From a candidate division NC10 bacterium CSP1-5 (GTDB lineage Bacteria > Methylomirabilota > Methylomirabilia > Methylomirabilales > CSP1-5): a DNA stretch of 64,000 nucleotides. How positions within the stretch are numbered: position 1 is the first letter of the stretch; every line of letters begins with the position of its first letter. The notes under the pieces were generated by a model. The model had not been told where the DNA came from. It saw only the letters and a list, made by a program, of their open reading frames with translations, and searched no databases. The position numbers were made by a program, and so were the translations under genes. The stretch spans positions 98,295 to 162,294 of the forward strand of contig LDXR01000004.1 of the NCBI GenBank assembly GCA_001443495.1, read 5' to 3'. Positions 1 to 64,000 of this stretch are shown here, in pieces.

Positions 1-2
1 AT

Positions 3-125
3 GGGGTGGACATCCCTCCGTTTCACGGGTGGATCTCGTCCGTTCACACCGAAGAAGATATCGCGTTCTCGGTTCAGGCCTTTGAAAAGGCCCTGCGGAT
101 GCTTCAGGCGGAAGGCCTCGCGTAG
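3..125 (+). CDS. Class III aminotransferase, C-terminal fragment (glutamate-1-semialdehyde aminomutase-like)
   Basis: The left edge cuts this gene; only about 40 C-terminal residues are visible. The frame starting at base 3 reads GVDIPPFHGWISSVHTEEDI and ends in EGLA before TAG. The pattern of FHG, then HTEEDI, then an alpha helix is the usual tail of PLP-dependent class III aminotransferases, including glutamate-1-semialdehyde 2,1-aminomutase. The catalytic lysine lies outside the window, so the substrate cannot be decided. A hairpin with a short T run follows about 50 bases after the stop, which fits the end of a transcription unit. Confidence 0.6.
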   Translation, partial: GVDIPPFHGWISSVHTEEDIAFSVQAFEKALRMLQAEGLA

Positions 126-176
126 ATCCTCCTCGACTCCGCTTCACCTCGCTCCCTGCACAGAGCTGCCCCGACA

Positions 177-207
177 CCCGGATGCGTGCTGTCGCACCGG
201 GGGTTTT
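177..207 (+). terminator. Probable intrinsic terminator after the aminotransferase
   Basis: CCCGG (177-181) pairs with CCGGG (197-201). TGCG (183-186) pairs with CGCA (193-196) across a single unpaired A, with a six-base loop. GG and TTTT follow. The T run is short, so efficiency is uncertain. Confidence 0.5.
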
Positions 208-256
208 CGCGTTGCCTCGGACCCCACTGCTCTGATAGCATGCCTCAAAGCGGGGA

Positions 257-1270
257 ATGCCGATGGTCACGTTTCTCACAGGCGCCACGGGCTTTATCGG
301 TGGCGCCATCCTCAATCGTCTCCTGCGGGAAGGGAAACGGGTCCTGACGCTGGTGCGCCGGGAGGAGGCGGCCTGTCAGCTCGCGGCCAAGGGGGCACAC
401 CCGGTCCTTGGAGATCTGCGCAGCCCTGTCACCTATCAGGAGGCGTTACGGCAGTCCGATCTCGTGATCCACGCCGCTGGGCTGAACGTCTTCTGTCTCG
501 CAGACCCCCGGCCCCTCTATGAGGTGAACGTGGATGGAACCCGCGCCCTCCTGCAGGCGGCGGGGGAGGCGGGAGTCAAGCGCATCGTGTACACGAGCTC
601 TGCCGCGACGATCGGCGAACCATACGGCCAGGTGGCGCACGAAGCGACACCGCATCGGGGCACGTTTCTGTCCCATTACGAGCGGTCGAAGTACGAGGCC
701 GAGCAGGTCGCCCTGGCCCTCGCGCGCCAGGGACTCCCGGTCGTGGTCCTGAACCCCTCCTCCGTCCAGGGACCGGGTCGGCTCCACGGAACCGCGCGGA
801 TCTTTCTCGATTATCTTAACGGGCGGTTGCCTGTCGTCTGCGGCGACTGGTTCAGCTTCGTCTATGTCGATGACTGTGTCGAGGCACATCTCAACGCGGC
901 ACAGATGGGGCGGGTCGGGGAGCGGTATCTGCTGAGCGGCGCATCGGTGACGAGGCGTGAACTGCTCGAGACCCTGGAAGAGGTGACCGGCGTCCACCGG
1001 CAACTCTGGCAGGTGGGCCCCAGGCTTGCCCTGATCCTCGGGACAGGGATGGAGTGGGGTGGCCGCTTCAGCGGACGCCGGCCGAGGTTCTGCGCCGAAC
1101 TCATCCGCACCATTCTGCACAGCAGCAGGTACGACAGCGGCAAGGCGGAACGGGAGCTCAAGCTCTCCTTTACCCCGTTGCGAGCGATGGTGTTCCAGAC
1201 CGTCGTGTGGTATGCGCAGGCCGGCCATGTGAAGCACTCGCTCCCGCGTCTCGCCTCAGAGGGAAGGTAG
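257..1270 (+). CDS. NAD(P)-dependent epimerase/dehydratase, extended SDR family
   Basis: A 337-residue Rossmann-fold protein. The nucleotide-binding motif GATGFIGG lies at residues 8-15, an acidic NVDGTRALL segment near 95, the catalytic pair YERSK near 142, and NPSSVQGPG downstream of it. This is the layout of dihydroflavonol-4-reductase-like and hopanoid-associated sugar epimerases. The substrate is probably a nucleotide sugar or a polyketide or isoprenoid ketone, but it cannot be read from the sequence. Only two bases separate its stop from the plsY start, so the two are likely cotranscribed, a hint of a membrane-lipid or envelope role. A second ATG lies two codons downstream. Confidence 0.85.
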   Translation: MPMVTFLTGATGFIGGAILNRLLREGKRVLTLVRREEAACQLAAKGAHPVLGDLRSPVTYQEALRQSDLVIHAAGLNVFCLADPRPLYEVNVDGTRALLQAAGEAGVKRIVYTSSAATIGEPYGQVAHEATPHRGTFLSHYERSKYEAEQVALALARQGLPVVVLNPSSVQGPGRLHGTARIFLDYLNGRLPVVCGDWFSFVYVDDCVEAHLNAAQMGRVGERYLLSGASVTRRELLETLEEVTGVHRQLWQVGPRLALILGTGMEWGGRFSGRRPRFCAELIRTILHSSRYDSGKAERELKLSFTPLRAMVFQTVVWYAQAGHVKHSLPRLASEGR

Positions 1271-1272
1271 GC

Positions 1273-1881
1273 ATGCCCGATCTTCAGGCTCTCGCTCTCG
1301 TCTGTATCGCGTACCTCGTCGGCTCCATCCCGTTCGGGCTCTTGGTCTCGCGGGCGTTGGCGCGGGTGGATATCCGAAGGCACGGAAGCGGGACTATCGG
1401 AACGGCCAACGTCCTCCGGATCGTGGGCAAGCAGGCGGCGGCCCTCACCCTGCTCGGGGATCTGCTGAAGGGGTTTCTCCCCGTTGTGGCCGCCCGCTCT
1501 CTGGGAGCATCAGAGCTCTGGGTGGCGGGCGTCGGGCTCGCGGCGGTGCTGGGCCACAACTGGCCGATCTATCTCCGGTTCGCTGGCGGTAAGGGCGTGG
1601 CCACCAGCTTTGGCGCCCTCCTCGCCATGACGCCGCTTCCCGCTCTCTTGGGACTCCTCACCTGGACGGCGGTCGTCCTCGTCTTCCGCTACACCTCTTT
1701 AGCGGCGTTGATCGCCAGCGTCTGCGTCCCGCCCGTCATCCTGTTCTTCACCGGCGCCGGTCCGTATCTTGTCTTCTCCCTCCTGGCCGCCCTCCTCATC
1801 TTTGTCCGCCACCGGGACAACATCAAGCGGCTCTGGGCGGGGACGGAGCATCGGGTGGGCCAGCGGGTGCGTGTAAGCTGA
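1273..1881 (+). CDS. plsY: Glycerol-3-phosphate acyltransferase PlsY
   Basis: A 202-residue polytopic membrane protein. It acylates glycerol-3-phosphate using acyl-phosphate, the first step of phospholipid synthesis in most bacteria. The three family signatures are visible: SIPFGLL near residue 17, GSGTIGTANVLR with the phosphate-binding glycine-rich stretch near 39, and HNWPIYLRFAGGKGVAT near 96. A third conserved segment, RYTSLAA, follows. Five or so hydrophobic helices match the usual topology and length. The last residues (RHRDNIKRLWAGTEHRVG) match the family C-terminus. The start is an ATG two bases after the upstream epimerase stop. PlsX is not in the window. Confidence 0.95.
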   Translation: MPDLQALALVCIAYLVGSIPFGLLVSRALARVDIRRHGSGTIGTANVLRIVGKQAAALTLLGDLLKGFLPVVAARSLGASELWVAGVGLAAVLGHNWPIYLRFAGGKGVATSFGALLAMTPLPALLGLLTWTAVVLVFRYTSLAALIASVCVPPVILFFTGAGPYLVFSLLAALLIFVRHRDNIKRLWAGTEHRVGQRVRVS

Positions 1882-1906
1882 CCGCGGCCCGTGCGCACGT
1901 CGGGAC

Positions 1907-2455
1907 TTAGGGGGCGCCGTGATCGAGGAGGCGCTCTGCCCAGAAGAGGCCGATGAGGCTCTGCGCATCCACGATCCGATTCGCGAGGGCCATGCGGACC
2001 GCCCGGCGGAAGGGAAGACGGATCGGCTCGACGAATTCACCGGCCGTGGGGCGCGGACGCTTCACCGCCGTGAGCCCCCTGGCGAGGAAGATGTGGATGC
2101 ATCCGGTGGAAAAGCCGGCGGCGTGGTAGACGACGCAGAGCTTCCGGAGGCGCTTGGGGCGCATCCCGGTCTCCTCGGCGCATTCCCGCCGCGCCGTCCG
2201 CGCGGGGGATTCCCCCGGGTCGATGACGCCGGCCGGCAGCTCGCAGAGGACCCGGCCGAGCGCGGGGCGGTACTGGCGCACGAGATAGATATTTCCGGCG
2301 TCGTCGAGGGGGACCACGGCCACCGCATCGGGCGGCCGGACGATGTCGCGGGTGGCGGTCGTCCCGTCAGGCAGACGGACGACGTACAGGTGCGTCGTGA
2401 GGTAGTTGCCCGCATAGACCACCCGTCGCTTGAGAACCTTTTCTTGAAGTCGCAT
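1907..2455 (-). CDS. nudF: Nudix hydrolase, ADP-ribose pyrophosphatase type
   Basis: A 182-residue protein with a complete Nudix box: GVIDPGESPARTARRECAEE, then TGM, matching GX5EX7REUXEEXGU. It is preceded by a strand carrying VRQYRPALGRVLCELPAG. The VRQYR and ELPAG segments are typical of ADP-ribose and nucleotide-sugar pyrophosphatases. The protein should hydrolyse ADP-ribose or a related sugar nucleotide to AMP and sugar phosphate in the cytoplasm, using Mg2+ bound by the box glutamates. It converges with plsY, with only 25 bases between the stops and no obvious terminator. The exact substrate is uncertain. Confidence 0.9.
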   Translation of the reverse strand: MRLQEKVLKRRVVYAGNYLTTHLYVVRLPDGTTATRDIVRPPDAVAVVPLDDAGNIYLVRQYRPALGRVLCELPAGVIDPGESPARTARRECAEETGMRPKRLRKLCVVYHAAGFSTGCIHIFLARGLTAVKRPRPTAGEFVEPIRLPFRRAVRMALANRIVDAQSLIGLFWAERLLDHGAP

Positions 2456-2567
2456 TGTGGCCTCCCGTGGTTGTGAGGATCGTCCGATTGTACCCGAGCA
2501 GTGCCACTCACGCTATCCAGATCGTGGTTGCACCGAGGATGACGTTGAAGGGCAAGGAGGTTCATGC

Positions 2568-3065
2568 ATGCGACACCCGTACTGGAAGGTCTTGGGGCTG
2601 ACCGTGTTCGTCGCGCTGTTGAGCCTGCGGTGCGCGGCGCCGGCGAGGCTCCCTACCCTTGAGAGGCTCCGCGAGGTCGAAGTGGAAGGGGCGAGTCCGC
2701 TGATCGTGAAAGTGACAAACATGGAGAGGCGTCCATTGCGCGCCGATGAACTGCCACCCCCGAGCACGGCAGGCTTCTTTTGGGAGTACCGGGTCAGGAT
2801 TGCCAATCCGATCGATATCGGGTTTCGTCTGGACCGCCTGCATCTCACGGTCCAGAACCTGTGGGGAAAGAGCTGGCCCGGAGATCAACCCTTGAATTTC
2901 AGGGTGAAGGAGGGGGGCCAGGAGGAGGTGATGGTTCAGGCGCGGTTGGCCTCTTCCAGTCCGGAGGACACGCCCAGCCTGACGGGGATCGAGACCTTGA
3001 CGTTCCTCGGTCAGCGTGACGATGGGCAACCGATCAGCTTCACCGTCCGCGTCCCGTTGGATTAG
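2568..3065 (+). CDS. Putative envelope lipoprotein of unknown function
   Basis: The 165-residue protein begins MRHPYWKVLGLTVFVALLSL, with a hydrophobic export signal ending at a cysteine (SLRC, residue about 22). The arginine just before the cysteine is unusual for a lipobox, so lipidation is plausible but not certain. The mature part is beta-rich, with RIANPIDIGFRLDRLHLTVQ resembling late-embryogenesis-like (Why domain) strands. I chose the ATG at 2568 because GGCAAGGAGG sits about 10 bases upstream. It lies divergently from the Nudix gene. Function is not recognised. Confidence 0.65.
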   Translation: MRHPYWKVLGLTVFVALLSLRCAAPARLPTLERLREVEVEGASPLIVKVTNMERRPLRADELPPPSTAGFFWEYRVRIANPIDIGFRLDRLHLTVQNLWGKSWPGDQPLNFRVKEGGQEEVMVQARLASSSPEDTPSLTGIETLTFLGQRDDGQPISFTVRVPLD

Positions 3066-3072
3066 ACAGCAG

Positions 3073-3249
3073 TCAGCTTTGGGGTCTATTACCAAACCGG
3101 TCGGCTTCGTAGAACCTCTCTCTTTTCGCCAGGCGGATGAGAAAAATGGCGATGATGACGAGGAGGATCCCGAAGAAAACGGCAGCCCACGTCTCTATTG
3201 CTGTGTCCTGACCGGTGATCGTTATGGCAAGTGGACCGAGAAGAGTCAT
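3073..3249 (-). CDS. Small single-span membrane protein
   Basis: About 58 residues from the ATG at 3249, which is preceded by GAAGGGAG at normal spacing. A central hydrophobic helix (WAAVFFGILLVIIAIFLIRL) is followed by a basic segment (AKRERFYEADRF), predicting an N-out, C-in orientation. It stands alone between convergent and divergent neighbours. No family is recognised. It is kept because of the good ribosome site and clean transmembrane segment. Confidence 0.5.
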   Translation of the reverse strand: MTLLGPLAITITGQDTAIETWAAVFFGILLVIIAIFLIRLAKRERFYEADRFGNRPQS

Positions 3250-3346
3250 CGAGGCTCCCTTCGAGCGATTCCACACATTATTATACCAAATTTTTGGTTG
3301 ACCAGCTCCCCAGAGGCCAAAGGAGCTGGGCCCTCAAAGGAGCCCT

Positions 3347-4243
3347 CTAGGTCGTCTTGCGAACCTGGACGTTGGCCAAATCCTCGATGAGGGTGATGAC
3401 GGCCGAGTGGTCGAGGCCTCCCCGACCCTTGGACCTCAGGGCTGCGAAGAGCTCCTGGACGATGGCGGTGGTGGGGAGAGGAACCTGCAGCGACCGGGCC
3501 GCCTCCATGATGAGGCCGAGATCCTTGTAGTGGAGATCGACCTTGAATCCCGGCTGAAAGTTCCCCTTGATGATCTGGGGGCCCTTCATCTCGAGGCATC
3601 GGCTGCCCGCCATGCCGCCCCCGAGTGCCTGGATGAGACGTTCGGGGTCGAGCCCGGCCTTCGCCGCAAGCGTCAGGGCCTCACCGATGGCCGTAAGGTT
3701 GATCGCGACGATCACCTGATTGGCCAGCTTCGTGAATCCCCCGGCTCCAGCAGATCCCATGTACGTGATCGTCTTGCCCATGGCCTGCAAGACGGGACGG
3801 ACCGCCTCGAAGACCTCCTGATCCCCACCGACCATGATCGAGAGGATTCCCTCGATGGCCCCCTTCTCCCCCCCGCTGACCGGAGCATCCAGGGCCTTGA
3901 CCCCCCCTTTTTTCGCCTCCTGGTAGATCTTCTGCGAGACCAGGGGGGAGATCGTGCTCATATCGATCAGGATCGTGCCCGACGTGGTACCCTCGAGAAC
4001 GCCATTCGGCCCGAGAACAACCGCCTCGACATCGGGCGAGTTCGGCAGCATCGTGATAACCACCTGGGAAGCGGCCGCCACGTCCTTGGGCGAGGAACCC
4101 AGGGACGCTCCCGCGCGTTTCATCTCCTCCATCGCAGGGCGCGAGCGGTTGTAGACGGTGAGACCGTACCCCGCCTTCAGGAGATTCCGCACCATGGGCT
4201 TTCCCATGATGCCGAGTCCGATAAAACCGATCTTCTGTGCCAT
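3347..4243 (-). CDS. Beta-hydroxyacid dehydrogenase, 2-hydroxy-3-oxopropionate (tartronate semialdehyde) reductase type
   Basis: A 298-residue NAD(P)-dependent reductase of the 3-hydroxyisobutyrate dehydrogenase family. KIGFIGLGIMGKPM at the N-terminus binds the cofactor. The substrate motif LDAPVSGGEKGA is near residue 118, and the catalytic lysine is in GGFTKLANQ near 172. Length and the final DHSAVITLIEDLA are typical of GarR/GlxR and related enzymes. Such enzymes reduce tartronate semialdehyde to D-glycerate, or oxidise 3-hydroxyisobutyrate. The gene upstream on the same strand is a D-2-hydroxyacid dehydrogenase of the glyoxylate/hydroxypyruvate type, so glyoxylate-glycerate metabolism is the best guess. 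Confidence 0.88.
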   Translation of the reverse strand: MAQKIGFIGLGIMGKPMVRNLLKAGYGLTVYNRSRPAMEEMKRAGASLGSSPKDVAAASQVVITMLPNSPDVEAVVLGPNGVLEGTTSGTILIDMSTISPLVSQKIYQEAKKGGVKALDAPVSGGEKGAIEGILSIMVGGDQEVFEAVRPVLQAMGKTITYMGSAGAGGFTKLANQVIVAINLTAIGEALTLAAKAGLDPERLIQALGGGMAGSRCLEMKGPQIIKGNFQPGFKVDLHYKDLGLIMEAARSLQVPLPTTAIVQELFAALRSKGRGGLDHSAVITLIEDLANVQVRKTT

Positions 4244-4255
4244 TGTTGTTACTCC

Positions 4256-4294
4256 CGGTTCATGGAACCCCGACCCCTGAACCGTGAACTATGC
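4256..4294. repeat. GTGAAC/TGAAC-type intergenic repeat
   Basis: Between the two reductase genes the sequence GGTTCATGGAACC is followed by CCTGAACCGTGAACTATG. It belongs to the same degenerate family of TGAAC units seen at about 7.05, 7.54-7.72 and 60.25 kb. It slightly overlaps the end of the downstream dehydrogenase reading frame. Confidence 0.5.
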
Positions 4295-5266
4295 TCTGAC
4301 GAGGACCTCGGGATTGACCAGATTGGGCGGCCGATGGCCGGTGACGGCGGCCACACAGTTCTCCGCGGCCATACAGGCCATTCTTGTCCGGGTCTCCATA
4401 GAGGCGCTGGCGATGTGAGGGGCCAGGATCAGGTTCTGCAGCCGGAGGAGTCCCCGCAGGACCTTGGGTTCCCGCTCGAAAACATCGAGGCCCGCGGCGG
4501 CAATGGTCTTCTTTTTCAGGGCGTGGAGCAGGGCCTTTTCGTCCACGATCGGGCCCCGGGCCACGTTGACAAGAATCGCCGTATCCTTCATCGCCTTTAA
4601 CTCTTTCGGGCCGATGTAGTGTCGCGTCTCGGAGGTCAGGGGGAGCACCAGCACGAGGAAGTCCGATTCCTTGAGGAGGGTCATCTTGTCCATGTAGGTT
4701 GCGTTCAGCTCCCGTTCCTTGGCCTCGTTCCGGTACCGTTGGGTGTACCGGATCCGCATGTTGAACCCCCGGGCCCGCCGCGCCACCGCCGACCCGATCC
4801 GCCCGAGGCCGCAGATGCCCAACGTCTTGCCGTACAGGTCCCGCCCGAGAAACCCCATGAGCATCCATTCTTTCCACTTCCCGGCCCGGACGAACCGGTC
4901 GGCTTCCACCACCCGCCGGGCCGTGGCCAAGAGGAGGGCCCAGGCAAACTCGGCAGTGGTCTCGGTGAGGACACCCGGGGTGTTGGTGACCATGATGCCG
5001 TGTCGCGTCGCCGCCTGTACGTCGATGTTGTCGAGCCCGGCGGCCACGTTGCTGACGACCTTCAGACGGGGGCTTTTGCGGAGTACCTCGGCGTCGACGG
5101 TGTCGGTCAGAAGGCAGATCATCCCCGCCTTCCCCTTCAGGCGCCAGATGAGCTGTTTTTTCGCATATCGGACGTCGCGCCGGTTCAAGTCCACGTTGCA
5201 CTGTTTGAGGGCGATATCGAGGGCGGGCTGGGGCAGCATCCGGGTGATCAGCACCTTCGGCTTCAC
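4289..5266 (-). CDS. D-2-hydroxyacid dehydrogenase, glyoxylate/hydroxypyruvate reductase type
   Basis: A 325-residue NAD(P)-linked dehydrogenase. It has the family order: an N-terminal catalytic half with KVVSNVAAGLDNIDVQAATR, a Rossmann GLGRIGSAVARRARGF, then NVARGPIVDE carrying the substrate arginine, GLDVFEREP with the catalytic glutamate, and the histidine in LAPHIASAS. I chose the GTG start at 5266 because AAAAGGAGAGG precedes it; longer in-frame starts have no such site. Members reduce glyoxylate to glycolate or hydroxypyruvate to D-glycerate. It lies upstream of the tartronate-semialdehyde-reductase-like gene, separated by a TGAAC repeat. Confidence 0.88.
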   Translation of the reverse strand: MKPKVLITRMLPQPALDIALKQCNVDLNRRDVRYAKKQLIWRLKGKAGMICLLTDTVDAEVLRKSPRLKVVSNVAAGLDNIDVQAATRHGIMVTNTPGVLTETTAEFAWALLLATARRVVEADRFVRAGKWKEWMLMGFLGRDLYGKTLGICGLGRIGSAVARRARGFNMRIRYTQRYRNEAKERELNATYMDKMTLLKESDFLVLVLPLTSETRHYIGPKELKAMKDTAILVNVARGPIVDEKALLHALKKKTIAAAGLDVFEREPKVLRGLLRLQNLILAPHIASASMETRTRMACMAAENCVAAVTGHRPPNLVNPEVLVRA

Positions 5267-5381
5267 GGGGAGCCTCTCCTTTTCGGATGGTGAAAACGGG
5301 GCGTGATTCCGGGCGCCCACACTGTAAAAGCTGGTCCTGCCCTTGTCAAGGCATTTGGCGTGCGCGCGGGCCCCTTCGCCG

Positions 5382-5410
5382 TTGACAGGCCTCACGCCGG
5401 ATGATAGAAA
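5382..5410 (+). promoter_or_regulatory. Sigma-70-like promoter before the thioesterase gene
   Basis: TTGACA (5382-5387) is separated by 17 bases from TAGAAA (5405-5410). It lies 47 bases before the thioesterase ATG. The -10 match is moderate. Confidence 0.5.
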
Positions 5411-5456
5411 CGGGCGCGTGGCGCGGAGCTCTCATCGGGTCAACAGGAGGAGCAGC

Positions 5457-5849
5457 ATGGCACCGAAGGTCGGGTCAAGCTACACCATCAAGCGGCGGGT
5501 TGAGCCGGAACACTCGGCGGACAGGCATGGGAATCCCGGGATCGATGTCTTTACCACCCCCCTTCTCTGCGAATGGAGCGAGGAGGCGGCGGTTCTCGCG
5601 GTCCAGGATCAACTGGATCCAGGAATGATCACCCTCGGGACACGCATCGACCTGAAACATCTCGTGGCGACTCCGATCGGGATGATGGTCCGGGTGACGG
5701 CCACCTTGAAGGAGATTGATGGGCGGAAGCTGAGCTTCGCCGTCGAGGCCTACGACGAAAGGGAAAAGATCAGCGAGTGCACCCACGAGCGCTTCATCGT
5801 CACGAAGAGCCGCTTCCTGGAGAAGGTCGCCGAAAAGGCAAAGGGGTAG
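5457..5849 (+). CDS. Hot-dog thioesterase, fluoroacetyl-CoA thioesterase (FlK)-like
   Basis: A 130-residue protein of the hot-dog fold. Characteristic segments are VFTTPLLCEWSEEAA, GTRIDLKHLVATPIGM with the conserved histidine, and FAVEAYDEREKISECTHERF. This is the FlK/DUF of small acyl-CoA thioesterases, which hydrolyse acyl-CoA in the cytoplasm. True FlK specificity for fluoroacetyl-CoA is rare, and nothing here indicates it. The ATG has AGGAGGAGC upstream and a promoter-like element lies before it. The rtcA frame begins 74 bases after the stop, so the two may be cotranscribed. Confidence 0.85.
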   Translation: MAPKVGSSYTIKRRVEPEHSADRHGNPGIDVFTTPLLCEWSEEAAVLAVQDQLDPGMITLGTRIDLKHLVATPIGMMVRVTATLKEIDGRKLSFAVEAYDEREKISECTHERFIVTKSRFLEKVAEKAKG

Positions 5850-5923
5850 GGCAGGGTGGCGCGGCCCCTGCGGATGCCGCGCCGCAGGCCAGGGTGTGGG
5901 GGCGGCTTCTCGATCGCGCGACG

Positions 5924-6955
5924 ATGCTGACGATCGACGGATCCTACGGGGAAGGGGGAGGGCAGATCCTCCGAACTGCCCTGGCCCTGAGTGCCGTGCT
6001 GGACCGGCCGGTGCTGATCGAAAAGATCCGCGCTGGACGGAGGAACCCGGGACTTCAGGCCCAGCACCTGGCCGGCGTCAAGGCATTGGCCGAGATCACC
6101 AGGGCTGAGGTCGAGGGGGCCACCGTCGGGTCGACTTCGCTCCGGTTCGTTCCGGCCCGCATTGCTCACGGAGCCTATCGGTGGGATGTGGGTACCGCCG
6201 GCGCCATCTCGCTCGTGCTGCAGGCGATCCTGGTCCCGCTCGCGTTCGCACCCGCTGCTTCGCATATTGCCATCACCGGCGGGACACACGTCCCGTGGAG
6301 CCCTCCATTTCCTTACGTCGAACAGGTCCTCCTCCCCACGCTGCAAGGCATGGGCCTTCGGGTGTCGCTCAGACTCGGGCGGTGGGGGTTCTACCCGAAG
6401 GGGGGAGGGATGGTCGAGGGGACGATCGAGGCCTCGACGCTTCGGCCGGTGACTCTCACCCGTCGAGGATCGCTCACGGAAATTGTGGGCCTCTCGGCGG
6501 TGGCCGGGGTCCCGACAGACATTGCGGAGCGGCAGCGGCAGCGCGCCCTCGCGCGTCTCAGCTCACTCGGGGTCCCTTGTCGGATTGAAACCAGCGCGGT
6601 GCAGGCGTCAAGTCCGGGGACGGTCCTCTTTCTTTTGATCAGGTGTGAGGGGGGACGGGCCGGATTCAGCAGTCTGGGCGCAAGGGGAAAACCGGCGGAA
6701 CGCGTGTCGGATGAGGCCTGCGATGAGGTTTTTGTGTATCTCGAGCAGGAGGGGGTCGCCGATCCTTACCTGGCCGATCAGCTCCTGCTGCCGATGGCCC
6801 TCGCCTCCGGCTCGTCCTCGATGACGACGACGCGAGTGACCGAACACCTGTTGACGAACCGGTGGGTGGTAGAGCAGTTTCTTCCGGGACGCGTGAGGGT
6901 CGAGGGAGGCGTGGGGCAGCCGGGTCGCGTAACGGTCGAGGGCGCCGGCCGATGA
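5924..6955 (+). CDS. rtcA: RNA 3'-terminal phosphate cyclase
   Basis: A 343-residue cyclase that converts RNA 3'-phosphate ends to 2',3'-cyclic phosphates using ATP through a covalent AMP-histidine. The start MLTIDGSYGEGGGQILRTAL is the family signature, followed by IRAGRRNPGLQAQHL and GAISLVLQ. The likely nucleotidylated histidine is in TEHLLTNRWV near residue 312. The length matches E. coli RtcA. The ligase RtcB and the regulator RtcR are not in the window, so the usual rtcBA operon is absent here. A TGAAC repeat lies directly after the gene. Confidence 0.92.
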   Translation: MLTIDGSYGEGGGQILRTALALSAVLDRPVLIEKIRAGRRNPGLQAQHLAGVKALAEITRAEVEGATVGSTSLRFVPARIAHGAYRWDVGTAGAISLVLQAILVPLAFAPAASHIAITGGTHVPWSPPFPYVEQVLLPTLQGMGLRVSLRLGRWGFYPKGGGMVEGTIEASTLRPVTLTRRGSLTEIVGLSAVAGVPTDIAERQRQRALARLSSLGVPCRIETSAVQASSPGTVLFLLIRCEGGRAGFSSLGARGKPAERVSDEACDEVFVYLEQEGVADPYLADQLLLPMALASGSSSMTTTRVTEHLLTNRWVVEQFLPGRVRVEGGVGQPGRVTVEGAGR

Positions 6956-7044
6956 CGGCTCGACTGGGCTCGCCGAAGTCCGATGACAAAGGGATCGACG
7001 GAAAATTCCGCAACTTGCTGGTTCTGGTGCAGCAGCGCCCTCGG

Positions 7045-7076
7045 ACCCTGAACTGTGAACCGTTAACTGTGAACTC
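7045..7076. repeat. TGAAC/GTTAAC intergenic repeat after rtcA
   Basis: The run CCCTGAACTGTGAACCGTTAACTGTGAAC lies between rtcA and the rhodanese gene. Its units share the TGAAC core with the repeats at 7.54-7.72 kb and near 60.25 kb. Confidence 0.6.
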
Positions 7077-7098
7077 GCTGTGCGGGAGGAGGTAAAGG

Positions 7099-7428
7099 AT
7101 GGTGGAGCCCACAAGCATCAGTCCGGCCGACGTCCGGGCACGTCTGCAGTCCGGGAGAGGGACGATACTCGTCTGCGCCTACGAGGACGAGGCCAAGTTC
7201 ACACGGGCCCGGCTCGAAGGGGCGATATCGCTCCAGTCGCTTCAATCGAGGCTTCCGTCTCTTCCGAAGGAAACAGAGATCGTCTTTTATTGAGGCTGAC
7301 CTGAGGACGCAAGCGCTGTCGGTCGGGCAGCCGAGTACAGGGAAAAGGGATACGCGAACGCCAAGGTCCTTGCTGGAGGGATTGCCGCCTGGAAGGCGGC
7401 AGGCTATCCGGTCTACCGTGATGGCTAA
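7099..7428 (+). CDS. Rhodanese-like sulfurtransferase, candidate selenoprotein with Sec-Gly-Sec active site
   Basis: The reading frame passes through two in-frame TGA codons (7291-7293 and 7297-7299) and then runs on to TAA at 7428, giving 109 residues. Before the TGAs it reads ISPADVRARLQSG and ends EIVFY. After them it reads PEDASAVGRAAEYREKGY and then VLAGGIAAWKAAGYPV, the standard rhodanese C-terminal half. Related rhodaneses have C-x-C-P here, so both TGAs fall on cysteine positions, residues 65 and 67. Read as selenocysteine the motif is Y-U-G-U-P. A strong GGAGGAGG site precedes the ATG, and a foldable hairpin follows the TGAs. A premature-stop pseudogene is the alternative, but perfect frame conservation with both lesions at Cys positions argues against it. 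The physiological sulfur or selenium acceptor is unknown. Confidence 0.8.
7294..7332 (+). promoter_or_regulatory. Candidate bacterial SECIS hairpin in the rhodanese gene
   Basis: Starting right after the first TGA, GGCUG (7294-7298) pairs with CAGCC (7328-7332) and ACC (7299-7301) with GGU (7321-7323). Inside, GAC (7306-7308) pairs with GUC (7318-7320) and GC with GC around an AAGC loop (7311-7314). The loop is 18 bases from the first UGA and 12 from the second, about where a bacterial SECIS is expected. The second UGA lies in the basal stem. Pairing was done by eye. Confidence 0.5.
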
Positions 7429-7725
7429 GTCTTGCGCTGGGGTTCACACACGGACGCTGGCGAAGACACCGGTAAACGCCCTCCTGGTATAGCGAAAGCT
7501 TGACTGCTCGGCACTGCGCTTGCTACACCCGCCCCAGGTAGTTCACAGTTCATGGTTCGCGGTTCACAAACAGCCGCCAGTAAGGATGCAACGCTTCGAG
7601 CTCGACCGTGATCCAGAGCGACCCATACCCCTCCCGCTTTCGACTGTGAACAGTGAACGGTGAACCGTGAACGCTACTGCCGGTTTTGACTTTCAATCTG
7701 TGAACGGTGAACCGTGAACGCTCCT
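7429..7725. repeat. Intergenic block with three GTGAAC repeat runs
   Basis: No supported gene lies between the rhodanese and the deacetylase-like gene. Runs of TGAAC units occur at 7541-7567 (GTTCACAGTTCATGGTTCG, reverse sense), 7644-7673 (GTGAACAGTGAACGGTGAAC) and 7699-7721 (GTGAACGGTGAACCGTGAAC). The last run ends just before the deacetylase start codon, so it may include or overlap its leader. The spacing is too short and the units too degenerate for a CRISPR. Confidence 0.65.
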
Positions 7726-8574
7726 ATGACACGGGTGGGCATTTTCTATCATGAAAGCTTCAGCCGGCGGAGCTATCTGACCGTCGGCCGGCGATTGGCC
7801 GATTTCCCTGCCGCCCTCGACGAGCTCTTGCAGGACGAGCGGTTCCGCCTCTACCGATGCTCCGAGGCTGACGATCGGCTCATCCTCCAGGTCCATCGTC
7901 CCGCGCTCATTCCGGAGGTAGAGGCGGACCCGCTGTGAAGCACCGCCAGGGCCTCGGTCGGAGGCGTCGTAGCGGCGGCAGAAAAGATCTGCGTCGGCGA
8001 GTTGGATCGGGCGTTTGCCTTTATCGGTGCGGGCGGGCACCACGCGGGGGTGGATTTCTTCGGCGGCTACTGCTGTTTCAACGACGTCGCCATCGCCATC
8101 GCCCACCTCCGGAACACCTACGGCGTCCGCCGGTTCGCCATCCTCGACACCGATGCCCACCATGGCGATGGGACGCGGGACATTGTCCAGGAGGACCCCG
8201 ATGTCCTCCACGTCTGCATCTGCGGCATGAACTATGTCTCTCCGGACGGGACCAAGGTCGATGTCCCCGCCCCCTGGGGAGGCCGTGACCCGGACGAGGC
8301 GTATCTGAAGACGGCGGAGTCTGCCTTTGCCTCGAGGGTCCGGGACTTTCGGCCGGATCTCACCGTCTGGTACTTCGGCTTTGACGGGCACCGGGGAGAC
8401 TACGGAGATATGGGACTTTCCCTTCGCTGCTTTGTGGGACTCGCCGATTTCATGGTTGGAGCAGCCCGGGATGCCTCAAGCGGCAAGCTCCTCACGGTTT
8501 TGGGAGGAGGCTCCCGCACCGACCTCGCCACAATGATCATCCCCCAGGTCATCCACCGCCTCGGCGCGGAATAA
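7726..8574 (+). CDS. Histone-deacetylase-fold amidohydrolase, candidate selenoprotein
   Basis: Two reading frames, 7726-7935 and 7939-8574, are in the same phase and separated by one TGA (7936-7938). Together they make a full-length 282-residue HDAC-superfamily enzyme. The N-terminal part (GIFYHESFSRRSYLTVG, then LILQVHRPALIPEV) and the part after the TGA (STARASVGGVVAAAEKI) are the two sides of one conserved region, so the TGA reads as residue 71 in DPL-U-STAR. Catalytic features are intact: HH at 105-106 in GAGGHHAG, the zinc-site motif DTDAHHGDG at 141-149, and WYFGFDGH later. A compact hairpin with a GGUCG loop follows the TGA. Substrate is likely an acetylated amine, polyamine or protein lysine. 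The neighbouring rhodanese also has UGA codons, which supports recoding. Confidence 0.8.
7939..7975 (+). promoter_or_regulatory. Candidate bacterial SECIS hairpin in the deacetylase-like gene
   Basis: Twelve bases after the UGA, GCCUC (7951-7955) and GAGGC (7961-7965) form a perfect stem with the five-base loop GGUCG (7956-7960). CCGC (7943-7946) may pair with GCGG (7972-7975) to extend it. Position, stem length and a G-starting loop with GGUC match the known bacterial SECIS; the E. coli fdhF loop also contains GGUC. Confidence 0.7.
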
Positions 8575-8615
8575 TCGAGCCACTCTTCTTCGTGCGCCCG
8601 TGAGAAGCGATACCT

Positions 8616-9458
8616 TCACCGAGGGAGGTGGAGAGCGAGGCATTTGGCGGAGCCTCCGGCCTTGAGGAACTCGGAGAGGTCCAGCTCGACCACCTCAAAG
8701 CCTCGCCGCTCCAGCTCCTTGCTGAGCGGCCTGGACATCCCGCGGTGCAGGATCACACGCCGGTCGATCACGACGGCGTTGCAGCAGAATCGGAGCGCAT
8801 CGGCCGTGGAGACGGGCACCGGGTCGGGGACGTTGGTCTCTATGACCTTCCACCCGTAGCGATCAAAGGCTCCGGGATACCAGAGGGCCGATGTGGCATC
8901 AAGGGGACAAAAGCACGTATCGAGGTGGTAGAAGCGCTTGTCAACGAGCTCCAGGGGCAGGACCCGACGCCTCAGAATCTGTGCGAGCCGCTCATGCACT
9001 ATGGCATCCGAGCGGAATCGAAAGCCGAGGAACACAGTCTCGCCCACCGATAGCGCATCCCCTTCGCCTTCGAAGTTGAACTGTCTGGGCAGCGTCACCA
9101 CGCGATAGCCGCGCTGTCGGAAGTACCGCTCGAAGATCGCCTCTTCTCCACGGCGCTCGGGATGGCGGAAGTTCGTGCGGACGAACGTGTCGCCCGCCAC
9201 CAGCCCCGCATTCGCCGTAAAGACCAGGTCGGGCAATCGCTTTACTGGCCGGACGAGCTTGATGGGCACCCGGAGCCTGCGCGTCAACAGGTCGTATAGG
9301 GCCTGCCACTGGCGGGCGGCCACGGGTTGAGTCACCTGCCTCGTGACCCTCATCCAGGGGTTGATCTCGTACGCGATGGTGTAGTGACGCGGGCGGCACA
9401 TCAGGAGCGCCAGGGATGGGAGCGTGCCGTCTCTAGCGGGGCGATAACTTGAGCGCAT
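8616..9458 (-). CDS. Arginine dihydrolase / dimethylargininase-like amidinotransferase-fold enzyme
   Basis: About 280 residues of the guanidino-group-modifying fold. The active-site set can be followed: Asn in EINPWM, Asn in FTANAGL, Glu and Asp in FEGEGDAL, His in FYHLDTCF and the nucleophilic Cys in GGSAKCLALHL near the end. These match arginine dihydrolase ArgZ and dimethylarginine hydrolases. The ATG at 9458 is chosen because LLMCRPRHYTI is already part of the conserved first strand, so a start at 9401 would cut it. It overlaps the upstream ornithine-cyclodeaminase-like gene by 26 bases. Together the pair would take arginine to ornithine and then to proline. Confidence 0.82.
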   Translation of the reverse strand: MRSSYRPARDGTLPSLALLMCRPRHYTIAYEINPWMRVTRQVTQPVAARQWQALYDLLTRRLRVPIKLVRPVKRLPDLVFTANAGLVAGDTFVRTNFRHPERRGEEAIFERYFRQRGYRVVTLPRQFNFEGEGDALSVGETVFLGFRFRSDAIVHERLAQILRRRVLPLELVDKRFYHLDTCFCPLDATSALWYPGAFDRYGWKVIETNVPDPVPVSTADALRFCCNAVVIDRRVILHRGMSRPLSKELERRGFEVVELDLSEFLKAGGSAKCLALHLPR

Positions 9459-10656
9459 GGCAGAGTTCCCGCAGGAACGAGGCCGCGTCCGAGACGATGC
9501 CAATCCCCTGGAAGGTCCCGCGATCGGCGAGCTTTGTCACGACGGCCGGGTTGATGTCGACGCAGATGGTCTTGACCGTGGCCTGAAGCAGGTTCCCGGT
9601 GGCAATCGCATGGAGCGTGGAGCCGATCATGAGGGCCAACCCCACCCCTTTGAGATGGCGGCGCATCTCATCCTGGGCTTTGAGCACATCGGTGATCACG
9701 TCCGGCAGGGGGCCATCGTCTCTGATGGAGCCGGCCAGGACGAACGGGATCCGGTGCCTGACGCAGGCGTGCATGATGCCCTTGGTCAAGACGCCCTGGC
9801 GGACTGCCTGGCGGATGCCTCCACAGGCGCGGATCGTGTTGATGGCGCGCATGTGATGGTCGTGGGTGTCCCGGACCGGACCCCTGCGATCGAGCGAGAC
9901 GCCGAGGGAGGTCCCAAAGAGGGCTGACTCGATGTCATGGACTGCCAGCCCGTTGCCGCCAAAGAGCACATCGACATATTTCACCTCGATGAGCCGCTCC
10001 AGGTACCGACCGCCTCCGGTATGGACGATGGCCGGGCCTCCAACGACGAGGATCTTTCGCCCGGCCTGCTTCGCGGACCGCATCGCCCCGGCGACGCCGT
10101 CGATGAGGAGGCCCTTAGGCTTCTCGGACGAGACCGCGCTTCCCATGAACTGAAAAACATCCTTGTGCCTCGACCGCTCGAGGGGGGTCACGCGGACGCC
10201 GGTCGTGCCGCAGGCGACGAGATTCCCTTTTCTGACGTGGGTCACCGGGACACACCAGGCCCGTGCGGTCCGGGGATCGATCACGATCCCACAGTCCATC
10301 TCGATGTTCTCCACCGACCGCCAACGCCCCTGATACCGCACGGCGGTGGGTAGATTCGTCGTGGAGTAGAAATCGGTGGGGAAGACGCCGTCCTGTCGCG
10401 CGCGGACGAGCTGAACCTCGTGCAGGGTGAGGGGCGTGGCCCCCAACCGGGCCAGCCGTTTGAGGATGGCCTGGAGCTTTTGCTCGGACGTCGCACTGAC
10501 CTTCAGGCGGGCGGTCGAGGGATCGGTCTTGCGTTTGCCGACGGCGATCTCGAGAATCTCGAAGGTCCCGTCGAGATCGATGATCTCATCCAGAATCTTC
10601 GGGAGGATCAACGAATCGAGAATATGCCCACTGACCTGGACGGTTTCAGAGACCAT
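9433..10656 (-). CDS. Archaeal-type ornithine cyclodeaminase (TIGR00300 / LOR-SDH domain)
   Basis: A 407-residue protein beginning MVSETVQVSGHILDSLILPK, which is typical of the TIGR00300 family with its N-terminal LOR/SDH domain. The C-terminal half is a Rossmann-like region with KILVVGGPAIVHTGGG and FVLAGSIRDDGPLPDV. Homologues from methanogens act as ornithine cyclodeaminases, making proline from ornithine. In cyanobacterial AgrE this domain is fused behind an arginine dihydrolase domain. Here the two domains are separate, overlapping genes in the order cyclodeaminase then dihydrolase. The start ATG follows a long non-coding leader. Confidence 0.85.
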   Translation of the reverse strand: MVSETVQVSGHILDSLILPKILDEIIDLDGTFEILEIAVGKRKTDPSTARLKVSATSEQKLQAILKRLARLGATPLTLHEVQLVRARQDGVFPTDFYSTTNLPTAVRYQGRWRSVENIEMDCGIVIDPRTARAWCVPVTHVRKGNLVACGTTGVRVTPLERSRHKDVFQFMGSAVSSEKPKGLLIDGVAGAMRSAKQAGRKILVVGGPAIVHTGGGRYLERLIEVKYVDVLFGGNGLAVHDIESALFGTSLGVSLDRRGPVRDTHDHHMRAINTIRACGGIRQAVRQGVLTKGIMHACVRHRIPFVLAGSIRDDGPLPDVITDVLKAQDEMRRHLKGVGLALMIGSTLHAIATGNLLQATVKTICVDINPAVVTKLADRGTFQGIGIVSDAASFLRELCHALKLSPR

Positions 10657-11136
10657 CGTACCCCTGCTCGGGAATTCTGCTCTCTTGAGCAGCGCCTGCA
10701 GGTCCCTCGCTCCGGGGCTCTCGCGGCGACCCTGTGTGGCGGCTTACGGCCCGGGTCCCTCCGTGTTCACGATCCGTGCAAGGAAGGCGGGCACGGATCG
10801 CGCCTCGGTTTCCCAGGCCGTCGCCGGCCGAGGGGCCCCCCGCCGCTTCCGCCAATGTCGCTCGGGGCCTGCAGGCGCTGTTGCCGTGCCGCACCCTCCC
10901 TCCGCTCCCGATGCTGCGAGGCCGCCGGTGCGCAATGGGCGCCGCGCGCTGGCCTCAATTGTAGCATCAAAGGGGCGCGGCCGGGATGGGACACCGAAAA
11001 GGGGGGCAGGCGGCCACGGCCTGGTGCCGGTGGAGAGACCGAGGATACCCGCAGATTCGTTGGACGGAGAAGAGGGGCGGGGAGCGCCCTATCGGCGGCG
11101 AAAGATCAGGGCCGTCGCCAGAGGAGGTTTCGGCAA
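10657..11136. other. Gene-free GC-rich region, possible long leader of the cyclodeaminase operon
   Basis: No convincing gene is seen on either strand; the open frames here have arginine/proline-rich shadow composition. On the minus strand TACAAT (around 10964-10969) could be a -10 box. A transcript from there would give the cyclodeaminase mRNA a leader of roughly 300 bases with several GC-rich inverted segments. I could not match it to a known riboswitch. Confidence 0.35.
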
Positions 11137-11697
11137 TTATCGACTGCGGGGCGCTCGCGGCCTCGGGACCGGTCGCGGGGGCATGTCGTGCGGTCGGTCA
11201 CGCTCCGCCCCCTCGAGCCGCCGTCGCTCCTGCCACTCGCGGCGCAGACGCTCGCGCTCCTCGGGCGGGAGGTTCCGGAACTCCTGGAGGCGTTCCCGGA
11301 GTGCCTCGCGCCGTTCGGGTGGCAGCTCGCGCCAGCGCCGGAAGCGTCCCCGGAGGCGTTCTTGTTCCTCCGGCGCCAGCTGCTGCCACCGGCGGTAGTT
11401 CTCGCGGATCCGCTCCTGCTCATTGGACGGCAGCCGTCGAAAGGCGTCGAGCCGATCCCGCACGGCCTGTTGCTGCTCCGGCGGCATGGCCTGCCATCGC
11501 TCGCGGAGCGCTCTCAGGCGCTGCCGCTCTTCGGGAGACAGGTTCTGCCACCACCGGCGGAGGTCCTGTTCCCGGGACGACGCCTGGGCGGTCAGCGGCG
11601 TTCCGGACCCGCGCAGGTCGGATCGCTCCGCCCGGGTCAGGCTCGGCACCGGGAGCAGGAGCATCCCGGTCATGAGGATGGTCACAATCGGTCTCAT
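11137..11697 (-). CDS. Secreted Glu/Arg-rich repeat protein, DUF3106-like
   Basis: The 186-residue protein has a signal peptide (MRPIVTILMTGMLLLPVPSL, then TRAE). The mature part carries about five and a half tandem helical repeats of 18 residues, each of the form PPEERERLR..(F/W)R.L. Examples are PEEQERLRGRFRRWREL and PERREALRERLQEFRNL. This is the DUF3106 pattern, predicted to form a periplasmic helical array. The ATG at 11697 overlaps the upstream stop (ATGA), so it is translationally coupled. It is the last gene of a sigma/anti-sigma operon, suggesting an envelope-stress or metal-related role by analogy to other periplasmic partners. That role is inferred. Confidence 0.75.
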   Translation of the reverse strand: MRPIVTILMTGMLLLPVPSLTRAERSDLRGSGTPLTAQASSREQDLRRWWQNLSPEERQRLRALRERWQAMPPEQQQAVRDRLDAFRRLPSNEQERIRENYRRWQQLAPEEQERLRGRFRRWRELPPERREALRERLQEFRNLPPEERERLRREWQERRRLEGAERDRPHDMPPRPVPRPRAPRSR

Positions 11698-11954
11698 CGG
11701 ATGGTCCCCTCTCGCTCGGAGCCCGGGAAGAGCCCTGGATCGATCTCGTTCAGAATTTCCATTTCTTGCAGGATCTCCAGCATCTGTAGCATCTCCAACT
11801 CGCTCAACACGTCCAGGTCCTGAATGATCGCCTCGCCGTCCGCCTGCTCTTGGCGGGGGGCCGTTCTCGACCGTTGGCCCGATTGCGCCTCGGCGGGAGC
11901 CGCGGCGACGACGAACAAGGGCAACAGGAGCATCCACACCCACGTCCGTGGCAT
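11694..11954 (-). CDS. Small secreted Leu/Glu-rich protein of the sigma-factor operon
   Basis: An 86-residue protein with a clear signal peptide (MPRTWVWMLLLPLFVVAAAP, cleavage after AEA). Its mature part ends in a run of short Leu/Glu/Met units: IIQDLDVLSELEMLQMLEIL, then QEMEILNEIDPG. The neighbouring anti-sigma factor ends in a closely similar run (ITQDLEVLQEMELLEEWELL). No known family is recognised. The gene starts just after the anti-sigma stop and overlaps the DUF3106-like gene by four bases. Confidence 0.7.
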   Translation of the reverse strand: MPRTWVWMLLLPLFVVAAAPAEAQSGQRSRTAPRQEQADGEAIIQDLDVLSELEMLQMLEILQEMEILNEIDPGLFPGSEREGTIR

Positions 11955-11955
11955 C

Positions 11956-12492
11956 TCACGCCGCCCTTCGAGACCCCTCGATGGCCCGAGAGCGGATCAG
12001 CTCCCACTCCTCGAGCAGTTCCCACTCCTCGAGCAGCTCCATCTCCTGCAGCACCTCGAGATCCTGGGTGATCAGGAGTTGATGGGTCAGGTCGAGTGAC
12101 CCCAACTCTGGCATCGTCGGTCGCTCGGTGAGGGTACGCCACGTGACGACGGCGCCCAGGACCAGCACCGCCGCCACCACGACGGCCGGAATCGGGCGAA
12201 GCACGAGGGTAGCGAACCAGCGCCGCAGGGCGGACGTCCACCACGGAACGCGCTCGGCCTTCTGTCGGATCTCCCGGAGATACTGCTGCCAGAAGGCCTC
12301 CGATGGCTCGGGCGCCGGGATCTGCGCGATCAGGGAAAGCGTCTCCCGGAGATCCCGAAGCTCCGCTCGACACCCCGCACACTGATCGAGATGGGCCTCC
12401 AGATCCGCCCGCATCGCAACTATCAGTTCTCCGTCCAGGTATTCGACCAGCTTGTCTCGGTACACGTCACATGCCATGGGGCCCTCATCCAT
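11956..12492 (-). CDS. Anti-sigma factor with zinc-finger (zf-HC2) domain
   Basis: About 178 residues. The N-terminus has the zf-HC2/ZAS pattern, with LVEYLDGEL followed by HLDQCAGCRAEL (H-x3-C-x2-C). One transmembrane helix (PAVVVAAVLVLGAVVTW, near residue 105) separates it from a periplasmic tail. The tail contains a Leu/Glu repeat, QEMELLEEWELLEEWELI. It should hold the upstream ECF sigma factor inactive at the membrane. The ATG at 12492 overlaps the sigma stop by eight bases; a second ATG five codons in is possible. Confidence 0.85.
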   Translation of the reverse strand: MDEGPMACDVYRDKLVEYLDGELIVAMRADLEAHLDQCAGCRAELRDLRETLSLIAQIPAPEPSEAFWQQYLREIRQKAERVPWWTSALRRWFATLVLRPIPAVVVAAVLVLGAVVTWRTLTERPTMPELGSLDLTHQLLITQDLEVLQEMELLEEWELLEEWELIRSRAIEGSRRAA

Positions 12493-13030
12493 CGTCGCGG
12501 AGGCCTTTCAGCTGCGATCGGAGTTTTGCCACCGCGTGAAAGTAGTTCACCCGCACCGTCCCTTCGGAGCTCTCCAGGATCTCGGCGATCTCCCGGTAGG
12601 GGAGGCCTTGATGGACCCGCAGCAGGAGCGTGGCTCGCTGCTGGGGTGGCAGCGCTTGGACGGCCTCGCTCACAGCTCGGAGCCGCTCTTGCACTTCCAG
12701 CTCCTCAAGGGGTTTGGGGGAGGGGTCCGCGGTGCTCTCGGGCATCTCCCCCTCGCTCCCGGACCGCTGGTGTCTCAGATGCGTGAGGCAGAGATTCACC
12801 GTGATCCGATAGAGCCACGTACTCAGGCTCGAGCGGCCATCGAAGCTCGCGAGGGCCCGGTAGGCGCGGAGAAAGGCCTCCTGGGAGATATCCTTGGCAT
12901 CTTCAGCATTCCGCGTCATGCGATAGGCCAACCGGTACAACTCGTTCTGGTGCTGGCGGACCAGGGTATCGAGGGCGGAGTGGTCACCCTGCCGAAGTCG
13001 CGCAATCAGGGCACGATCCGCCTCGTTCAC
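12485..13030 (-). CDS. ECF-family RNA polymerase sigma factor (RpoE-like)
   Basis: A 181-residue sigma-70 family protein. Region 2 contains LVRQHQNELYRLAYRMTRNA, then EDAKDISQEAFLRAYRAL and STWLYRITVNLCL. Region 4 contains LPPQQRATLLLRVHQGLPYR, then EIAEILESSEGTVRVNYFHA. Both regions are complete and the length is usual. The following gene is its anti-sigma factor, overlapping by eight bases, and two secreted proteins complete the operon. The trigger of this system is not visible; the downstream periplasmic proteins point to envelope conditions. Confidence 0.92.
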   Translation of the reverse strand: MNEADRALIARLRQGDHSALDTLVRQHQNELYRLAYRMTRNAEDAKDISQEAFLRAYRALASFDGRSSLSTWLYRITVNLCLTHLRHQRSGSEGEMPESTADPSPKPLEELEVQERLRAVSEAVQALPPQQRATLLLRVHQGLPYREIAEILESSEGTVRVNYFHAVAKLRSQLKGLRDDG

Positions 13031-13161
13031 CCCGCCTCCCTCCGATGGGCCGTCTCACCTCCCCCCTGTTCCGTTAGACGCGGCAGGGGCGAGGATGTTA
13101 AATGCCACGACGTGCTCGGGGTGCGTGAATGCAAAAGCCAATCCAAGACCCCCTTCGCGCC

Positions 13162-13191
13162 TTGACATGGAGTGGCGGGGGTCGGTACAGT
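13162..13191 (+). promoter_or_regulatory. Sigma-70-like promoter for rlpA
   Basis: TTGACA (13162-13167), an 18-base spacer and TACAGT (13186-13191). It lies 33 bases before the GTG start of the RlpA-like gene. Confidence 0.55.
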
Positions 13192-13224
13192 AGGAGGATT
13201 TCGAAATCCCGGGAGGATGGCACG

Positions 13225-13896
13225 GTGCAGGAATCGGGGGGTGACCCCCGTCAGAGACTGCGTCTGCTCGGCCTGAAATGGGGCCTCTGTCTGTTATTCT
13301 TGGTGGCGGCCTGTGCCGCGCCCCGCTCCCGACCGTCGATACCGCCCGGAGGACAAACGGGCATTGCCTCCTGGTATGGGCCGAAGTTTCATGGGCGCCG
13401 GACCGCAAGCGGGGAGGTCTTTGATATGCATCAGCTCAGCGCCGCCCACCGGACGCTTCCCCTCGGCTCGTGGGTGCAGGTCACGAACCTGGACAACGGC
13501 CGGTCGATCCCCGTCCGGATCAATGACCGTGGGCCTTTCGTGGGGGCCCGCATCATCGATCTCTCCTACGCGTCGGCTCGGGTCCTGGACATGGTGGACG
13601 ACGGACTCGCCCCTGTCCACATCGTCCTGCTTCGGATTCCCCCTTCGCGCCTCGTCGCCAGTCCACGGGCGTATACGCTGCAGGTCGGCTCCTTTGCCGA
13701 CGAACGAAACGCGCGTGCCCTCAAGGCCCGGCTGGATGCCGTAACCGCGGGGGGCTACGTCAGTACCGTCGCGGCCGAGGGACAGACCTTCTACCGGGTC
13801 AGGGTGGGAAGGTACAGCAGCCGCGAGGCGGCGATGCAGGCTGCGACGCGGGTCGCGTCCCACGGCTTGACGGTTGTCTTGATGGAGTCGGACTAA
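13225..13896 (+). CDS. rlpA: RlpA-like septal lytic transglycosylase lipoprotein with SPOR domain
   Basis: About 223 residues from a GTG preceded by GGGAGG. A lipoprotein-type signal (LCLLFLVAACAAP) leads to a double-psi beta barrel with TGIASWYGPKFHGRRTASGE, then FDMHQLSAAHRTLPLGS and RINDRGPFVGARIIDLS, the full RlpA signature. The C-terminus (YTLQVGSFADERNARALKAR) is a SPOR domain that binds denuded glycan strands at the septum. RlpA cleaves such glycans in the periplasm, anchored in the outer membrane. A longer in-frame start at 13129 is less likely because it would lie upstream of the predicted promoter. Confidence 0.93.
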   Translation: MQESGGDPRQRLRLLGLKWGLCLLFLVAACAAPRSRPSIPPGGQTGIASWYGPKFHGRRTASGEVFDMHQLSAAHRTLPLGSWVQVTNLDNGRSIPVRINDRGPFVGARIIDLSYASARVLDMVDDGLAPVHIVLLRIPPSRLVASPRAYTLQVGSFADERNARALKARLDAVTAGGYVSTVAAEGQTFYRVRVGRYSSREAAMQAATRVASHGLTVVLMESD

Positions 13897-14250
13897 AGTA
13901 AACGCACACAGTGCGGAAGAAATGACCCATTACGGTCTCATGTTCTATTGCTCACTGCAACTATCCGTGTCAACCGCTCTGCCTCACACGCCTGCGAGCG
14001 TTCCAGCAACGGCACGCTGATCGCGTTAGGCTCCGCAAGTTGGGACGGCACTGGGGCAAAAAAACCTTGACACCTCTGCCGACCGTGTGTTAGCGTGCAA
14101 AAACCTTTCGTACTCCGGCCCCAAAACATCGTTCGATTCCTTGAACGTTCCAGTTGCAGGCCTTGTGTGTGACTGATCGCACAGCTGAGGAGGTAGTCAG
14201 ACTACCAACCGATTGCAGCCGGACCCCCCATCTCTAGCTTAGGGGAGCCT
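13897..14250. promoter_or_regulatory. Intergenic region with promoter for the M23 peptidase gene
   Basis: No gene is seen. TTGACA (14067-14072) is followed after 17 bases by TTAGCG (14090-14095), a plausible promoter for the downstream peptidase. The same TGTTAGCGT sequence recurs before secA at 15285-15293. A GGGGAG ribosome site lies directly before the peptidase ATG. The DNA here is less GC-rich than the flanking genes. Confidence 0.45.
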
Positions 14251-15186
14251 ATGGCGCCGAGGTTCTTGACCATCTTGTTCCTGACCGACGCCACCACTTC
14301 CCCTCGCCAGGTGCGGCTCAGCCAGCGGGCGCTGGGAGGCGTTCTTGTCGGGGGGGTGCTCACGCTGCTCGTGCTTGGCTACATCGGCATTCACTTCCTG
14401 ACCGTCGAAGTGGACTACCTCGAACTGATCCGTCTCCGCCACGCGGTCCAGGCCCAGCAGGAGATGGCCCAACAGCTCGAGACCCTGTCCCAGGAGATGA
14501 CCCGCCTGCGGACCTTCGACACTCAGATCCGCCGCCTCGCCGGGATGCAGGCGGGCCCGGCGGCCGGGGCGCCCACCCTCGCGGTGGGGGGCGGGACCCT
14601 CGAGCTCGCCAAGGCCCTTAAAGAGGGGGAGCAAGCGGAGCAGGTGCTGCTCCTCGCCCGGCTCTACCAGGATCTCGAGCGGCTTGAGCGGGAGATTGCG
14701 CTCAGGGCCGAGAGCCTGCAGGCGGTGACCGAGTACCTCATGAAACAGAAAGACCGTCTCACCGCGACGCCGGCGCTGTGGCCGACCGAGGGCCATGTCA
14801 CCTCCCCCTTCGGCCCCCGGACGTCGCCCTTCACCGGCCAGCCCCAGCAGCACACCGGCGTCGACATCGCCGCCCCCCCCGGCACCCCCATCCGCGCCCC
14901 GGCCGATGGGATCGTCACCTTCGCCGGCACCCTCCCGGGCTACGGCCACGCCCTGGTCCTCACCCACGGCTTCGGCTTCAAGACCTTCTATGGCCACAAC
15001 CAGCGGAACCAGGTCAGCAAGGGCCAGACGGTCAAGCGCGGCCAGGTCATCGCCCTCGTCGGCAACACCGGCTACAGCACCGGCGCCCACCTCCACTATG
15101 AAGTCCTCCTCAACGACCAGCCCCACAACCCCCTGAAGTACATCGTCGATGAGGGGCAGCGCGCGAATGTGATTCGGGGCCAATAG
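14251..15186 (+). CDS. M23 family metallopeptidase (murein endopeptidase)
   Basis: The 311-residue protein has a short cytoplasmic N-terminus and one transmembrane helix (GGVLVGGVLTLLVLGYIGIH, residues about 30-50). A coiled-coil segment (residues 65-165, rich in Gln/Glu/Leu) follows. The C-terminal LytM/M23 domain has the zinc residues in QHTGVDIAA (H and D) and HLHYEV (the HxH motif), with FGPRTSPFTG and VGNTGYSTG around them. It probably trims peptidoglycan cross-links in the periplasm or tethers to division machinery. An intrinsic terminator follows, separating it from secA. Confidence 0.92.
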   Translation: MAPRFLTILFLTDATTSPRQVRLSQRALGGVLVGGVLTLLVLGYIGIHFLTVEVDYLELIRLRHAVQAQQEMAQQLETLSQEMTRLRTFDTQIRRLAGMQAGPAAGAPTLAVGGGTLELAKALKEGEQAEQVLLLARLYQDLERLEREIALRAESLQAVTEYLMKQKDRLTATPALWPTEGHVTSPFGPRTSPFTGQPQQHTGVDIAAPPGTPIRAPADGIVTFAGTLPGYGHALVLTHGFGFKTFYGHNQRNQVSKGQTVKRGQVIALVGNTGYSTGAHLHYEVLLNDQPHNPLKYIVDEGQRANVIRGQ

Positions 15187-15214
15187 GCGCAGCGACCGCT
15201 CGCGATAGCTGAGA

Positions 15215-15248
15215 AAATCCCCCCCGAGACAGTCGGGGGATTTTTTTT
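15215..15248 (+). terminator. Intrinsic terminator between the M23 peptidase gene and secA
   Basis: A C-rich arm (ATCCCCCCCGA) pairs with TCGGGGGAT around the loop GACAG, followed by eight T residues (15241-15248). It is a textbook rho-independent terminator. Confidence 0.9.
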
Positions 15249-15264
15249 GGCCGGTCCTTTGCAG

Positions 15265-15292
15265 TTGATGGATGTGGAGGACTGTGTTAGCG
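15265..15292 (+). promoter_or_regulatory. Possible secA promoter
   Basis: TTGATG (15265-15270), a 16-base spacer, then TTAGCG (15287-15292) inside TGTGTTAGCGT. The same -10-like sequence is used before the M23 peptidase gene. It lies 36 bases before the secA ATG. Confidence 0.4.
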
Positions 15293-15327
15293 TTACAAGA
15301 CTATTGCCGCTTGAAAATGGAGAGAGC

Positions 15328-18147
<2,820 letters not shown>

Positions 18148-18160
18148 CCCGCTGGCGGAC

Positions 18161-19567
18161 TCAGTCCTTAAGCTCGTCAAACAGATTGTTGAACGACTCG
18201 GCGAGCGTCGGGTGGGCGAAGATGGCGTCGCGCAGCGTCGTGTAGGGGACCCGCCCCATCATCGCAATCGAGAGCATCGACATCAACTCGCCCCCTTCGA
18301 CCCCCAGAACGGCACAGCCGAGGATTTCCCCGGTCTCGGCATCCACCACCGCCTTCATGAAGCCCCGCGGCTCATCCATTTCGAGGGCGCGGGCCACATA
18401 GCTCATGGGCATCTTGGCGATGCGGATTCGCCGTCCCTGGGTGCGGGCCTCGGCCTCTGTCATCCCGACGCGGCCGAGTTGCGGGTCGATATATACCGTG
18501 TAAGGGACCAGTCGGCCGGCGGCGGTGGCTTTCCCCCCGTCGAGCAGGTTGGTCTTGATTATGCGAAAATCGTCGTATGAGATGTGGGTGAAGGCGGGGC
18601 CGCCCTTGACGTCTCCCAGCGCGTAGATCCCCGGCGCGTTGGTTTCGAGTCGCTCGTTCACCGGAATATTGCCGCGCTTGTCCGTTGTGATGCCCGCCGC
18701 GGTCAGGTTGAGTGCCTCTGTGTTGGGGGCCCGGCCGGCTGCCACCAGGAGATGGGAACCGCTCAACGTGCGCTCGCCCGCCGGACCGCTGACCGTAAGT
18801 CGGACAGTCCCGCCACCGTCCTTCGCGACGCGAACGGCCTGCGTCTCCAACAACACCTCGATGCCGTCTTCGCGGAGGATCTTGGCGACTTCCTCGGCTA
18901 CATCCGCGTCCTCGCGGGCGAGCAACTGTTTGCCGCGCTGGACGACCGTGACCGCACTCCCGAATCGCCGGAACATCTGGCCGAACTCTAACCCGATGTA
19001 GCCTCCCCCCAGCACGAGTAGATGTTCCGGCAAGACGTCCAGTTCCATAATCGACGTGGAGTCGAGGACCGGGACGCTGTCGAGGCCGGGGAGGGGAGGG
19101 CCTTCCGGTCGGCCACCCGTGTTGATGAAGATGGTGTCGGCGGTGAGGTGGCGGGGTTCGCCGCCCTGCAGGCGCACCGCCACGGATTTCGGGCCGCTGA
19201 AGCTCGCCTCGCCGAAGATGAGCTCTAGGTTCTTCGTGTTCTGGAGGTGTCGCTGGCTGCCGTTGCGGAAGCTCTCGACGATGCCCTGCTTGCGCCGCCG
19301 CACCTCGGCCATACTCACCCGCACCCCGTTCAGGTGGACCCCGTAATCCGCCGCCCGTTGAGCGAGATAGGCCACGCGCGCGCTGGCTACCATCGTCTTC
19401 GTGGGGGTGCACCCCACATTGATGCAGGTGCCGCCGACGTGCTTTCGCTCGATGATGACTGTCTTCCACCCCGCGTCGGCTAACGCCACAGAGAGTGGCT
19501 TGCCCGCCTGGCCGGTACCGATGATAATAGCGTCGTATCGTTCCGGTCCCCCTGTCGTCGGCGCCAT
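18161..19567 (-). CDS. FAD-dependent pyridine nucleotide-disulfide oxidoreductase (mercuric reductase-like)
   Basis: A 468-residue class I flavoprotein disulfide reductase. FAD-binding [16 protein letters not shown] opens the protein. The redox disulfide is in [14 protein letters not shown]. The NAD(P)H site is [19 protein letters not shown], and [16 protein letters not shown] is the second FAD motif. The dimer-interface motif is FAHPTLAES. It lacks the HMA metal domain and the C-terminal CC pair of true MerA, so mercuric activity is not supported. It resembles the MerA-like FAD oxidoreductases common in bacteria. It is the last gene of the minus-strand carbohydrate region and converges with secA, with 13 bases between stops. 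Confidence 0.9.
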
Positions 19568-19587
19568 GGCTCGAAACCTCCCCGTCT

Positions 19588-19938
19588 TTACGATGCCTTT
19601 TTGAGTTTCATCTCCAAGTACCCTTTGAGCGCCACACCGTTGTTGCGCCTGGAGTCTCGGGCACTATACACAAGCGTGACGGTCCCCGTGTGCGTCGCCT
19701 CGAGGATCGGACCCCACGCCTCGGGACGCCGGTCGAGTTCCGCCGCGTATCGACGACGGAATTCATCCCATCGATAGGGATCGTGGGCGAACCAGCGCCG
19801 CAGGGTATCGCTGGGGGCGACCTCCTTTGCCCAGGCATCCAGGGAGAGCCTCTCCCGCTTGATGCCTCTGGGCCAGAGCCGGTCTACCAGGAAACGGCGG
19901 CCATCCTCCCGGCGCGCCGGCTCGTAGACTCGTTTCAC
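19588..19938 (-). CDS. DUF488 family protein
   Basis: A 116-residue protein beginning [20 protein letters not shown], then [16 protein letters not shown] and [19 protein letters not shown]. It ends [20 protein letters not shown] before YLE. These are the signature blocks of the DUF488 YeaO-like family, whose biochemical role is not established. The GTG at 19938 is chosen for the AGAAGGA upstream. It is encoded 23 bases after the glucosidase gene and is probably cotranscribed. Confidence 0.85.
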
Positions 19939-19961
19939 CCGAATCCTTCTACTATGCCTTA

Positions 19962-22613
<2,652 letters not shown>

Positions 22614-22664
22614 GGATCTTTCTCCCACGAACGTTTCCCTGGCCGGGTCGAGTATCCGTTCGAT

Positions 22665-24614
22665 CTATCGAGTCTTGTCTCTGTTCTCTGCCAGGACGAC
22701 CTCCACGAGACGCAGGGCCTCTCCGACGGACCAGGCTTGGAAGGGGCACCCTCGCGGGGTGTGCGGGGGATCCCCGTCCGCGATCTCTGAGATGTGGCCG
22801 AGGCCGGCCTCGTCCAGATGCCGGAGAATGGGATCGAGAAACTTCGCGCGGGCCTCTCGCTTGGCCTGGCGCGTTCCCCCCCGCACTCGCGCCCAGGCCT
22901 CGACAAAGGGCCCGATGAGCCACGGCCAGACGGTTCCCTGGTGATAGGAGCCGTCTCGCTCGCGAACGCCCCCCTCATAGTGGGGAGTATACCCCGGCTC
23001 CCCGGGCGCCAGCGAGCGCAGGCCGAGCGGTGTCCAGAGGCGCGCCTCGACGGCCTCGACGACGCGGCGGGCCCGATCGTCCTCGAGCAGCGAGATGGGA
23101 AGACCGCCCACGGCGAAGATCTGGTTCGGGCGGAAGGCGGGATCGGCCGTCCCGGAGTTATGATCGGGGTCCACCACATCGTAGAGATACCCGCCGGCCT
23201 CGTTCCAGAACCGGGCGCGGAAGGCCCGGGAGCCGCGTGCGAAGAGCCTCTTCCACGGCTCCGAGAATTGGCTCCCGACCCAGAGGGCGTTGAGCCAGAG
23301 GGCCTCGACCTCGACCGGCTTGCCGGTCCGCGGAGTGACGACCCAGTCGCCCACCTTAGCATCCATCCAGGTGAGTTGCACACCGGGCTCGCCGGCGGCC
23401 AGTAGACCGTCATCGTCGAGACGGATGCCGTAACGCGTCCCTTGGCTGTAGCTGGTCAGAATCGCTGCGGTAGCCTCCTGGAGGGTCTTCCGGTCGCGGG
23501 CCGAGACCTTGTGCTCCTCTGCCTCCATCGTTCGGAGGAAATCGTGAACCGCAATGACATACCAGAGCGAGGCATCGACCGAGTTGAACTCCGGGGCGTC
23601 CCCTCGATCGGGGAACAGATTGGGAAGCATCCCTTCGGAGACCGCCCCCGCCCATTCGAGAAGGATCTGCTGGGCCTCTGCGAGCCTTCCGGTGGCGAGG
23701 CAGAGGCCGCGCAGCGCGATGAAGGTGTCGCGGCCCCAATCGGTGAACCACGGATACCCCGCCACGATCGTCTTCCCCGTACCCCGGCGGACGAGATAGG
23801 CGTCCGCCGCTCGGTGAAGGCGGGACGCGAAGCCTCGCCGCTGCCGTTCGGCATCACGGAGGCTTTTCACACACGCCTCCGCTGAAGCACCCTGCGGAAG
23901 GGTCGCGGATTCCTGCCCCTCTGTGGCCAGGATCAGGACGGCCTCGCCCGCGGCGAGGTCGCAATGAAAGATCCCGGGCGAGGCGAGGTCTTCGGTGAAA
24001 TCGAGGCCCCGGGCGCGTTCCTCTTCGTAGAGAAAGTTGCGGTACCAATCGGGTTGATGAGCATATTCTCCGTTCGAGAGGACGACGATCCCCGGAAGGT
24101 CGGGATAGGGGCGCCAGACGAGCCGGCCGTCACGCGCCTCTGGCTCGAACCGGAAATGGGGATTCTGATGGTGGAGGGCGTGGTAGTCACGCCCGGAGAG
24201 AAAGGGCCGGACCGAGAGCCTGACACCTCTCCGGGGCGACCGGAGACGCCAGGAGAGGACGGTCACGGAAGCGCCATTTCGGACGAAGAGGTCGTGTTCG
24301 ATCTCTGTGCCGTCCTCGAGCCGAAAGCGCCAGCGCGGCCACGGTTCTGCCTCGAAGGCCTCGATCCGTCGGGCGCCGTCAGGGTGAATCACATCAGGCG
24401 GGTATGCCTGGGAGGAGAGGGCGAAGCTTCCCACCGGCGTCTCGACCCAGGCGTCAAAACCATTGACGAGAAGGACGCGGCCGGTGGGCGGGGTCGTCGC
24501 GGTCAGGAGGAGGCCGTGGTACCGCCGCGTCCGGATGCCGGCAACGGTCCCCGAGGCGAAGCCGCCCAGGCCATCCGCTTCGAGCCATTCGTTCTTGTTC
24601 ATCGCTGCGCTCAT
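22665..24614 (-). CDS. Glycogen debranching enzyme, amylo-alpha-1,6-glucosidase (GH133)
   Basis: A 649-residue enzyme. The N-terminal Gde_N domain starts NEWLEADGLGGFASGTVAGI, then RTRRYHGLLLTAT, the usual opening. The C-terminal catalytic part has AGYPWFTDWGRDTFIALRGL, NSVDASLWYV, LTWMDAKVGDWVVTPRTGKP and HQGTVWPWLIGPFVEA. The acidic residues in TDWGRD and TWMDA match known catalytic-site blocks of the family. It removes alpha-1,6 branches from glycogen in the cytoplasm. Its ATG overlaps the upstream VOC stop by four bases, and the glucosidase follows, so the three are one transcription unit. Confidence 0.93.
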   Translation of the reverse strand: MSAAMNKNEWLEADGLGGFASGTVAGIRTRRYHGLLLTATTPPTGRVLLVNGFDAWVETPVGSFALSSQAYPPDVIHPDGARRIEAFEAEPWPRWRFRLEDGTEIEHDLFVRNGASVTVLSWRLRSPRRGVRLSVRPFLSGRDYHALHHQNPHFRFEPEARDGRLVWRPYPDLPGIVVLSNGEYAHQPDWYRNFLYEEERARGLDFTEDLASPGIFHCDLAAGEAVLILATEGQESATLPQGASAEACVKSLRDAERQRRGFASRLHRAADAYLVRRGTGKTIVAGYPWFTDWGRDTFIALRGLCLATGRLAEAQQILLEWAGAVSEGMLPNLFPDRGDAPEFNSVDASLWYVIAVHDFLRTMEAEEHKVSARDRKTLQEATAAILTSYSQGTRYGIRLDDDGLLAAGEPGVQLTWMDAKVGDWVVTPRTGKPVEVEALWLNALWVGSQFSEPWKRLFARGSRAFRARFWNEAGGYLYDVVDPDHNSGTADPAFRPNQIFAVGGLPISLLEDDRARRVVEAVEARLWTPLGLRSLAPGEPGYTPHYEGGVRERDGSYHQGTVWPWLIGPFVEAWARVRGGTRQAKREARAKFLDPILRHLDEAGLGHISEIADGDPPHTPRGCPFQAWSVGEALRLVEVVLAENRDKTR

Positions 24615-25657
24615 TTATCCGTGAGCTGGATCACGTGGCCATCCGGGTCTCGCACCAGGAGGCCCTTGGTGAATCCGAGTCCACCCTCCGGAATCGTGAC
24701 GGCGCCCGGGGAGACAAAGGCAGATCTGCCGCCGCGCAACCGCGCTGCGGCCGCCTCCGCGTCGCGGACGATCAATCGTGTTTGCCAGTGGATGAGATCG
24801 TTGGCCCGCGCGTCGGCCGGCATGGGGCGGCCATCGCGCGGCGCCAGGTATTCGAGCAACTCGATGCCCGGCCCGGCGGCCGCCCGCAGCGTGGTGATGC
24901 GCAGCCGCGCGGCGAAGACGTTGTTGAGATGCTCCTGTTCGGTGCCGTAGTTTTCGCTCTCCCCGACGACTTTCAGCCCCAGGAGGTCCCGATAGAATTT
25001 CAGGCTGGCGTCGGTGTCGGCAGCGACGATGGCGGTGTGATCGATGCCGAGAAAGAGCTTGTCCGTCGGGCGATGCCATTTGGAATCGCCTTTGTCCGGG
25101 GGGAACTGGAGGATCTCGAGGGCGTGGCCGTCCGGGTCCTTGAAATAGAAGGCGCGAATGCCGGCCGCGTTCTTGTTCCAATCGGGCAGGCGCTGAGGCC
25201 CGGAGGAGGCGTGCTGGACCTTGTGCTGGCGTAGCACCCGGTAGGCGCGGTCCATGTCGGCGACGATAATGGCGATGTGTTGAAACCAGCGATCATTGCT
25301 CCGCGAGTCCAGCGGAATGGGGCGCCCCTTGGGGGCCAGGTACTCCGTGAGCTCGATGGACTCGTCGCCGAGCTTCATCCGCACGACTCGCATGCGGAGC
25401 CCGAAGACCCCCTGGAGGTGTTCGTAATCGCTCCCAGCCACCTCGACATCGGAGACCTTCTCAAAGGTGAGGATCCTCGCGTAAAACTCGACGGCACGAT
25501 CTATGTCTGACACGGTCATGCCCACCGCGTCAACGGCGGCGACCAGGGGCTGGTGCAGAGGCGGCTGCCCCCAGGCCACCTCCAGCGCGAGGGCGAGCAG
25601 GGCCCACAGGATCAGAACTGCGGTTGCAATCCTGCGATGCGGAGGTGCGGGTGCCAT
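24611..25657 (-). CDS. Secreted protein with two VOC (glyoxalase/dioxygenase-fold) domains
   Basis: A 348-residue protein with an N-terminal signal peptide (AVLILWALLALALEVAWGQP). The first VOC domain, about residues 38-185, starts DAVGMTVSDIDRAVEFYARI and ends AFYFKDPDGHALEILQFP. The second, about 205-345, starts LGIDHTAIVAADTDASLKFY and ends LLVRDPDGHVIQLTD. Each carries the metal-binding His/Glu pattern of the superfamily. An exported double VOC protein suggests a periplasmic metal-dependent lyase, epimerase or binding role, but the substrate is unknown. It sits between a GMC oxidoreductase and the debranching enzyme and overlaps the latter. Confidence 0.83.
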   Translation of the reverse strand: MAPAPPHRRIATAVLILWALLALALEVAWGQPPLHQPLVAAVDAVGMTVSDIDRAVEFYARILTFEKVSDVEVAGSDYEHLQGVFGLRMRVVRMKLGDESIELTEYLAPKGRPIPLDSRSNDRWFQHIAIIVADMDRAYRVLRQHKVQHASSGPQRLPDWNKNAAGIRAFYFKDPDGHALEILQFPPDKGDSKWHRPTDKLFLGIDHTAIVAADTDASLKFYRDLLGLKVVGESENYGTEQEHLNNVFAARLRITTLRAAAGPGIELLEYLAPRDGRPMPADARANDLIHWQTRLIVRDAEAAAARLRGGRSAFVSPGAVTIPEGGLGFTKGLLVRDPDGHVIQLTDK

Positions 25658-25667
25658 GGGTGCTCCT

Positions 25668-27239
25668 TCAGCGCAGGCGCCGGAGCAGGTGATCGCCGAC
25701 GCGCAGGGCGTTGGCCATGATGGTGAGCGCGGGATTCACCGCCCCGCTCGAGGGGAAGAAGCTCGCGTCCACCACGTAGAGGTTATCCACCTCGTGGGCC
25801 TTGCAGTTCACATCGAGGGCCGAGGTCTTTGGGTCGCGCCCAAAGCGAATGGTGCCGTTCTGGTGGGCGACGCCCGCCAACGGGATGCGCTGGCCGATGA
25901 ACAGGCTCCGCGCGAACAACCCCACGTGGCATTCGTGGGCATGCTCCTGACACTTCGTCTGCTGCTGCATGAGCTCCTTGAGCTTCGCAATGAGCCGCTG
26001 GTGCCCCTCCTCATTGTTCGGCGTGTACACGAGCACAATGTTGCCTTTGTGGTCGAGCATGACGCGGTTGTCTGGATCGGGCAGGTCCTCCGACGTGAGC
26101 CAGAAGTCCAGCGAGTGCTTTGCCATCAGGTCGAGGGTGAAGCCCGGTGCGATCGCCGGCGCGCCCGCCCTCAACGTGTCCCTGTCCAGCTTTCCGACAA
26201 ACGAGATATGGCCCATGGGATAGTTCCACTCCTTGGAGCCAAAGTAGAAGTCGTTGACCGACAGGCTCTTCTGGAAGACCGTGGGGTTCGGACACTTGGA
26301 GATCGCCATCAGGACCGAGTTGACATGGCCCATGTAGTGGCGCCCGACGACGTCAGAGCCGTTGGCCAATCCCCGCGGGTGCGTATCGTTGGCCGAGCGG
26401 AGCAACAGCGCCGCGGAGTTAATTGCGCCACAGGAGACCACCACGATGTTCGCCGAGTACGCCTCGGTCGCTCCGTTGCGCTGCACCATGACCTTCGTTA
26501 CCTCGCGGCCAGACGGGCTCGTCTCCAAACGCGACACGTAGGCGTTGGTCAGGAGCGCCACGTTGGGGTGTTCGAGCGCCGGGTCCACGCACAACACCTG
26601 CGCATCCGACTTGGCGTAGACAAGGCAGGGGTGCCCATCACAGGTGTCGCAACGGATGCACCGGCTCTTGTGCGGGTTCTGTTCATCCAGCATGACGCCG
26701 AGGGGCGTATGGAACGGTCGCAGGCCGAGGCGTGCGAAGTCGTCGCTCAGTTGCTGGATCCGCGGCTCGTGGCTCACCGGAGGGTAGGGATAAGGTCCAG
26801 AGGCCAGGGGGTCGGTGGGGTCTTCGCCACGCTGCCCATGCACATGGTAGAGCCGCTCGGCCTGGGTGTAGTAGGGCTCCATATCCTGGTAGGCAATGGG
26901 CCATGCCGGCGAGATGCCGCCTGAGTGCTTGATCTCGCCGAAATCCTCCTTTCGCAGTCGGAAGAGCGCGGCGCCGTAGAACTTGGTGTTGCCGCCAACG
27001 TAGTAGTTCGTGTGGGGGTGCAGGGGGTCGCCGTTGCTGTCCAGCCAGACTTCCTTGGTCTGGTACTTCCCTTCGAGGTTGACGGCCCTCGTGCTCCAGT
27101 TGTCCTTCTCGCGTGGCACGTAGCCGCCCCGCTCGAGTAGGAGGATGCGCTTACCCGAGGGCGCCAGCCTGTATGCCAGCGTCCCGCCGCCCGCCCCCGT
27201 CCCGATGATGATCACGTCAAAATGATCTGCCCGAGCCAT
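25668..27239 (-). CDS. GMC family FAD-dependent oxidoreductase (sugar or polyol dehydrogenase type)
   Basis: A 523-residue flavoprotein. FAD-binding DVIIIGTGAGGGTLAYRLAP, YYVGGNTKFYGAALFRLR and the C-terminal GMC block (VDASFFPSSGAVNPALTIMA) are all present, with H/N catalytic candidates near the end. A cysteine-rich insertion, RCIRCDTCDGHPCLVYAKSD, is shared by sugar dehydrogenases of this family and might hold a metal or disulfides. The ATG at 27239 has AAGGAGGAATC upstream; the longer frame lacks a ribosome site. No signal peptide is visible, though some relatives are exported with a partner. It precedes the VOC gene by 10 bases and probably oxidises a sugar or polyol. Confidence 0.88.
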   Translation of the reverse strand: MARADHFDVIIIGTGAGGGTLAYRLAPSGKRILLLERGGYVPREKDNWSTRAVNLEGKYQTKEVWLDSNGDPLHPHTNYYVGGNTKFYGAALFRLRKEDFGEIKHSGGISPAWPIAYQDMEPYYTQAERLYHVHGQRGEDPTDPLASGPYPYPPVSHEPRIQQLSDDFARLGLRPFHTPLGVMLDEQNPHKSRCIRCDTCDGHPCLVYAKSDAQVLCVDPALEHPNVALLTNAYVSRLETSPSGREVTKVMVQRNGATEAYSANIVVVSCGAINSAALLLRSANDTHPRGLANGSDVVGRHYMGHVNSVLMAISKCPNPTVFQKSLSVNDFYFGSKEWNYPMGHISFVGKLDRDTLRAGAPAIAPGFTLDLMAKHSLDFWLTSEDLPDPDNRVMLDHKGNIVLVYTPNNEEGHQRLIAKLKELMQQQTKCQEHAHECHVGLFARSLFIGQRIPLAGVAHQNGTIRFGRDPKTSALDVNCKAHEVDNLYVVDASFFPSSGAVNPALTIMANALRVGDHLLRRLR

Positions 27240-27390
27240 GATTCCTCCTTCGTTGTCCGCGGGCGCCAAGGGCGCTGTGCCAACCCTGAGGCCGAAGGGG
27301 TGGCGTTCCGGTAGGGTAAGATGAGGAGCACGTGATCGACTCTTGCATTATCCACCGCCCGACTGTCGAAGATCAACGAACAAAAAGGTC

Positions 27391-28368
27391 CTACGCAGAA
27401 ATCAACGTCGGCGCCATAGCCCGATGTACCCCGCTCTGAGCCAGGACGCTCAGGACCCGGCCAGGTTCCCCCAGGTCGCTCCACTGCACGCCGCCCACGG
27501 GAAGGACCGCGAGGTCTTCAGGACGGCTGACGAGAACCTGTTCGGAGAAGTTCGTCGATGGGAGTCCGGCGTAGAGCGCTTCGATGGCCACTTCCTCGTC
27601 GTGCGTGTTGAGCACCGGCCACAGGCCGAGGAAGGAGTGGTAGAGATCGGGAGCTGCACCCTCGATCAGCGCAAGGAGGGTGGCACCCCGGGCGACCATC
27701 ACGAAGCTGTTCCACAGGCACCCCTCGGCCAGCAGTGTCCGGGCCAGTATGGGTTTCGGCTTCTCCCAGAAGCGTCGGACCCGAAAGAACGCGGGCCGTC
27801 CGTTCCCGAATATCGGCTGATCTGGTTCGATCCACCCGTACGCGGTCTCGGGAGACGCGGGTGAGATTCCCAGCAGGATCACCAGCTCGGGCCTCCTCAG
27901 GACGCCGTCAAACGCGACCCTCACGTGCGCCATGAATGCCTCATCGTCGGAGACGTAGTGATCGGACGGGAAGAGGGCGACCGATGCCGTCGGCGCCATC
28001 TTGGCGATCCGGAGAAGGGCGTACAGGATGGCGGGGCTGGTTCCTCGGTTTTCGGGTTGCACCACGAGGAGACGCGATGGCACCTGATGGATGAGCGGTG
28101 CGTAAAACCGTTCGTGCGCCTTGGTGAGGACCGCGACGGTTCGCTCAGGCGCAACCGTCTGCGCCACGCGGCGGCGGGTTCGGTCCAAGAGGCTTTCGTT
28201 GTCGAAGATCGGACAGAACTGCTTGGGCCGGTCGTCCCCCGTGATCCGTCGGGTCAAGGAGCGAAGCCGCGTCCCGTCCCCTCCGGCCAGGATCAGACTC
28301 CACTGGCTTGTGTCGTAGGAGGGCTCCTTCGGGGAGAAGCACTGTCTCTTGCCGTTGTCTGAAATCAT
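27391..28368 (-). CDS. Mannose-1-phosphate guanylyltransferase-like nucleotidyltransferase
   Basis: A 325-residue sugar-nucleotide transferase. The N-terminal signature LILAGGDGTRLRSLTRRITG, then DDRPKQFCPI, is the guanylyltransferase loop with the catalytic Arg/Lys. VALFPSDHYVSDD is the nucleotide-aspartate motif and WEKPKPILA a later conserved block. It should form GDP-mannose from mannose-1-phosphate and GTP for glycan synthesis. It lacks the cupin isomerase domain of bifunctional ManC. It follows the SMP-30 gene by two bases, an odd place for a GDP-mannose enzyme, which suggests operon opportunism or a polysaccharide link. Confidence 0.82.
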   Translation of the reverse strand: MISDNGKRQCFSPKEPSYDTSQWSLILAGGDGTRLRSLTRRITGDDRPKQFCPIFDNESLLDRTRRRVAQTVAPERTVAVLTKAHERFYAPLIHQVPSRLLVVQPENRGTSPAILYALLRIAKMAPTASVALFPSDHYVSDDEAFMAHVRVAFDGVLRRPELVILLGISPASPETAYGWIEPDQPIFGNGRPAFFRVRRFWEKPKPILARTLLAEGCLWNSFVMVARGATLLALIEGAAPDLYHSFLGLWPVLNTHDEEVAIEALYAGLPSTNFSEQVLVSRPEDLAVLPVGGVQWSDLGEPGRVLSVLAQSGVHRAMAPTLISA

Positions 28369-28370
28369 GA

Positions 28371-29399
28371 TCAGAAGCCTGCGCCTTTCGTGTTGAGCCT
28401 GATGCGGTAGACGGCCTTGTCAGCGGTAACATAGAGCGTTGAGCCGTCATCGCCCCAGGCCGCGTTCGATGTGAGACCACCTCTCTCGAAGCTCCCGATG
28501 TGGCTTCCATCCGGCGTAAAGATGTGAATCCCGCCCGGCCCAGCCGCGAAGAGGTTTCCGTCTTTGTCCACCTTCATGCCGTCAGGCACTCCCTTCTTGG
28601 TTTTGGTCCAGGCCGTCGCATCGAAGAAGACCCGGCTGCTGCTTACCGTCCCGTCGCCTTTTAAGTCGAAGGCCAGCCAGACGGCCCGGTTCGGATCGGC
28701 GTTACTGACGTACAACGTCTTCTCATTAGGGGAGAGGGCGATGCCGTTCGGCGCCCTGATCTCCTTGGTGAGCACCGTCAGCGTGCCGCTCCGCGAGAGT
28801 CGGTAGACACCACTGAAATCGAGTTCCTTCTGCGGATCATCAAAGGCCTTGGGCAACCCGAAGGGCGGGTCGGTAAAGTAGAGGTCGCCGTTCGACGCGA
28901 AGACGAGGTCGTTGGGACTGTTCAGCCGCTTGCCCTCGTAACGGTCCACCAGCGTGGCCTTACTGCCATCTTCTTCCACCCTCGAGATGCGGCGGTCGCC
29001 GTGCTCACAGAGGACGAGGCGGCCGGCGGGATCGAAGGTGAGGCCGTTCGAGCCGGGCTCCCGGCCTTGAAACGGTGCCGCGCCGGTGTAGCCGCTCGGT
29101 TTCAAGAAGAGGCTGATGCCGGCCCCATCCTGCCACTTGAAGACCGCGTTGTTCGGGATGTCGGAGAAGAGCAGATAACCGCCTTTCCGGTTCCAGGCCG
29201 GTCCTTCGACCCACGCGAAGCCACCGGCGACCTTCTCGAGCGTCGCGCCGCGCGGCACCAGCCGGTCGAAGCGCGGATCGAGCCGGACAATCTTGCCAAG
29301 GGCTGAGTCCTCTTGCTCGGATGCCGCTCCTGGCAAGAATTGCAGGAAAATCGTCAGAGCGACGGCGATCTGGAGGACAATCAGGACCCTTCTCGTCAT
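28371..29399 (-). CDS. Secreted SMP-30/gluconolactonase-like beta-propeller protein
   Basis: A 342-residue protein with a signal peptide (LIVLQIAVALTIFLQFLPGA). The six-bladed SMP-30/gluconolactonase fold shows in WVEGPAWNRKGGYLLFSDIP, then NNAVFKW, GSNGLTFDPAGRLVLCEHGD, NSPNDLVFASNGDLYFTDPP and APNGIALSPNEKTLYVSNA. The Glu, Asn and Asp in EGP, NSPND and DPP match metal and substrate positions. It probably hydrolyses a sugar lactone in the periplasm. It overlaps the similar upstream gene by four bases; the two are about half identical over the propeller and look like a tandem duplication. Confidence 0.87.
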   Translation of the reverse strand: MTRRVLIVLQIAVALTIFLQFLPGAASEQEDSALGKIVRLDPRFDRLVPRGATLEKVAGGFAWVEGPAWNRKGGYLLFSDIPNNAVFKWQDGAGISLFLKPSGYTGAAPFQGREPGSNGLTFDPAGRLVLCEHGDRRISRVEEDGSKATLVDRYEGKRLNSPNDLVFASNGDLYFTDPPFGLPKAFDDPQKELDFSGVYRLSRSGTLTVLTKEIRAPNGIALSPNEKTLYVSNADPNRAVWLAFDLKGDGTVSSSRVFFDATAWTKTKKGVPDGMKVDKDGNLFAAGPGGIHIFTPDGSHIGSFERGGLTSNAAWGDDGSTLYVTADKAVYRIRLNTKGAGF

Positions 29400-31054
29400 G
29401 GCTTTTTCTCTGTGGTTTCTGGGCCGGGCCGCTCGCCCGGAATGTTCAGTCGCATGCGGTACAGCGTAGTGCGCGCCGTCAGGTAGAGGGTCTTGCCATC
29501 CTCATCGCCCCAGGCCATGTTGTGAATATGCTTGGGGGCAATGATCGTGCCCAGGTGTTTGCCCGCGGGTGAGATCACCCACAGTCCGCCAGGGCCAGAG
29601 ACGTAGAGATTGCCCTGCTGATCCACTTTCACTCCGTCAATCGCGTCTTCGCCACGGGCAGTGGTCATATCAAAGAAGACTCTGCCATTCGACACGGCTC
29701 CATCAGCATTCGCCTCGTAGCGCATGACGACCTTTTTCTTCTCGTCCCAATTGCCGACGTACAGGTATTTCTCGTCGGGGGAAAGCGCAATGCCATTGGG
29801 ACCGCTCAATTCCTTGCTGATTACCTGAAGTTTGCCCTTGTAGAGCGAGTAGACTCCGCTGAAGGGCAGTTCCTTGCGCGGATCGGCGGAAAACTTCGGC
29901 AGCCCGAACGGCGGGTCGGTGAAATAAAGTGTCCCATCGGACTTGTAGACGAGGTCGTTCGGGCTGTTGAGCCGCTTGCCCTCGTACCGGTCGACCAGCA
30001 CCGTCGCCGTCCCATCCTTCTCAAGACGGATGACGCGGCGATTACCGTGTTCATTGATGGTGAGCCGACCCTCGCGATCCAGCGTCAGTCCGTTCGATCC
30101 GGGCTGGCCATATTCGGCGATGTCGGCGCCGGCATACCCGCTCTTCTCTCTGAACGGCGAGAGCTGTCCGTCCTTGGTGTATTTGTAGATGACGTTGCTG
30201 TTCGGATCGCTGAAGAGCAGGTAGCTGCCGTTGGGAATCCAGACCGGGCCTTCGGTGAACTTGAAGCCCTCGGCCAACTTGAAGATCTTTGGGTTCGGCC
30301 CCACGATGGCGTCCATTGCGGGATCCTTCCTGATGACCTCGACGTTCACCTCATGGGGGGTGACTGCGATCGGCACCGTACTTCCCTTGGAGAACTCGAG
30401 CTTTGCCAGGCGCATCCAGATGAAGTTCGTCGGCGGGTTCGAAATTGGCCCGTTCATGCCGAACACGGCGAGCTGGATCTTCTGGCCCGGCCGTACGTCG
30501 CGACCGATGATCAGGCGGTTCGAGGCGTTCCAGCCCTTCACCACGGACCCACCGCTCTGTCCGGCCTGCCGTGGTAACTCACCATCCACCCAGACCTCGG
30601 CGTAGTCGTCCACGGATGTCTCGAACACGACCGTGGACCCTGTGGAATCGAACTGTCCGATCCGCTCGGGGATGGTGATATTGATCCGGTACCAGTTAAA
30701 GGACAGCCGGCCAGCGCCGCGGCGCTTGTCCAGCGTTGTGGGATCCAGCACCTCCCATCGCGAATCATCGAAGTCTGCCCCGCCCGCATGGGGAGTGTAG
30801 TCGTACGTCTTAATTGTCTTCCCTGTGGGCTGGCCGTCCGGTCCCGGCGCCTTGAAATCCACCTCGATGATCTTCGTGTCACTGTAACGCCACTCGCCTT
30901 TGATCAGGCGCACGCCTTCCTTCGTGGTCAAATCGATAGTCGCCTCGGGCTGGCCCGTGGGGACCTCTTGGAGGGCGTGTACCCCGGAACCAGTGGTCCC
31001 GAGGATCAACGCGACCGCGATTGCCGCAACGAGATGAGGCGTGCGCCCAGTCAT
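29396..31054 (-). CDS. Secreted SMP-30/gluconolactonase with extra N-terminal domain
   Basis: A 552-residue relative of the downstream gene. After a signal peptide (AIAVALILGTTGSGVHA) comes a beta-sandwich-like region of about 200 residues (residues 35-235, containing FNWYRINITIPERIGQFDST and DDYAEVWVDGEL). It resembles the sugar-binding jelly-roll modules of glycosidases. The C-terminal propeller repeats the set FTEGPVWIPNGSYLLFSDPN, NSPNDLVYKSDGTLYFTDPP and GPNGIALSPDEKYLYVGNW. Both domains are exported, so a periplasmic lactonase with a carbohydrate-binding front is likely. It overlaps its neighbours by four bases on each side. Confidence 0.85.
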   Translation of the reverse strand: MTGRTPHLVAAIAVALILGTTGSGVHALQEVPTGQPEATIDLTTKEGVRLIKGEWRYSDTKIIEVDFKAPGPDGQPTGKTIKTYDYTPHAGGADFDDSRWEVLDPTTLDKRRGAGRLSFNWYRINITIPERIGQFDSTGSTVVFETSVDDYAEVWVDGELPRQAGQSGGSVVKGWNASNRLIIGRDVRPGQKIQLAVFGMNGPISNPPTNFIWMRLAKLEFSKGSTVPIAVTPHEVNVEVIRKDPAMDAIVGPNPKIFKLAEGFKFTEGPVWIPNGSYLLFSDPNSNVIYKYTKDGQLSPFREKSGYAGADIAEYGQPGSNGLTLDREGRLTINEHGNRRVIRLEKDGTATVLVDRYEGKRLNSPNDLVYKSDGTLYFTDPPFGLPKFSADPRKELPFSGVYSLYKGKLQVISKELSGPNGIALSPDEKYLYVGNWDEKKKVVMRYEANADGAVSNGRVFFDMTTARGEDAIDGVKVDQQGNLYVSGPGGLWVISPAGKHLGTIIAPKHIHNMAWGDEDGKTLYLTARTTLYRMRLNIPGERPGPETTEKKP

Positions 31055-31962
31055 TTGCCTTCTCCGGCGGGCGAGATGGGCTTGACGACGAAATAGAGGA
31101 AGGGCCCCTGGACCTCAGTGAACCAGTGAGGGACCCCGTTCGGGATGATGATCACGTCGCCCTTGGCGAGACGCCGCGTCTCGCCGCCCTGGATCGAAGG
31201 CCCGCGAATCTGGCCGGGCTCGGTGGTCTTAGCATCGACGAGCGTTCCACCGGTGACGAAGGTGGCGGAACCCTCGAGCACATAGATGACGTCGGTCTCC
31301 CAGTTGTGTATCTCGGCCATCCCCGGCGTATCGCGACGGCTCGCATGCACCATGTAATTCCGAGTGGCATGCATCATGTATTCGCCGTTGCCGATCAGCA
31401 CGGCTCCCTTGGAAAACGCCTCCGCCATTTTCTTGCTGTCAATGTAGGTGACCGCCGAAGAAGATTGCGTCCCGGCTGAACCTGTGGCACGAGCCGTGAG
31501 GGCACTGGCCCCCGCGATGGCAATCTCCTCGTCCAGCGAGGGGGTTTCCCCGCTCACGCCGATGGCGCCGATGACCTTTCCCTCAAAGAGGATCGGGATG
31601 CCACCCTGGAGTGGGGTGGCGCCGACAAGCCCTAACGCCGCGATGCGTCCGTCGCGGATCTGATCCTCGAACACCTTACTCGGCCGCCGGAAGATCGCCG
31701 CCGTTCGTGCCTTGCCGATCCCCACGTCCACGCTCGCTACCTGGGTGTCGTCGAGGCGCTCCAGGAGGATCAGGCTGCCGCCATCATCGACAACGGCGAT
31801 GACGACCTTTGCATTTTTCTTCTTTGCCTCGGCCTCAGCGGCTGCCGCGATCTTTTTCGCCCCGTCGAGCGTCAGGGCCTTCTTGGTGATTACCTGGGCC
31901 TGTGTCGTCGCGGCTACCGTGAGCACGGCGAGCCCCAGGGCAACAGTCTTCCAGGAGATCAT
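31051..31962 (-). CDS. Secreted HbpS/GlcG-like heme-binding domain fused to a cupin
   Basis: A 303-residue protein with a signal peptide (VALGLAVLTVAATTQAQ). The first half is a DUF336/GlcG-HbpS domain (DGAKKIAAAAEAEAKKKNAK, then VVIAVVDDGGSLILLERLDD and GGIPILFEGKVIGAIGVSG). The second half is a cupin (WETDVIYVLEGSATFVTGG, then RLAKGDVIIIPNGVPHWFTE) that keeps the metal His and Glu positions. The start at 31962 has GGAGGGTC upstream. It overlaps the SMP-30 gene by four bases and lies below a DM13-like secreted gene. HbpS-type domains bind heme or act in redox sensing; what the fused cupin binds is unknown. Confidence 0.85.
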   Translation of the reverse strand: MISWKTVALGLAVLTVAATTQAQVITKKALTLDGAKKIAAAAEAEAKKKNAKVVIAVVDDGGSLILLERLDDTQVASVDVGIGKARTAAIFRRPSKVFEDQIRDGRIAALGLVGATPLQGGIPILFEGKVIGAIGVSGETPSLDEEIAIAGASALTARATGSAGTQSSSAVTYIDSKKMAEAFSKGAVLIGNGEYMMHATRNYMVHASRRDTPGMAEIHNWETDVIYVLEGSATFVTGGTLVDAKTTEPGQIRGPSIQGGETRRLAKGDVIIIPNGVPHWFTEVQGPFLYFVVKPISPAGEGK

Positions 31963-32006
31963 GACCCTTCCTCCGTCTGGTGGATCGATTACGTTGCGTT
32001 CTGCAG

Positions 32007-32423
32007 TCACTTGCCGTGGGCCTTGACCGGCTTGTCGAAGGGTGCCTCACCGAGCACGACTTCCGCCCATGCGCACCACATCTGCACCTTGGCGATGTCC
32101 TGCACGTACGCCGGTATGGTGATGGTCGTGGTTATCTTGTCGTCCTTCAGCTTGAGCCTGTCGAGGAGGTACACGGTTCCCTTGGAATCGATCAGTTGCC
32201 AGTGAGGGTCTGGGGAGCCCGGGACCTTGAAGTCCTTGGACAGGGTCAGGATGTGCTTGCCGCCCTTCACCTCGTGCGTGACTGTCCCGCCGTTGACCTC
32301 CTTGCCCTTGAAGGGCTTGGTGGTCTCGGCGGCGAAGCTGGCGGTGGCGGTCAACAACCCTAGTGTGACTAGCGTGGACAGCAGGGTGATTCCGATCGAG
32401 CGGGCCTGACGAACCGTACGCAT
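32007..32423 (-). CDS. Small secreted DM13-like protein
   Basis: A 138-residue protein with a signal peptide (ITLLSTLVTLGLLTATASFA). The mature part reads FKGKEVNGGTVTHEVKGGKH, then ILTLSKDFKVPGSPDPHWQL. It looks like a DM13 or related electron-transfer beta sandwich with the GTV..V..G...L.L...F.V pattern. A conserved cysteine is present in VQMWCAWAEVVLGEAPF. The start has AAGAGGAG upstream. It heads the lactonase gene group, 44 bases before the HbpS-cupin gene. The DM13 assignment is tentative. Confidence 0.6.
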   Translation of the reverse strand: MRTVRQARSIGITLLSTLVTLGLLTATASFAAETTKPFKGKEVNGGTVTHEVKGGKHILTLSKDFKVPGSPDPHWQLIDSKGTVYLLDRLKLKDDKITTTITIPAYVQDIAKVQMWCAWAEVVLGEAPFDKPVKAHGK

Positions 32424-32687
32424 GACGCATTCTCCTCTTGAAGTGTCGTTCTTGGGAGGCATCTGCCGTCGAGATATCTTCCGTTCACTGGATTAGATTC
32501 CGCATAGGGGGAAAAGGATTCAAGGGATTGTGAACCGATCGCGGGCGGGCCGAGGGGGTAAGAGGGCTTGCGGTTCCTTTGGAGTCGAAAGCGGGGCCCT
32601 CGAGGCTTTGCGTGCCGCAAAGGCAAATACTTACGATGTGGACACCGGGGATGTTTCCAGGATCAGGGCCTGAGGAGGGGGGCATGA

Positions 32688-33494
32688 CTAACTGTAGCCG
32701 CAACGGAAGATGCAGCGCTTGTCGTTATGATGATGCAGCTTTGCGCAGATCGCTCCACGGGGCCCGATTGAGCGCAGGTACGTCTCCGCCGCTAACAGCA
32801 TCCCGATCGGGGGCGCCGTGAAGTAGATCCATAGGGCCTGCCAGAGCTGCGCCGGGAGGGCTGATCCAAAGGTGCGCGCGGGGTTCATGCTCATTCCGGA
32901 GATGGGGGCCTCTGCGATGATGTATATCGCCACGAGGACCCCGGCAAAAAGTCCTGTGTGCCGGGCCAGGCTCTCAGTGTTGGTGGTCACCAGGACGGCG
33001 AACATGAGGACGAAGGAGATCGCGACTTCAGCCAGGAATGCGATGGCCGGTCCACCTGGGCCCGGGATCGTGGCGACATACAGGACGGGCGGATTGGCGA
33101 ACGATTGACCGAGGGCTAGAGTGACGAGCAAGACCCCAGCCACCCCTCCGGCAAATTGCGCAGCGATGTAGAACAGGGCATCCCAGGGTTCGATCTTTCC
33201 GAGCCGAAAGAAGGTCAAGGTGACCGATGGGTTGATATGGGCCCCCGACTGCTTACCCCAGGGCGAGTAGATGATCCCGATGGCGGTGAGCCCCATCGCT
33301 GTCCCCATCAGGATGCGCCGTAGGAAGGGGTCGGCGATGGCCTGGTGGGCAGGCGAGCCCGGGTATTCGAGGATGGTGCCGAAGGTGCCGGCCGAGATCA
33401 TGAACATGCCGAGCCCGGCAGCCTCCATTACATACTCGGGCCAGTGGCGTCTCAAGGCATCAAGCATGCGGCCACTCCACCGATTGGTTGCCAT
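32688..33494 (-). CDS. Aquaporin-family (MIP) channel
   Basis: A 268-residue six-helix channel. The first pore loop is HINPSVT, with NPS in place of NPA, and the second is SMNPARTFGSA. NPS in loop B is found in some prokaryotic aquaporins. The C-terminal tail carries CAKLHHHNDKRCIFRCGY, a His/Cys-rich segment seen in close relatives. It may conduct water, glycerol or other small neutral solutes. It follows the glucose-dehydrogenase-like gene by four bases, so it is in the same operon and may take part in polyol or sugar transport. Confidence 0.85.
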   Translation of the reverse strand: MATNRWSGRMLDALRRHWPEYVMEAAGLGMFMISAGTFGTILEYPGSPAHQAIADPFLRRILMGTAMGLTAIGIIYSPWGKQSGAHINPSVTLTFFRLGKIEPWDALFYIAAQFAGGVAGVLLVTLALGQSFANPPVLYVATIPGPGGPAIAFLAEVAISFVLMFAVLVTTNTESLARHTGLFAGVLVAIYIIAEAPISGMSMNPARTFGSALPAQLWQALWIYFTAPPIGMLLAAETYLRSIGPRGAICAKLHHHNDKRCIFRCGYS

Positions 33495-33498
33495 CCAG

Positions 33499-34602
33499 CT
33501 AGTCCTTGGCCACGTTCACGAAGACCTTGATGGCGTTCTTCTCTTCGATCAGGAGTCGCATCATTTCCTTATAGTTCTCCAGCCCGTTTACAGGATGCGT
33601 GAGTAACTTAGACAGCCATCCGGGGTACTCGAGCTCGGCCTGCGAGAGGTCTTTGGCGCCCAGCTCGAAGTATTCGCGGTTGGCATTCACACTGCCGACG
33701 GCCGCCTTGTTGCCGAGGACGAAGCCCAGGTTGATCTTGTCGGCGGGGATTTCCACCTTTCGGTCGCCGCCCGTGACGCTGAGCATCACGAGGACGCCGT
33801 TCTTCGCAAGCACCTCCATGGCCTCAAACACCAGAGGCGAGAATCCCGTTCCCTCGAGAATGAGGTCGAAGGAGCCGAACTTCACCGCCGCCTGCGTGAG
33901 CGTCACGTCCTGAGTGCTCACATACGGGGCCCCGATCTTCTCCACCAACTGTGCGTTCACGTAGGGGGGGCGGGTGCGCCCGAGGGCGACGACCTCAAGC
34001 CCACGCAGCCTGAGGAGCATGGTGGCGATGAGCCCCAGCGGCCCTGTGCCCAACACGGCAGCGCGGCGTGGTTGCCACACCTTGAGCCGCCGCTGGATCT
34101 CGTACGCCTGCACGATACCCTTCTCGGCCACGCTGGTCGGCTCCATCAGCACCCCGACGTGCTGCAGTCCCTGCGGCACCTTGACGATGTATTCCGGCTC
34201 GTCGACATAGTACTCGGTCAGAAAGCCGTGACGCAGGTTGATGCCGCGCTCGAAGTAGGTGTCGTCGGTGGTCATGTCGTAGGTGCCGATCCGATCGTAG
34301 ATGCTCGAGCCCGGCCGTCGGACGGTGGCCGCCACGTAATCGCCGGGTCGGAGCTCCGTGACCTTGGGCCCCACGGCCTCCACGCGACCGAAGCTCTCGT
34401 GCCCGAGAATCAGGAAGTCGTCGCCAGGAGGGGCCTGGCCATACTCTGCGGCGTTGATCTCTTTGTCTGTCCCATCCACACCGACCTGCAGCACCTTCAC
34501 GAGGACACCCCGCCCATTGGGGATGTCCTGGACCGAGGGCTTTGGCACTTCCCTGAGGTGGATACTCCCGGCTTTGCCGGGATGAACGGCAATGGCTTTC
34601 AT
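33499..34602 (-). CDS. Zinc-type alcohol/glucose dehydrogenase (MDR family)
   Basis: A 367-residue medium-chain dehydrogenase. The catalytic zinc region has [21 protein letters not shown] and EPTSVAEKG, typical of archaeal-type glucose 1-dehydrogenases, where the usual catalytic Cys is replaced by Asp. The Rossmann motif is [20 protein letters not shown]. The glucose-dehydrogenase signature GTDKEI supports NAD(P)-dependent oxidation of glucose or galactose to the lactone. The two secreted lactonases downstream could use a lactone product, but they are periplasmic, whereas this protein has no signal peptide. Confidence 0.85.
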
Positions 34603-34790
34603 GGTGTGCCTCCTCCTACCGTGTGTTCACAGGGAGCCGATCTCTCCGCCAGTGGATGGTCTTCGCGTTCATGATGAGATTGTCGCTGAAGGAAAGACCC
34701 TTGACTTCACCTGCGAATTAGACGCGGTTGGGGAGGGAAGAGATGCACGGAGTTTGACCCGAGGGGGCAACCGCGGTGCATCAGAGAGGC

Positions 34791-35072
34791 CTACCGACCC
34801 CGGCGGCCTTTCTGGGTCCGCTCCCGGAGGAACCGGCGCACACGGCGTTCCAGTTCGGCAGGGATGCTTTCGTAGCGCAGGGATCGGGTGACGTGGACGG
34901 TTTTCTTGTATGTATTCAAAAAGGCCACACAATCCGAGCAAAGACGGAGATGGTCTTCGAAGGCCGAGGCGGTGCCTCGGTCCAGCTCCCCTGTCAGATA
35001 GTCCAGAAGCAGGTCCGTAATCTCTCGACAAATCGCGGACTGTGCTCGCCCGACAATGCTGCGTCTCGCCAC
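34791..35072 (-). CDS. Small zf-HC2 anti-sigma factor
   Basis: A 93-residue protein with CREITDLLLDYLTGELDRGT, then FEDHLRLCSDCVAFL, carrying the H-x3-C-x2-C zinc-binding anti-sigma pattern. It has no transmembrane helix, so it is probably a soluble anti-sigma. It starts 10 bases after the sigma gene stop, which fits an operon partner. Mode of release is unknown, though the Cys-rich zinc site is often redox-sensitive. Confidence 0.8.
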   Translation of the reverse strand: MARRSIVGRAQSAICREITDLLLDYLTGELDRGTASAFEDHLRLCSDCVAFLNTYKKTVHVTRSLRYESIPAELERRVRRFLRERTQKGRRGR

Positions 35073-35082
35073 GTCATGCTCC

Positions 35083-35769
35083 CTAAAAGGGTGAGTGCCC
35101 GAGCGTAACCGCCAACCTCCCCCGCAGGAAGAGACGCGCCCGATGCAGGCGGATCTTGACCGCGGGCACGCTCAGTCCGAGGGCCTGGCCGATCTCACGA
35201 TTCGGAACGCCTTCCAGATCGCTCAGCATCACCACTGCCTTATCGACCGGGCGGAGCTGATCGAGCGCCTGCCGGAGGATGCCGTGTAGCTCCTTACTCG
35301 CGAGGAGTTTCTCAGTGTCCTGCGACCAATCGACCACCGACCCCGCGCCGCCGAGATGATGGCCGTCCGGTTCGTACTTGGGCAGATAGTCTTCGTAGGA
35401 AACCTCTTTCGTCCTCTTGCGGCGGCGGAGCCTGGTGAGGGCTGCGTTCGTGGCGAGGCGGTACAGCCACGTCGAAAACGCTGCCTCCCCTCGAAACGTC
35501 TTTGCCTTTTCGTATAGCGTCAGGAATACCTCTTGTACGACCTCTTCCGCCTCCGCTTCATTGCCGACGAGCGCGATGGCCTGCCGATAGACCCTGGAGC
35601 AATAGCGCCGGTAAAGGGCTTCGAGCGCCTGCGCATCTTTGGCCTTGACACGCTCGACGAGCGAGCCCTCTTCCTCGGCGGGCTGTCGGGCCGGCGCTTG
35701 GGGTGGAACGCCCCTCTCGGCTCCTTGCGGGCCCCGCCCCGCCGCCCTTCTCTTCGTGTTAACGGCCAT
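35083..35769 (-). CDS. ECF-family RNA polymerase sigma factor
   Basis: A 228-residue sigma factor. Region 2 carries LYRRYCSRVYRQAIALVGNE, then AEEVVQEVFLTLYEKA and FSTWLYRLATNAALTRLRRR. Region 4 carries LRPVDKAVVMLSDLEGVPNR, then EIGQALGLSVPAVKIRLHRA. The N-terminal 40 residues are Arg/Ala-rich and unusual. An anti-sigma gene follows directly. Both are minus strand, divergent from nothing nearby. Confidence 0.9.
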   Translation of the reverse strand: MAVNTKRRAAGRGPQGAERGVPPQAPARQPAEEEGSLVERVKAKDAQALEALYRRYCSRVYRQAIALVGNEAEAEEVVQEVFLTLYEKAKTFRGEAAFSTWLYRLATNAALTRLRRRKRTKEVSYEDYLPKYEPDGHHLGGAGSVVDWSQDTEKLLASKELHGILRQALDQLRPVDKAVVMLSDLEGVPNREIGQALGLSVPAVKIRLHRARLFLRGRLAVTLGHSPF

Positions 35770-35997
35770 GGCCCCTAAGTCCTTTAGATGCTTGAGACAC
35801 GGTAATGGATATCAACCTACAGCACGAAAACGTCGCGTGGGGCCGGTGGGGAGAGGTCAGTTTCCCGATCGCGTTTCCCCTCGACGACACGACAGACTAT
35901 TCGCGCGGGGTCTCGCCTGTCAAGGCAAAACCTCCGAATCCTGCTACAGCAGAGTACCTCCACGGTCTATTGAAGAAGACCATGGGGCGGCGTCGGA

Positions 35998-37203
35998 TTA
36001 GGTTCTCGGAGGAACTCGGAGGAATAGGGAGAGAGAGCCCGCGGCCAGGGCCGTCGCGCTGATCGCACCCAGGCTCAGGGAGAGGCCGGTGGCATCGCTC
36101 AGGAGGCCGGCGAGGAACGGGGCGGCCGCCCCGGTCGCCATGACGACGGTGTAGTAAAGGGCGTAGCCACGAGAGCGCCCCTGGGGGGCCACGAGTTCCG
36201 GAACGGTGCCGTAGAGCACGGAAGACGTTCCATTCAGGACGAGCCCGACCAACGGGATGACGAAAAAAATCGCGGCGGAGGAGAGGGGGAGCAGGGCGAG
36301 GATCAGGGCTCCTGTGAGGATCTCCGTTCCGAGGATCATTGGGACAATCCCACACCGATCCGCCAGGACCCCGCACAGGAACTTCCCCACCGCTCCTCCG
36401 GCGAAAAGGAGGGTGAAGACCAGACCGATTTCTTCCGGTCCCATGCCTTTTTGCACGAGGAGGAACGGCAGGAACGTCAGGAAGGACGTCCTGGTGGAGT
36501 CGTCGAGCATCCCGATCAGCGTCAGGCGACGGAAGCGCCGCCGATCGAGGATGCCCCACCCCTGCGACGGGTTTGCGGGGCGCGGCTGGATCAGTGTGGG
36601 CGGGGTCGTCCCCCGCTTCGCGAGATACAACCCAAGGACCCCGCCCGTCGTCACGGCGAAGAGTCCCAGGACGACAAAACCTCCCCGCCATCCCCAGGAG
36701 GCGGCCAGGACCCCGATCAGGCCGGGAAGGATGACCTTGCCCAGGTCGCCGGAGAAATTATAGGTGCCCAGCGCCGTGCGACGCCCGGCCGACTGGTATG
36801 CGTGGGAGACCAGCGACGAGGCCAGGGGATGCTGAACCCCTGATCCGCCCCCCGCGAGTGTGAGCAGCCAGACGAGGAAGGCGTACGAGATGACGAGGGC
36901 CGTCGCCACCAAGCTGAGCCCGAGGAGGGCGGTGCCGGCACTCAGGATCAGGATCTCGCCCGCCCGCTCCGCCAGGAACGAAGCGGGGATCTGCATGCCG
37001 CTCAGCGCCCACGTGTACGCCGTCTTGAGCAGTCCGACCTGAGCGAAGGAGAGCTGAAGGTCGAGGGCGATCAGCGGGAAGAGGACGTAGAGGGCGTTGG
37101 CGCACCCGTCGTGAAGCAGATGGATGCTACAGCAGAGCGCAAGGGTCTCGACCCGGCCTGGACTGGCGGGTGCCTCTTCCAGGGAGGGCGAATGATCCGT
37201 CAT
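35998..37203 (-). CDS. MFS transporter
   Basis: A 401-residue polytopic protein with twelve predicted helices. The N-half contains LCCSIHLLHDGCANALYVLF, typical of fosmidomycin-resistance-like MFS members. GSGVQHPLASSLVSH is near the middle, and the C-half carries GVLADRCGIVPMILGTEI. Substrate is unknown; members of this group export antibiotics or organic acids. I chose the ATG at 37203 because the upstream frame has a non-family extension, although the ribosome site is weak. Confidence 0.83.
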   Translation of the reverse strand: MTDHSPSLEEAPASPGRVETLALCCSIHLLHDGCANALYVLFPLIALDLQLSFAQVGLLKTAYTWALSGMQIPASFLAERAGEILILSAGTALLGLSLVATALVISYAFLVWLLTLAGGGSGVQHPLASSLVSHAYQSAGRRTALGTYNFSGDLGKVILPGLIGVLAASWGWRGGFVVLGLFAVTTGGVLGLYLAKRGTTPPTLIQPRPANPSQGWGILDRRRFRRLTLIGMLDDSTRTSFLTFLPFLLVQKGMGPEEIGLVFTLLFAGGAVGKFLCGVLADRCGIVPMILGTEILTGALILALLPLSSAAIFFVIPLVGLVLNGTSSVLYGTVPELVAPQGRSRGYALYYTVVMATGAAAPFLAGLLSDATGLSLSLGAISATALAAGSLSLFLRVPPRT

Positions 37204-37429
37204 GGCAAGGGAAGGATGCGGGAAAAGCTGGTGCCGGTCAAGGCAGAAGTATCGACGACGATGACGCCTGATGTTCGGGTCAGGGGCATGCTCGGGCAGC
37301 CCGCGGTGACCGCCGGTGAGGTTGATCGCCTGGCATATTTCTTGCTGCCTTCCGTCATTCAATGCGTGAGTGGTTCGACGGGGCTCACCACCGAGGTGGC
37401 ATCGAAGGCCTGCCATGAGGGATCATCGA

Positions 37430-38155
37430 ATGGAGCGCTATGAGAACAAGCGGCGCTGGCCACGCTTTGCCGCCTACCTCCCCGTCCAGTGCACGGTCTT
37501 GGATCCCGGGAAAGCCGACCACAGGCAAGTCACCGGCATGACGCTCAACATTGGGGGTGGCGGAATTGCCCTCTTACTGGGCGAGACCCTCGCCCTCGGG
37601 ATTCCAATCATGATCACACTTGGCCGTGAGGAACCGATCCGGGGACACGTCGTTTGGACTGACCGGCGTATGCTGACCTTCCTCAAGACCGCCGTCCCAC
37701 ACGGAGTGGCCTTCGAGAAGCCGGTTGATGCGTCTTGGGTCCAGCAATGGGTCTCTCAGGGCAGGAGGCGGGCGCATGTCCGGGCCCCCGTTCTCCTGGA
37801 TGTGGAGTTCACTCCGGCGGGCACGGGGGCTCATGGAACCTGTTTCAATCTGAGCCAGGGTGGGATGTTCATCGCGACGGAGCACCCGTCGCCGCCGGGG
37901 ACCGAGGTCATACTCCGCTTCGCCCTGCCGAGCGTGGCCGCCCCCCTTTCGGTCCGGGGGCGGGTTGCGTGGATATCCGGGCAGGACAGAGAGGCGAGTG
38001 CCGTCACCGGGATGGGGGTGCAGTTCCTCGATCTCAACCCGATGGATACTGCCGTGATCGGCACCTTCGTTGACCGTCTTCGCCCCGATGTATCCGCGCC
38101 GGACGCATCCCCACGCCTTCGCAGCGCCCGGGGTTCACGCCGTGCTCGTCGATAG
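37430..38155 (+). CDS. Protein with two PilZ domains
   Basis: A 241-residue protein. The first PilZ unit has RRWPRFAAYLPVQCTV and NIGGGGIALLL; the second has RRRAHVRAPVLLDVEF and NLSQGGMFIATEHPS, with R-x3-R and (D/N)-x-(S/G)-x2-G c-di-GMP motifs in both, the first less strict. Tandem PilZ domains usually bind c-di-GMP in the cytoplasm and modulate motility, polysaccharide or secretion. The ATG at 37430 has GAGGGAT at good spacing. The C-terminal tail is Arg/Pro-rich. Confidence 0.85.
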   Translation: MERYENKRRWPRFAAYLPVQCTVLDPGKADHRQVTGMTLNIGGGGIALLLGETLALGIPIMITLGREEPIRGHVVWTDRRMLTFLKTAVPHGVAFEKPVDASWVQQWVSQGRRRAHVRAPVLLDVEFTPAGTGAHGTCFNLSQGGMFIATEHPSPPGTEVILRFALPSVAAPLSVRGRVAWISGQDREASAVTGMGVQFLDLNPMDTAVIGTFVDRLRPDVSAPDASPRLRSARGSRRARR

Positions 38156-38295
38156 TCCCTGCGGGTATCGCTCTGGCGATGGCCTGCGTATCCGAGGACG
38201 TTCGGGCCGGGAAAGGGTCCTGCACGCGGCACGATTCTTGCTCGAATAATCGGAGAAATGATGACTGGACGTGGCCTAAGCAGGCCGGGAGGCTT

Positions 38296-38550
38296 ATGAT
38301 GCGTGGAAATAGCAAACTGTGGAGGGGAGCACTGATCGTCTGCGTCGCGGTCTCCCTTCTCTTTTCCTCCGGCTGCGCCCTCTTCTTGGTGGGCGCGGGA
38401 GGGGCGGGCGGCTACCTCATCAGAAAAGGTGAGGAGGGAGATGCCCCGAGCAAGAAGGAGACCTCCAAGGGGTCGTCGTTACGTAACGAAGTTGACCTGA
38501 AGGTGGCCTCCGCTTCGCAGGGGGAAGCGGGGCAGGGAGACACCCGATGA
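38296..38550 (+). CDS. Small lipoprotein of unknown function
   Basis: An 84-residue protein with a lipoprotein signal, MMRGNSKLWRGALIVCVAVS, then LLFSSGC (lipobox cysteine about residue 27). The mature part is a Gly-rich stretch (GAGGAGGYLIRKG) then a charged, disordered tail. The GTG/ATG context has GGGAGG upstream. Its TGA overlaps the ATG of the next small gene, so the two are translationally coupled. No family is recognised. Confidence 0.6.
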   Translation: MMRGNSKLWRGALIVCVAVSLLFSSGCALFLVGAGGAGGYLIRKGEEGDAPSKKETSKGSSLRNEVDLKVASASQGEAGQGDTR

Positions 38551-38675
38551 GAAGGACGGTTTCCATTCTCATTGTGTTGCTCTTGATACTCTTGGCAGGA
38601 TGCGCGACCTTCCGGGGGATGGCGGAGGATACCGAGAACCTCGGTCGGGGAATCAAGAAGACGGTCTCTGAATAG
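38547..38675 (+). CDS. Entericidin-like small lipoprotein
   Basis: A 42-residue gene below the usual size cut. It reads MRRTVSILIVLLLILLAGCA, then TFRGMAEDTENLGRGIKKTV before SE and TAG. The lipobox LAGC, the mature start and the (D/N)x(L/G)GRGIKK pattern match the entericidin A/B family. Entericidins are small membrane-anchored envelope lipoproteins with stress or toxin-antitoxin roles in enterobacteria. It overlaps the upstream lipoprotein stop by four bases. Confidence 0.82.
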   Translation: MRRTVSILIVLLLILLAGCATFRGMAEDTENLGRGIKKTVSE

Positions 38676-39063
38676 CATCGCCATCCTCACTGCCTATTTA
38701 AGCCCTCACTCCAGGAATCTCCCGAGGACCCTCTTCCTCTGCAGAAAATGGTGCAATCTACTGTCGCCTCTCCCCATATGGCTGGTTGGCAGACATAGCT
38801 AAATACCTATTTATTTTTAGTACCTTGTCAGCTCAAGCATGCTAATTTACTTTAATGATTTTCCCCTTCCAGATGCGCTAGCGGCCAAGCTTTTTCGGTT
38901 GCGGACCTCGTCTTTCCACTTGACGGGCCTCCCGGGAAAGGGCGAGACTGCCCGTAACGGGGACACCTTTCGGCGCTCGGGGGCACGCGAGGGCAGTGAC
39001 GAGAGGATCGAGGGGATCTTAGCGGGCAGGGGCGGTCCGGGGGAGATCGAAGGAGGGGGGGAG
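38676..39063. other. AT-rich intergenic region
   Basis: No supported gene is present. Bases 38770-38870 are strongly AT-rich for this genome (for instance CTATTTATTTTTAGTACC), with the flanks normal. It could hold a promoter for the ACT-domain gene, a nucleoid-protein site or a remnant of transferred DNA; I cannot tell which. The open frame starting at 38839 joins the ACT gene but lacks a ribosome site there. Confidence 0.4.
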
Positions 39064-39471
39064 ATGGACATAATTCGGCGCGTCGACTACTTCTACGTAA
39101 CGGTTCCCGATAAACCGGGGGAGGGGGTCAAAATCCTGACAACGCTCAGGCAAGCGGGGGTCAACCTTTTGGCTTTCTCAGGGTTTCCGCAAGGGAAGCG
39201 GGCGCAGCTCGACTGTATTCCGGAGGACCCTGTGGCCTTCCTCAATGTGGCGAAAAGAGCGAAATGGAAGCTCAGTCCGAAAAAGTCCGGCTTCCTCGTC
39301 CAGGGGGACGACCGCGTCGGCGCCTGCGCCGACTTCCTGGGAAAGCTGGCTGCGGCGAAGATCAACGTGACTGCCATTGAGGCCGTTTCGGCAGGGGCGG
39401 GCCGCTACGGCGCGATCTTCTGGGTCAAGCCGCGCGATGTGAACCGCGCCGGCAAGGCGTTAGGTATCTGA
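39064..39471 (+). CDS. Tandem ACT-domain-like protein
   Basis: A 135-residue protein. The first ACT-like unit is FYVTVPDKPGEGVKILTTLR, then QAGVNLLAFSGFP; the second is FLVQGDDRVGACADFLGKLA, then AAKINVTAIEAVSAGAGRYG. Such double ACT proteins bind amino acids or other small ligands and regulate an enzyme. The ATG at 39064 has GAAGGAGGGGGG upstream; the longer frame has no family similarity. Ligand unknown. Confidence 0.75.
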   Translation: MDIIRRVDYFYVTVPDKPGEGVKILTTLRQAGVNLLAFSGFPQGKRAQLDCIPEDPVAFLNVAKRAKWKLSPKKSGFLVQGDDRVGACADFLGKLAAAKINVTAIEAVSAGAGRYGAIFWVKPRDVNRAGKALGI

Positions 39472-39533
39472 CCGCCCCTCCTCAGGACACCTTTCAATTC
39501 TATTCCTGGTCCACTGGCGATGGAGGAGCAGCG

Positions 39534-39941
39534 ATGGCAGAGTGGACAGAACAGCTGACGCGACTCTTACGTGAATCGGTCAATGCCTCTGTGGAGGCGG
39601 CGGTCAAGTTTCAGGAACAGACCTGGCGGATGGTGGACGAATTGGTCCAGCGCGGTGCCCTGGCCAAGGACGACGCGAAGCGGCTTCTCGACGCGTGGAC
39701 CCGTCGGACCGAAGAGTTCCAGGAGCGTCTGGAGGAGAAGTATCGGCAGTGGGAGGAGGGCTTGAAGTCGGGCCTCGGGGCGTATCTGCCTCCGAGCCGA
39801 AAGGAAGTGCTCGACCTCCATCGCAAACTTGACCTACTCATGGCCAACCTCCAGACCACGCCCGGCAAGCGGGCACGGGCGGGGCGAAGCCCCAAAGAGG
39901 CACAAAGACCAAAAGCCAAGCCCGCGCGGAAGCGGTCCTGA
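39534..39941 (+). CDS. Phasin/granule-associated-like helical protein
   Basis: A 135-residue, mostly helical protein. It starts MAEWTEQLTRLLRESVNASV and contains a heptad-rich middle (KFQEQTWRMVDELVQRGALA, then KDDAKRLLDAWTRRTEEFQ). A basic Pro/Ala/Lys tail (RPKAKPARKRS) follows. The pattern is like phasin or poly(3-hydroxyalkanoate) granule-associated proteins, whose basic tail can bind DNA. No PHA synthase is in the window. The assignment is by pattern only. Confidence 0.55.
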   Translation: MAEWTEQLTRLLRESVNASVEAAVKFQEQTWRMVDELVQRGALAKDDAKRLLDAWTRRTEEFQERLEEKYRQWEEGLKSGLGAYLPPSRKEVLDLHRKLDLLMANLQTTPGKRARAGRSPKEAQRPKAKPARKRS

Positions 39942-39973
39942 TTGCTGGTGACTGCTGAGCAGGGAGGGGAAGG

Positions 39974-40255
39974 ATGGAGGGCGGAGCGAAGCTCGGAAAG
40001 GAGGAATTTGTCGTCCGGGCCATCAAGAAGCTGAGGGGACAATACCGGGGGATCCACAGCGTTTTCTCCGGGTTTAACGAGGCCTTCCGTCAGTACTTTG
40101 GCGAGGATCCTCGGCCGGTCACACAAGAGCTGGCTGCCAGGGGGATCATCGCGATCCGTCCGGTCAAGGGCGGGGTGATGTTGTACCTCAAGGGGGACGC
40201 CCCTGAGGCGGGGGGCGATGCCTTGAAGAAGATCCTGGATGAGAAAGAGGCGTGA
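39974..40255 (+). CDS. Conserved-looking small protein of unknown function
   Basis: A 93-residue protein, MEGGAKLGKEEFVVRAIKKL, then RGQYRGIHSVFSGFNEAFRQ. A mixed helical front leads to a beta tail, IIAIRPVKGGVMLYLKGDAP. The ATG has GGGGAAGG upstream. No known family is recognised. The endonuclease III gene starts about 30 bases later, so an operon with nth is likely. Confidence 0.65.
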   Translation: MEGGAKLGKEEFVVRAIKKLRGQYRGIHSVFSGFNEAFRQYFGEDPRPVTQELAARGIIAIRPVKGGVMLYLKGDAPEAGGDALKKILDEKEA

Positions 40256-40282
40256 CTTTTGAGGGGAGGAGGGGGAGGCAGG

Positions 40283-40984
40283 GTGGTGACCCGGCAGCCG
40301 GCCAAGGCGCGCGGCAGGGAGAGCCCGGAAGAGAAGAGGCGACGGGTCCTCGAGGTCATCCGGATTCTGGTGCGGACCTATCCGGGGGTTACGCTGGCGC
40401 TGAACTTCACGACACCGCTGGAGCTTCTCATCGCCCTCATCCTGGCAGCGCAGTGTACCGATGAGCGTGTGAACCAGGTCACGGCGAGTCTCTTTCGAAA
40501 GTATCGAACGCCTCAGGACTGGGCCGGTGCGGACCGGACCGTCCTCGAGGCAGAGATCCGCTCCACAGGCTTTTACCGGAACAAGGCCAAAGCCATCCAA
40601 GGGTGTTGTCGAACAATCGTCAGCCGGTTCGAGAGCAAGGTGCCGCGGGCACTCGAGGATCTCCTGACCCTGCCAGGGGTGGGCCGGAAGACGGCCAACA
40701 TCCTGCGGGGCAACACTTACGGCGCGCCCGCCATCGGCGTGGACACCCACGTGGCTCGCCTCGCGGAGCGTCTGGGGCTCAGTGCCGAGAGGGATCCGGA
40801 CAAGATTGAGCTTGACCTGAATGCCCTGATACCCGATAAGGAAAAGGTCCGGTTCTGCCATCTGCTCCAGGCCCACGGTCGGACGATCTGCCAGGCCCGG
40901 AAGCCGAATTGCCCGGCCTGTCCCATCAATCGGCTGTGTCCCTATCCGGTCGCGGCGGGGGTCCCGCTTGCACTGGCGAGGTAG
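40283..40984 (+). CDS. nth: Endonuclease III (DNA glycosylase/AP lyase)
   Basis: About 233 residues. It removes oxidised pyrimidines and cleaves the abasic site. The helix-hairpin-helix LLTLPGVGRKTANILRGN carries the catalytic lysine, GVDTHVARLAERLGL the catalytic aspartate, and the C-terminal iron-sulfur site is C-x6-C-x2-C-x5-C in CQARKPNCPACPINRLC. The start is one of two consecutive GTGs (40283/40286) after GGGAGGCAGG. The N-terminus has about 20 extra residues compared with E. coli Nth. Confidence 0.95.
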   Translation: MVTRQPAKARGRESPEEKRRRVLEVIRILVRTYPGVTLALNFTTPLELLIALILAAQCTDERVNQVTASLFRKYRTPQDWAGADRTVLEAEIRSTGFYRNKAKAIQGCCRTIVSRFESKVPRALEDLLTLPGVGRKTANILRGNTYGAPAIGVDTHVARLAERLGLSAERDPDKIELDLNALIPDKEKVRFCHLLQAHGRTICQARKPNCPACPINRLCPYPVAAGVPLALAR

Positions 40985-41081
40985 AATGGCCGCTCCGGTT
41001 GCCACCGATTCCGTTCTGGGATATCCTGCAGTGAAAATAAATGCTTCTGAATGTCCGTCTACATCATTGGGAGTCGGCCCC

Positions 41082-41627
41082 ATGGAGGAGCACCAGCTGG
41101 TGGAGCGCTCCCGTGCGGGAGATGTGGCCGCCTTTGAAGAGCTGGTCAAGCGACATCAGGGCCGTGCCTACGCGATTGCGTACCGCATGCTCCGTAACCG
41201 AGAGGATGCCCAGGAGGTGGCGCAGGAGGCCTTTGCACGCGCCTACTTTCGCCTGGCAGAGTTTCGAGGGACGGCGCAGTTCAAGACGTGGCTCTACCGG
41301 ATCCTGGTGAACCTGGCGACGGATCAGCTCCGGCGGCGAAGGCCGGAAGTCCCCGGGGGGGATGCCGTGCTCCAACAGGTCAGCATCGGGGAGAACCCGG
41401 GAGAGAATATGGAGCGACACGAGCTGAGGCAGGGCATCACAAAAGCCATCGATGCCCTTCCTCCAGATCTCAAGACCGTGGTACTCCTCCGGGAGTTCGA
41501 GGGGCTTTCCTACGCGGAGATCGCCCGGGTGATCCGCCGGCCCGTAGGCACCGTGATGTCGCGTCTCTTCCATGCCCGACGCCGTCTCCAGGCAAGCCTG
41601 GGAGTGTACTGGGAAGGGGAAAGCTAA
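41082..41627 (+). CDS. ECF-family RNA polymerase sigma factor
   Basis: A 181-residue sigma factor. Region 2 has LVKRHQGRAYAIAYRMLRNR, then EDAQEVAQEAFARAYFRLAE and FKTWLYRILVNLATDQLRRR. Region 4 has LPPDLKTVVLLREFEGLSYA, then EIARVIRRPVGTVMSRLFHA. A GGGAG lies eight bases upstream of the ATG. The anti-sigma gene starts one base after its TAA. Confidence 0.92.
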   Translation: MEEHQLVERSRAGDVAAFEELVKRHQGRAYAIAYRMLRNREDAQEVAQEAFARAYFRLAEFRGTAQFKTWLYRILVNLATDQLRRRRPEVPGGDAVLQQVSIGENPGENMERHELRQGITKAIDALPPDLKTVVLLREFEGLSYAEIARVIRRPVGTVMSRLFHARRRLQASLGVYWEGES

Positions 41628-41628
41628 C

Positions 41629-42168
41629 GTGATTCAGCATCGACGATATCGACGTTCGCTCAGCGCGTACGTGGACGGCGAGCTCAGCCCGTCTGAGAGC
41701 GGGCAGCTCGAAGTGCATCTGGCCGGCTGCGGTGAATGCCGCGTTCAGCTTGAGAGGCTGAAGGGGCTGCAGGGGCTCCTCCGCCAGGGTCTCAAGGACC
41801 CTATAGCGGAGGTCACGCCCGTCCTGTGGCCGGGAGTGCGTGCCCGGATTGAAGGTGGTCGGCCCATTGGCCGCTTCACAGCGTGGATCCGCCAGATTTG
41901 GGAGGCGACGTGGGAACAACCCCGAGTGTCGCTCGCGGGTGCGGCCGTCATCAGCGTTCTACTCCTCACGACAGTGTACCTGCTGCGGGAGACCCCGGTG
42001 GCAACGCCGCTCGGAAAGACCATTGTGGCGGAGCTGAAGCCCGGCACGGCCGAGGTGGTGGTGGAGGCCGTGGAGCCCGAGCTAGACTTTGGGGCGATGG
42101 TCCTCACCACCTCTGATGAAGCTGAAGGCTTGAAGGTAATCTGGGTGGTCGCTCGAGGGGAGATGTGA
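41629..42168 (+). CDS. Membrane anti-sigma factor (zf-HC2)
   Basis: A 179-residue protein from a GTG. The zinc-finger front is LSAYVDGELSPSESGQLEVH, then LAGCGECRVQLERL (H-x3-C-x2-C). A transmembrane helix, SLAGAAVISVLLLTTVYLLR, lies near residue 105, and a short acidic periplasmic tail follows. It is the partner of the sigma factor one base upstream. The next gene, a secreted small protein, overlaps its stop by four bases. Confidence 0.85.
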   Translation: MIQHRRYRRSLSAYVDGELSPSESGQLEVHLAGCGECRVQLERLKGLQGLLRQGLKDPIAEVTPVLWPGVRARIEGGRPIGRFTAWIRQIWEATWEQPRVSLAGAAVISVLLLTTVYLLRETPVATPLGKTIVAELKPGTAEVVVEAVEPELDFGAMVLTTSDEAEGLKVIWVVARGEM

Positions 42169-42596
42169 AGCCACTCCTCCTGACCATTGGCCTGTTCCTG
42201 CTCTTGCCGGTCTCGCTGGCGTACGCCCAGGCAGTCCCCATCGAGGTCCAGGTGATCCAGGCCTCGCGCGAGCCCAGCGGCGCTGTCGATCCGGCGATCC
42301 GTTCGCTGGTCAGCGAGCTGCAGCGGAGCTTTGCCTACACCAATTACCAGCTGCTCGAGGTCCACAAGGGGCAGGTCAGTCCACAGAGTCCCTGGCGAAC
42401 CGTCATTGCCGGAGGCCGCAATCTGACCGTCGAGCTTATGGAGCTTATGGGGGCCGATCAGAAGCGTGTAAAACTGGAGATCAAGACGCCCGGCGTCAAC
42501 ACCCGGGTGAGCCTCCAGCGCGGCGGACCACCCATCCTGCTCGGCGGCCCGGCGCATGGCCCCGGCGTCCTCATCATGGCCATCTCCGCCCGCTAA
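42165..42596 (+). CDS. Small secreted protein of the third sigma/anti-sigma operon
   Basis: A 143-residue protein from a GTG. Signal peptide LLLTIGLFLLLPVSLAYA is cleaved near AQA. The mature part is beta-rich, containing VDPAIRSLVSELQRSFAYTN, then YQLLEVHKGQ. It ends in HGPGVLIMAISAR. No family name is assigned. It overlaps the anti-sigma stop by four bases, so it is probably coexpressed and may be a periplasmic output or sensor of the system. Confidence 0.7.
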   Translation: MKPLLLTIGLFLLLPVSLAYAQAVPIEVQVIQASREPSGAVDPAIRSLVSELQRSFAYTNYQLLEVHKGQVSPQSPWRTVIAGGRNLTVELMELMGADQKRVKLEIKTPGVNTRVSLQRGGPPILLGGPAHGPGVLIMAISAR

Positions 42597-42786
42597 TCCC
42601 CTCCGCCCTTTCCTCGGTCCCGCTCTGTTGTTCACTCCTAACGGAAAACTCTCACTTCCATCGCAGGAGCTCTCCCCGCACCCCCCTTAGCCCAGCTTGT
42701 CGTGCTTCGGGTCCGGAATTTGCATGGAGAGGCTGCGCGGGTGAATTGGGAAGCGCTGCTAGCGGGCGCAGATAGGGAGGAAAGCG

Positions 42787-43290
42787 ATGGAGCTTTACCG
42801 ACGCAAGGTGTGTGGGTTCGGTTTCGTGAAACGTATCAAGGTCCTATTTTGGTTTGTGTTGTTCTTGGCGCCTTGCTTCAGTTTCGCGCAACAGCTTGAC
42901 GAGCAGACCGTTCTGAAGATGGTTTCGGAGATGGACCACGCAATCTCTCAAAGGGACGCAAGCGGGTTGGCCAGGTTTCTGAGTGCCGAGCTCACGGTCA
43001 TAGCCAACGTTCGCGCTTCAGGACAAACTCAGAAACTAACGATGAACAAGTCGAGCTATATCGAGTCGCTCAAGCAGGGGTGGGCCGTTGCCACGGGCTA
43101 CGAGTACAAGAGAACGGACATCAAGATCACGCTTTCTGGACCCGCCAAAGCCGTAGTGACTGCGACCATCGCTGAAACCGTGACGGTTCAGGGGCAAACA
43201 ATCCGTAGCACTTCCACTGAAACCGCGGTGATTGAGCTCGTGGGGGGCAAACCCATGATCACAAGTGTTGTTGCGAATGTGCAGATGTGA
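42787..43290 (+). CDS. Secreted NTF2/SnoaL-like protein in an attC-associated context
   Basis: A 167-residue protein with a signal-type hydrophobic segment (VLFWFVLFLAPCFSFAQ). It then reads QTVLKMVSEMDHAISQRDAS and GLARFLSAELTVIANVR, the usual NTF2-like start of helix, loop and curved sheet. It ends TETAVIELVGGKPMITSVVA. The base composition is visibly less GC-rich than its neighbours. An attC-like inverted structure follows its stop within 85 bases, the layout of an integron gene cassette. The role is unknown. Confidence 0.75.
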   Translation: MELYRRKVCGFGFVKRIKVLFWFVLFLAPCFSFAQQLDEQTVLKMVSEMDHAISQRDASGLARFLSAELTVIANVRASGQTQKLTMNKSSYIESLKQGWAVATGYEYKRTDIKITLSGPAKAVVTATIAETVTVQGQTIRSTSTETAVIELVGGKPMITSVVANVQM

Positions 43291-43291
43291 C

Positions 43292-43370
43292 ACATGACCA
43301 GCGCATCGAGGCGGACCTACGCAAGCGGGCTTCGCCCGCCCGTTCGGGCTGCTCATGCGCGGCGTTGGGC
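43292..43370 (+). repeat. attC-like integron recombination site (candidate)
   Basis: The segment ends in GCGTTGGGC, a good R' core (GTTRRRY at 43364-43370). Inside it lie AGCGCATCGAGGCGGACC on the left and CTGCTCATGCGCGGCG on the right, and a perfect central hairpin GCGGGC-TTC-GCCCGC (43325-43339), so the whole can fold like an attC. The left core (ACATGAC at 43292-43298) fits RYYYAAC poorly, so the site may be decayed. No integrase is present in the window. Confidence 0.45.
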
Positions 43371-43453
43371 GGCCCATAGGGCTCATCCCTCCCTGACGGA
43401 TCCCCCCGGTTTTTCCTTGCCAAGCCCTCCATGGACTGCGTACCCTCTCAGGC

Positions 43454-44308
43454 GTGGCGAAAGAATCACTCCCCCGAGATCACCCGTTGTTGAAGCTCGC
43501 GGGGCGGCGGGTCGGGGACTACGCTCTCGATGTGGAGGCGTGGGTCGGCCGGTTCGTCGGGCAGGCAGAGTTTGTCCTGCATCTCAAGGATGGTGCCGGG
43601 GCGCGATCGAACCGGCCGGTGGTGGAAGGGCTTTATGGTCGGACGAAAATCCCAGGGAGTGGGGCAGAGGTCGAAAGGGGAATCCTGGATGTCGCCCTCG
43701 GGCTGGTAGCGACGTTCGGCGCGACGGAACTCCGGTTTCACGGGAGTGAGCTGGAACGGGAGATCGTCGGCGCGCTCGCAGAGATGATCGCGGATGCATG
43801 GAGCGCGATGATGTATCTTGCCTACGGCTGGAAAACGTTGAAGCAGATTCAGGATCTTCGCCACCCACTCCAGGTGACCGATGAGGGGTATCTCCTCTTC
43901 ACCCAAGGATTTCGGGGCGGCTGGAAGGATTATTACTATTCCGAGGGGTGGCTGGAAGGGCCGATCAAGCTCAAAGCCGAGCGGCCTCCGACCGCCGAGT
44001 ACCGCTCGCTGTGGGATGCCGAGAATGGCCGGGCACTTCTGGATTTTCTGAAAGGTCCTCCTACGGATGGCCACATGCGGTTTCAGGAGGAGGGGTCAGG
44101 CGAGGTGGTCGTCCTCCCCATCGTGGCGCTCGAGCGGACTGCGCGGTCTCGCGCCCTGCTCATGCTCCGCGAGCTTCGGCCGGTGGACGCGGGACTGCTC
44201 GACGAGCGGGATCGCATCCTGAAAATCTACCCAACCCCTCAATCGGTGGAGACGCTGAGCCCTGCAGATCTCCAGGCGTTGTCCGCGAAGGCGGCAAAGG
44301 CGCGGTGA
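43454..44308 (+). CDS. Protein of unknown function
   Basis: A 284-residue protein from a GTG in a weak ribosome context. It contains WVGRFVGQAEFVLHLKDGAG, a middle stretch AYGWKTLKQIQDLRHPLQVT and the end ERDRILKIYPTPQSVETLSP. No signal peptide or transmembrane segment is seen. It may be a soluble alpha/beta enzyme or binding protein; I recognise no family. The next gene is a small convergent lipoprotein. Confidence 0.65.
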   Translation: MAKESLPRDHPLLKLAGRRVGDYALDVEAWVGRFVGQAEFVLHLKDGAGARSNRPVVEGLYGRTKIPGSGAEVERGILDVALGLVATFGATELRFHGSELEREIVGALAEMIADAWSAMMYLAYGWKTLKQIQDLRHPLQVTDEGYLLFTQGFRGGWKDYYYSEGWLEGPIKLKAERPPTAEYRSLWDAENGRALLDFLKGPPTDGHMRFQEEGSGEVVVLPIVALERTARSRALLMLRELRPVDAGLLDERDRILKIYPTPQSVETLSPADLQALSAKAAKAR

Positions 44309-44328
44309 AGCCTGATGGTGCAGAGACA

Positions 44329-44634
44329 CTACGGACGGCTCGAATCGCAGTTGATACAGACCTCATCTCCCTCCGTCACGGTCCGAAACACGCCCTCCGT
44401 CACCTCTACAAAGGCCGGCCCGTCCTTCGTCTTCACCCACAAAAAGTAGCGGGGCCTCCCCTGGCCCGGACCCTCCGATTGATTTCCCGACGGGGGAATC
44501 TGGCGTTTCTCGGTGACCACGCCCTGGACGGGGACCGGTCCGTAAGAGACGGCACCTGCGCAGCCCCCCCCGAATGCCATCACCGCCAGAAGCAGCCCCG
44601 GGGTGGCCCCAAAGAATCTCCACGGGCCTTTCAC
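44329..44634 (-). CDS. Small lipoprotein of unknown function
   Basis: A 101-residue protein, MKGPWRFFGATPGLLLAVMA, with lipobox FGGGC (cysteine about residue 25). The mature region contains VVTEKRQIPPSGNQSE and ends DEVCINCDSSRP, with a CxxC that could bind metal or form a disulfide. It converges with the unknown gene at 43454. Function unknown. Confidence 0.6.
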   Translation of the reverse strand: MKGPWRFFGATPGLLLAVMAFGGGCAGAVSYGPVPVQGVVTEKRQIPPSGNQSEGPGQGRPRYFLWVKTKDGPAFVEVTEGVFRTVTEGDEVCINCDSSRP

Positions 44635-44788
44635 ACCTCACCTCTCAACCAGAGAAAGTAGTGAAGGCGCCGGGCCGGGTCAATGATTTTCTGCCGGTGG
44701 GCCCGGTCGGCTCCTCGCTGGAAATCGTTCGTGAAAGTGATTATCATGACCTTGCCATGGTTGACATCGATAGGACGGACGCGCTGGG

Positions 44789-45697
44789 ATGAAAATTTTC
44801 TATTCCCCAAAGTACGAAGTCGATTTGGGACCGCACATCCTCCCGACCGTCAAGTTCCGGTTGATCAAGGAAAGGCTCATTGAGCTGGGGATCGCCAGGG
44901 CCGGGGCTTTCGAGGAGCTCCCTCCAGCTCGAGATGATGATATCCTGCTTGTCCATACGCCGGCATATCTCGACAAGTTTCGGCGAGGGACGCTGACCGC
45001 TGGGGAGTTAGCGGTGCTGGATCTTCCCTTTTCCCCGGGGCTCGCGGAGGCGGCTTGGATCGGCGTGGAGGGAACCATCCGGGCCGCTCGATACGCCCTG
45101 GAGACCGGCCTGGGAATCCACATCGGCGGCGGCGGTCACCACGCCTATCCGGATCATGGCGCGGGCTACTGCGTCTTCAACGACGTCGCGATTGCGATTC
45201 GTACACTGCAGCGGCAAGGGCGGATCGTCAAGGCCATGGTGATCGACTGCGATGTGCACCAGGGGGACGGCACGGCCTTCATCTTTCGCGAGGAGCCCAG
45301 CGTCTTCACCTGCTCCATCCATCAGGAGGACCTCTATCCGGAAATCAAGCAGCAGGGCGATCTGGACATCGGGTTGCCGTCTGGGGCGGGGGACGAGGAG
45401 TATCTCGCCGAGCTGTCGCGGCATGTGCTGCCAGCCGTCGAGGTCTTCCGCCCCCAACTGCTGATCTATGTCGCGGGAGCGGACCCGTACCAGGATGATC
45501 AGGAAGGGGGGCTGAAGCTCACCTTCGCGGGGCTCGAGCGCCGGGACCAGATCATCTTCCAGGAGGCAAAGCGGAAGCGTGTTCCCGTGGCCGTGGTGTT
45601 GGCGGGTGGCTATGCCCGAAGGACCGCCGACACCGTCGCGATCCATGTGACGACCATTCGAACCGGGCTGGAAGTGATAGGCCGCAAGCGAGGCTAG
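44789..45697 (+). CDS. Histone-deacetylase-superfamily amidohydrolase (class I-like, AcuC/HDLP type)
   Basis: A 302-residue zinc amidohydrolase. The catalytic dyad is in GGGGHHAYPDHGAGYCVFND, then VAIA. Zinc ligands lie in MVIDCDVHQGDGTA (Asp, His) and VAGADPYQDDQEGG (Asp). Pro/Gly-rich GLPSGAGDEEY follows. Unlike the deacetylase-like gene at 7.7 kb it has no in-frame UGA, so the window holds one ordinary and one UGA-containing HDAC-fold gene. Probable substrates are acetylated lysine, acetylpolyamines or acetoin-related acyl groups. The LD-carboxypeptidase gene follows 17 bases later. Confidence 0.92.
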   Translation: MKIFYSPKYEVDLGPHILPTVKFRLIKERLIELGIARAGAFEELPPARDDDILLVHTPAYLDKFRRGTLTAGELAVLDLPFSPGLAEAAWIGVEGTIRAARYALETGLGIHIGGGGHHAYPDHGAGYCVFNDVAIAIRTLQRQGRIVKAMVIDCDVHQGDGTAFIFREEPSVFTCSIHQEDLYPEIKQQGDLDIGLPSGAGDEEYLAELSRHVLPAVEVFRPQLLIYVAGADPYQDDQEGGLKLTFAGLERRDQIIFQEAKRKRVPVAVVLAGGYARRTADTVAIHVTTIRTGLEVIGRKRG

Positions 45698-45714
45698 GGC
45701 AGGGGGAATCCGGG

Positions 45715-46644
45715 ATGCGATGGACGAACAAGCAGCGACCGAGGCCTCTCCGCAGTGGTGATCTTGTGGCGGTGGTGGCCACCTCCGGTGTGGTGCATCC
45801 GAAACGCTTGAAGCGCGGGCTCAGGAGCTTGCGCCGCATGGGCCTTCGGGTACTGGAGGGCCCGCACCTCTACGATCGGTGGGGCTACCTCGCCGGCCGG
45901 GATCGGGACAGGGCAGCCGGCCTGCAGGAGATGTTTTGTCGCGAGGAGGTGAAGGGGATCTTTTGTGCACGCGGCGGATACGGGGCGGGGCGGATACTGC
46001 CCTATCTCGATCTCGCGCTGATCCGCCGACATCCCAAGGTCTTCCTCGGGTCGAGCGATGTCACCATTCTCCATCTGGCCCTGACGCAGCACGCGGGGCT
46101 AGTGACCTTTCATGGGCCGATGGTAGAGCCAGATCTCAGTCGCGACAACAACCCGTTGACCCGACGGAGCGTGCGGGCGCTCGTTCTGAACGGCAGGGCC
46201 TTCGAGGGGACGATTCCGGGCCATTTCCTCTCTCGACCGACACGGATCGAAGGGGAGCTCACCGGCGGGAATCTCACCCTGGTTACCTCCTCTCTCGGGA
46301 CCCCCTTCGCCATCGAGACCAAGGGCAAGGTCCTCTTTCTGGAGGAGGTGAACGAGGAGCCCTACCGGATCGACCGCATGCTGACGCATCTGAGGCTGGC
46401 GGGGAAACTGGAAGGGGTGAGGGGCATAGTCTTCGGAGAGATGGTGCGGTGCAGGGCCCGTGTGGCACTCCGCGGCTTCTCGGCCACAGGCATCCTTGCT
46501 CGATTCGCCCGAGATATGGACGTCCCCTGTTTCGCGACCTTTCCGAGTGGGCATGGCCGCGAGAACGTGGTCCTGCCCATGGGAGGACGCATTACCCTCG
46601 AACCTCGGGGGGAGTGGTCGGCGCGATTTCGTCTGAGGCCCTGA
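45715..46644 (+). CDS. ldcA: LD-carboxypeptidase (S66, murein tetrapeptide carboxypeptidase)
   Basis: A 309-residue serine peptidase that trims the terminal D-Ala from murein tetrapeptides in the cytoplasm during recycling. The catalytic serine is in VFLGSSDVT, preceded by CARGGYGAGRILPYLD. The conserved Glu lies in LFLEEVNEEPYRIDRML and the His in FPSGHGRENVVLPMG. The chain begins LRSGDLVAVVATSGVVHPKR, the usual N-terminal strand. It follows the HDAC-fold gene closely. Confidence 0.92.
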   Translation: MRWTNKQRPRPLRSGDLVAVVATSGVVHPKRLKRGLRSLRRMGLRVLEGPHLYDRWGYLAGRDRDRAAGLQEMFCREEVKGIFCARGGYGAGRILPYLDLALIRRHPKVFLGSSDVTILHLALTQHAGLVTFHGPMVEPDLSRDNNPLTRRSVRALVLNGRAFEGTIPGHFLSRPTRIEGELTGGNLTLVTSSLGTPFAIETKGKVLFLEEVNEEPYRIDRMLTHLRLAGKLEGVRGIVFGEMVRCRARVALRGFSATGILARFARDMDVPCFATFPSGHGRENVVLPMGGRITLEPRGEWSARFRLRP

Positions 46645-46727
46645 GGGGCTGGCGCTCGTCGCGCCGCTTTCCCTTTCCCTTGCACTTACCCGGCGGAAGT
46701 CGATACAATACCGGGCGAGGAATGTCG

Positions 46728-46907
46728 ATGCGGCTTTCGTACGATCCGAAAGATGAATCCTCCATCATGCACGCGCTCGACTTGGTCATTGAGGCCCTGG
46801 CGAAGCTCTCTTCTCCCGAGTCCGTCGCCGAGCACCTGAAGCGATTGGCCCGTGAGCTCGAAGAGACCCAGGAGAAACTGGATGGGGGGAACCCCTGGGG
46901 AGAGTAG
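46728..46907 (+). CDS. Small helical protein of unknown function
   Basis: A 59-residue protein, MRLSYDPKDESSIMHALDLV, then IEALAKLSSPESVAEHLKRL, ending EKLDGGNPWGE. It is entirely amphipathic helices, with no signal. I prefer the ATG at 46728 because GAGG lies eight bases upstream; the ATG at 46722 is too near it. The cytochrome gene follows almost directly. Confidence 0.6.
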   Translation: MRLSYDPKDESSIMHALDLVIEALAKLSSPESVAEHLKRLARELEETQEKLDGGNPWGE

Positions 46908-46941
46908 GAGAGTGGCAGAAGTAAGCAGAGGGCGATCGCGA

Positions 46942-47352
46942 ATGGCGGACCCGAGGAGAGGCGTCGATCTCTGTGCTGCAGTAGCGTGGGGGATCATCGC
47001 CTTCGGCGCGCCGGCCCTGGCGGCCGAGAAGGGGGACGCCGCCCGCGGGCAGGCGCTCTACGTGGAGTACTGTTCCCAGTGCCACGGCGGGCGTGGGGAG
47101 GGTTGGGGCTGGGGCGAGAAGATCCCCCCGCCTCCCGTCCCCATTCCCGATCTGTCCAATGCGGAACATATGAGGCAACTTTCGGATCAGTATCTCTTCG
47201 AGATCATTAAGGAGGGGGGAGAGGCGGTCGGAAAGACGCGGCTGATGCCTGCGGCGGGGCGCGTGATGAACGATGGGGCGATCTGGGATGTAATTGCCTA
47301 TCTCAGGTCCCTCTCCAGACGGGTCGAGGCGCCACGGAAACAGGAGCGGTGA
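46942..47352 (+). CDS. Secreted monoheme cytochrome c
   Basis: About 136 residues from the ATG at 46942; a GTG at 46912 is a possible longer start. The signal peptide VDLCAAVAWGIIAFGAPALA ends before AEKGD. The heme motif is EYCSQCHGGRG (CxxCH) and the axial methionine probably MPAAGRVMND. It ends with a helix DGAIWDVIAYLRSL, typical of class I cytochromes. It likely carries electrons in the periplasm. Its stop overlaps the start of the FG-GAP gene. Confidence 0.9.
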   Translation: MADPRRGVDLCAAVAWGIIAFGAPALAAEKGDAARGQALYVEYCSQCHGGRGEGWGWGEKIPPPPVPIPDLSNAEHMRQLSDQYLFEIIKEGGEAVGKTRLMPAAGRVMNDGAIWDVIAYLRSLSRRVEAPRKQER

Positions 47353-48536
47353 GGGAGCAGAGGGGGCGAGCGGCGGTGAGAACCAGGGAGTGGTTGTGGA
47401 TCATCGTTTTCTCTGGACTAGGCGTGGGGGGAGTGATCCCGGTCCTGGCGCAGAACTCAGGCCATGGCCATGAAGGATACGAGGCGACCGGTCGATTTCC
47501 GCACTCGGTGGCCGTGGCTGACTTGAATAAAGATGGACATCTGGATATGGCCATTGCCGGTTCGGCGGAGCGCAAGATTACCGTCCTCCTGGGCGACGGC
47601 AGGGGAGGCGTGGCCGCGAACCACTCCTACGAGGTGGCCCGCGGTCCGGTGTGGGTGACGGCGGGCGATCTCGACGGCGATGGGCACCCGGACCTGGTCA
47701 CGGCCAACAGCGGGGCGGGGACGGTCACCCTCTATTTCAATGACGGGCACGGCCGCTTTGTCAAGCGGCAGGAGCTTGAGGGCTTTAAGGGGCCGGTAGC
47801 CGTGGTGGCAGCCGATTTCGATCGGGACGGCCGCACGGATCTCGCGGTGGCTGATACGTTGCTCTCCACCGTCCTCGTCCATCGCGGCGATGGCAAGGGA
47901 GGGATGAACCTGGTAGCGCAGTACCCTGCGGGCAGCCGCCCTCACATCCTGGCTCAGACTGATCTCAACCGGGACGGGGTCGTGGACCTGGTGGTGACCA
48001 GCCTTGGGCAGCATACGATCTCGGTCCTCGTCGGGAAGGCCGATGGGACCTTCGAGGAACCCCGGGTCTTCAAGGTGAAAAGGTTTCCCCACTATATGGC
48101 GTTCGCCGACTTTACCGGGGATGCTCACGAGGATGTGGCGATCGTCTGTGCCGGGGACGACACCCTCGTCCTCTTGGCCGGTGATGGAAAGGGAAATCTG
48201 CGGAAGCTCGCCGAGTTTCCAACCGGCGTCAACCCCCACCCGGTCATTGCCGGCGATTTCACCGGCGACGGACGGCTCGATCTGATCGTCGGCAACCGGA
48301 GCACCAAGAACCTCACCATCCTCAAGGGGGACGGGACCGGCCAGTTCACCCGGCTGCCGGATGTGAAGGTGCCCGACGACCCCATTGTGCTAGGCGGGGG
48401 GGACTTCAACGAAGATGGAAAGCCCGACCTCGTCCTCGTCTTTGCGTCCCTACACAGGGCAGCCATCTATCTCGGCGATGGACGGGGGGGCTTCACGCCG
48501 GCGGTCTCTCCGGCGTCTCGCCCGGCGCGCCAGTGA
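47349..48536 (+). CDS. Secreted FG-GAP/VCBS repeat beta-propeller protein
   Basis: A 395-residue protein with an N-terminal signal (WLWIIVFSGLGVGGVIPVLA). About seven repeats of the form VAVADLNKDGHLDMAI, VTAGDLDGDGHPDLVT, VAADFDRDGRTDLAVAD follow, each holding the DxDxDGxxD Ca2+-binding loop and an FG-GAP strand. It should fold as a seven-bladed calcium-stabilised propeller in the periplasm or outside. The GTG start overlaps the cytochrome stop, so they are cotranscribed. Relatives occur with cytochromes and sugar oxidases, but no reaction is implied. Confidence 0.85.
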   Translation: MREQRGRAAVRTREWLWIIVFSGLGVGGVIPVLAQNSGHGHEGYEATGRFPHSVAVADLNKDGHLDMAIAGSAERKITVLLGDGRGGVAANHSYEVARGPVWVTAGDLDGDGHPDLVTANSGAGTVTLYFNDGHGRFVKRQELEGFKGPVAVVAADFDRDGRTDLAVADTLLSTVLVHRGDGKGGMNLVAQYPAGSRPHILAQTDLNRDGVVDLVVTSLGQHTISVLVGKADGTFEEPRVFKVKRFPHYMAFADFTGDAHEDVAIVCAGDDTLVLLAGDGKGNLRKLAEFPTGVNPHPVIAGDFTGDGRLDLIVGNRSTKNLTILKGDGTGQFTRLPDVKVPDDPIVLGGGDFNEDGKPDLVLVFASLHRAAIYLGDGRGGFTPAVSPASRPARQ

Positions 48537-48562
48537 TTAGTGATTAGTCACCAGTCTTGGAG

Positions 48563-49915
48563 ATGAGTGTGGCCCGTCTCCGTGCCTTTCGGGGGTATCG
48601 GTACAATGTGGAGAAGGTCGGAGACCTGGGGGCAGTCGTCTCTCCCCCCTACGATGTGATCCCCGACGAACTCCGACCCGAACTCCATCGTCGCCACCCC
48701 CACAACGCGATCCGTCTCATCCTCGGGGAGGACCGGACGGGCGACGATGCGGCGGAGAACCGGTATCTGCGGGCCCGACGGTATTTTCAGGAGTGGGAAG
48801 AGACGGGCATTCTTCTCCGGGAGACTGCGCCCGCCTTCTATGTCTACGAGCAGCAGTATCCCTGGAAGCGGGGAGAGCGGCGAGTCCGGACGGGGCTCAT
48901 CGGGGCTGTCGCCCTGGAGGAGTACGGCGCGCGCGTCGTTTTTCCCCACGAACGGACCATGCCAGGGCCGAAGGCGGATCGCCTCAGGTTGATGCAGGCC
49001 CTCCCGGTGAATCTCGAACAGATCTTCTGCTTTTATCCGGGACCGTCGGGATCGATTACCGACCTGCTCCGCTCGGCCACGCGGACCGATCCGCTGTGCG
49101 ACTTCGGGGATGAGGCGGGCGTTCGGCACCGACTGTGGCTCCTGCAGAAGCCAGAGACCATTGCCCGCCTCGTCACGGCCTTTCGTGACCGGCCCCTCTT
49201 TATCGCCGATGGACACCACCGGTATGAAACGGCGCTCACCTTCCGGGAGGAGATGCGGCGGGCCGATGCCACGGGGGGCCCCGAGAAGGCGTACAACTTT
49301 GTCATGATGACCCTGGTGAGCATCGAGGACGAGGGGCTTACGGTCCTCCCGACGCATCGGCTCATCCGGGCCGAGTGGGGGCGTGCCGGATCGGAGATTC
49401 TCACGCTGCTCGAGTCCCACTTTTCTCGCGAGCAAAGGGTGATCGATCACGGGGAGGGCGGCCTCCAGAAATATATCGAGGAGATGGAGGAGCGGGGACG
49501 TCGAGGGCACGTCTTTGGTCTCTACACCGGTGGAGAGACCTTCGCCCTCTTGACCTTGAAGGATCCCGGGAGGGTGGAGCGGCTCACGGAGGGGAGCGGC
49601 TCTCGTGGTGCCCAGGCGCTCGACGTGGTCATCCTGCAAGACCTGATCTTCCAGAAGCTTCTTCAGCTCACCGATCCGGAGATGATCAGGTTTACGCAGG
49701 ACGAGGAGGTGGCCCTTCGCGAGGTGCGGCACGGCCGTGCGGCCGCCGCCTTTTTCCTCAACCCGATCCCCGTGACCCAGATCGCGGCGACGGTGAGCAG
49801 CGGACAGCGGCTTCCACCCAAGTCCACCTATTTCTATCCAAAGCTCTTGTCCGGATTGGTCTTCTTTCAGGTGGATCCGCGAGAGAGCCTCGATGTGTCC
49901 ACGACGTCTCTCTGA
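48563..49915 (+). CDS. DUF1015 family protein
   Basis: About 450 residues. The family opening is AFRGYRYNVEKVGDLGAVVS, then PPYDVIPDELRPEL. Later blocks are DGHHRYETALTFREEMRR and YNFVMMTLVSIEDEGLTVLP, then THRLIR. These are the standard DUF1015 signatures. The biochemical function of the family is not settled. It follows the FG-GAP gene after a short TGATTAG repeat. The exact start is uncertain because GGAG is very near the ATG; a GTG at 48569 is a good alternative. Confidence 0.9.
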   Translation: MSVARLRAFRGYRYNVEKVGDLGAVVSPPYDVIPDELRPELHRRHPHNAIRLILGEDRTGDDAAENRYLRARRYFQEWEETGILLRETAPAFYVYEQQYPWKRGERRVRTGLIGAVALEEYGARVVFPHERTMPGPKADRLRLMQALPVNLEQIFCFYPGPSGSITDLLRSATRTDPLCDFGDEAGVRHRLWLLQKPETIARLVTAFRDRPLFIADGHHRYETALTFREEMRRADATGGPEKAYNFVMMTLVSIEDEGLTVLPTHRLIRAEWGRAGSEILTLLESHFSREQRVIDHGEGGLQKYIEEMEERGRRGHVFGLYTGGETFALLTLKDPGRVERLTEGSGSRGAQALDVVILQDLIFQKLLQLTDPEMIRFTQDEEVALREVRHGRAAAAFFLNPIPVTQIAATVSSGQRLPPKSTYFYPKLLSGLVFFQVDPRESLDVSTTSL

Positions 49916-49947
49916 GTGAGCTGGTGTTGGGCGCAGAGGGAAAGGGG

Positions 49948-50637
49948 TCAGCCCTTGCGGCGGGTGAGTGAGAAGTCGGCCGGGGCGTCCTGGGGCACGC
50001 GGCCTTTCAGCTCTTCCAGCTCCTTCTCCAGGTCGTGCACCCGATCGAGAAGGCACTGCAGGGCTTGAGCCACCGGGTCCGGGAGGTTGGTCCAGTCGAA
50101 ATCCATGTCGGTCACCTTCTTGCCGTCCCGGTAGATCACCCGCCCCGGAACTCCGACCACGACCGAGTTGGGTGGGATCTCCTTGACCACCACCGAACCC
50201 GAGCCGATCTTGCTGTTGTCCCCGACCATGAAGGGTCCGAGGATCTTAGCTCCGCCCCCGATGATGACGTTGTTGCCGATCGTGGGGTGCCGTTTCTTGC
50301 GTTCCAGGCTGGTGCCCCCCAACGTCACCCCCTGATAGATGGTTACATTCTCGCCCACCTCGCTCGTCTCGCCGATCACCACCCCCATGCCGTGGTCGAT
50401 AAAGAGCCCTGGGCCGAGGCGGGCCGCGGGGTGGATCTCGATCCCGGTCAGGAAACGGTTCACGTGGGAGATGAACCGGCCAATAAAGAGCAGTCCCCGG
50501 TTCCAGAACCAATGCGCCACCCGGTGCAGCCACACGGCGTGCAGACCGGGATAGCAGAAGATGATCTCGAGCGTACTTCGGACGGCAGGATCACGGTCCC
50601 ACGCAGCCTGAATGTCCCGTCGGAGCGTCTCGAACAT
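49948..50637 (-). CDS. cysE: Serine O-acetyltransferase
   Basis: A 229-residue enzyme making O-acetylserine for cysteine synthesis. The N-terminal helix region has [20 protein letters not shown], then the left-handed beta helix with hexapeptide repeats and the catalytic loop [20 protein letters not shown], then [20 protein letters not shown] and [20 protein letters not shown]. The conserved His in IDHGMG and Asp are present. The C-terminal tail ([10 protein letters not shown]) lacks the final Ile typical of those that bind cysteine synthase, so complex formation is doubtful. Confidence 0.94.
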
Positions 50638-50704
50638 TGGTCCCTCTCCTGGAGATACGATCCCCCCCGGTCCGCGTCAGGGGCCGAGCGGAATCGCGAA
50701 CCGT

Positions 50705-50908
50705 TCAGTTTCGTGCGATGATGGTGGCGTTCAGGTCGGCCAGGAGCTGGTCGACATCGATGCCGTGGACCTTGGCCCCGACCTCGATGTTGTCGTAACT
50801 GGCTGCGGAGCAGCTCGGACAGGCCACCCCGTAACGGCTGAAGACCGAGATGGTCTCCGGGTAGGTCTGGAGGACATCTTCGATCTTCATCTTCCTATCG
50901 ATCCGCAT
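50705..50908 (-). CDS. DUF1858 domain small protein
   Basis: A 67-residue protein with DVLQTYPETISVFSRYGVAC, then PSCSAASYDNIEVGAKVHGI. This is the DUF1858 signature with its CxxC. The pair of cysteines could bind an iron-sulfur cluster or a sulfane sulfur. It lies 67 bases upstream of cysE on the same strand. A link to sulfur or persulfide handling is plausible but only inferred. The start with GGGGAGGCGGG is the best. Confidence 0.85.
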   Translation of the reverse strand: MRIDRKMKIEDVLQTYPETISVFSRYGVACPSCSAASYDNIEVGAKVHGIDVDQLLADLNATIIARN

Positions 50909-51025
50909 CCCGCCTCCCCTCTGGTGACCCGTTCTTGTCCACGGGCCGAACTACTCTTGTAAGGGTAAACCTGACGCTGTGCGCCGTCAAGCAGTTTTCG
51001 GGGTGCCGAGGGGTGAACCGCCGTG

Positions 51026-51054
51026 TTGACATCCTTGCGCCGCCTCCCTTAGGG
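51026..51054 (+). promoter_or_regulatory. Sigma-70-like promoter before the nucleotidyltransferase gene
   Basis: TTGACA (51026-51031), 17 bases, TTAGGG (51049-51054). The GTG start lies only eight bases after the -10, so the transcript would be nearly leaderless or start inside the frame. Confidence 0.35.
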
Positions 51055-51061
51055 TGAGGCG

Positions 51062-52546
51062 GTGGACCAGCGCGTTCGACGGATCCTGCTCGCCATGCGC
51101 GATCATCCCCTGCTGCGACAGACGGCTCGGCTGGCCGCAGAACGGGACCTGCTCCCGGTCTACCTCGTCGGCGGGTTTGTGCGTAACGCCCTCCTCAAAG
51201 GTCCAGGGGCCCTTGACATCGACCTGGTCTCTCCCCACCCCGCTTCTTTGGGTGCAGCCCTCCAGCGAGCCTTTGACGGCCGACTGATCCGCTTCGCCGA
51301 GGGGGTCCAACGGGTCGTGTTTTCCCGGGGAGGGAAGCGAGTGCAGATGGATATCGCTCCTCTCCGCGGAGGGAGTATCGTCGAGGATCTGAGACGGCGG
51401 GACTTCACGATCAACGCGCTGGGCGTCTCACTCGGGGAGGATGCGACCGACCTCATCGACCCGACAGGGGGTCTCAGGGACCTGAGAGCCAGGCGGATCC
51501 GGGTGGGTGATCCGCAGGTGCTCGCCGAAGACCCCCTGCGTCTCCTGCGGAGTGTCCGCCTGGCTGCTCAACTCGAGTTCGCCATCGACGAGACCACGGC
51601 TCAGGCGATCCGCCAGCATGCTTCCTCCCTCGGGCGTGTCGCACCGGAGCGGCTTCGGGAAGAGTTTTTTGGGATTCTCAACTGTTCCGTCGCTGGCCGC
51701 TGGCTCGGCGCCATGGATGATCTCGCGCTCCTTGAGGTCCTTTTTCCCGAGACCCGGGAGATGCGAGGGTGTCTGCAAGGTCCACCCCATCGCTTTGATG
51801 TTCTTACCCACTCCCTGGAGACGGTCCGGTCCCTCGACGGGATCCTCCATCGACTGCCGAAACTCTTCTTGCGCCAAGCAGCCTTCCTCATTGGACCGTT
51901 GGAGGCGGAAGTGGAAGGAGGAATCAGTCGGCGGGCCTTGCTTCGCTTTGCGGCGTTGCTCCATGACGTGGGGAAACCGGAAACCCGTTCGGTGGAAGAG
52001 GGGCGGATCCGTTTCTTGGGTCACGCCGAACGTGGAGCAAGCATGATGGAAGAGATTTGTCGCCGCCTGCGCTTGGGCTCGCGGGCTTCGGCGATGGCGG
52101 TCGCCCTGGTGCGAGAACACCTCCGTCCCTTCTTCCTGGAGCAGGCAAAGAGCATCACGTCCCGGGCCCGTTATCGGTTCTGGCGGGACCTGGAGCCCCT
52201 CGCCGCCGATTGCCTCCTCCTCTCCCTGGCCGATATCCGGGGCACCTATGGACGGGACGGGAGGGCCTTTCAAGAGCGCCTCCGTTTCGTCCAGGAGATG
52301 TTTGCATTCCAGCGCAAGAGGATTCGAGGAGGCAGGCACGCGGGCGGGCGGACACCCTTGCTCGATGGCCATGAGCTCATGGCCCGGTTGGACCTCACCC
52401 CCGGACCCTTTGTGGGATTTCTGCTGGAGCGGCTTCAAGAAGAAGCAGCCCTTCGCCCTCTCCGGACCAAAGAGGCAGCCCTGCGGTATCTGAAGCGCCA
52501 CCTGCATGCCTTGCAGGAAGAGTTCGCACGGGGCGAAGCGTCTTGA
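51062..52546 (+). CDS. CCA tRNA nucleotidyltransferase / poly(A) polymerase family protein with HD domain
   Basis: A 494-residue class II nucleotidyltransferase. The polymerase head has PVYLVGGFVRNALLKGPGAL, then DIDLVSP (GG and DxD for Mg2+ and nucleotide). RRDFTINALGVSLGEDATDL is the linker and EDPLRLLRSVRLAAQ the RNA-binding neck. The C-terminal HD domain has LLHDVGKPETRSVEEGRIRF, then LGHAERGA (HD plus H). It probably adds CCA to tRNA or A residues to RNA 3'-ends in the cytoplasm. The GTG start is close to a possible promoter. A tRNA-Gly gene lies just downstream of the next lipoprotein genes. Confidence 0.92.
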   Translation: MDQRVRRILLAMRDHPLLRQTARLAAERDLLPVYLVGGFVRNALLKGPGALDIDLVSPHPASLGAALQRAFDGRLIRFAEGVQRVVFSRGGKRVQMDIAPLRGGSIVEDLRRRDFTINALGVSLGEDATDLIDPTGGLRDLRARRIRVGDPQVLAEDPLRLLRSVRLAAQLEFAIDETTAQAIRQHASSLGRVAPERLREEFFGILNCSVAGRWLGAMDDLALLEVLFPETREMRGCLQGPPHRFDVLTHSLETVRSLDGILHRLPKLFLRQAAFLIGPLEAEVEGGISRRALLRFAALLHDVGKPETRSVEEGRIRFLGHAERGASMMEEICRRLRLGSRASAMAVALVREHLRPFFLEQAKSITSRARYRFWRDLEPLAADCLLLSLADIRGTYGRDGRAFQERLRFVQEMFAFQRKRIRGGRHAGGRTPLLDGHELMARLDLTPGPFVGFLLERLQEEAALRPLRTKEAALRYLKRHLHALQEEFARGEAS

Positions 52547-52583
52547 TCTTTGAGGACAGGGATGATATGAGTGGCCCTGCGTG

Positions 52584-52733
52584 ATGGGCACCAGCGACAA
52601 CAGGGAAGGGCAAGGGCATGAGGTGGGGGGGGAGAAGACGCGCCGGGTGGGACTGCGGCACCTGGGCCTGGGATTCCTGGCTTGCTTGTTGCTTCTCTTC
52701 CTCATCTCCTGGTGCTCTTTGCCAGTGCAGTGA
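52584..52733 (+). CDS. Putative small tail-anchored protein
   Basis: A 49-residue frame, MGTSDNREGQGHEVGGEKTR, ending LGFLACLLLLFLISWCSLPV before Q and TGA. A hydrophilic front and a single C-terminal hydrophobic helix fit a tail-anchored or small membrane protein. Its TGA overlaps the GTG of the next lipoprotein (GTGA). No homology is recognised and the ribosome site is weak. Confidence 0.4.
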   Translation: MGTSDNREGQGHEVGGEKTRRVGLRHLGLGFLACLLLLFLISWCSLPVQ

Positions 52734-53164
52734 ACGGCGTGGCGACCGATCGTAAGGCACAGATCGTGCGCAAGGGACTCGGACTCTGCCTGGCCGCATT
52801 GCTTACCCTTTTTGCCTGCTCGCCCGGCGAGGGTCCTGAGTCGGTCGCCCAGAGCTTCGTGGAGCGATACTACGTCCAGCCCGATCTTCCGCGGGCCAAG
52901 GCCTTGGCGCACGGGCTGGCCCGGCAGAAGATCGAAGAGCAGGAGGAGCTCCTGCGCGCCGTGCCGGGACAGGATGGGGCGGCGGGCCGGAGGGTTTCCT
53001 ACAGCTTGTACACGACTCGGAAAATGGGGGAGGACAGGATCTTCGTGGTCTACGACCTTGCCATCTCGGTGGACAGCCGGGTGATGAAGAAGCGCGCCTT
53101 CATCTCTACTGCTCGGATGAATGAGGGGTGGCGCGTGACGAATTTCCAGGAGGACGACAATTAA
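52730..53164 (+). CDS. Lipoprotein of unknown function
   Basis: About 144 residues from a GTG overlapping the preceding stop. The signal KGLGLCLAALLTLFACSPG ends in a lipobox cysteine (LFAC). The mature part contains ESVAQSFVERYYVQPDLPRA and a beta end, KKRAFISTARMNEGWRVTNF, like small NTF2-like or DUF4878-type lipoproteins. The family cannot be fixed. It lies just before the tRNA-Gly promoter. Confidence 0.7.
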   Translation: MNGVATDRKAQIVRKGLGLCLAALLTLFACSPGEGPESVAQSFVERYYVQPDLPRAKALAHGLARQKIEEQEELLRAVPGQDGAAGRRVSYSLYTTRKMGEDRIFVVYDLAISVDSRVMKKRAFISTARMNEGWRVTNFQEDDN

Positions 53165-53189
53165 TCTCATCCATTGGCTTACTTCGCCG

Positions 53190-53218
53190 TTGACAGTAGG
53201 TCCCTTCTCCGCTATACA
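53190..53218 (+). promoter_or_regulatory. Promoter of the tRNA-Gly gene
   Basis: TTGACA (53190-53195) and TATACA (53213-53218) with a 17-base spacer. The tRNA starts 16 bases downstream. This is the best consensus promoter in the window. Confidence 0.75.
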
Positions 53219-53233
53219 TTATCTGCTCTCGTG

Positions 53234-53308
<75 letters not shown>

Positions 53309-53397
53309 CTCCCCGACTTTCTGCACTCTCTGTACCCCTGTCCATCTCCTTTCATCCGTCGTCATGCCTGCTCAGGCGTGCCGGGGCGGATCGGGTG

Positions 53398-53426
53398 TTG
53401 ACACGGCTCATCTTCTGGGAGAGAAT
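53398..53426 (+). promoter_or_regulatory. Promoter of folE
   Basis: TTGACA (53398-53403), 17 bases, GAGAAT (53421-53426). A transcript start near 53433 would exclude the upstream GTG at 53429, which favours the ATG at 53480 as the folE start. Confidence 0.5.
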
Positions 53427-53479
53427 ACGTGGCTGTTGAGGTGGAACTCCGCAGACGAGGTGTTGAGGTGAGACGAAGT

Positions 53480-54079
53480 ATGCCGCATCGGTGGCGAAAG
53501 GGATCGGGGGAGGCGGAACAGGATGCCCTCCTGCAAAGCCTCATCCGGGACCTACTCAAGGAGGTGGGCGAGGATCCGCATCGGGAAGGGCTTCGCCAGA
53601 CGCCCGAGCGAATGGCCAAGGCGCTCAGGTATCTCACCGCCGGGTACGGAAAGAACCTGCCGGAGGTCCTGAATGGGGCCATCTTTGCCGAAAAGTACGA
53701 CGAGATGGTCCTGGTGAAGGATATCGACATCTTCAGCCTGTGCGAGCACCATCTCCTCCCATTCTTCGGGAAGTGTCACGTGGCCTACCTCCCGAAGACC
53801 AAGATCCTCGGCCTGAGCAAGATCGTCCGGTTGGTCGAGATGTACAGCAGGCGCCTTCAGGTGCAGGAGCGGTTGACGCAGCAGATTGCTCACACCCTCA
53901 AGCAGGCGGTGCAGCCACGAGGCGTGGGGGTCGTCATCGAGGCCTATCATTTCTGCATGATGATGCGGGGGGTCGAGAAGCATAACTCCAAGGCGGTGAC
54001 CAGCGCGATGCTCGGGGTCTTCCAGAAGCGCCCGGAGATGCGCAACGAGTTGCTTCAGCTCATCAACCGCAGGCCGTGA
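53480..54079 (+). CDS. folE: GTP cyclohydrolase I
   Basis: A 199-residue enzyme that converts GTP to 7,8-dihydroneopterin triphosphate for folate, queuosine or pterin. The zinc ligands are C in [13 protein letters not shown] (with both His) and C in [30 protein letters not shown] opens the fold and [20 protein letters not shown] precedes the active site. The promoter position and the GAGGTG before the ATG favour 53480; an in-frame GTG at 53429 would add 17 residues. It stands between tRNA-Gly and ARC copy 1. Confidence 0.95.
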
Positions 54080-54255
54080 GGTGCGGATGATGCACGCGGG
54101 CCGGCCGCTACGGGGGTCGGTCTCGGAGTGACGAGCTTTTTCCGAATGTGGCGCATCATGGTATGGGAGTTGCAGTCTGGGGTGAGCGTGCGGTAGACTA
54201 GCTTGTCCGTCCTGGGAGGCGGGGAACACGCTGGGGAGTTGAGGAAGGACCGGGC

Positions 54256-55986
54256 ATGCGGGACAAAGAAAAATCCCACGCCGAGATCGACGCCCTCCAG
54301 GCCCAGGTGAAGGGGCTCGAGGAGGAGCTGTACCAGGTCCGCCGCCGGCTCGAGCAGGTGCCGCGGGAGTTCGAGCTGTTGCGGGCGCGCCTGCAGCAGA
54401 GCCGGGAGCAGCTCGAGCAGGCCCAGCGGCAGAACGAGCGGCTCGTCCAGACACTGACCCAGGCGAAGGAGCAGATCGGCGCGCTGAAGGAAGAGGTGGA
54501 GAAGCTCACGGCCCCCCCGGCCTCCTACGGGATCTTCGCCGGGGTGAACGCCGACGGGACCGTGACGGTCTGGACCGGGGGGCGCAAGCTCAAGGTCAAC
54601 TGCCACCCGGGCCTCGACCCGCAGACGCTCCAACCGGGCCAGGAGCTCATCCTGAACGAGGCGCTCAACATCATCGAGGCGAAGGCCTTCGAGGTGCAGG
54701 GCGAAGTCGTCCACTTCAAGGGGTCGCTCGAGGGGGGCCGCGCGCTCATCCACCTCCGGGCCGATGAAGAGCGGGTGGCCGAGCTGGCGGGGCCGCTCGC
54801 CGCCCTCGCGCTGAAAGCCGGCGACCCCCTCCTCTACGACGGCCGCTCGGGCTACGTGCTGGAGCGGCTGCCCCGGGGCGAGGTCCACGACCTGCTCCTC
54901 GAGGCGGTGCCGGATGTCAGCTACGCCGACATCGGGGGCTTGGACGCCCAGATCGAGACGATCCGGGACGCGCTCGAGCTCCCGCACCTCTACGCGGACT
55001 ACTTCCGCCAGCACAAGCTCCAGCCCCCGAAGGGGGTCCTCCTCTACGGGCCCCCGGGCTGCGGCAAGACGCTCATCGCGAAGGCGGTGGCCCACTCCCT
55101 CGCCCAGCAGTTGAGCCAGCAGACCGGCAAGGCCGTCACCGGCTACTTCATCAACATCAAGGGCCCCGAGCTCCTGAACAAGTACGTCGGGGAGACCGAG
55201 CGGAAGATCCGGGAGATCTTCCAGCGGGCCCGGGAGAAGGCGAAGGAGGGGATGCCGGTCGTCATCTTCTTCGACGAGATGGACAGCCTCTTCCGGACGC
55301 GGGGCTCGGGGATCTCCTCGGATGTGGAATCCACCATCGTCCCGCAGTTCCTCGCCGAGCTCGACGGGGTGGAAGGGCTCACGAACGTCATCGTGGTCGG
55401 GGCCTCGAACCGCCAGGACCTCATCGACCCGGCCGTGCTCCGGCCCGGCCGCTTCGACGTCAAGATCAAGATCGACCGGCCGCACCAGGAGGCGGCGCAC
55501 GAGATCTTCAGCAAGTACCTCACCCCCGACCTCCCCCTCGCCCCCGCCGAGCTCACCGCGGCCGGCGGCGACCGGGCGGCCGTGATCGCCACCTTCACCC
55601 AGGCGGCCGTAGAGGCGATGTACGCCCCGAGCGACGAGAACCGCTTTCTGGAAGTGACCTACCAGAACGGGGAGCGCGAGATCCTCTACTTCCGGGACTT
55701 CGTCTCGGGGGCGATGATCCAGTCGATCTGCACCCGGGCGAAGAAGGCGGCGGTCAAGCGCCAGATCCAGACCCGGGAGGTGGGCCTGACGCGGTCCGAC
55801 CTCGTGCAGGCCGTCCGGGAGGAGTTCCAGGAGAACGAGGATCTCCCCAACACGACCAACCCCGATGACTGGGCCAAGATCGCCGGGCGCCGCTCCGAGC
55901 GCATCGTCGCCGTCCGGCCGCTGCCGCGGACGCCGGCCAAAGGGGAGAAGGAGATCAAGACCGTCCGGGTCGGACACTACCTGTAG
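54256..55986 (+). CDS. arc: Proteasome-activating AAA ATPase (ARC/Mpa), copy 1
   Basis: A 576-residue hexameric unfoldase that feeds proteins into the bacterial 20S proteasome. The N-terminal coiled coil (residues 8-80, [20 protein letters not shown]) binds a tag such as Pup or a related modifier. Two OB-fold segments follow ([18 protein letters not shown] and [20 protein letters not shown]). The AAA module has Walker A GPPGCGKT (265-272), Walker B VVIFFDE (D340, E341) and [19 protein letters not shown] with the arginine finger. The C-terminus GHYL is an HbYX-type proteasome-docking tail. No proteasome, Pup or Dop gene is next to it. Most of it is nearly identical to the gene at 62.65 kb. Confidence 0.94.
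54268..55510 (+). repeat. Near-identical duplicated segment, copy 1 (partner 62758-64000)
   Basis: Aligned by eye without gaps at an offset of 8490 bases to the end of the window. After the first few codons I count eight single-base differences, all at third positions, and none from about 55010 to 55510. The duplication covers the ARC coding sequence; the upstream DNA is unrelated. Confidence 0.9.
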
Positions 55987-56027
55987 GCGGGGTATGAGGC
56001 TTGAGACACAGGGGATGAGGTTTGCGG

Positions 56028-56050
56028 GCCGCCGATGGGCGGCTTTTTTT
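56028..56050 (+). terminator. Intrinsic terminator after ARC copy 1
   Basis: GCCGCC (56028-56033), loop GATG, GGCGGC (56038-56043), then seven T. It separates ARC from the cysteine desulfurase, whose ATG follows 14 bases later. Confidence 0.85.
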
Positions 56051-56063
56051 ACAGGGATGCGCG

Positions 56064-57227
56064 ATGGGATCTGAGATCTATCTCGATTACAACGCCACGA
56101 CCCCCGTTGATCCACGGGTGCGGGAGGCCATGCAGCCGTACCTTGAGACGGTCTTCGGCAATCCGAGCGCCGCTCATGCCCCGGGGCGAGAGGCGAAGGC
56201 GGCTCTGGAGCAAGCCCGAGAGAGGCTGGCCGGGCTGTTGGGCTCGACCGACAAGGATGAGATCATCTTCGTCTCCTCCGGGACCGAGGCGGATAATCTG
56301 GCCCTTCTCGGGACGGCGTTGGCGTACCAGGAGCGGGGGAGGCACATTATCACCTCGGCGGTGGAGCACCCGGCCGTCCTTGAATCCTGTGCCGTGCTCG
56401 AGAAGTGGGGCTTCTCGGTGACGGTTCTGCCCGTCGACGGGGAGGGGATGCTCGACCTGGAAGAGCTCCGGCGAACGATCCGCCCCGACACGATTCTCGT
56501 CTCGCTGATGCACGCCAATAACGAGACGGGGGTTCTCTTCCCCCTCGATCAGGTCGGAGTCCTCCTGAAGGAACGGGGAATCCTTTTCCACACCGATGCG
56601 GTGCAGTCCTTCGGAAAAGTCCCACTCGATGTTCGGCGTGTCTGCCTTGACCTGGTCTCTCTCTCTGCTCACAAGATCTACGGGCCCAAGGGGGTTGCGG
56701 CGCTCTACGCGAGGCGGGGGGTGCGCCTTCATCCTCTCCTGCGGGGGGGAGGGCAGGAACGGGGTCGCCGGGCGGGGACCGAGAATGTGCCGGCGATCGT
56801 CGGCCTGGAGGAGGCGGCGCGGATCATGGCCCTCGAAATGCCGCACGAAGGGGAGCGCATCTGCCGGCTCCGGGACCGACTGGAGGCGGGGGTGTTGGCC
56901 CGGATCGAGGAGATACGGGTGAACGGGCACAAGAGTCCTCGCCTGCCCCACACGTCGAATCTGGCCTTCGATGGGATAGAGGCCCAGACGCTGGTCGCGG
57001 CGCTCGACCTGGAGGGGGTCGCGGTCTCGGCTGGATCGGCGTGCCACGTGGGGAGTGTGCAGCCCTCCCATGTGTTGCGGGCGATGCGGCTCAGTCCGGC
57101 GCGGCTCGAGGGGAGCATTCGCGTCTCCTTGGGGCGGCCCACCCGTGATACAGACATCGATCACGTGCTCGAGATTCTTCCGCCTCTCGTGGCGAGGTTG
57201 CGTGAGCATGCGTCTGCCGCGAGGTAA
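56064..57227 (+). CDS. Cysteine desulfurase (IscS/NifS family)
   Basis: A 387-residue PLP enzyme that removes sulfur from cysteine for iron-sulfur clusters, thiolation or selenium delivery. The start IYLDYNATTPVDPRVREAM and HANNETGVLFPLDQV are conserved. The PLP lysine is in SAHKIYGPKGVAA and the active cysteine in VAVSAGSACHVGSVQPSHV. The active-site loop is the longer IscS/NifS type. No IscU or IscR is adjacent, so the role could be separate from the Isc system. A small TTG-start protein follows 10 bases later. Confidence 0.92.
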   Translation: MGSEIYLDYNATTPVDPRVREAMQPYLETVFGNPSAAHAPGREAKAALEQARERLAGLLGSTDKDEIIFVSSGTEADNLALLGTALAYQERGRHIITSAVEHPAVLESCAVLEKWGFSVTVLPVDGEGMLDLEELRRTIRPDTILVSLMHANNETGVLFPLDQVGVLLKERGILFHTDAVQSFGKVPLDVRRVCLDLVSLSAHKIYGPKGVAALYARRGVRLHPLLRGGGQERGRRAGTENVPAIVGLEEAARIMALEMPHEGERICRLRDRLEAGVLARIEEIRVNGHKSPRLPHTSNLAFDGIEAQTLVAALDLEGVAVSAGSACHVGSVQPSHVLRAMRLSPARLEGSIRVSLGRPTRDTDIDHVLEILPPLVARLREHASAAR

Positions 57228-57237
57228 GGAGGTCCTC

Positions 57238-57447
57238 TTGGCGGTCTCAGATGTGGATGATAGTAGCAGTCCGGAGCAGAACGTCCGCCAGCGGCTACTC
57301 GATATCTTTCAGCGGGAGGGAAAGGTGACCGAGCGAGACCTCCTGCGGATATCGGCGATGACCGGGGTGGATTATTTCACCGTCTCGAAAACCCTGGAGG
57401 AGATTCTCCTCCACCGGGCAGAGGGACAGGGTTCACAGGAAGAGTAG
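57238..57447 (+). CDS. Small winged-helix-like protein, TTG start
   Basis: A 69-residue protein starting at TTG after a perfect AAGGAGGT site. It reads SSSPEQNVRQRLLDIFQREG, then KVTERDLLRISAMTGVDYFT and VSKTLEEILLHRAE. Helix-turn-helix-like spacing with a variable tail suggests a small DNA- or protein-binding wing. It is 10 bases after the cysteine desulfurase and 74 before the MBL gene. Function is not recognised. Confidence 0.6.
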   Translation: MAVSDVDDSSSPEQNVRQRLLDIFQREGKVTERDLLRISAMTGVDYFTVSKTLEEILLHRAEGQGSQEE

Positions 57448-57521
57448 TGCGTCGCCAGCACGGCTCCCTCCAACGGGTTTTCTGATCACTCACGGGAACA
57501 CGCGTCTCGGGGCGGGAAGCG

Positions 57522-58178
57522 ATGAAAGTTCACAGCTTCACGATCGGGCCTCTCGAGACCAATGCGTATCTGGTCGTCGATGAAGTGAGCCAGCAGGCGT
57601 TGCTCATCGATCCGGGCCTCGAGAGTGAGGCCATCTACGAGGTCATCATTGCGGAGGGGCTCGCGGTCTCGGCGATCGTCAACACCCACGGCCACTTTGA
57701 CCATGTCTGCGGGAACGCCTTCTTTAAGGCCAAGACCGGGGCGCCTGTCCTGATTCACCGGGAGGATGCAGGGATCATGCGACAGGCGGCCGAGCAGGCA
57801 CGCGCCTTTGGATTTCAGGTCGCACCCCCACCCCCACCTGATCGCCTCCTCGACGAGGGGGATGAGGTGGTAATGGGGGGAGAGCGCATGCGGGTCCTCC
57901 ACACCCCTGGCCATACCCCCGGAGGGATCTGCCTCCACGGGGAAGGGGTGGTCCTTGTCGGGGACGCCCTCTTCGCTGGTTCCATTGGAAGAACCGACCT
58001 GCCGGGAGGGTCGACTGAGGTCCTGCTGGCCTCTATCCGAACGAAACTCCTCTCCCTTCCCGATGACACCGTCGTCTATCCAGGCCATGGGCCCCAGACC
58101 ACGATCGGCGCGGAGCGGGTCCATAATCCGTTCTTGACTGGTCGTGGAGGGATGCCCCTGCTCCTCTATGACGCGTGA
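57522..58178 (+). CDS. Metallo-beta-lactamase fold hydrolase (glyoxalase II-like)
   Basis: A 218-residue enzyme. Metal motif THGHFDHVCG, then H at LHTPGHTPGG, D at LVGDALFAGSIGRTDLPGG and H at VVYPGHGPQTTIG form the two-metal site. The start FTIGPLETNAYLVVDEVSQQ is typical of the YcbL/glyoxalase-II-like subgroup. It probably hydrolyses a thioester or glutathione-like conjugate in the cytoplasm. It precedes the Mog gene by 23 bases. Confidence 0.93.
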   Translation: MKVHSFTIGPLETNAYLVVDEVSQQALLIDPGLESEAIYEVIIAEGLAVSAIVNTHGHFDHVCGNAFFKAKTGAPVLIHREDAGIMRQAAEQARAFGFQVAPPPPPDRLLDEGDEVVMGGERMRVLHTPGHTPGGICLHGEGVVLVGDALFAGSIGRTDLPGGSTEVLLASIRTKLLSLPDDTVVYPGHGPQTTIGAERVHNPFLTGRGGMPLLLYDA

Positions 58179-58201
58179 AGCGCTGAGGTCCGGGAAATCT
58201 C

Positions 58202-58708
58202 ATGGGTGTCGAAGAGCACAGGCAAGCCGCCGAGGGGATCAGACAGATCTCCTTCGCTGTGATCACCGTCAGCGACAGTCGGGATGAGGTCGGGGATGAG
58301 TCGGGGAAGCATATCCGGGATCGCATGGAGAAGGATGGGCATCGGCTGGTCAGGTACCGGTTGTTGAAAAATGACCTCGGGGCCATTCAGCAGGAGGTCA
58401 TGGACCTGGTGGAGGGCAAGGTGGGGTGTATCGTCACTACAGGAGGGACCGGGCTCGGCCGCCGGGATCTCACCATCGAAGCGGTGACCCCCCTCCTCGA
58501 CAAATCCCTCGGTGGCTTTGGCGAGCTCTTCCGTCATCTTAGCTTCCAAGAGGTGGGGGCGGCCGCCTTCATGAGTCGGGCTACCGCCGGGATCTCTCGG
58601 CAGACCCTCATCTTCTGTCTGCCCGGCTCCATCAAGGCCGTGCGGTTGGCCCTCGAGCGGCTGATCCTCCCCGAACTCAAGCACTTAGTTCGGGAAGTGC
58701 ATCGGTAA
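58202..58708 (+). CDS. mog: Molybdopterin adenylyltransferase (MogA/MoaB)
   Basis: A 168-residue enzyme that adenylates molybdopterin before molybdenum insertion. It has ISFAVITVSDSRDEVGDESG and CIVTTGGTGLGRRDLTIEAV, then TPLL, the substrate-binding signature, and GISRQTLIFCLPGSIKAVRL at the end. The family length is right. Its presence implies molybdoenzymes elsewhere in the genome. The FmdB-like gene follows 14 bases later. Confidence 0.93.
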   Translation: MGVEEHRQAAEGIRQISFAVITVSDSRDEVGDESGKHIRDRMEKDGHRLVRYRLLKNDLGAIQQEVMDLVEGKVGCIVTTGGTGLGRRDLTIEAVTPLLDKSLGGFGELFRHLSFQEVGAAAFMSRATAGISRQTLIFCLPGSIKAVRLALERLILPELKHLVREVHR

Positions 58709-58722
58709 TAGTGGGGAGAGGG

Positions 58723-58920
58723 ATGCCGATCTTTGAATACCTGTGTCAGGGCTGTGGAACCTACTTTGAACAACTCATGATGAGCCGAGAGGCAGCCGTG
58801 AGCTGTCCTACGTGTCAGAGCCCCGATGTGGCGAAGCAGTTTTCTGCCTTCAGCATGAAGGCCGCTGCAGGCTTTTCCGGCTCGATGGGAGCAGGCTGCG
58901 ATTGTGCTCCGAGCGGCTGA
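58723..58920 (+). CDS. FmdB-family zinc ribbon protein
   Basis: A 65-residue protein, MPIFEYLCQGCGTYFEQLMM, then SREAAVSCPTCQSPDVAKQF. This has the CxxC...CxxC ribbon of FmdB/regulatory-protein-like small proteins. It ends GAGCDCAPSG. The ATG has GGGGAGAGGG upstream. Function unresolved in general; it probably binds zinc. It may share the mog operon. Confidence 0.88.
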   Translation: MPIFEYLCQGCGTYFEQLMMSREAAVSCPTCQSPDVAKQFSAFSMKAAAGFSGSMGAGCDCAPSG

Positions 58921-58960
58921 GGGACGTGTAACTGACCCGGCGTGTCCGGGTGAGGGAACC

Positions 58961-58984
58961 AGGGCGGGAGATCTCCCGCCCTTT
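58961..58984. terminator. Hairpin between the convergent FmdB and E2 genes
   Basis: A near-perfect palindrome, GGGCGGGAGATCTCCCGCCC, with a short T run (CTTT) on the plus side. It can stop transcription from the plus-strand genes; for the minus strand it is only a strong structure with no T run. Confidence 0.5.
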
Positions 58985-58985
58985 G

Positions 58986-60149
58986 CTATTGTTGGGTAGG
59001 ATTGAACCCTTCCAGCCTGGCCTTCATCTCTTGCAAGAACTGGCCCGCCATAGCGCCGTCGATGACCCGGTGGTCGAACGAGAGACAGAGATAGGCCAGC
59101 GACCGGATGGCGACATGGTCGTCGACCACGATCGGCCGCTTGGTCACGGCTCCGATCCCGAGGATGCCCGCCTGGGGCTGCACGAGAATCGGGGTGGCCA
59201 GGAGGATGCCGGAAACCCCCAGGTTATTCACCGTAAAGGTCCCCCCCTGAACCTCCATCGGTGTGAGCCGCTTCTCGCGGGCGCGGCGGGCCAGGTCGTC
59301 GGCCTGCCGGGCGATCTCCGCGAGAGTGAGGCCCTCTGCCGCTTTGAGGACCGGGACGATGAGACCCTCCGGGAGCGCGACGGCGATCCCAATATTGATC
59401 TCGCGCTTGAGCACGATCCGATCATGCTCCACCCAGGCGTTGAGCCACGGGTGCTTCGTGAGAGCCCGCACCGTGGCCTGGATGATGAAGGGGAGGAAGG
59501 TCAGGGGCGAGCCCCACCGCTCCGCGAAGGCCGCTTTTTCCCGCTCCCGGAACTCTACGATGGTGGTCATGTCCACCTCGAGGATCGCGGTGGCGTGGGC
59601 GGCGGTCTGTTTGCTCCGCACCATGTGCTCGGCGATGGCGCGCCGCATCGGCGTGAAGGGGACGACGTCCTCATCCCCGCTCGGGGCGGTGCCCGCCCCC
59701 CGCGCTGCGAGATAGGCCAGGATATCCTGCTTCGTCACGCGGCCGCCCTGGCCTGTCCCCCGGATCTTGTGAACCTCTGCAGGTGTCAGGCCCTGCCGCT
59801 CTGCGAGCTCGAGGACGGCGGGTGAAAGCCAACGGGCTGTCTTCTCGGGCGACCGCACTGTCTCCGGGGTGAGTGCCGATGGGGTGGTCCCGGCGGGCGG
59901 TCGATCCGGTTCCGGGCCTTCAATTGTCGCCAGTGACGTTCCGACCGGTACCGTCTCGCCGGCCCGCACGCGGATGCGGGAGAGGATCCCGGCTCCCGGT
60001 GACGGGATCTCGACGTCGATCTTATCGGTGTTGATGGTGAGGAGGGCTTCGTCCTTTTCAATCCGCTCGCCTTCCTGCTTGAACCACTGGAGGACGGTCC
60101 CCTCGGCGACGCTCTGCCCCATCTGCGGCATCACCACCTCAATGGCCAT
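58986..60149 (-). CDS. 2-oxo acid dehydrogenase E2 component (dihydrolipoamide acyltransferase)
   Basis: A 387-residue E2. The lipoyl domain (residues 1-80) has INTDKIDVEIPSPGAG with the lipoyl lysine. The E1/E3-binding domain is LSPAVLELAERQGLTPAEVH, then KIRGTGQGGRVTKQDILAYL. The catalytic domain has PFTPMRRAIAEHMVRSKQTA and LSFDHRVIDGAMAGQFL with the active His and Asp. Only one lipoyl domain is present. It is the last gene of an E1alpha-E1beta-E2 operon, with no E3 nearby. The substrate could be pyruvate, acetoin or branched 2-oxoacids. Confidence 0.92.
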   Translation of the reverse strand: MAIEVVMPQMGQSVAEGTVLQWFKQEGERIEKDEALLTINTDKIDVEIPSPGAGILSRIRVRAGETVPVGTSLATIEGPEPDRPPAGTTPSALTPETVRSPEKTARWLSPAVLELAERQGLTPAEVHKIRGTGQGGRVTKQDILAYLAARGAGTAPSGDEDVVPFTPMRRAIAEHMVRSKQTAAHATAILEVDMTTIVEFREREKAAFAERWGSPLTFLPFIIQATVRALTKHPWLNAWVEHDRIVLKREINIGIAVALPEGLIVPVLKAAEGLTLAEIARQADDLARRAREKRLTPMEVQGGTFTVNNLGVSGILLATPILVQPQAGILGIGAVTKRPIVVDDHVAIRSLAYLCLSFDHRVIDGAMAGQFLQEMKARLEGFNPTQQ

Positions 60150-60210
60150 CACCCTTACCTCGTTGACCGCTAGGACGCTAGGAGGCTGGCATGCTGGAAC
60201 GCTCTGAGCC

Positions 60211-60277
60211 TTCTAGCCTTCTAGCATACTAGCGTGCTAGCCATCAACTCTGAACCCTGAACTATGAACCATGAGCT
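60211..60277. repeat. CTAGC and TGAAC repeats between E1beta and E2
   Basis: CTAGC-type units (60211-60242, for instance TTCTAGCCTTCTAGCATACT then AGCGTGCTAGCC) are followed by TGAACCCTGAACTATGAACC (60251-60270). The second part is the same family as at 7 kb. Confidence 0.55.
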
Positions 60278-61250
60278 AATACGAGGCGAGGTCCTTGAGC
60301 TTGGAGGCGATCTTCGCGGCATTGGGGAGGTAAAAGTCCTCGAGGGGGGAACTGAAGGGCACGGGGGTGTGAGGGGCGGTGAGTCGCATGACGGGTGCGT
60401 CAAGGTGACGGAAAGCCTCTTGGGCAATGACGGCGGCAATCTCCGCCCCGATCCCGCACACCTGGGGTGCCTCATGGACGATCAGGGTCTTGCCGGTCTT
60501 TTTCACCGAAGCGAGAATCGTCTCGGTGTCCAAGGGGTACAGTGTTCGGAGGTCGACCAGCTCGACCTCGATCCCCTGCGCGCTCATTTGGTCAGCCGCC
60601 TCCAGCCCCTGCTGCACCATCGCCCCGTAGGTGATCAGAGTGATATCGCTCCCCTGCCGCTTGACCTCCGCCTCCCCCAGGGGGAGCACGTATTCCCCTG
60701 ACGGCACCTCGCCTTTGGCGTGGCGGTACAGATACTTGTGCTCACAGTAGATCACCGGGTTGGGATCTCGGATGCTCGCCTTCAGCAGTCCCTTGGCGTC
60801 ATATGGGGTGGACGGCGCGACAACCTTGAGACCAGGAGAGTGGACGAACCAGGCCTCGGGGCATTGGGAGTGGAAGGGGCCCGCATGCAGCCGACCGCCG
60901 TACGGGGCGCGGATGACCATCGGGACAGGCTCTCTCAGTCGGTAGTGATGCTTGGCGGCCATATTGACGATCTGGTCAAACGCACAGGAGATGAAATCGG
61001 CGAATTGCATCTCCACCACCGGCCGCATCCCCATCAGGGCAGCGCCGATGGCCGCGCCGACAAACCCCGACTCCGCTAGGGGCGTGTCGATGACGCGCTC
61101 TTCGCCGAACTTTTCGAGAAAGCCTTTGGTGATCTTGAAGGCCCCCCCGTACGCGCCGATGTCCTCCCCCAGGAGGAAGACCCGCTCATCCTGGTCCATC
61201 TCCTCCCACAGGGCCTGGCGGATTGCCTCGAGGTATGTGATCTCTTCCAT
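60276..61250 (-). CDS. 2-oxo acid dehydrogenase E1 beta subunit
   Basis: A 324-residue subunit. It reads MEEITYLEAIRQALWEEMDQ and GEDIGAYGGAFKITKGFLEK, with the TPP-dimer helix TPLAESGFVGAAIGAALMGM. The dimer-interface and substrate segment includes GGRLHAGPFHSQCPEAWFVH. The C-terminal domain carries EVELVDLRTLYPLDTETILA and APQVCGIGAEIA. With E1alpha it forms the decarboxylating heterotetramer. It sits between E1alpha (89 bases before) and E2. Confidence 0.94.
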   Translation of the reverse strand: MEEITYLEAIRQALWEEMDQDERVFLLGEDIGAYGGAFKITKGFLEKFGEERVIDTPLAESGFVGAAIGAALMGMRPVVEMQFADFISCAFDQIVNMAAKHHYRLREPVPMVIRAPYGGRLHAGPFHSQCPEAWFVHSPGLKVVAPSTPYDAKGLLKASIRDPNPVIYCEHKYLYRHAKGEVPSGEYVLPLGEAEVKRQGSDITLITYGAMVQQGLEAADQMSAQGIEVELVDLRTLYPLDTETILASVKKTGKTLIVHEAPQVCGIGAEIAAVIAQEAFRHLDAPVMRLTAPHTPVPFSSPLEDFYLPNAAKIASKLKDLASY

Positions 61251-61339
61251 CCTCGTCAACCCTCGGCTGTCAGTCGGCAGTGATCGGTCTCCTCCCGGCG
61301 GAGGGGCGGGCAGGCGGGCTGTTGAGCGTGGATGGCCCC

Positions 61340-62299
61340 TCAAGTAGCGAAGACCCCCTCGAGGGCCTCATGCGCATCGGGCAGGGGACTCTTCTCCGCA
61401 AAATCGACCGCGTCTTCGATCTCCTTGAGCACCCGGACCTGAACCGCCCTCATGGATTCTTCCGGCACCTCGCGCTCGCGAAGGGTCCTCTCGAAGCGCT
61501 GGATGGGGTCTTTACGGCGCCACTCCTCGAGGAGTTCCCGAGGCACGTAGGAGGCATCATCGTGTTCCGCATGGCCCCGCATGCGCATGGTCTCACACTC
61601 GATGAAGGTCGGCCCTCCGCCACTTCGGGCTCGCACCGCGGCCTCCCTGGTCGCCTCGTAGACGGCCAGGACATCGTTGCCGTCGATGATCCGTGTGGGA
61701 AAGCCGTAGGCCTTGGCCCGATCGGCGACATGCGGGACCGCCATCTGTCGGGAGAGGGGGACGGAGTAGGCGTATTGATTATTATGGCAGATGAAGACGA
61801 TGGGGAGAGTCAGGACGGCGGCCAGGTTGAGTCCCTCGTGGAAATCGCCGCGGCTCGATGCGCCGTCACCAAAATACGCGACGGCGATGCGAGGCTCCCG
61901 TCGAATCTTAAAGGCCAACGCCGCGCCTGCGGCCACGGGGATCCCATCGGCCATCGGGCTGATGAAGCCGATGATGTGGCGACTGAGGTCACCGAAGTGG
62001 ACATTACCGTCCTTGCCTCGCGTGAGTCCCGTGCGTCGCCCCAGGTACTGGGCCATGTATTCCTTCGGCTGCACCCCCTTGACGAGGTGGGCGCCGAGGT
62101 CTCGGTGGCTTGGGGCAATAACGTCCCGGGACTCCAGCGCACACGCGCTTCCGACGGAGATCGCCTCTTCCCCGCTGCCGACATAGCAGCCCCCGAGGAT
62201 CCTTCCCTGGCGGTACAACTTGGCGACCCGGTCCTCGAGGCCCCGGGTCAAGAGGAGGTAATAATAGAACTTCAGCAGATCCTCGGTCCCCACGCTCAC
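61340..62299 (-). CDS. 2-oxo acid dehydrogenase E1 alpha subunit
   Basis: A 319-residue subunit with the TPP motif GDGASSRGDFHEGLNLAAVL, then PIVFICHNNQYAYSV (GDG...NN). It also has YVGSGEEAISVGSACALESR, RGKDGNVHFGDLSRHIIGFI and RMRGHAEHDDASY, the phosphorylation-loop equivalent. The GTG start at 62299 has GAGGAGGGTCC upstream and starts the family region directly. It decarboxylates the 2-oxoacid and passes the acyl group to E2. It is the first gene of the operon. Confidence 0.94.
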   Translation of the reverse strand: MSVGTEDLLKFYYYLLLTRGLEDRVAKLYRQGRILGGCYVGSGEEAISVGSACALESRDVIAPSHRDLGAHLVKGVQPKEYMAQYLGRRTGLTRGKDGNVHFGDLSRHIIGFISPMADGIPVAAGAALAFKIRREPRIAVAYFGDGASSRGDFHEGLNLAAVLTLPIVFICHNNQYAYSVPLSRQMAVPHVADRAKAYGFPTRIIDGNDVLAVYEATREAAVRARSGGGPTFIECETMRMRGHAEHDDASYVPRELLEEWRRKDPIQRFERTLREREVPEESMRAVQVRVLKEIEDAVDFAEKSPLPDAHEALEGVFAT

Positions 62300-62652
62300 G
62301 GCAGGACCCTCCTCGTTCCGAGCATGATTCCACACAACGGATGAAATTGCAACTGCCGTGCCACGAAAGTTGACCCCAGGCCAGCCCCCTGCTCCGCGCC
62401 CTCCATCGGCCCGGTGACCGAGGGGCGTGCGATATGTCCAGGACAAAAGTGTGTCGGGAGGCCTCGGTGGCTGGTTTGCAGTCTTTCACATGAGGGCAAA
62501 AAGTGCTTGACAGTCCTTCGCACTTGAATAATATAGGGGGGTTAAAATTTAACACCGTGCATGGAATATGAACCGTCAGTCACACGAAGCCGCTTCTGAT
62601 GGGGCTTCGTGAGCTGTGGGTCCATGGTGACGGGGCGGGAGCAGCGCGGATC
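62300..62652 (+). promoter_or_regulatory. Divergent intergenic region with ARC copy 2 promoter and leader hairpin
   Basis: No gene is seen between E1alpha and ARC copy 2. TTGACA (62507-62512) and TAATAT (62529-62534) with a 16-base spacer form a strong promoter for the plus strand. The A/T-rich run GGTTAAAATTTAAC follows. In the leader, CACGAAGCC (62583-62591) pairs with GGCTTCGTG (62603-62611) around an 11-base loop; it may regulate translation. The hairpin is not followed by a T run. Confidence 0.6.
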
Positions 62653-64000
62653 ATGAGTGATCCAGACAAAACATCTAAGCTCGATTCCCTCCAAAAAACC
62701 ATGAGGCGCATCTCAGGTCAATTTTCTAAGAGCGAGGGTCCTCCTGCCAGAGGCGCCGAAAAATCCGCCCCCGAGATCGACGCCCTCCAGGCCCAGGTGA
62801 AGGGGCTCGAGGAGGAGCTGTACCAGGTCCGCCGCCGGCTCGAGCAGGTGCCGCGGGAGTTCGAGCTGTTGCGGGCGCGCCTGCAGCAGAGCCGGGAGCA
62901 GCTCGAGCAAGCCCAGCGGCAGAACGAACGGCTCGTCCAGACCCTGACCCAGGCGAAGGAGCAGATCGGCGCGCTGAAGGAAGAGGTGGAGAAGCTCACG
63001 GCCCCCCCGGCCTCCTACGGGATCTTCGCCGGGGTGAACGCCGACGGGACCGTGACGGTCTGGACCGGGGGGCGCAAGCTCAAGGTCAACTGCCACCCGG
63101 GCCTCGACCCGCAGACGCTGCAACCAGGCCAGGAGCTCATCCTGAACGAGGCGCTCAACATCATCGAGGCGAAGGCCTTCGAGGTGCAGGGCGAAGTCGT
63201 CCACTTCAAGGGGTCGCTCGAGGGGGGCCGCGCGCTCATCCACCTCCGGGCCGATGAAGAGCGGGTGGCCGAGCTGGCGGGGCCGCTCGCCGCCCTCGCG
63301 CTGAAAGCCGGCGACCCCCTCCTCTACGACGGCCGCTCGGGCTACGTGCTGGAGCGGCTGCCCCGGGGCGAGGTCCACGACCTCCTCCTCGAGGCGGTGC
63401 CGGATGTGAGCTACGCCGACATCGGGGGCTTGGACGCCCAGATCGAGACGATCCGGGACGCGCTCGAGCTCCCGCACCTCTACGCGGACTACTTCCGTCA
63501 GCACAAGCTCCAGCCCCCGAAGGGGGTCCTCCTCTACGGGCCCCCGGGCTGCGGCAAGACGCTCATCGCGAAGGCGGTGGCCCACTCCCTCGCCCAGCAG
63601 TTGAGCCAGCAGACCGGCAAGGCCGTCACCGGCTACTTCATCAACATCAAGGGCCCCGAGCTCCTGAACAAGTACGTCGGGGAGACCGAGCGGAAGATCC
63701 GGGAGATCTTCCAGCGGGCCCGGGAGAAGGCGAAGGAGGGGATGCCGGTCGTCATCTTCTTCGACGAGATGGACAGCCTCTTCCGGACGCGGGGCTCGGG
63801 GATCTCCTCGGATGTGGAATCCACCATCGTCCCGCAGTTCCTCGCCGAGCTCGACGGGGTGGAAGGGCTCACGAACGTCATCGTGGTCGGGGCCTCGAAC
63901 CGCCAGGACCTCATCGACCCGGCCGTGCTCCGGCCCGGCCGCTTCGACGTCAAGATCAAGATCGACCGGCCGCACCAGGAGGCGGCGCACGAGATCTTCA
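62653..64000 (+). CDS. arc: Proteasome-activating AAA ATPase (ARC/Mpa), copy 2, 3' end beyond window
   Basis: The frame is open to the window edge; 449 codons are visible. The first 40 codons ([20 protein letters not shown], then [14 protein letters not shown]) are unlike copy 1 and lengthen the N-terminus by 31 residues. From EIDALQAQV onward the visible protein is identical to copy 1: coiled coil, two OB segments, Walker A GPPGCGKT, Walker B FFDE and the ASNRQD region. A strong promoter precedes it, unlike copy 1. In many bacteria ARC heads the dop/pup/prcBA genes; those would be just outside the window here, which is only an expectation. Confidence 0.93.
62758..64000 (+). repeat. Near-identical duplicated segment, copy 2 (partner 54268-55510)
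   Basis: Matches copy 1 at an offset of 8490 bases without gaps. The differences seen are silent third-position changes; the last 500 bases match exactly. The true right boundary is outside the window. Confidence 0.9.

Follow-up and report, generated by a model that had tools for sequence, protein, structure and literature searches.

The classical bacterial zinc-dependent deacylases (HdaH, AcuC, ApaH; clusters 1-5 of the survey PMC11532494) share the arginase/deacetylase fold, their zinc ligands and a catalytic His pair. In the same survey, the foot pocket is wider and the acyl groups are longer where the GGGXHH variant occurs, and the long-chain deacylases have no RPP motif before the HH. 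Human HDAC8, which has the same fold, carries a pair of thiols close to its active site, and the C102-C153 disulfide forms a redox switch turning the enzyme on or off (PMC6174833). Selenocysteine (Sec) has been catalogued in 119 prokaryotic selenoprotein families (PMC13188914), in which TGA/Cys pairing, a downstream hairpin and Sec machinery in the genome are found. According to this catalogue, most of the selenoproteins characterized so far adopt a thioredoxin-like fold, and redox motifs occur in most selenoproteins.

The window analysed here is a stretch of 64,000 nucleotides from the candidate division NC10 bacterium CSP1-5 (phylum Methylomirabilota). It carries a predicted HDAC-fold selenoprotein gene (7726..8574, + strand) that starts with an ATG at 7726, ends with a TAA at 8572-8574 and encodes 282 residues when an in-frame TGA is read (7936..7938, + strand; residue 71, predicted Sec). 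An earlier note on this DNA had described two frames of the same phase split by this single TGA. Both frames are present, and the sole Pfam match of the joined product is Hist_deacetyl (PF00850, E 1.7e-41). The gene shares with the families of PMC13188914 the pairing of TGA with Cys among its homologues, a candidate hairpin just downstream and the Sec machinery, whereas its product has the HDAC fold, for which this prokaryotic catalogue (May 2026) has no entry. The same absence had been supposed in the earlier note, and no NCBIfam model (June 2026) matches the read-through protein. Full-text searches of the literature gave no report of an HDAC-fold selenoprotein, and deacetylases go unmentioned in the deep-Sep paper; such a protein may have been predicted earlier in the groundwater study of Deng et al. 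2026, which, as cited in PMC13188914, predicted 63 selenoproteins for one Methylomirabilota MAG. Directly 5' of the start codon, the intergenic region (7540-7725) contains repeated words such as GGTTCAC and GTGAACGGTGAACCGTGAAC.

To collect homologues, we scanned a species-genome collection, which gave 21 loci, and searched three phyla: Methylomirabilota (95 genomes), that of Desulfoferrobacter (395) and that of an Archaeoglobales archaeon (294). The resulting set contains 73 distinct sequences from Methylomirabilota, sulfate-reducing and related bacteria, and Archaeoglobales-type archaea, with residue 71 covered in 71 of them. At this position, 17 homologues have a TGA and 54 a Cys, without any other residue. 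Every TGA-less homologue thus has a Cys (54/54), as would be expected from the Sec reading proposed in the earlier note, and sequences with neither Cys nor TGA amount to 0 out of 71. The 17 distinct TGA alleles come from 16 Methylomirabilota genomes, one with Rokuibacteriota in its record; among the genomes searched, the TGA form is therefore confined to the phylum of the window. A genome from the same order as the window (locus L053) has a Cys at residue 71. In the phylogenetic tree, for which only a midpoint root is available, the TGA alleles form a single clade (support 98/99) nested in the Cys forms. A single Cys-to-Sec change within Methylomirabilota would therefore suffice to account for these data.

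We then compared the selection acting on the two sides of the TGA. On the 3' side, dN/dS ranged from 0.06 to 0.18 in all pairs tested, and on the 5' side from 0.06 to 0.22, with a single outlier pair at 0.62 that rests on just 18 changes. In most pairs the 3' value was lower than or equal to the 5' value. In addition, close relatives differ mostly by synonymous changes over the 21 codons that separate the TGA from the next in-frame start. Neutral evolution of the read-through region is rejected by these values, and the codons 3' of the TGA are, judging from the substitution pattern, coding and under strong purifying selection.

The genome of the window contains selA (600 bits), selB (380 bits), the tRNA-Sec gene selC (74.3 bits) and a selD gene with its own in-frame TGA. 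Near selB, an fdhA gene has a TGA at the usual place of the UH motif. The host is thus equipped for the synthesis of selenoproteins. As selB was found in 83 of the 95 genomes of the phylum, its presence is useless as a correlate of the TGA form; no selB was found in 3 of the 16 genomes with a TGA allele, two of which are poorly complete.

A SECIS-like hairpin lies at 7951..7965 (+ strand), 12 bases past the TGA. Beyond the 12-base spacer (7939-7950), it consists of a perfect 5-bp stem (GCCTC/GAGGC; 7951-7955 / 7961-7965) and a GGTCG loop (7956-7960), and corresponds letter for letter to the five-pair stem with a GGUCG loop described in the earlier note. Compared with synonymous resampling, the stem of the window is unremarkable when taken alone (p = 0.23). 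A bacterial SECIS hairpin is expected to have a G in its apical loop, about 16-37 bases past the UGA. Each TGA allele can fold into a short hairpin whose loop starts about 17-23 bases past the TGA. Among 15 aligned TGA alleles, 90.5% of the cells of a 6-bp helix are paired, vs. 50-66% for versions with a shifted 3' partner, and the outer pair of this helix is swapped from G-C to C-G in one TGA subclade. Against synonymous resampling, and bearing in mind that the TGA alleles are related to one another, the mean folding z was -1.38 for TGA alleles and +0.33 for Cys alleles, and the median hairpin p was 0.056 and 0.46, respectively. The exception is the Cys allele L053, which is also stable at the hairpin site (z -2.27). 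The amino acids SVGG by themselves favour such a stem. An Rfam search of the window for SECIS elements gave a single result, a tRNA, which has no weight either way. Because the alleles are related, SVGG favours the stem and the window alone gives p = 0.23, the support for a SECIS element is moderate and not decisive. The case for Sec is carried by the comparative evidence, the stem of the window alone not being remarkable.

Two other readings of the TGA have to be weighed. It could be a true stop, either in a decayed pseudogene or in a split gene whose halves are made separately. Elsewhere in the window, TGA indeed terminates genes, e.g. those encoding RtcA and the arginine dihydrolase-type protein, and the downstream frame offers a possible TTG start at 8002 (residue 93), the first in-frame start codon 3' of the TGA. 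However, the near-invariant block STAR.SVGGVV (residues 72-82) is located 5' of this TTG, ahead of any start past the TGA, and can therefore be translated by read-through of the TGA alone. A true stop also agrees poorly with a TGA shared by 17 alleles whose pairwise dS reaches about 1.8, with the low dN/dS past it, with the Cys always aligned to it in relatives and with the absence of any TAA or TAG version of codon 71 in the 71 homologues. We consider this reading very improbable. The TGA could otherwise be read as another amino acid, by genome-wide reassignment or plain read-through, which would also yield a single uninterrupted frame. This is hardly credible, since solid genes of the window terminate at TGA, which is therefore not reassigned, the residue of the relatives is only Cys, and the genome has a Sec system with known Sec genes. 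The pseudogene, split-gene and reassigned-UGA readings were rejected on the residue 71 column, the dN/dS values, and the start-codon and stop-codon evidence. Decoding of UGA71 as Sec in an HDAC-fold protein, as claimed in the earlier note, is very likely given the TGA/Cys column, the selection 3' of the TGA, the recurrent hairpin and the complete Sec system of the genome.

The AlphaFold2 model of the read-through protein has a pLDDT of 84 and a pTM of 0.89, and is weak at residues 16-22 and 107-113. Its best structural match is the HDAH of P. aeruginosa (5g0x; Z 30.6, rmsd 2.3, 268 residues) over the whole length, and the fold searches returned only HDAC-fold proteins among the matches listed. 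The zinc ligands D143 and H145 (8152..8160, + strand; 72/72 sequences) and D220 (8383..8385, + strand; 70/70) are invariant in the subfamily and are shared with bacterial deacylases. The catalytic His pair H105-H106 (8038..8043, + strand), whose meaning is taken from PMC11532494, is invariant in the subfamily, but in a GAGGHH motif instead of RPPGHH; the lack of RPP before HH is shared with the long-chain deacylases. Unlike bacterial deacylases, this subfamily also lacks the catalytic Tyr: the GGGY / XGGY loop of HDACs is replaced by GGGS (S263; 8512..8514, + strand; 69/70), and no conserved Tyr was found in residues 258-270 of the subfamily alignment. All catalytic motifs had been announced in the earlier note, which holds for the zinc ligands and the His pair but not for this Tyr. 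Across about 70 sequences from bacteria and archaea, 71 alignment columns show no or almost no variation, and an unusual N-terminal block (YH.SFS.RSYLT.G.RL..FP) is among them. Such a constraint suggests a single conserved reaction. On alignment grounds, these proteins form a separate HDAC-fold subfamily in which no characterised member was found, and "histone deacetylase" is here the name of a fold and not of a reaction.

Five positions of the subfamily are invariably Cys or Sec: 71, 116, 117, 164 and 166. C116-C117 (8071..8076, + strand) are invariant in 73/73 sequences and C164-x-C166 (8215..8223, + strand) in 70/70. In two ordinary HDAC paralogues, from the same genome and from a relative of the genus, C116 is kept, with Tyr in place of C117, Ser in place of C164 and His in place of C166; the Cys/Sec at residue 71 is likewise absent from the ordinary paralogues aligned. 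The GFC motif has its Cys, C153 in human HDAC8, at the position of C116, whereas C102 of HDAC8 is not the counterpart of residue 71, which is predicted to be Sec instead of Cys. When ordinary HDACs are aligned by hand on the helix, the equivalent of residue 71 is aromatic. In the AlphaFold2 model, a short turn finishes at residue 71 and the main helix begins at 74; by alignment, residue 71 would lie beside the foot pocket, and C164 and C166 map to the strand adjoining the active site. The window contains a second HDAC-fold gene, without TGA (about 45116-45637, + strand; G000:C4:143410-143931; 36% identity), and a third one is found on another contig (G000:C7:99076-99597), about 1 kb from selA (96753-98117).

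In the mechanism that we propose, UGA71 would be decoded as Sec by SelB and tRNA-Sec with the help of the downstream hairpin, and the product would be a zinc protein of 282 residues; our confidence in these two steps is high. It is moderate for the next one, in which the product would be an enzyme of the acyl-hydrolase type whose active site is altered: the zinc ligands and the His-His pair are kept, the Tyr is replaced and the foot-pocket loop has the non-RPP motif GAGGHH. For Sec at UGA71 and this altered scaffold taken jointly, we estimate a probability of about 85%. With low confidence, Sec71 would lie next to the acyl (foot) pocket, immediately ahead of the helix starting at residue 74, and would be redox-active, pairing with an invariant Cys, most likely C116 or C117. 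A selenol at the start of a helix is in a typical redox-active place, as in thioredoxin-like motifs. Such a pair could act as an on/off switch like C102-C153 of HDAC8, or stand in for the missing Tyr in catalysis. Considered alone, this redox role has slightly less than an even chance.

Other roles can be imagined for Sec71. Together with the invariant cysteines, it may serve as a ligand or modulator of a second metal, or have a structural role, without redox cycling. The existence of five invariant Cys/Sec positions within a zinc enzyme, two of them (164 and 166) adjoining the active site by alignment, would fit with this role. However, Cys-to-Sec changes mostly affect redox-active or catalytic residues, most selenoproteins having redox motifs (PMC13188914), and a metal or structural role seems rather unlikely. 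Sec71 might also be a direct catalytic residue, a nucleophile or an acid/base that offsets the missing Tyr in deacylation: the whole subfamily has lost the GGGY Tyr while residue 71 stays Cys or Sec. Here, the alignment places residue 71 before the foot-pocket helix and not in the substrate tunnel, which makes this role doubtful too. The broader reading, built on the redox or catalytic importance of Sec71, is that of an HDAC-fold selenoenzyme family that is not yet listed, corresponding to a Tyr-less and Cys-rich subfamily in which Sec/Cys71 would be the key redox or catalytic residue and the reaction would not be classical lysine deacetylation. We hold it tentatively, at a little under even odds. 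The subfamily is common to Methylomirabilota, sulfate reducers and archaea. If this reading is true, selenium is used by an enzyme fold counted with the best-studied drug targets in biology, the Sec/Cys pair points to residue 71, in bacteria as in archaea, as the centre of function in an HDAC-fold subfamily, and it can be tested directly whether HDAC-fold enzymes are able to use thiol or selenol chemistry. As automatic annotation splits the gene at the TGA, it would tend to overlook this predicted selenoprotein.

Finally, we looked at the genes surrounding the HDAC-fold gene. No conserved operon across phyla was found that could guide the search for a function, the neighbours differing by phylum. 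In seven Methylomirabilota loci (the window, L004-L006, L011, L012 and L059), the Sec form is preceded by a gene encoding an RNA 3'-terminal phosphate cyclase (RtcA; 5777..6955, + strand, in the window), and an ArgA-type acetyltransferase gene is located upstream in 8 Methylomirabilota loci. In 12 Desulfobacterota-type loci (L013 of Desulfoferrobacter suflitae, L018, L020, L023, L080, L082, L083, L085 and L093-L096), an RNA 2'-phosphotransferase (KptA/Tpt1)-like gene is found just downstream of the Cys form. Enzymes of RNA terminal or 2' phosphates thus adjoin the same HDAC-fold gene in two phyla, and this common theme may be a coincidence. An acyl-CoA synthetase gene adjoins the HDAC-fold gene in 9 archaeal loci, which recalls AcuC and AcsA (PMC11532494). 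The RtcA and KptA neighbours hint at RNA-end chemistry, and the acyl-CoA synthetases at deacylation. Downstream of the HDAC-fold gene in the window, a convergent gene encodes a DDAH / arginine dihydrolase-type protein (8616..9503, - strand), followed by a gene encoding a nickel-pincer-nucleotide ornithine cyclodeaminase (9433-10656, - strand; TIGR00300, 531 bits). Each of these two genes matches one half of the bifunctional ArgZ model.
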